A stretch of 10,805 nt of DNA from an uncultured Eubacteriales bacterium (GTDB taxonomy: Bacteria; Bacillota; Clostridia; Lachnospirales; Anaerotignaceae), in assembly GCA_959604475.1 (NCBI GenBank), contig CAUHBX010000012.1:1-10805 (forward strand). The letters run 5' to 3'. Positions 1 through 10,805 of the stretch are shown here, one piece after another. The position numbers and the translations under genes were made by a program. Under the pieces are notes generated by a model, which made no database searches, was not told the origin of the DNA, and saw only the letters and a program-made list of their open reading frames with translations. Position 1 is the stretch's first letter. Every line of letters starts with the position of its first letter.

Positions 1-25
1 TGAATACTATTTTATATAAGCTCAT
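1..25 (-). CDS. start of a divergent gene, truncated by the window edge
   Basis: Only the first eight codons are visible (M-S-L-Y-K-I-V-F, read leftward from ATG at 25-23), so no function can be given. The start is believable because an AAAGGGGAG Shine-Dalgarno site lies at 40-32, leaving six bases before the ATG. An extended -10 promoter (TGCTATAAT, with TTTACT 17 bp upstream) lies 40-65 bp upstream on the same strand. It would be transcribed divergently from the amino acid permease gene. The call rests on the start signals alone; a chance ATG behind a purine run cannot be excluded. Confidence 0.45.
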
Positions 26-40
26 TTTTGTCTCCCCTTT

Positions 41-69
41 CCGACATAATATATTGTTTTTATTATAGC
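41..69 (+). promoter_or_regulatory. candidate promoter of the amino acid permease gene
   Basis: CCGACA (41-46) and TATAGC (64-69) are separated by 17 bp and match the sigma-A consensus at 4 of 6 positions each. The predicted start is near 76, leaving a leader of about 110 nt. It overlaps the divergent minus-strand promoter, so the two would compete for polymerase. No better + strand pair was found between 70 and 185, but the match is only moderate. Confidence 0.3.
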
Positions 70-90
70 ACCCCCATTAACCGAAGTAAA
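62..90 (-). promoter_or_regulatory. promoter of the divergent left-edge gene
   Basis: On the minus strand the -35 is TTTACT (90-85), followed by a 17-bp spacer and a perfect TATAAT (67-62). The -10 is preceded by TGC (70-68), the extended -10 arrangement. The predicted start is near 55, giving a leader of about 30 nt before the ATG at 25. It occupies the same bases as the weaker + strand candidate for the permease gene. Confidence 0.6.
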
Positions 91-154
91 TCACCTAAAG
101 GAGAGCGTGTTTCAGGATAATGAATTAATACAAATGGATAATTAACCATAATAC

Positions 155-178
155 AGGAAAAAATCCTTTTAGAAGGAG
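155..178 (+). promoter_or_regulatory. short alternative hairpins covering the permease ribosome binding site
   Basis: TCCTT (164-168) can pair with AAGGA (173-177), which is the Shine-Dalgarno core of the permease gene, around a TTAG loop. The same TCCT can instead pair with AGGA (155-158) around an A5 loop. The two hairpins exclude each other, so the layout resembles a small translational switch. The stems are only 4-5 bp and may be chance in a purine-rich leader. Confidence 0.25.
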
Positions 179-185
179 AGTTGTT

Positions 186-1580
186 ATGGAAAATAAATCG
201 CTTGAAAAAAGATATGGCCTTGTTACGGCAATATGCCTTGTAGTTGGTATAGTAATAGGAAGCGGAGTATTCTTTAAGGCGGAGAAAATACTGACCGCAA
301 CCGGCGGCGACCTACCCACCGCGATACTGGCGTGGATTATCGGCGCGATGATTATGATTATATGCGCCTATACCTTTTCAGTACTGGCAGCAAAATACGA
401 AAAGGTAAACGGCATTGTGGACTATGCAGAAACTACAGTTGGCAAAAACTACGCCTATTATACAGGCTGGTTTATGTCCGCCATATATTATCCCACCCTA
501 ACATCTGTTTTAGCTTGGGTCAGCGCAAGATATACCTGCGTTCTGTTCGGCGTATCCGACATAGCAGGAGGCACCTGCATGACGATAGCCGGATTTTACT
601 TATGCGCCGGTTATGCAATTAATGCGCTTTCACCGCTTCTGGCCGGCAGAATTCAGGTATCGACTACTATAATAAAGCTCATCCCGCTTTTTCTTATGGG
701 AATAATCGGAACTGTTATCGGCATTAAAAACGGAACTGCTGCCGCCAATTTTTCCACAGTCCCGGCGGCGGCTGAAATAATAGCGGTGAAGCCCGATTAT
801 GTTCCTGTCTCCAAGCCTCTGCTTACGGCGGTGGTCGCCTCATCCTTCGCATATGAGGGCTGGATTATAGCGACTTCCATCAATTCAGAGCTTAAAAACG
901 CCAAAAGGAACCTCCCGATAGCCCTTGTAGGCGGTACCCTTTTGATTGCTGTTATTTATATACTCTATTATATCGGTCTTGCCGGGGCCGCAGACAACCT
1001 TACCATGATAGCCAGCGGCGAAAACGGTGCCAAAACAGCCTTCACAAATATTTTCGGAGCCTACGGAGGGACAGTTCTTATGGTATTTCTGATAATATCC
1101 TGCCTCGGCACCCTTAACGGGCTTATGCTGGCAAGCGTCAGGGGAATTTACTCCCTGGCAGTTAGAAAAGAGGGGCCAAATCCGGAAATGTTCTCATCTA
1201 TAGACGCTCAGACAAACATGCCTACCAACTCGGCCGTAATAGGCCTGATAATATGTTCGGCATGGCTGCTTTATTTTTACGGCGCCAATCTTACGGCCTC
1301 CTGGTTTGGGCCGTTAAGCTTTGACTCCTCGGAGCTTCCCATAATAAGCCTGTATGCCATGTATATACCGATTTTCGCTATGATAATCGTACGCGAAAAA
1401 GGGTTTAATGTTTTTAACAGGTTTATAGCGCCTGTGCTGTCCATACTGGGAAGCCTGTTTATGATATACGCGGCTTTTCTGTCCCACGGAATAAAAACGG
1501 TACTGGGCTACTTTGCTGTTTACGCTGCAATAATGGCTGTGGGAGCTATATTTAAGCTTACTGAAAAAAAAGAGGTTTAG
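186..1580 (+). CDS. APC-superfamily amino acid permease
   Basis: This is a 464-residue integral membrane protein with about 12 hydrophobic segments, the usual size for an amino acid/polyamine/organocation (APC) transporter. It should carry an amino acid across the cytoplasmic membrane by cation symport or by exchange. Visible family marks are G-I-V-I-G-S-G-V-F at residues 21-29 (the unwound TM1 segment that binds the substrate backbone), F-A-Y-E-G-W at 221-226 in TM6, and E-L-K-N-A-K-R-N-L-P at 235-244 in the following cytoplasmic loop. The look is closest to the LAT-type/SteT exchangers, but the substrate cannot be read from the sequence. The ATG has an AGAAGGAGAG Shine-Dalgarno site at 171-180. 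A hairpin follows the stop directly, so it appears monocistronic. The next gene encodes a cysteine-rich protein with its own promoter. Confidence 0.9.
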   Translation: MENKSLEKRYGLVTAICLVVGIVIGSGVFFKAEKILTATGGDLPTAILAWIIGAMIMIICAYTFSVLAAKYEKVNGIVDYAETTVGKNYAYYTGWFMSAIYYPTLTSVLAWVSARYTCVLFGVSDIAGGTCMTIAGFYLCAGYAINALSPLLAGRIQVSTTIIKLIPLFLMGIIGTVIGIKNGTAAANFSTVPAAAEIIAVKPDYVPVSKPLLTAVVASSFAYEGWIIATSINSELKNAKRNLPIALVGGTLLIAVIYILYYIGLAGAADNLTMIASGENGAKTAFTNIFGAYGGTVLMVFLIISCLGTLNGLMLASVRGIYSLAVRKEGPNPEMFSSIDAQTNMPTNSAVIGLIICSAWLLYFYGANLTASWFGPLSFDSSELPIISLYAMYIPIFAMIIVREKGFNVFNRFIAPVLSILGSLFMIYAAFLSHGIKTVLGYFAVYAAIMAVGAIFKLTEKKEV

Positions 1581-1583
1581 TTC

Positions 1584-1610
1584 TGAAGCCGCCCATGAAG
1601 GGCGGCTTCA
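1584..1610 (+). terminator. hairpin terminator after the amino acid permease
   Basis: TGAAGCCGCCC (1584-1594) and GGGCGGCTTCA (1600-1610) form a perfect 11-bp GC-rich stem around an ATGAA loop, four bases after the stop codon. The tail (ATTACTTCAT) is poor in T, so it may end transcription inefficiently or mainly protect the mRNA 3' end. Confidence 0.6.
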
Positions 1611-1627
1611 ATTACTTCATATAATAC

Positions 1628-1655
1628 TTGCACATTTTATGATTTATGCCATAAT
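1628..1655 (+). promoter_or_regulatory. extended -10 promoter of the DUF1847 gene
   Basis: A CATAAT -10 box (1650-1655) is preceded by TGC (1647-1649), an extended -10. The -35 is a weak TTGCAC (1628-1633) with 16-bp spacing. Transcription should start near 1662, about 34 nt before the ATG at 1696. An upstream in-frame ATG at 1639 lies inside this promoter and so cannot be the start for this transcript. Confidence 0.5.
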
Positions 1656-1695
1656 AAAAGAAGTGTTGTATTTCAGAGGAAAAGGAGTTTTAACA

Positions 1696-2337
1696 ATGGA
1701 CAACTGTAAAAGCTGCGCCGACTGCGGCGTTATCAACTGTCACACAATGGCAGGCGAGTATCCAGAATACTGCGTTTCGGTAAATATGAAGCCAGAGCAG
1801 TATGAGGAGGCCATGAAGTGCTATGACGACCCCGAAACGCATAACCTTGCAATTGCAGCGGGAGAGGTTGAATATGAGGGCTTCGGAAAGCTCACAAGGG
1901 TTGAGGAAACAATAATCTTCGCCAGAAAAATGGGAGCAAAAAAGCTAGGCATAGCAAACTGCGCCGCACTGATAAAAGAGGCAAATACACTGGCGAGAAT
2001 TTTAAGAATACACGGCTTTGAGGTTTTTGGCATTACCTGTAAGGCCGGAACTACCCCCAAAACAGCTATAGGGCTGTATGAGGACTGTGAAAAAACAGGT
2101 AGAAACGTATGCAATCCCGCCCTGCAGGCTAAAATACTGAACGATGAAAAGACCGACCTGAACATTGTGCTTGGCCTGTGCGTAGGACACGACTCCATAT
2201 TTTACCAATACGCAGAAGCCCCCTGCACAACCATGATTGTAAAGGACAAGGTGCTTGTGCATAATCCTGCCGCAGCGCTGTACTCAACGGGCTTCTTTTA
2301 TAAAAGGCTGCTTAAAAACAATGAGGACCTGAAATAA
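1696..2337 (+). CDS. DUF1847-type cysteine-rich putative metal-binding protein
   Basis: The 213-residue soluble protein has twelve cysteines. It opens with a compact cluster, C4-x2-C7-x2-C10-x4-C15, followed by C26 and C42, then C89, C115, C131, C139, C162 and C177. The N-terminal cluster and the C-terminal block around G-L-C-V-G-H-D (160-166) and V-H-N-P-A-A-A-L-Y (188-196) are what I recall of the DUF1847 (COG4887) family. That family is annotated as metal-binding and has no established reaction. The cysteine spacing could hold zinc or an iron-sulfur cluster; this is inference. There is no signal peptide or membrane segment. The start is the ATG with AAAGGAG at 1681-1687, eight bases upstream. 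An in-frame ATG at 1639 would add 19 residues but lacks a good site and lies within the promoter. Confidence 0.8.
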   Translation: MDNCKSCADCGVINCHTMAGEYPEYCVSVNMKPEQYEEAMKCYDDPETHNLAIAAGEVEYEGFGKLTRVEETIIFARKMGAKKLGIANCAALIKEANTLARILRIHGFEVFGITCKAGTTPKTAIGLYEDCEKTGRNVCNPALQAKILNDEKTDLNIVLGLCVGHDSIFYQYAEAPCTTMIVKDKVLVHNPAAALYSTGFFYKRLLKNNEDLK

Positions 2338-2366
2338 TCCCTAGGACAAATATGGGTATTTGGGTA

Positions 2367-2395
2367 ATGACAAAATATCATACATAATGTATAAA
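2367..2395 (+). promoter_or_regulatory. promoter of the metK riboswitch leader
   Basis: ATGACA (2367-2372) and TATAAA (2390-2395) are spaced 17 bp and each match consensus at 5 of 6 positions. The start would be near 2402, shortly before the riboswitch P1 stem at 2418. The palindrome ATACAT-A-ATGTAT (2380-2392) overlaps the -10 box; it may be a chance AT-rich repeat or an operator. Confidence 0.65.
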
Positions 2396-2417
2396 GTAAA
2401 TAAACAATTAAATATAT

Positions 2418-2516
2418 CTTATCAAGAGTGGTAGAGGGACAGGGCCCTGTGAAACCCGGCAACCGGCGTGTTACGCACGGTGCCAATTCCCCCGCGGAAG
2501 CTCCGCGGAAGATAAG
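2418..2516 (+). ncRNA. SAM-I (S-box) riboswitch aptamer
   Basis: This leader RNA binds S-adenosylmethionine and turns metK off when SAM is plentiful. The S-box core is plainly readable: P1 5' arm CTTATC (2418-2423), then AGAGTGG and GAGGGAC (kink-turn side of P2), GGCCC, TGAAACCCGGCAACC (2450-2464), and GGTGCCAATTCC (2479-2490). The P4 hairpin is CCGCGGA/TCCGCGG (2492-2498/2502-2508), and the P1 3' arm is GATAAG (2511-2516). P3 is GCGT/ACGC (2466-2469/2473-2476) with CCG/CGG outside it. An intrinsic terminator follows 11 nt later, so control is by premature termination. I did not find an unambiguous antiterminator pairing by eye. Confidence 0.97.
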
Positions 2517-2527
2517 TGCAATAGAGT

Positions 2528-2552
2528 AAAGCCCTGAGGGGCTTTTTCTTTT
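2528..2552 (+). terminator. riboswitch-controlled leader terminator of metK
   Basis: AAAGCCC (2528-2534) pairs with GGGCTTT (2539-2545) around a TGAG loop, and the run TTTTTCTTTT follows (2543-2552). It sits between the SAM aptamer and the metK start, where the expression platform of a transcriptional S-box belongs. Confidence 0.9.
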
Positions 2553-2580
2553 ACCTCTCTAAACCAGAAAGGATGATATT

Positions 2581-3753
2581 ATGGCAAGAAGATTATTTAC
2601 ATCAGAATCAGTTACCGAGGGACATCCCGATAAAATGTGCGACCAGATTTCGGACGCAATACTTGACGCGCTGCTCGAGCAGGACCCTATGTCACGCGTT
2701 GCCTGCGAAACAGCTACAACTACCGGCGTTGTATTTGTAATGGGTGAAATAACGACAAAGGCTTATGTTGATATTGAAAAAATAGTAAGGGATACTGTAA
2801 AGGAAATAGGCTATGACAGGGCTAAATTCGGCTTTGACTGCGATACCTGCTCGGTAATTACATCAATCCACGGGCAGTCCCCAGACATTGCCCTTGGAGT
2901 GGATAAGGCGCTGGAGCATAAAACGGGAGAGGACACAAGCGAGTTTGATACGGGAGCAGGAGACCAGGGTATGATGTTCGGCTTTGCCTGCGACGAAACA
3001 GAAGAATATATGCCAATGCCGATTTATCTTGCCCACCAGCTCACAAGAAGGCTGACTGCGGTACGAAAGGACGGTACACTCAGCTATCTCAGGCCCGACG
3101 GAAAATCACAGGTAACGGTCCTTTATGAGGATGATAAGCCTGTGGCAGTTGACACCGTTGTAATATCCACCCAGCATGACCCTGAGGCTACTCAGGAGCA
3201 GATAAGAAACGACATTATAGAGCACGTTATAAAGACGGTAATCCCCGCTGAGCTTTTAAGCGACAGTACAAAATACTACATCAACCCTACAGGACGCTTT
3301 GTAATCGGAGGGCCTCAGGGAGACAGCGGACTTACAGGAAGAAAGATTATTGTTGACACCTACGGCGGATATGCAAGCCACGGCGGCGGCGCATTTTCCG
3401 GAAAGGACCCCACAAAGGTTGACCGCTCGGCATGCTATGCGGCGCGTTATGTAGCCAAGAATATCGTTGCCAGCGGAATAGCTAAAAAATGCGAGGTACA
3501 GCTGGCGTACGCAATCGGCGTTGCAAAGCCCGTTTCAATCCTTATAAACACTTACGGAACAGGCAAACTGTCCGACGAAGAGATAACAAAGCTCGTGCAG
3601 GACAATTTTGATTTAAGGCCTGCCGCAATAATCAAGAATTTTGATTTGAGAAGGCCCCTTTACAAGAAGGTTGCCGCATACGGACATTTCGGACGAAACG
3701 ACCTTGACCTCCCTTGGGAGAAGTTGGATAAAACAGACGTGTTCAAAAAATAA
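2581..3753 (+). CDS. metK: S-adenosylmethionine synthetase (methionine adenosyltransferase)
   Basis: Cytosolic enzyme that makes S-adenosylmethionine from methionine and ATP (EC 2.5.1.6), using Mg2+ and K+. At 390 residues it is full length for bacterial MetK. The N-terminal V-T-E-G-H-P-D-K (11-18) contains the catalytic His15. The family signature G-A-G-D-Q-G is at 125-130. The glycine-rich [16 protein letters not shown] signature is at 268-283. The ATG follows AAAGGATGATATT, with the AAAGG at 2568-2572. The gene stands alone between its riboswitch leader and a strong 3' hairpin, so it is a one-gene unit under SAM feedback. The next gene encodes a Mg2+ transporter with its own promoter. Confidence 0.98.
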
Positions 3754-3763
3754 TCAGTCTTTT

Positions 3764-3794
3764 AGCCGGCGGTAAATCTGCCGGCTTTTATTTT
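3764..3794 (+). terminator. intrinsic terminator of metK
   Basis: AGCCGGC (3764-3770) pairs with GCCGGCT (3780-3786). The stem can be extended inward by a G-U and a G-C pair around TAAAT. TTTTATTTT follows directly (3786-3794). Confidence 0.9.
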
Positions 3795-3856
3795 ACCCCT
3801 TTATAGCTTTTATACATTTTGTCCTTTTTTTCACCACCCTTTAACAAAAAATATAT

Positions 3857-3885
3857 TTGACGTAAAGTTTTCAAGCGCATATACT
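3857..3885 (+). promoter_or_regulatory. promoter of the mgtE leader
   Basis: TTGACG (3857-3862) and TATACT (3880-3885) match the sigma-A consensus at 5 of 6 positions each, with an exact 17-bp spacer. The start should lie near 3892, so mgtE has an unusually long leader of roughly 210 nt before its start codon. Confidence 0.75.
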
Positions 3886-3925
3886 AATAAGAGACAAATT
3901 TTTTTCAGACAAGGGGTGCTTTTTT

Positions 3926-4036
3926 ATGGACTTAGACGGCCATCCGGACGACGTTCCGTTGTACATAACACACATAGCTTGGCCGAACAAAGCCTGTAAA
4001 AATCCGTCTGATTTTAATTCGGAGTTTTATTTTTAA
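3926..4036 (+). CDS. 36-residue leader peptide upstream of mgtE
   Basis: ATG at 3926 opens 36 codons ending in TAA at 4036. The Shine-Dalgarno GGGGTG (3913-3918, within AAGGGGTG) leaves seven bases before the ATG; the same hexamer serves mgtE itself. The peptide begins M-D-L-D-G-H-P-D-D-V-P, continues L-Y-I-T-H-I-A-W-P-N-K, and ends F-N-S-E-F-Y-F. It has no signal peptide or membrane segment and resembles no protein I recognise. The early Asp/Pro-rich run recalls the acidic/proline leader MgtL of enterobacterial mgtA, where such codons make translation Mg2+-sensitive; the analogy is mine. The stop lies 17 nt before the terminator stem. Its first codons overlap pairing segment 1 and its Ala-Trp-Pro codons (18-20) overlap segment 2, as in attenuators. 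It could also be a chance frame. Confidence 0.6.
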   Translation: MDLDGHPDDVPLYITHIAWPNKACKNPSDFNSEFYF

Positions 4037-4052
4037 TAATTCTTTGACTATG

Positions 4053-4080
4053 GCCAAACAATAGTGTTATGGCTTTTTTT
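4053..4080 (+). terminator. terminator inside the mgtE leader
   Basis: GCCAAACA (4053-4060) pairs with TGTT-A-TGGC (4065-4073, one bulged A) around an ATAG loop. Seven Ts follow (4074-4080). It lies between the leader peptide stop and the mgtE start, on the transcript from 3892, so it only makes sense as a conditional terminator for mgtE. Its stem is of moderate strength, which suits switching. Confidence 0.7.
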
Positions 4081-4105
4081 AATTCAAAGAATTGGGGTGG
4101 ACAAA

Positions 4106-5455
4106 GTGGATGACATGGAGGCTATATACAAACAGCTTCTTGACCTTCTTGATAATGGAAGAATAAAGGAATTTAAGGAAGAAATTAATGAATTAAACCC
4201 GTATGACGCCGCTGAATTTTTCGAGCTTCTTAAAGATGACCAAAAGCTGATTGTGTTCAGCCTCCTTACAAAGGACAATGCGGCGGAAGCGTTCAGTTAT
4301 ATGGACTCCGACATTCAGGAGCACATTATTAAATCAATAGGCGACAATGAGATAAGGAATATAGTGGACGAAATGTTCATTGATGATACCGTTGATTTCC
4401 TCTCTGAGCTGCCGGCGAACCTTGTGACAAGGGTTTTGAGAAACGCCGATGAATCCAAACGCAAGCTGATTAACCAGTTTTTAAATTATCCGGAAAACTC
4501 GGCCGGAAGCATAATGACAATTGAGCTTGTCCAGTTTCATGAGGATATGACCGCAAGCCAGGCAATGGCGCAGCTTAAAGCTACGGGCGTTAATAAGGAG
4601 ACAATATATAACTGCTATGTAGTAAACAGCAAGCGTATACTTATGGGTATACTTCCGCTGAGGACACTGATACTCGCAAAGGACGAAGAAATTGTAAAAG
4701 ACCTTATGGAGGACAGGGTAATATCGGTTAAGACACTTGACGACCAGGAGGAAGTTGCGGATATCTTTAAAAACTATAATTTCATAAGCTTGCCCGTTGT
4801 GGATAATGAAGGCCGTTTGGTCGGTATTATAACAGTCGATGACATCATGGACGTTATTGACCAGGAAAATACCGAGGACTTTGAAAAGATGGCCGCCCTC
4901 CTCCCTTCCGAGGATGAGTATCTTAAAACCAGCGTTTTTACCCTGACCAAAAATCGACTTCCATGGCTTTTGGTACTTATGATTTCAGGCACCATTTCAG
5001 CCTCTATAATAAGCAGGTACCAGTATGTGCTTACTTCTGTTCTTGCCCTCTCGGCTTATATGACAATACTTACCGGCACCGGAGGAAACTCAGGCTCCCA
5101 GGCTTCTACCCTTATCATCCGCGGTATGGCGCTTGGCGAAATTGAGATGAAGGACATATTCAAAACATTGTGGAAAGAGGTTCGTGTCGGTATACTGTGC
5201 GGTATCATGCTTGGCCTTGTAAATTTCATAAGGCTTCTGTTTTTTGACAACGTCTCCATGCTTGTAAATGTTACAGTATCGTTTACAATGGCCGTTGTAG
5301 TTGTAGTTGCCAAGGCCATAGGCTGTACGCTTCCCATGCTGGCAAAAAAAATAGGCTTTGACCCAGCTATTATGGCCGGCCCCCTTATCACAACGGTTGT
5401 TGACGCCATATCCCTTTTGATATATTTCAACATAGCAAATATACTTTTATTATAA
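4106..5455 (+). CDS. mgtE: MgtE-family magnesium transporter
   Basis: Mg2+-selective channel/transporter of the cytoplasmic membrane, gated by Mg2+ bound to its cytoplasmic domains. Domain order is as in characterised MgtE. A helical N domain covers about 1-128. A CBS pair covers about 130-255, with the N-S-A-G-S-I-M-T entry at 131-138. A connecting helix leads to five membrane helices from about 285. T-G-T-G-G-N-S-G-S-Q (323-332) and D-P-A-I-M-A-G-P-L-I-T-T-V-V-D (419-433) are the conserved pore signatures; D433 matches the selectivity-site Asp of Thermus MgtE. I chose GTG at 4106 (449 residues) because GGGGTG at 4094-4099 sits six bases upstream. ATG at 4115 (446 residues) is possible but 15 bases from that site. 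An in-frame GTG at 4064 lies in the terminator loop. Expression is probably controlled by the upstream attenuator-like leader. Confidence 0.95.
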   Translation: MDDMEAIYKQLLDLLDNGRIKEFKEEINELNPYDAAEFFELLKDDQKLIVFSLLTKDNAAEAFSYMDSDIQEHIIKSIGDNEIRNIVDEMFIDDTVDFLSELPANLVTRVLRNADESKRKLINQFLNYPENSAGSIMTIELVQFHEDMTASQAMAQLKATGVNKETIYNCYVVNSKRILMGILPLRTLILAKDEEIVKDLMEDRVISVKTLDDQEEVADIFKNYNFISLPVVDNEGRLVGIITVDDIMDVIDQENTEDFEKMAALLPSEDEYLKTSVFTLTKNRLPWLLVLMISGTISASIISRYQYVLTSVLALSAYMTILTGTGGNSGSQASTLIIRGMALGEIEMKDIFKTLWKEVRVGILCGIMLGLVNFIRLLFFDNVSMLVNVTVSFTMAVVVVVAKAIGCTLPMLAKKIGFDPAIMAGPLITTVVDAISLLIYFNIANILLL

Positions 5456-5460
5456 AAAAG

Positions 5461-5500
5461 ATTAAAGGACGAAAGCGGTAAAAAGCTTTCGTCCTTTAAT
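5461..5500. terminator. bidirectional terminator between mgtE and the GNAT gene
   Basis: A perfect 16-bp stem, ATTAAAGGACGAAAGC (5461-5476) and GCTTTCGTCCTTTAAT (5485-5500), encloses an 8-base loop. It starts five bases after the mgtE stop. On the minus strand the tail reads CTTTTTTATAATAAAA, a good U-tract; on the + strand the tail is weaker (TATGTTTG). It can serve both convergent genes. Confidence 0.85.
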
Positions 5501-5531
5501 TATGTTTGCGCCGGAGTGAAAAACCGAAAAT

Positions 5532-5554
5532 TGCAAAGTGTATGATACTTTGCA
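5532..5554 (-). terminator. second hairpin downstream of the GNAT gene
   Basis: TGCAAAGT (5532-5539) and ACTTTGCA (5547-5554) form an 8-bp stem with a 7-base loop. On the minus strand it is followed by ATTTTCGGTTTTT, so it can act as a first terminator for the GNAT transcript ahead of the stronger one at 5461-5500. Confidence 0.45.
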
Positions 5555-5631
5555 CTATTGAAAAACAGGAAAATGAGCAGTAAATATTCTACCGATAAGG
5601 CTTAACTAAAACAGCCTGCTGAATTAGTAAA

Positions 5632-6072
5632 TTATCTCTCAAATTTCAAGTAAACCATATCAATAAGCTGTTTTCCATCTTCAAACATTGGATGGTCATA
5701 GTTATCCGTGAAAAAGTTTTTAATACGATGGGACTCCATAAAGCCGCATTTGTTATAAAAGCTAAGTGCAGAAGGCACGTCGCCAGTTCCAACAAGTAAA
5801 GTATTGCAGTCAGTATAATGGCAAAGCAGAAAATCAATCATTCTCTTGCCATAACCCTTTCGTTGACAGTCAGGCATAACCGCAATGTTTTTAAGTTCAT
5901 AAATACCGTCCGACTCTTTTGTGATTACGCATTCAGCCTTTATACCATCATCGCTTAAAATAAACATTTCGCCACGTTCAAGGTACTTGTCTATCATATC
6001 CTCCTGTTCGTCTGCCAACAAGAGCAAGTCTATATATGCCTTTTTATTGTCTGTGACTTTTTGTATATTCAA
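5632..6072 (-). CDS. GNAT-family N-acetyltransferase
   Basis: The 146-residue cytosolic protein has one GNAT fold and should move an acetyl group from acetyl-CoA to an amine; the substrate is unknown. Motif A is visible as I-A-V-M-P-D-C-Q-R-K-G-Y-G-K (63-76), containing the Q/R-x-x-G-x-G pyrophosphate-binding loop. Motif B is L-V-G-T-G-D-V-P-S-A-L-S-F-Y-N-K-C-G-F (93-111), with Tyr106 in the position of the usual proton donor. The C-terminal block F-F-T-D-N-Y-D-H-P-M (120-129) is typical of a common Firmicutes subgroup. The start is TTG at 6072, supported by GGAGG at 6086-6082, nine bases upstream. The gene has its own promoter and terminators and is convergent with mgtE, so there is no operon partner. 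Confidence 0.9.
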   Translation of the reverse strand: MNIQKVTDNKKAYIDLLLLADEQEDMIDKYLERGEMFILSDDGIKAECVITKESDGIYELKNIAVMPDCQRKGYGKRMIDFLLCHYTDCNTLLVGTGDVPSALSFYNKCGFMESHRIKNFFTDNYDHPMFEDGKQLIDMVYLKFER

Positions 6073-6101
6073 AAGCTGATACCTCCATATTTAATTAGTG
6101 A

Positions 6102-6119
6102 GCCTTATTTGCCTAAGGC
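6102..6119 (-). promoter_or_regulatory. small hairpin in the GNAT 5' leader
   Basis: GCCTTA/TAAGGC (6119-6114/6107-6102) pair around a six-base loop, between the predicted transcription start (about 6134) and the Shine-Dalgarno site (6086-6082). It has no U-tract, so it is not a terminator. It might stabilise the mRNA 5' end or be chance. Confidence 0.3.
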
Positions 6120-6140
6120 GAAACATAACTTATCGTTTTC

Positions 6141-6169
6141 ATTCTAATATTTGCACTAGGAAATGTCAA
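6141..6169 (-). promoter_or_regulatory. promoter of the GNAT gene
   Basis: On the minus strand a perfect TTGACA (6169-6164) is followed by a 17-bp spacer and TAGAAT (6146-6141, 5 of 6). The start would be near 6134, giving a leader of about 60 nt. Confidence 0.8.
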
Positions 6170-6300
6170 ACAGCTAAATTTTTACTTTCTTCTACTGCTT
6201 ACAACCATGTTTTATGCTTGTGTACTATTTTCCCTTTGCCGGACGGTTTCTAATATAGCAAAAATACTGATTTTATTAGTCTTTCCTGCTGAAAAATATT

Positions 6301-7002
6301 TTATTTCTCGCCTCTTAGTGAAACAATCATCAGTACGACTCCCATCAGTATAAACACCAATCGGCCGGCTGTCATTTCCCCTGTCAGGATAAATGCCGGG
6401 TCAGTAAGCCCGACAGGATATTTCAAAAAGAAATTTGTGCCGAAGGGCTCGCAGGACATAGGTATTGGCAAATAGGCAAAAGCGAACATCAGCGGCATAA
6501 GTACAAATAAAAGCATTTGATTTATTCTGCCGGCTGCAAAGCCTATTCCCAGCGTGAATAGTACAGACGGGACAAAAACCGTCAGCGCTGAAGCGGCCAT
6601 AGCCGAAAGAGATGCCTCCTGAAACAGCAGCTTTTCATATACCATTCCTATTGCCGTAATGAACAGCGCCATAACGACACTGCACACCGCGCAGGCGGCA
6701 AGCCTTACTGACATATATTTTTGGGGGTCGACAGGTGCGGCGGATGTTATTGTTTTCACCCTCTCCTCCTGTTTTGAGAAAAAGAAGGATACGAAAAACA
6801 GTGTCGTTATAGATAACAGCGGCGCCAGTCTGGCTGAGTAAAGCCCGAAGCTCCAGCCGGAAAACGGGGCCGTGCCAGCTACTCCCTGTATAATCTCACC
6901 CGATAGTATCTGCCACGAATAAAAAGCAAGCACCAGCGTCATTCCTGCGGTGAATTTGTTAAAAATAAGGCGTCTGGCCTCATAACGGAATATTTTATTC
7001 AA
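6301..7002 (-). CDS. small ABC-2-like membrane permease subunit
   Basis: The 233-residue hydrophobic protein starts M-N-K-I-F-R-Y-E-A-R-R-L, a usual opening for ABC-2 type permeases. It has about six membrane helices (roughly 16-34, 58-76, 99-121, 136-157, 162-180 and 211-228). The cytoplasmic loop after the second helix carries F-S-K-Q-E-E-R-V-K (75-83), like other permeases of this class. It probably pairs with the permease/peptidase fusion and the ATPase of the same operon. The start is TTG at 7002, with AAGGAGG at 7018-7012, nine bases upstream. The gene overlaps the preceding one by eight bases, suggesting translational coupling. I found no convincing terminator between its stop and the GNAT promoter, so the 3' end of the operon is undefined. 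Substrate unknown. Confidence 0.75.
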   Translation of the reverse strand: MNKIFRYEARRLIFNKFTAGMTLVLAFYSWQILSGEIIQGVAGTAPFSGWSFGLYSARLAPLLSITTLFFVSFFFSKQEERVKTITSAAPVDPQKYMSVRLAACAVCSVVMALFITAIGMVYEKLLFQEASLSAMAASALTVFVPSVLFTLGIGFAAGRINQMLLFVLMPLMFAFAYLPIPMSCEPFGTNFFLKYPVGLTDPAFILTGEMTAGRLVFILMGVVLMIVSLRGEK

Positions 7003-9205
7003 GGTTCAAGTCCTCCTTACTCAGCCCGCAGGCGTCTAAAAATGCTTCATAGGTTAGATACGGATACGACGGGTTTGTCTCCCCCTGAAAAAGTGAAGCA
7101 AGTATCTCATCCATCTTTTCCTCTCCTCCCACAAGCTGCTCGGCCTTTAGTATTTTTAACGGCATAAGGCTGTAATGCTTTATTCCGGAAAGGCTGTTGG
7201 CTATTTCCACGCGGTACTTCTCCGGCAGCTTCTCCAGATATTCAGGATGCCTTACATAAAAGTTGTTATTATATTCTTCGACCGTTTTTTCCCATAGCTT
7301 AACATAGTTTTCAACAGCATACTCCTCGCCGTGAAGCTCCTTCATCAGCCTGTAGGTTGTATATACGGTAAGCCCCTCGGACGACCACTCGTCATTGTAG
7401 TCCTCTGATTCAAACATATTGCCAAGGCCCCACCACTGGTGGATGATTTCATGGGCCATAACCTCGCTCTGGCTGGCTCCCTTATATTTATTTTTCTCGT
7501 CGCCCTCGTTAAAACAGTTTTCATCCATCACGCTGGCCCCGTTTCCCGCATAGCCGCCTCCCTGGTAGGCGTTAAGCTCAATCAGCTTAAGGGAACCGTC
7601 CTCACCATAAAAACTCAATGGTCCGTATTTTTCAGTACAATATGTAAATACGTCCTTAAGTGCCTGTGTGACGTTTATCCTCTCCATCGCTTCCTGCTGC
7701 CTTTGGCTGTAATAGAAGTCCACCTGGGTTTCACCGGCGTCTATATGCTCAGACACATAAGTTCCCGCATATACCTTCATATAATAGCCTGTGGTTTTTA
7801 AATTCCAGACAACGCTGCCGTCGTTCAGTTTTTTACCCGGGGTTATCTCTCCCCTGCCAAACATTACAGGAGTCAGCCCTTCGGGTATTATTATATCGGC
7901 TTCCAAGGTGGAAGGGCTTCCAACATCCCATATGGTATTTTTAGGGACAGGGCAGAAATCCTCGTTCACAAGGCAGATGTAATCTCCGCTTATCTCCATT
8001 GCCCCCTGCATAGTCTCAAGTATATTCCACTCCTGCGGAAGCCCGCCGTACTCTATCTCAAGCTCTATTTCTTCATCAGGCGGCAGTATGACGGATATTT
8101 CCTTTGTATTCATATCATCGTTGTTCAAATCCTTAAATTCCATCTGCTCGCCGTTGGCCTTAATTTCAAAGACCTTATATCCGGGATTAATCCAGAAAAG
8201 GGCTTCCTGTCCCTCTCCCCCGCTGTTTTTTATGTGGTATTTCGCACTTCCGTACAGCCTTCCCAGCTTCACGTCTGGCCTGGCGTAAACATAGACAGAA
8301 TCGCAGATTAAATCCTCATTATAGTCATAGCCGTAATATGTATCGTAGTCAATAAGCTCCTTGCTGTGGTCCAGAAACGGCTGCTTTGCGTAGGCGGTTC
8401 CTCCCGATACGAACAGAATAACAGCCATAGCCGGTATAACAAGCCTTCTTGAATTATGCAGTAATGATTTAAACGCGCCCTTTCCATAGCTTCTGACACA
8501 CAAAAATGAAACAAGCCATACGCCCGATGCTGTAAGCATCCAGAAAAGCCTGTTATACAGCACCGTCATCAGAAGCCTGCTGTTTCCAAAATTGTCTGAC
8601 ATAACCCACACAATTGGGTTAATCCAGCGGAGAAGGTAATCGTCATTCCATACAACAAGGCTTAAAACGGTTAAAGCGATGAAAAGCGCAAGTGCCAAAT
8701 CCAGCCTTTTAACAAACTGATAGGCTGCCGAGGATATTAGGACTCCAAAAATTAGGCATGGAAGCATAAATACAAGCCAAACCGCAATATAAAGCCCCAC
8801 GTCAAAGGTGCTTCCCAAATTATAATATGTAAATGGCAGATGCAGGGCCATCACCGCGGCCTGTGCCGCAAAGCAGAACAGAATAAGCGCGGCGCACTGT
8901 ACCATTGAAACCTTTTTAGGCGACAAAACAGGCTCCAGCAGGGTGTCCATTCTGTATTTATGAAGATATTCCATCTCATACACAGTCAGAAAGGCAGTAA
9001 TAACAGAGCCGAACAGTGTACCGGCAAGCGCCTGATTGGCAAGAAACATTCCCACTCTGGTGGTTGTATAGCCATCCTGGGTAAGCGATGCAAGCGGCCT
9101 GTAAACCTGATAGCCTAAAAACGGGGACAATACTATAAGGGCAAAGGCCGCTAAGGCAATCCTGCTTCTGAAAAGCCTTGACAGCTCGGCCTTAATCATT
9201 CTCAT
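6995..9205 (-). CDS. ABC permease fused to an M1-family metallopeptidase
   Basis: The 736-residue two-part protein has about seven membrane helices at residues 16-270 (ABC-2-like permease), then a large domain that an odd helix count places outside the cell. That domain contains the gluzincin zinc site H-E-I-I-H (585-589), with Glu610 in D-E-W-S-S-E-G as the likely third ligand and Tyr678 (I-K-H-Y-S-L) as the likely transition-state tyrosine. Two features differ from classical M1 aminopeptidases. There are 20 rather than 18 residues between the second His and the Glu, and a glycine-rich G-G-G-Y-A-G-N-G-A-S (549-558) stands where the GAMEN exopeptidase motif is expected. The family is known as permease/M1 aminopeptidase fusions of unknown substrate. 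The ATG at 9205 has GGGGGCGG just upstream; ATG 9199 is an alternative. It overlaps the ATPase gene by 14 bases and the next permease by eight. Confidence 0.9.
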   Translation of the reverse strand: MRMIKAELSRLFRSRIALAAFALIVLSPFLGYQVYRPLASLTQDGYTTTRVGMFLANQALAGTLFGSVITAFLTVYEMEYLHKYRMDTLLEPVLSPKKVSMVQCAALILFCFAAQAAVMALHLPFTYYNLGSTFDVGLYIAVWLVFMLPCLIFGVLISSAAYQFVKRLDLALALFIALTVLSLVVWNDDYLLRWINPIVWVMSDNFGNSRLLMTVLYNRLFWMLTASGVWLVSFLCVRSYGKGAFKSLLHNSRRLVIPAMAVILFVSGGTAYAKQPFLDHSKELIDYDTYYGYDYNEDLICDSVYVYARPDVKLGRLYGSAKYHIKNSGGEGQEALFWINPGYKVFEIKANGEQMEFKDLNNDDMNTKEISVILPPDEEIELEIEYGGLPQEWNILETMQGAMEISGDYICLVNEDFCPVPKNTIWDVGSPSTLEADIIIPEGLTPVMFGRGEITPGKKLNDGSVVWNLKTTGYYMKVYAGTYVSEHIDAGETQVDFYYSQRQQEAMERINVTQALKDVFTYCTEKYGPLSFYGEDGSLKLIELNAYQGGGYAGNGASVMDENCFNEGDEKNKYKGASQSEVMAHEIIHQWWGLGNMFESEDYNDEWSSEGLTVYTTYRLMKELHGEEYAVENYVKLWEKTVEEYNNNFYVRHPEYLEKLPEKYRVEIANSLSGIKHYSLMPLKILKAEQLVGGEEKMDEILASLFQGETNPSYPYLTYEAFLDACGLSKEDLNLE

Positions 9206-10067
9206 ATATTCCGCCCCCTTCCGCTATGCAGTAAAGATAAGCGTCCTCAAGGGTGGGCTCTACCATTTCAGCAAAGGACGGCATTATTTTTGATACTATA
9301 CGGCATTTTATTCCCGACGCAGTATTTATTCTGGACGTAACGTGGTATCCTTCCTCCTTTTTCTCCCCTCCGTCCTCATAAAACACACCTACATGCCCCT
9401 GTGCCAGGGCTATGAGCTTTTCAGGCGTACCCGCAAATAAAACCTCTCCGCCGTTCATAACAATCAGCTTGTTGCATACGGACTGAACGTCTTCTATTAT
9501 ATGGGTTGACAGAAGTACAGCCTTATTTTGAGCCGTTTTTGAGAACAGGTTCCTGAAATGTATCCTTTCCTCCGGGTCAAGCCCAACGGTAGGCTCGTCA
9601 AAAATAAGCAGCTCAGGTTCCCCAAGCAGTGCCTGCGCTATGCCCACACGCTGCCTTTGTCCGCCCGAAAGGGTTTTTATCTTTGCATTTTTCTTTTCCC
9701 CAAGGTTTGTCTCGTTTATAACCCTTTCTATATCTATCTTTTCATTCCTTATATTTTTCAGTGCCGACATATAGTCAAGAAACTGGTATACACTCAGCTC
9801 GTCATAGAGGCCAAAGGACTGAGGCAGGTAGCCAAGCTTTGACTTGAGCTGCTTTTCCTGTCTAAGCAAAGGCCCTCCGTTATAGAAAATCTCACCTGCC
9901 GTTGGTATAAGCCCTGCCGTTATCAGCTTCATAAGCGTTGTTTTTCCTGCCCCGTTAGGACCTAAAAGGCCTATAAGGTTAGGGCTTTTTATTTCCAGTT
10001 CGATATTTTTGAGCGCTTTTTTGCCTGACGGATATGTCATGCTTACATTCTTTATCGCTATTTCCAT
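9192..10067 (-). CDS. ABC transporter ATP-binding protein
   Basis: The 291-residue cytosolic ATPase of an ABC-2 type transporter powers the two permeases encoded downstream. All nucleotide-binding motifs are intact: Walker A G-P-N-G-A-G-K-T (36-43), Q-loop Gln83 in Y-L-P-Q-S-F-G-L-Y, signature L-S-G-G-Q-R-Q-R (133-140), Walker B L-L-I-F-D-E-P (153-159), D-loop G-L-D-P (162-165) and switch His189 in S-T-H-I. The C-terminal 70 residues form the short extra domain common in drug/peptide exporter ATPases. The start is ATG at 10067, with purines AAGGGAAG about ten bases upstream. It is first in a three-gene operon whose reading frames overlap. The kinase gene upstream is separated from it by a terminator and a promoter. 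Export of a peptide or antibiotic is plausible but not shown. Confidence 0.93.
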   Translation of the reverse strand: MEIAIKNVSMTYPSGKKALKNIELEIKSPNLIGLLGPNGAGKTTLMKLITAGLIPTAGEIFYNGGPLLRQEKQLKSKLGYLPQSFGLYDELSVYQFLDYMSALKNIRNEKIDIERVINETNLGEKKNAKIKTLSGGQRQRVGIAQALLGEPELLIFDEPTVGLDPEERIHFRNLFSKTAQNKAVLLSTHIIEDVQSVCNKLIVMNGGEVLFAGTPEKLIALAQGHVGVFYEDGGEKKEEGYHVTSRINTASGIKCRIVSKIMPSFAEMVEPTLEDAYLYCIAEGGGIYEND

Positions 10068-10094
10068 TTCTCATCTTCCCTTCATGTAGTTTAC

Positions 10095-10123
10095 ATTATA
10101 GAGAATACAACTTTTCCTTGAAA
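10095..10123 (-). promoter_or_regulatory. promoter of the ABC operon
   Basis: On the minus strand a perfect TATAAT -10 box lies at 10100-10095. At 17-bp spacing the -35 position holds only TTTCAA (10123-10118), matching 3 of 6. A good -10 with a poor -35 fits a promoter that needs an activator, such as the response regulator expected to partner the upstream kinase. The start would be near 10088. Confidence 0.5.
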
Positions 10124-10156
10124 CATTTATGCATTAAATATGGATTTTATATGAAG

Positions 10157-10186
10157 AAAACCTTAAGGAAATCCTTAAGGTTTTTT
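10157..10186. terminator. bidirectional terminator downstream of the histidine kinase gene
   Basis: AAAACCTTAAGG (10157-10168) and CCTTAAGGTTTT (10173-10184) form a perfect 12-bp stem around an AAAT loop. The + strand tail is a T6 run (10181-10186). On the minus strand, the direction of the kinase gene, TTTTCTTCAT follows the GC part of the stem. It separates the kinase transcript from the ABC operon. Confidence 0.8.
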
Positions 10187-10192
10187 AACTCT

Positions 10193-10805
10193 CTATACCA
10201 TATTCATAATGAACTCAAATTTCACGCCGTTTTCAGTGTTTTCGATACTGCACTGCGCCGTATGCTGGTCTAGTATCATTTTCACAATATATAGTCCAAG
10301 CCCGCTTCCCCCGGTTCTCCTGTTTCTGGACTGCTCCCCCCTGTAAAATGCCTCAAACAGATGCGGCAGCGCCCTATCATCTATAGACGCGCCCGTATTA
10401 ATAATATCCACTACAGCCCTGCCGTCAATTTCCGATGCTGATATTATAACACTCTGTCCTGCTTCCGAATAAAACGCCGCATTTGAAAATAAATTGTCCA
10501 AAGCCTTAGAAAGCAGCTTTATATCGGCAGATACAGTCAGTCCATCCTCTATTTCGCATTTTAGGCTAAGCCCCTTCTGTTCAAACAGTTCTCCGTATTC
10601 TTCAGCCTTATCGGCAAGCCATTTTGATAAATCCAGCGTTTCAAATCTTGCCTTGAATGAAGATGCCTCCATTCTTGAAACCGATAGAATTTCCTGAACC
10701 ATACTTTCCATTCGGTCTGCCGTATCCAAAGCCTTGACAAGGTATTTATCCCTGTCGCTGTAAGCCCCGATATTTTCAATCATTCCTTCAAGCTGCCCCT
10801 TTATT
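10193..10805 (-). CDS. sensor histidine kinase, C-terminal part (cut by the window edge)
   Basis: Partial gene running in from the right edge, with about 203 residues visible. It would autophosphorylate on a histidine and pass the phosphate to a response regulator. The visible part starts with the end of the dimerisation helix (I-K-G-Q-L-E-G-M-I-E-N), so the phosphorylated H-box must lie just outside the window. The ATP-binding domain is complete. Counting from the Met at 10783, the N-box is L-D-N-L-F-S-N-A (95-102), the G1-like box is D-I-I-N-T-G-A-S-I (126-134), the F-box is L-F-E-A-F-Y-R-G-E (142-150), and the G2 box is G-G-S-G-L-G-L-Y-I-V (158-167). That Met is internal, because the frame stays open to the edge. 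Sensor and membrane regions are not visible. Its position suggests it controls the ABC operon. Confidence 0.9.
   Translation of the reverse strand, partial: IKGQLEGMIENIGAYSDRDKYLVKALDTADRMESMVQEILSVSRMEASSFKARFETLDLSKWLADKAEEYGELFEQKGLSLKCEIEDGLTVSADIKLLSKALDNLFSNAAFYSEAGQSVIISASEIDGRAVVDIINTGASIDDRALPHLFEAFYRGEQSRNRRTGGSGLGLYIVKMILDQHTAQCSIENTENGVKFEFIMNMV

Follow-up and report, generated by a model that had tools for sequence, protein, structure and literature searches.

A conserved leader peptide as the probable sensor of a transcription attenuator upstream of mgtE in a family of Clostridia

The window, by which we mean the whole 10,805-nucleotide stretch of DNA that was analysed, carries on its forward strand an mgtE gene (4106..5455) whose product contains the MgtE_N, CBS and MgtE domains (Pfam PF03448, PF00571 and PF01769) and whose likely start, judged from the Shine–Dalgarno sequence GGGGTG read directly at 4094..4099, is the GTG at 4106. 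In front of it lies an unannotated ORF of 36 codons (3926..4036, forward strand) that runs from ATG to TAA, encodes the 36-residue peptide MDLDGHPDDVPLYITHIAWPNKACKNPSDFNSEFYF and is kept as protein in relatives. The earlier note had described this frame and a Shine–Dalgarno sequence GGGGTG seven bases before its ATG; the frame is exact as given and the ribosomal binding site is present at 3913..3918 on the same strand. By itself the length of the ORF is unremarkable, the window containing 83 ORFs of at least 30 aa. A consensus scan finds a sigma-70-like promoter further upstream (TTGACG-17 nt-TATACT, 3857..3885, forward strand, 10 of 12 positions matching), and both hexamers are seen again in L001 and L002, the two closest loci, whose MgtE proteins are 86 and 87% identical to that of the window. 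Provided that this promoter is used, the transcript should start about 20 nt 5′ of the leader Shine–Dalgarno sequence. The leader ORF is separated from mgtE by an intrinsic terminator (4052..4081, forward strand) composed of a hairpin at 4052-4074 and a T run from 4075; its stem has a bulge, and it is missing from the consensus-scan list. A terminator nearby had been correctly anticipated, but at 17 nt from the ORF, while the hairpin begins at 4052, 15 nt past the stop codon. A perfect 10-bp inverted repeat, AATTCTTTGA/TCAAAGAATT (4038-4047 and 4084-4093), flanks the terminator and stops just 5′ of the mgtE Shine–Dalgarno sequence.

Throughout, the family is that of L002 (Candidatus Metalachnospira gallinarum), represented by 58 genomes, 50 of which have an mgtE match at E ≤1e-120. 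On direct reading, 48 of these 50 carry a Shine–Dalgarno-led ORF beginning with M[DE] before mgtE; the Shine–Dalgarno sequences of the relatives are not independent evidence, because their leaders were picked as ORFs led by such a sequence. As for the other two genomes, the contig of G010 stops 89 nt upstream of mgtE, and G008 has a leader profile match preceding the first of its tandem mgtE copies, of which the C-terminal part was read. Counted by locus (the window plus 53 family mgtE loci), the M[DE] ORF occurs in 49 of 54 and is combined with an [IV]P[LR] motif in 37 of 54; the five loci without it are four second mgtE genes (L095, L104, L132 and L136) and L121, where the contig ends 89 nt upstream. 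Among the 48 family leaders, 36 have [IV]P[LR] at residues 6-18 and 12 are without the motif. As a background we used 957 unique ORFs of 12-70 aa with a Shine–Dalgarno sequence and an ATG, taken from the flanks of L003-L113; a single one combines an M[DE] start with [IV]P[LR] at residues 6-18.

The conserved peptide core of the window, MDLDGHPDDVPL, spans codons 1-12 (3926..3961, forward strand) according to the alignment and the codon test, and the same-place leaders of L001 and L002 start with MDNTGYSDDVPLC.. and MDNVGLPDDIPLY.., respectively. Comparison of 40 cores gave 840 single-base codon differences, 509 synonymous and 331 nonsynonymous, i.e. a synonymous share of 61% where 21% is expected, an about threefold excess. 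The core differences by codon position 1, 2 and 3 number 623, 622 and 1206, position 3 being changed about twice as often as either of the others. These figures are pair counts over 224 same-length pairs, in which events are not independent, and the whole-codon spacing of the core was excluded as evidence because the cores were read in frame. The usual core can be written M[DE]xG..[SR]..[IV]P[LR], with D/E and I/V swaps; no run of one codon is kept across the leaders, and past the core both the sequence and the length of the peptide vary freely. In L089, L090, L096 and L098, MDGSGSS or MEDSGSS is kept and IPL is lost, so that IPL appears to be dispensable in places. The codon test and the background count together rule out a chance ORF. 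As the earlier note had supposed, the frame is conserved as protein: a check of the relatives for frameshifts and stops produced none that speaks against it, and synonymous codons are in excess.

Within the core, most serine codons are AGT or AGC, and the core is often succeeded by CGA, both in family leaders and beyond. These biases look conserved, and a codon-level or RNA-level constraint may be added to the one acting on the peptide. Such codons, kept apparently beyond the need of the amino acid (AGT for Ser, CGA past the core), would also be expected if the leader were an unrecognised Mg2+ riboswitch and the conservation of the ORF a by-product of RNA conservation. We regard this as very improbable, given the third-position excess, the D/E and I/V swaps, and the fact that an Rfam search at E up to 1 returned nothing at the mgtE gene of the window but a sub-threshold and implausible snoRNA match on the opposite strand. 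In particular, RF00380, the M-box, is matched nowhere in the window at E up to 1. Only one Rfam match of the window exceeds its curated threshold, a SAM riboswitch (RF00162, 82.7 bits) at 2416-2518 before metK, which is ordinary. Among related loci an M-box was detected in one (L133) of the 34 family leader loci scanned with Rfam (48 in total), in two (L142 and L195) of the 58 scanned loci of the same order outside the family (60 in total), and in none of 20 distant loci scanned. At L133 (205-640) and L195 (122-590), an M-box with a terminator-like hairpin is followed by a leader ORF (MDKIDSSSSVPVGRLC.. and MDGECSGQGINRNRKKK.., respectively) and then by mgtE, a configuration in which two Mg2+ devices are possibly arranged in series. 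At L133 a CCTCC past the ORF can, by eye, pair with the mgtE Shine–Dalgarno sequence GGAGG.

The association of the leader with mgtE is specific. A profile made from 27 mgtE leaders of the same kind gave 32 matches at E <1e-3 in the 58 family genomes, one per genome, and 31 of them lie 93-244 nt upstream of an mgtE match while the 32nd is that of G008 before its tandem mgtE copy; weaker matches are scattered and uninterpretable. A DNA pattern search of the same genomes found nothing (0/58), the pattern being too strict. At greater distance, a Shine–Dalgarno-led M[DE] ORF was seen in 34 of the 75 assessable loci of L003-L080, which belong mostly to other Clostridia, and 23 of these also have [IV]P[LR]; MDDGERCQASDTVPRS and MDEGGRCLTTEGVPRS are examples. 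In the same order outside the family, the M[DE] ORF is found in 17 of 58 assessable loci (60 fetched among the matches listed), and the full core in none of these 58. Taken by group, these counts describe an element that nearly all of the family has, that is frequent in certain other Clostridia and that is patchy between the two. When 16 leaders were searched against a protein database, 54 matches at E up to 1 were obtained, the sole name given by a source being 'hypothetical protein [Tyzzerella sp. An114]'. Open-licence PMC papers, a scope that leaves most subscription papers and preprints outside, contained no account that we could find of an mgtE leader peptide in Clostridia.

Two further kinds of leader were observed in passing. 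One belongs to a second MgtE paralogue (28-30% identity to the MgtE of the window in G001, G002 and G004), which has its own leader ORF in five of six carrier genomes. The paralogue leaders (L083-L085 and L201-L205) sit about 260-375 nt upstream of the paralogue gene, no such ORF being seen at L204, and their start resembles that of the mgtE leader (MDNCGSCGQHMIDRHNI.., MESCGSCGRCKSDRHIL.., MDNGQSSSYHS.. and MDGSHGRSQNN..); three of them contain Cys and DRH residues, which could hint at another metal. L056, L071 and L080, from Treponema, Spirochaetia and Spirochaetaceae, have a different Shine–Dalgarno-led ORF before mgtE, with a common stretch DSDPYGS.

The RNA of the window contains four segments that could form alternative pairings, all read on the forward strand. 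Strand 1, CGGCCA at 3937..3942, is an anti-antiterminator predicted by the folding model to pair with 3980-3985 when the ribosome is absent. Strand 2, TTGGCCG at 3979..3985 (codons 18-20), is the putative antiterminator, its TTGGCC pairing with GGCCAA at 4052-4057. Strand 3 is the 5′ arm of the terminator, GGCCAAACA at 4052..4060, identified by the hairpin call and the complementarity test described below, and strand 4 is the 3′ arm at 4065-4074. A further segment, specific to the window, is CATAACAC at 3964..3971; when the ON state is modelled, it pairs with GTGTTATG at 4064-4071 of the terminator 3′ arm.

How far this arrangement is shared depends on the group considered. Of 82 leaders, 62 were assigned a terminator-like hairpin (44 of 49 from the window and family and 18 of 33 distant ones), the remaining 15 distant leaders having none called. 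Twelve of the 62, six from the family and six distant, had weak or misplaced automatic terminators and were dropped by hand, which left 50 leaders, 38 from the window and family, on which the family-level pairing tests and ribosome models draw, and 12 distant. Where P-[LPRV] is lacking the end of the core was set at codon 10. Over the 50 leaders, the ORF past the core pairs with the terminator 5′ arm with a mean energy of −14.8 kcal/mol, compared with −11.4 for swapped ORFs and −10.7 for shuffles, and 24 of 50 fall in the best 5% of their shuffles. The terminator 3′ arm, taken as a control, gave −9.05 kcal/mol with its own ORF and −9.04 with swapped ones, with 3 of 50 leaders in the best 5% of shuffles; an antiterminator acting through the 3′ arm is thereby ruled out as a general rule, although the model of the window itself still uses it. 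Restricted to the window and its 37 family leaders, the strand 2:3 pairing reaches −15.7 kcal/mol versus −10.3 for dinucleotide shuffles (p 2.4e-10), beats the shuffle mean in 36 of 38 and is in the best 5% in 24 of 38; in 21 less redundant leaders, 20 beat the shuffle mean (p 5e-6). No such signal is seen in the 12 distant leaders whose terminator was accepted, one being in the best 10% of swapped ORFs and none in the best 5% of shuffles. Since the distant leaders lack the 2:3 signal and 15 of 33 have no called terminator, the attenuator is supported in the family only.

An alignment of 15 leaders from one clade allowed the 2:3 helix to be followed column by column (rows L117 and L122 are too short for the ORF start, but their helix columns are complete). 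The helix is paired in 95.8% of the cells, against 15-45% for slid versions, RNAalifold picks the same helix unprompted, and the column pair 132-206 is UA in eight and CG in seven of the 15 leaders. None of 500 shuffles reaches the covariation score or the number of cells with a change on either side of the pair at once; by two other counts the native alignment does not stand out, 270 of 500 shuffles reaching its number of pairs with a both-side change and 404 of 500 its number of further pair types. The longest helix run starts at least 17 nt past the core in 38 of 38 leaders, compared with 16% of 1380 swapped pairs that start nearer, the medians being 34 and 35. Strand 1:2 is weak as a duplex: 22 of 38 leaders are better than the shuffle mean (p 0.008), and 5 of 38 are in the best 10% of swapped partners, which is near chance. 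The comparison of relatives supports conservation at the protein level, association with mgtE and the pairing of strands 2 and 3. The free variation of the peptide past the core, while its RNA stays complementary to the terminator, is difficult to reconcile with an action of the peptide in trans, be it as a small MgtE partner or otherwise. Such a role would account for conservation as protein, but the peptide is without a Pfam match and we give this explanation hardly any weight.

The dependence on the ribosome was explored with equilibrium folding models, i.e. without co-transcriptional folding or pseudoknots. In ribosome-free RNA the mean probability of the terminator, P(terminator), is 0.77 over the 38 leaders and 0.93 in the window, where P(1:2) is 0.98; in L081, L107 and L111 the modelled RNA lacks the terminator when no ribosome is present. 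With the early region shuffled, the mean drops from 0.77 to 0.59, the native value being higher in 35 of 38 leaders (p 1.8e-7), and the window drops from 0.93 to 0.10; with the late ORF shuffled, the ribosome-free mean is 0.80. With a ribosome footprint placed on successive codons of the leader ORF in the window, P(terminator) is 0.0-0.2 with the P-site at codons 1-8 and 0.8-0.9 at codons 9-23, with exceptions further on (0.6 and 0.3 at codons 24-25, 0.0-0.1 at codons 28-32, 0.9 at the last three codons). In the same scan over 38 leaders, a drop in termination of at least 0.3 is seen in 17 with the footprint at codon 1; the number declines to 14 at codon 4, to 8 at codon 6 and to 2 at codon 8, and past codon 8 it never exceeds 2. 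The modelled ON fold of the window contains two nested helices, one between 3964-3971 and 4064-4071 and one between strand 2 and the 5′ arm, which hide both arms of the terminator. A ribosome at codon 4 gives the window a terminator probability of 0.001, against a mean of 0.75 with a shuffled late ORF, and 17 of 200 such shuffles reach 0.05 or less. Across 37 leaders (one further was dropped here, its terminator overlapping the ORF), termination with the ribosome at codon 4 is 0.53 for native and 0.80 for shuffled late ORFs, native being lower in 30 of 37 (p 1.4e-6). The effect of strand 1 and, in up to 17 of 38 leaders, the dependence on ribosome position are supported within these models.

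Our first model had placed the footprint on the P-[LPR] codon, where it had no effect (1 of 38 leaders). A ribosome stalled on [IV]P[LR] was therefore rejected as the ON state and the codon scan used instead, and a model removing all RNA 5′ of the stalled ribosome was also discarded, as it overstated the effect. Masking the RNA from the start through the motif lowered termination by at least 0.3 in 16 of 38 leaders, in the window only to 0.81. The lack of effect at the P-[LPR] codon implies a hold point earlier than [IV]P[LR], or two queuing ribosomes. That the motif lies later than the modelled hold point could reflect such a two-ribosome queue or the limits of equilibrium folding.

Taken together, we favour, with a probability of roughly 0.6, a model in which the leader peptide encoded by the ORF is conserved, acts in cis and serves as the sensor of a transcription attenuator before mgtE, with an early-held ribosome as the ON state and low Mg2+ as the presumed holding signal. 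The locus has an ORF with a synonymous excess upstream of the gene, an intrinsic terminator between the two and, in the family only, an antiterminator derived from the ORF, the translation of which is itself predicted from sequence. During normal passage of the ribosome, or with no ribosome at all, strand 2 would be covered or paired with strand 1, the terminator would form and mgtE would be off. A ribosome held on the first eight or so codons would cover strand 1 and leave strand 2 to pair with the terminator 5′ arm, and this pairing would permit read-through past the terminator and switch mgtE on. Low Mg2+ would exert this hold by way of the nascent chain, which is acidic and contains the M[DE]xG..[SR]..[IV]P[LR] core. 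Control by the nascent chain appears likely because the N-terminus is acidic and the core conserved, and we infer Mg2+ as the signal from the nature of the gene, from the precedents of MgtL and CorL, and from the succession of M-box and ORF in L133 and L195.

The acidity of the leaders is pronounced. The first 16 residues contain on average 3.1 D+E in 49 window and family leaders and 3.4 in 37 distant leaders, while the mean for 146 background ORFs is 0.58. An acidic pair within the first 20 residues, its members adjacent or one apart, occurs in 22 of 49, 32 of 37 and 8 of 146, respectively. The 37 distant leaders are a chosen set and not a sample, since their start sites were picked by eye (43 sites, less three paralogue and three Treponema/Spirochaetia leaders). 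The description of the leader as Asp/Pro-rich, made by the earlier note, holds for the window, whose peptide has D-x-D and D-D close to prolines, but does not extend to the family as a common feature, the usual core being M[DE]xG..[SR]..[IV]P[LR] and the acidic pair being confined to 22 of 49 leaders.

N-termini so much more acidic than background, and the D-x-D and D-D of the window near prolines, recall the enterobacterial MgtL, whose ribosome leaves at EPDP with the result that mgtA is switched on, according to PMC11282234. By analogy, low Mg2+ might act on the acidic nascent chain to cause ribosome drop-off, upon which the freed RNA would refold and allow read-through, and the close relative L081, modelled without a terminator when the ribosome is absent, would suit this scheme. 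It is an unlikely one in our view, as on average the ribosome-free RNA is predicted to form the terminator and the acidic pair is absent from 27 of 49 leaders. Drop-off alone would leave the gene off, because the absent ribosome corresponds to the OFF state in the folding models of the window. The proposed analogy with MgtL can thus be retained for function but not for architecture. The modelled pattern, with an early hold giving ON and an absent, advanced or finished ribosome mostly OFF, follows attenuator logic, and the models favour early arrest or slowing at low Mg2+ over drop-off of the MgtL type.

The RNA model requires just a ribosome that is slow early in the ORF, and slow initiation or a shortage of tRNA or energy would do as well, in which case the leader would be a general sensor of translation with Mg2+ involved indirectly or not at all. 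Sensing of this kind occurs in a Mg2+ transporter operon, where mgtP and mgtM sense proline and ATP, as reported in PMC3641672. We nevertheless consider it improbable here, since generic sensing does not require a peptide core with a synonymous excess and no single-codon run is kept. The preferred reading, an early hold of the ribosome at low Mg2+, might be extended, as a tentative suggestion in which we place clearly less confidence, to a Clostridia-wide family of ribosome-based Mg2+ sensors, in which an M[DE]xG..S..-type chain, at most about eight residues long, would stop or slow down the ribosome when Mg2+ is low and so flip the four-strand attenuator of mgtE, similar starts (MDNCGS.., MDGSHG.. 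and MDNGQS..) serving the second MgtE paralogue.

In amino-acid attenuators of the trpL type, four strands pair as 1:2, 2:3 or 3:4, the position of the ribosome is the input and an intrinsic terminator the output. The model proposed here shares this logic, input and output, but differs in having no single regulatory codon run, a modelled hold within the first eight or so codons, and an ion transporter gene as the regulated target. With MgtL it has in common a short acidic, proline-containing leader ORF before a Mg2+ importer, the inefficient translation of which is reported to switch the importer on in the enterobacterial case (PMC11282234 and PMC11552253). Compared by description, the core here is M[DE]xG..[SR]..[IV]P[LR] where MgtL has EPDP, and an MgtE transporter and an intrinsic terminator are found where the same papers give Rho for MgtL, with the ribosome-free RNA modelled as OFF. 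CorL of enterobacterial corA is similar in that translation of its uORF is inversely related to a Mg2+ transporter, but, again compared by description, it is Rho-dependent and belongs with another transporter family (PMC11552253). Also comparable are mgtM and mgtP, the two short ORFs of the Salmonella mgtCBR leader, which work in cis as transcription attenuators of a Mg2+ transporter operon; they answer to ATP and proline, mgtP with three consecutive Pro codons (PMC3641672), whereas no codon run is kept here. In Bacillus subtilis, Mg2+ control of an MgtE-type transporter is exerted by the M-box (ykoK, RF00380; PMC12810186), which is lacking in the window and found in 1 of 34 scanned family leader loci. 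A leader element before mgtE is also known from Thioalkalivibrio, where the 'mgtE motif', a riboswitch candidate of one genus, is a structured RNA that includes the mgtE Shine–Dalgarno sequence; that genus belongs to another phylum, and the excerpted text of PMC11109978 mentions no uORF for the motif. If our interpretation is correct, it would account for the control of mgtE without an M-box in gut Clostridia of this leader's family and would provide a natural sequence set that could show which kinds of nascent chain are sensitive to Mg2+. All Mg2+-linked leader peptides of which we found published accounts (MgtL, CorL and mgtM/mgtP) are enterobacterial, and a different, conserved leader peptide before a different transporter in Clostridia would mean that gauging Mg2+ by means of the ribosome has evolved more than once.
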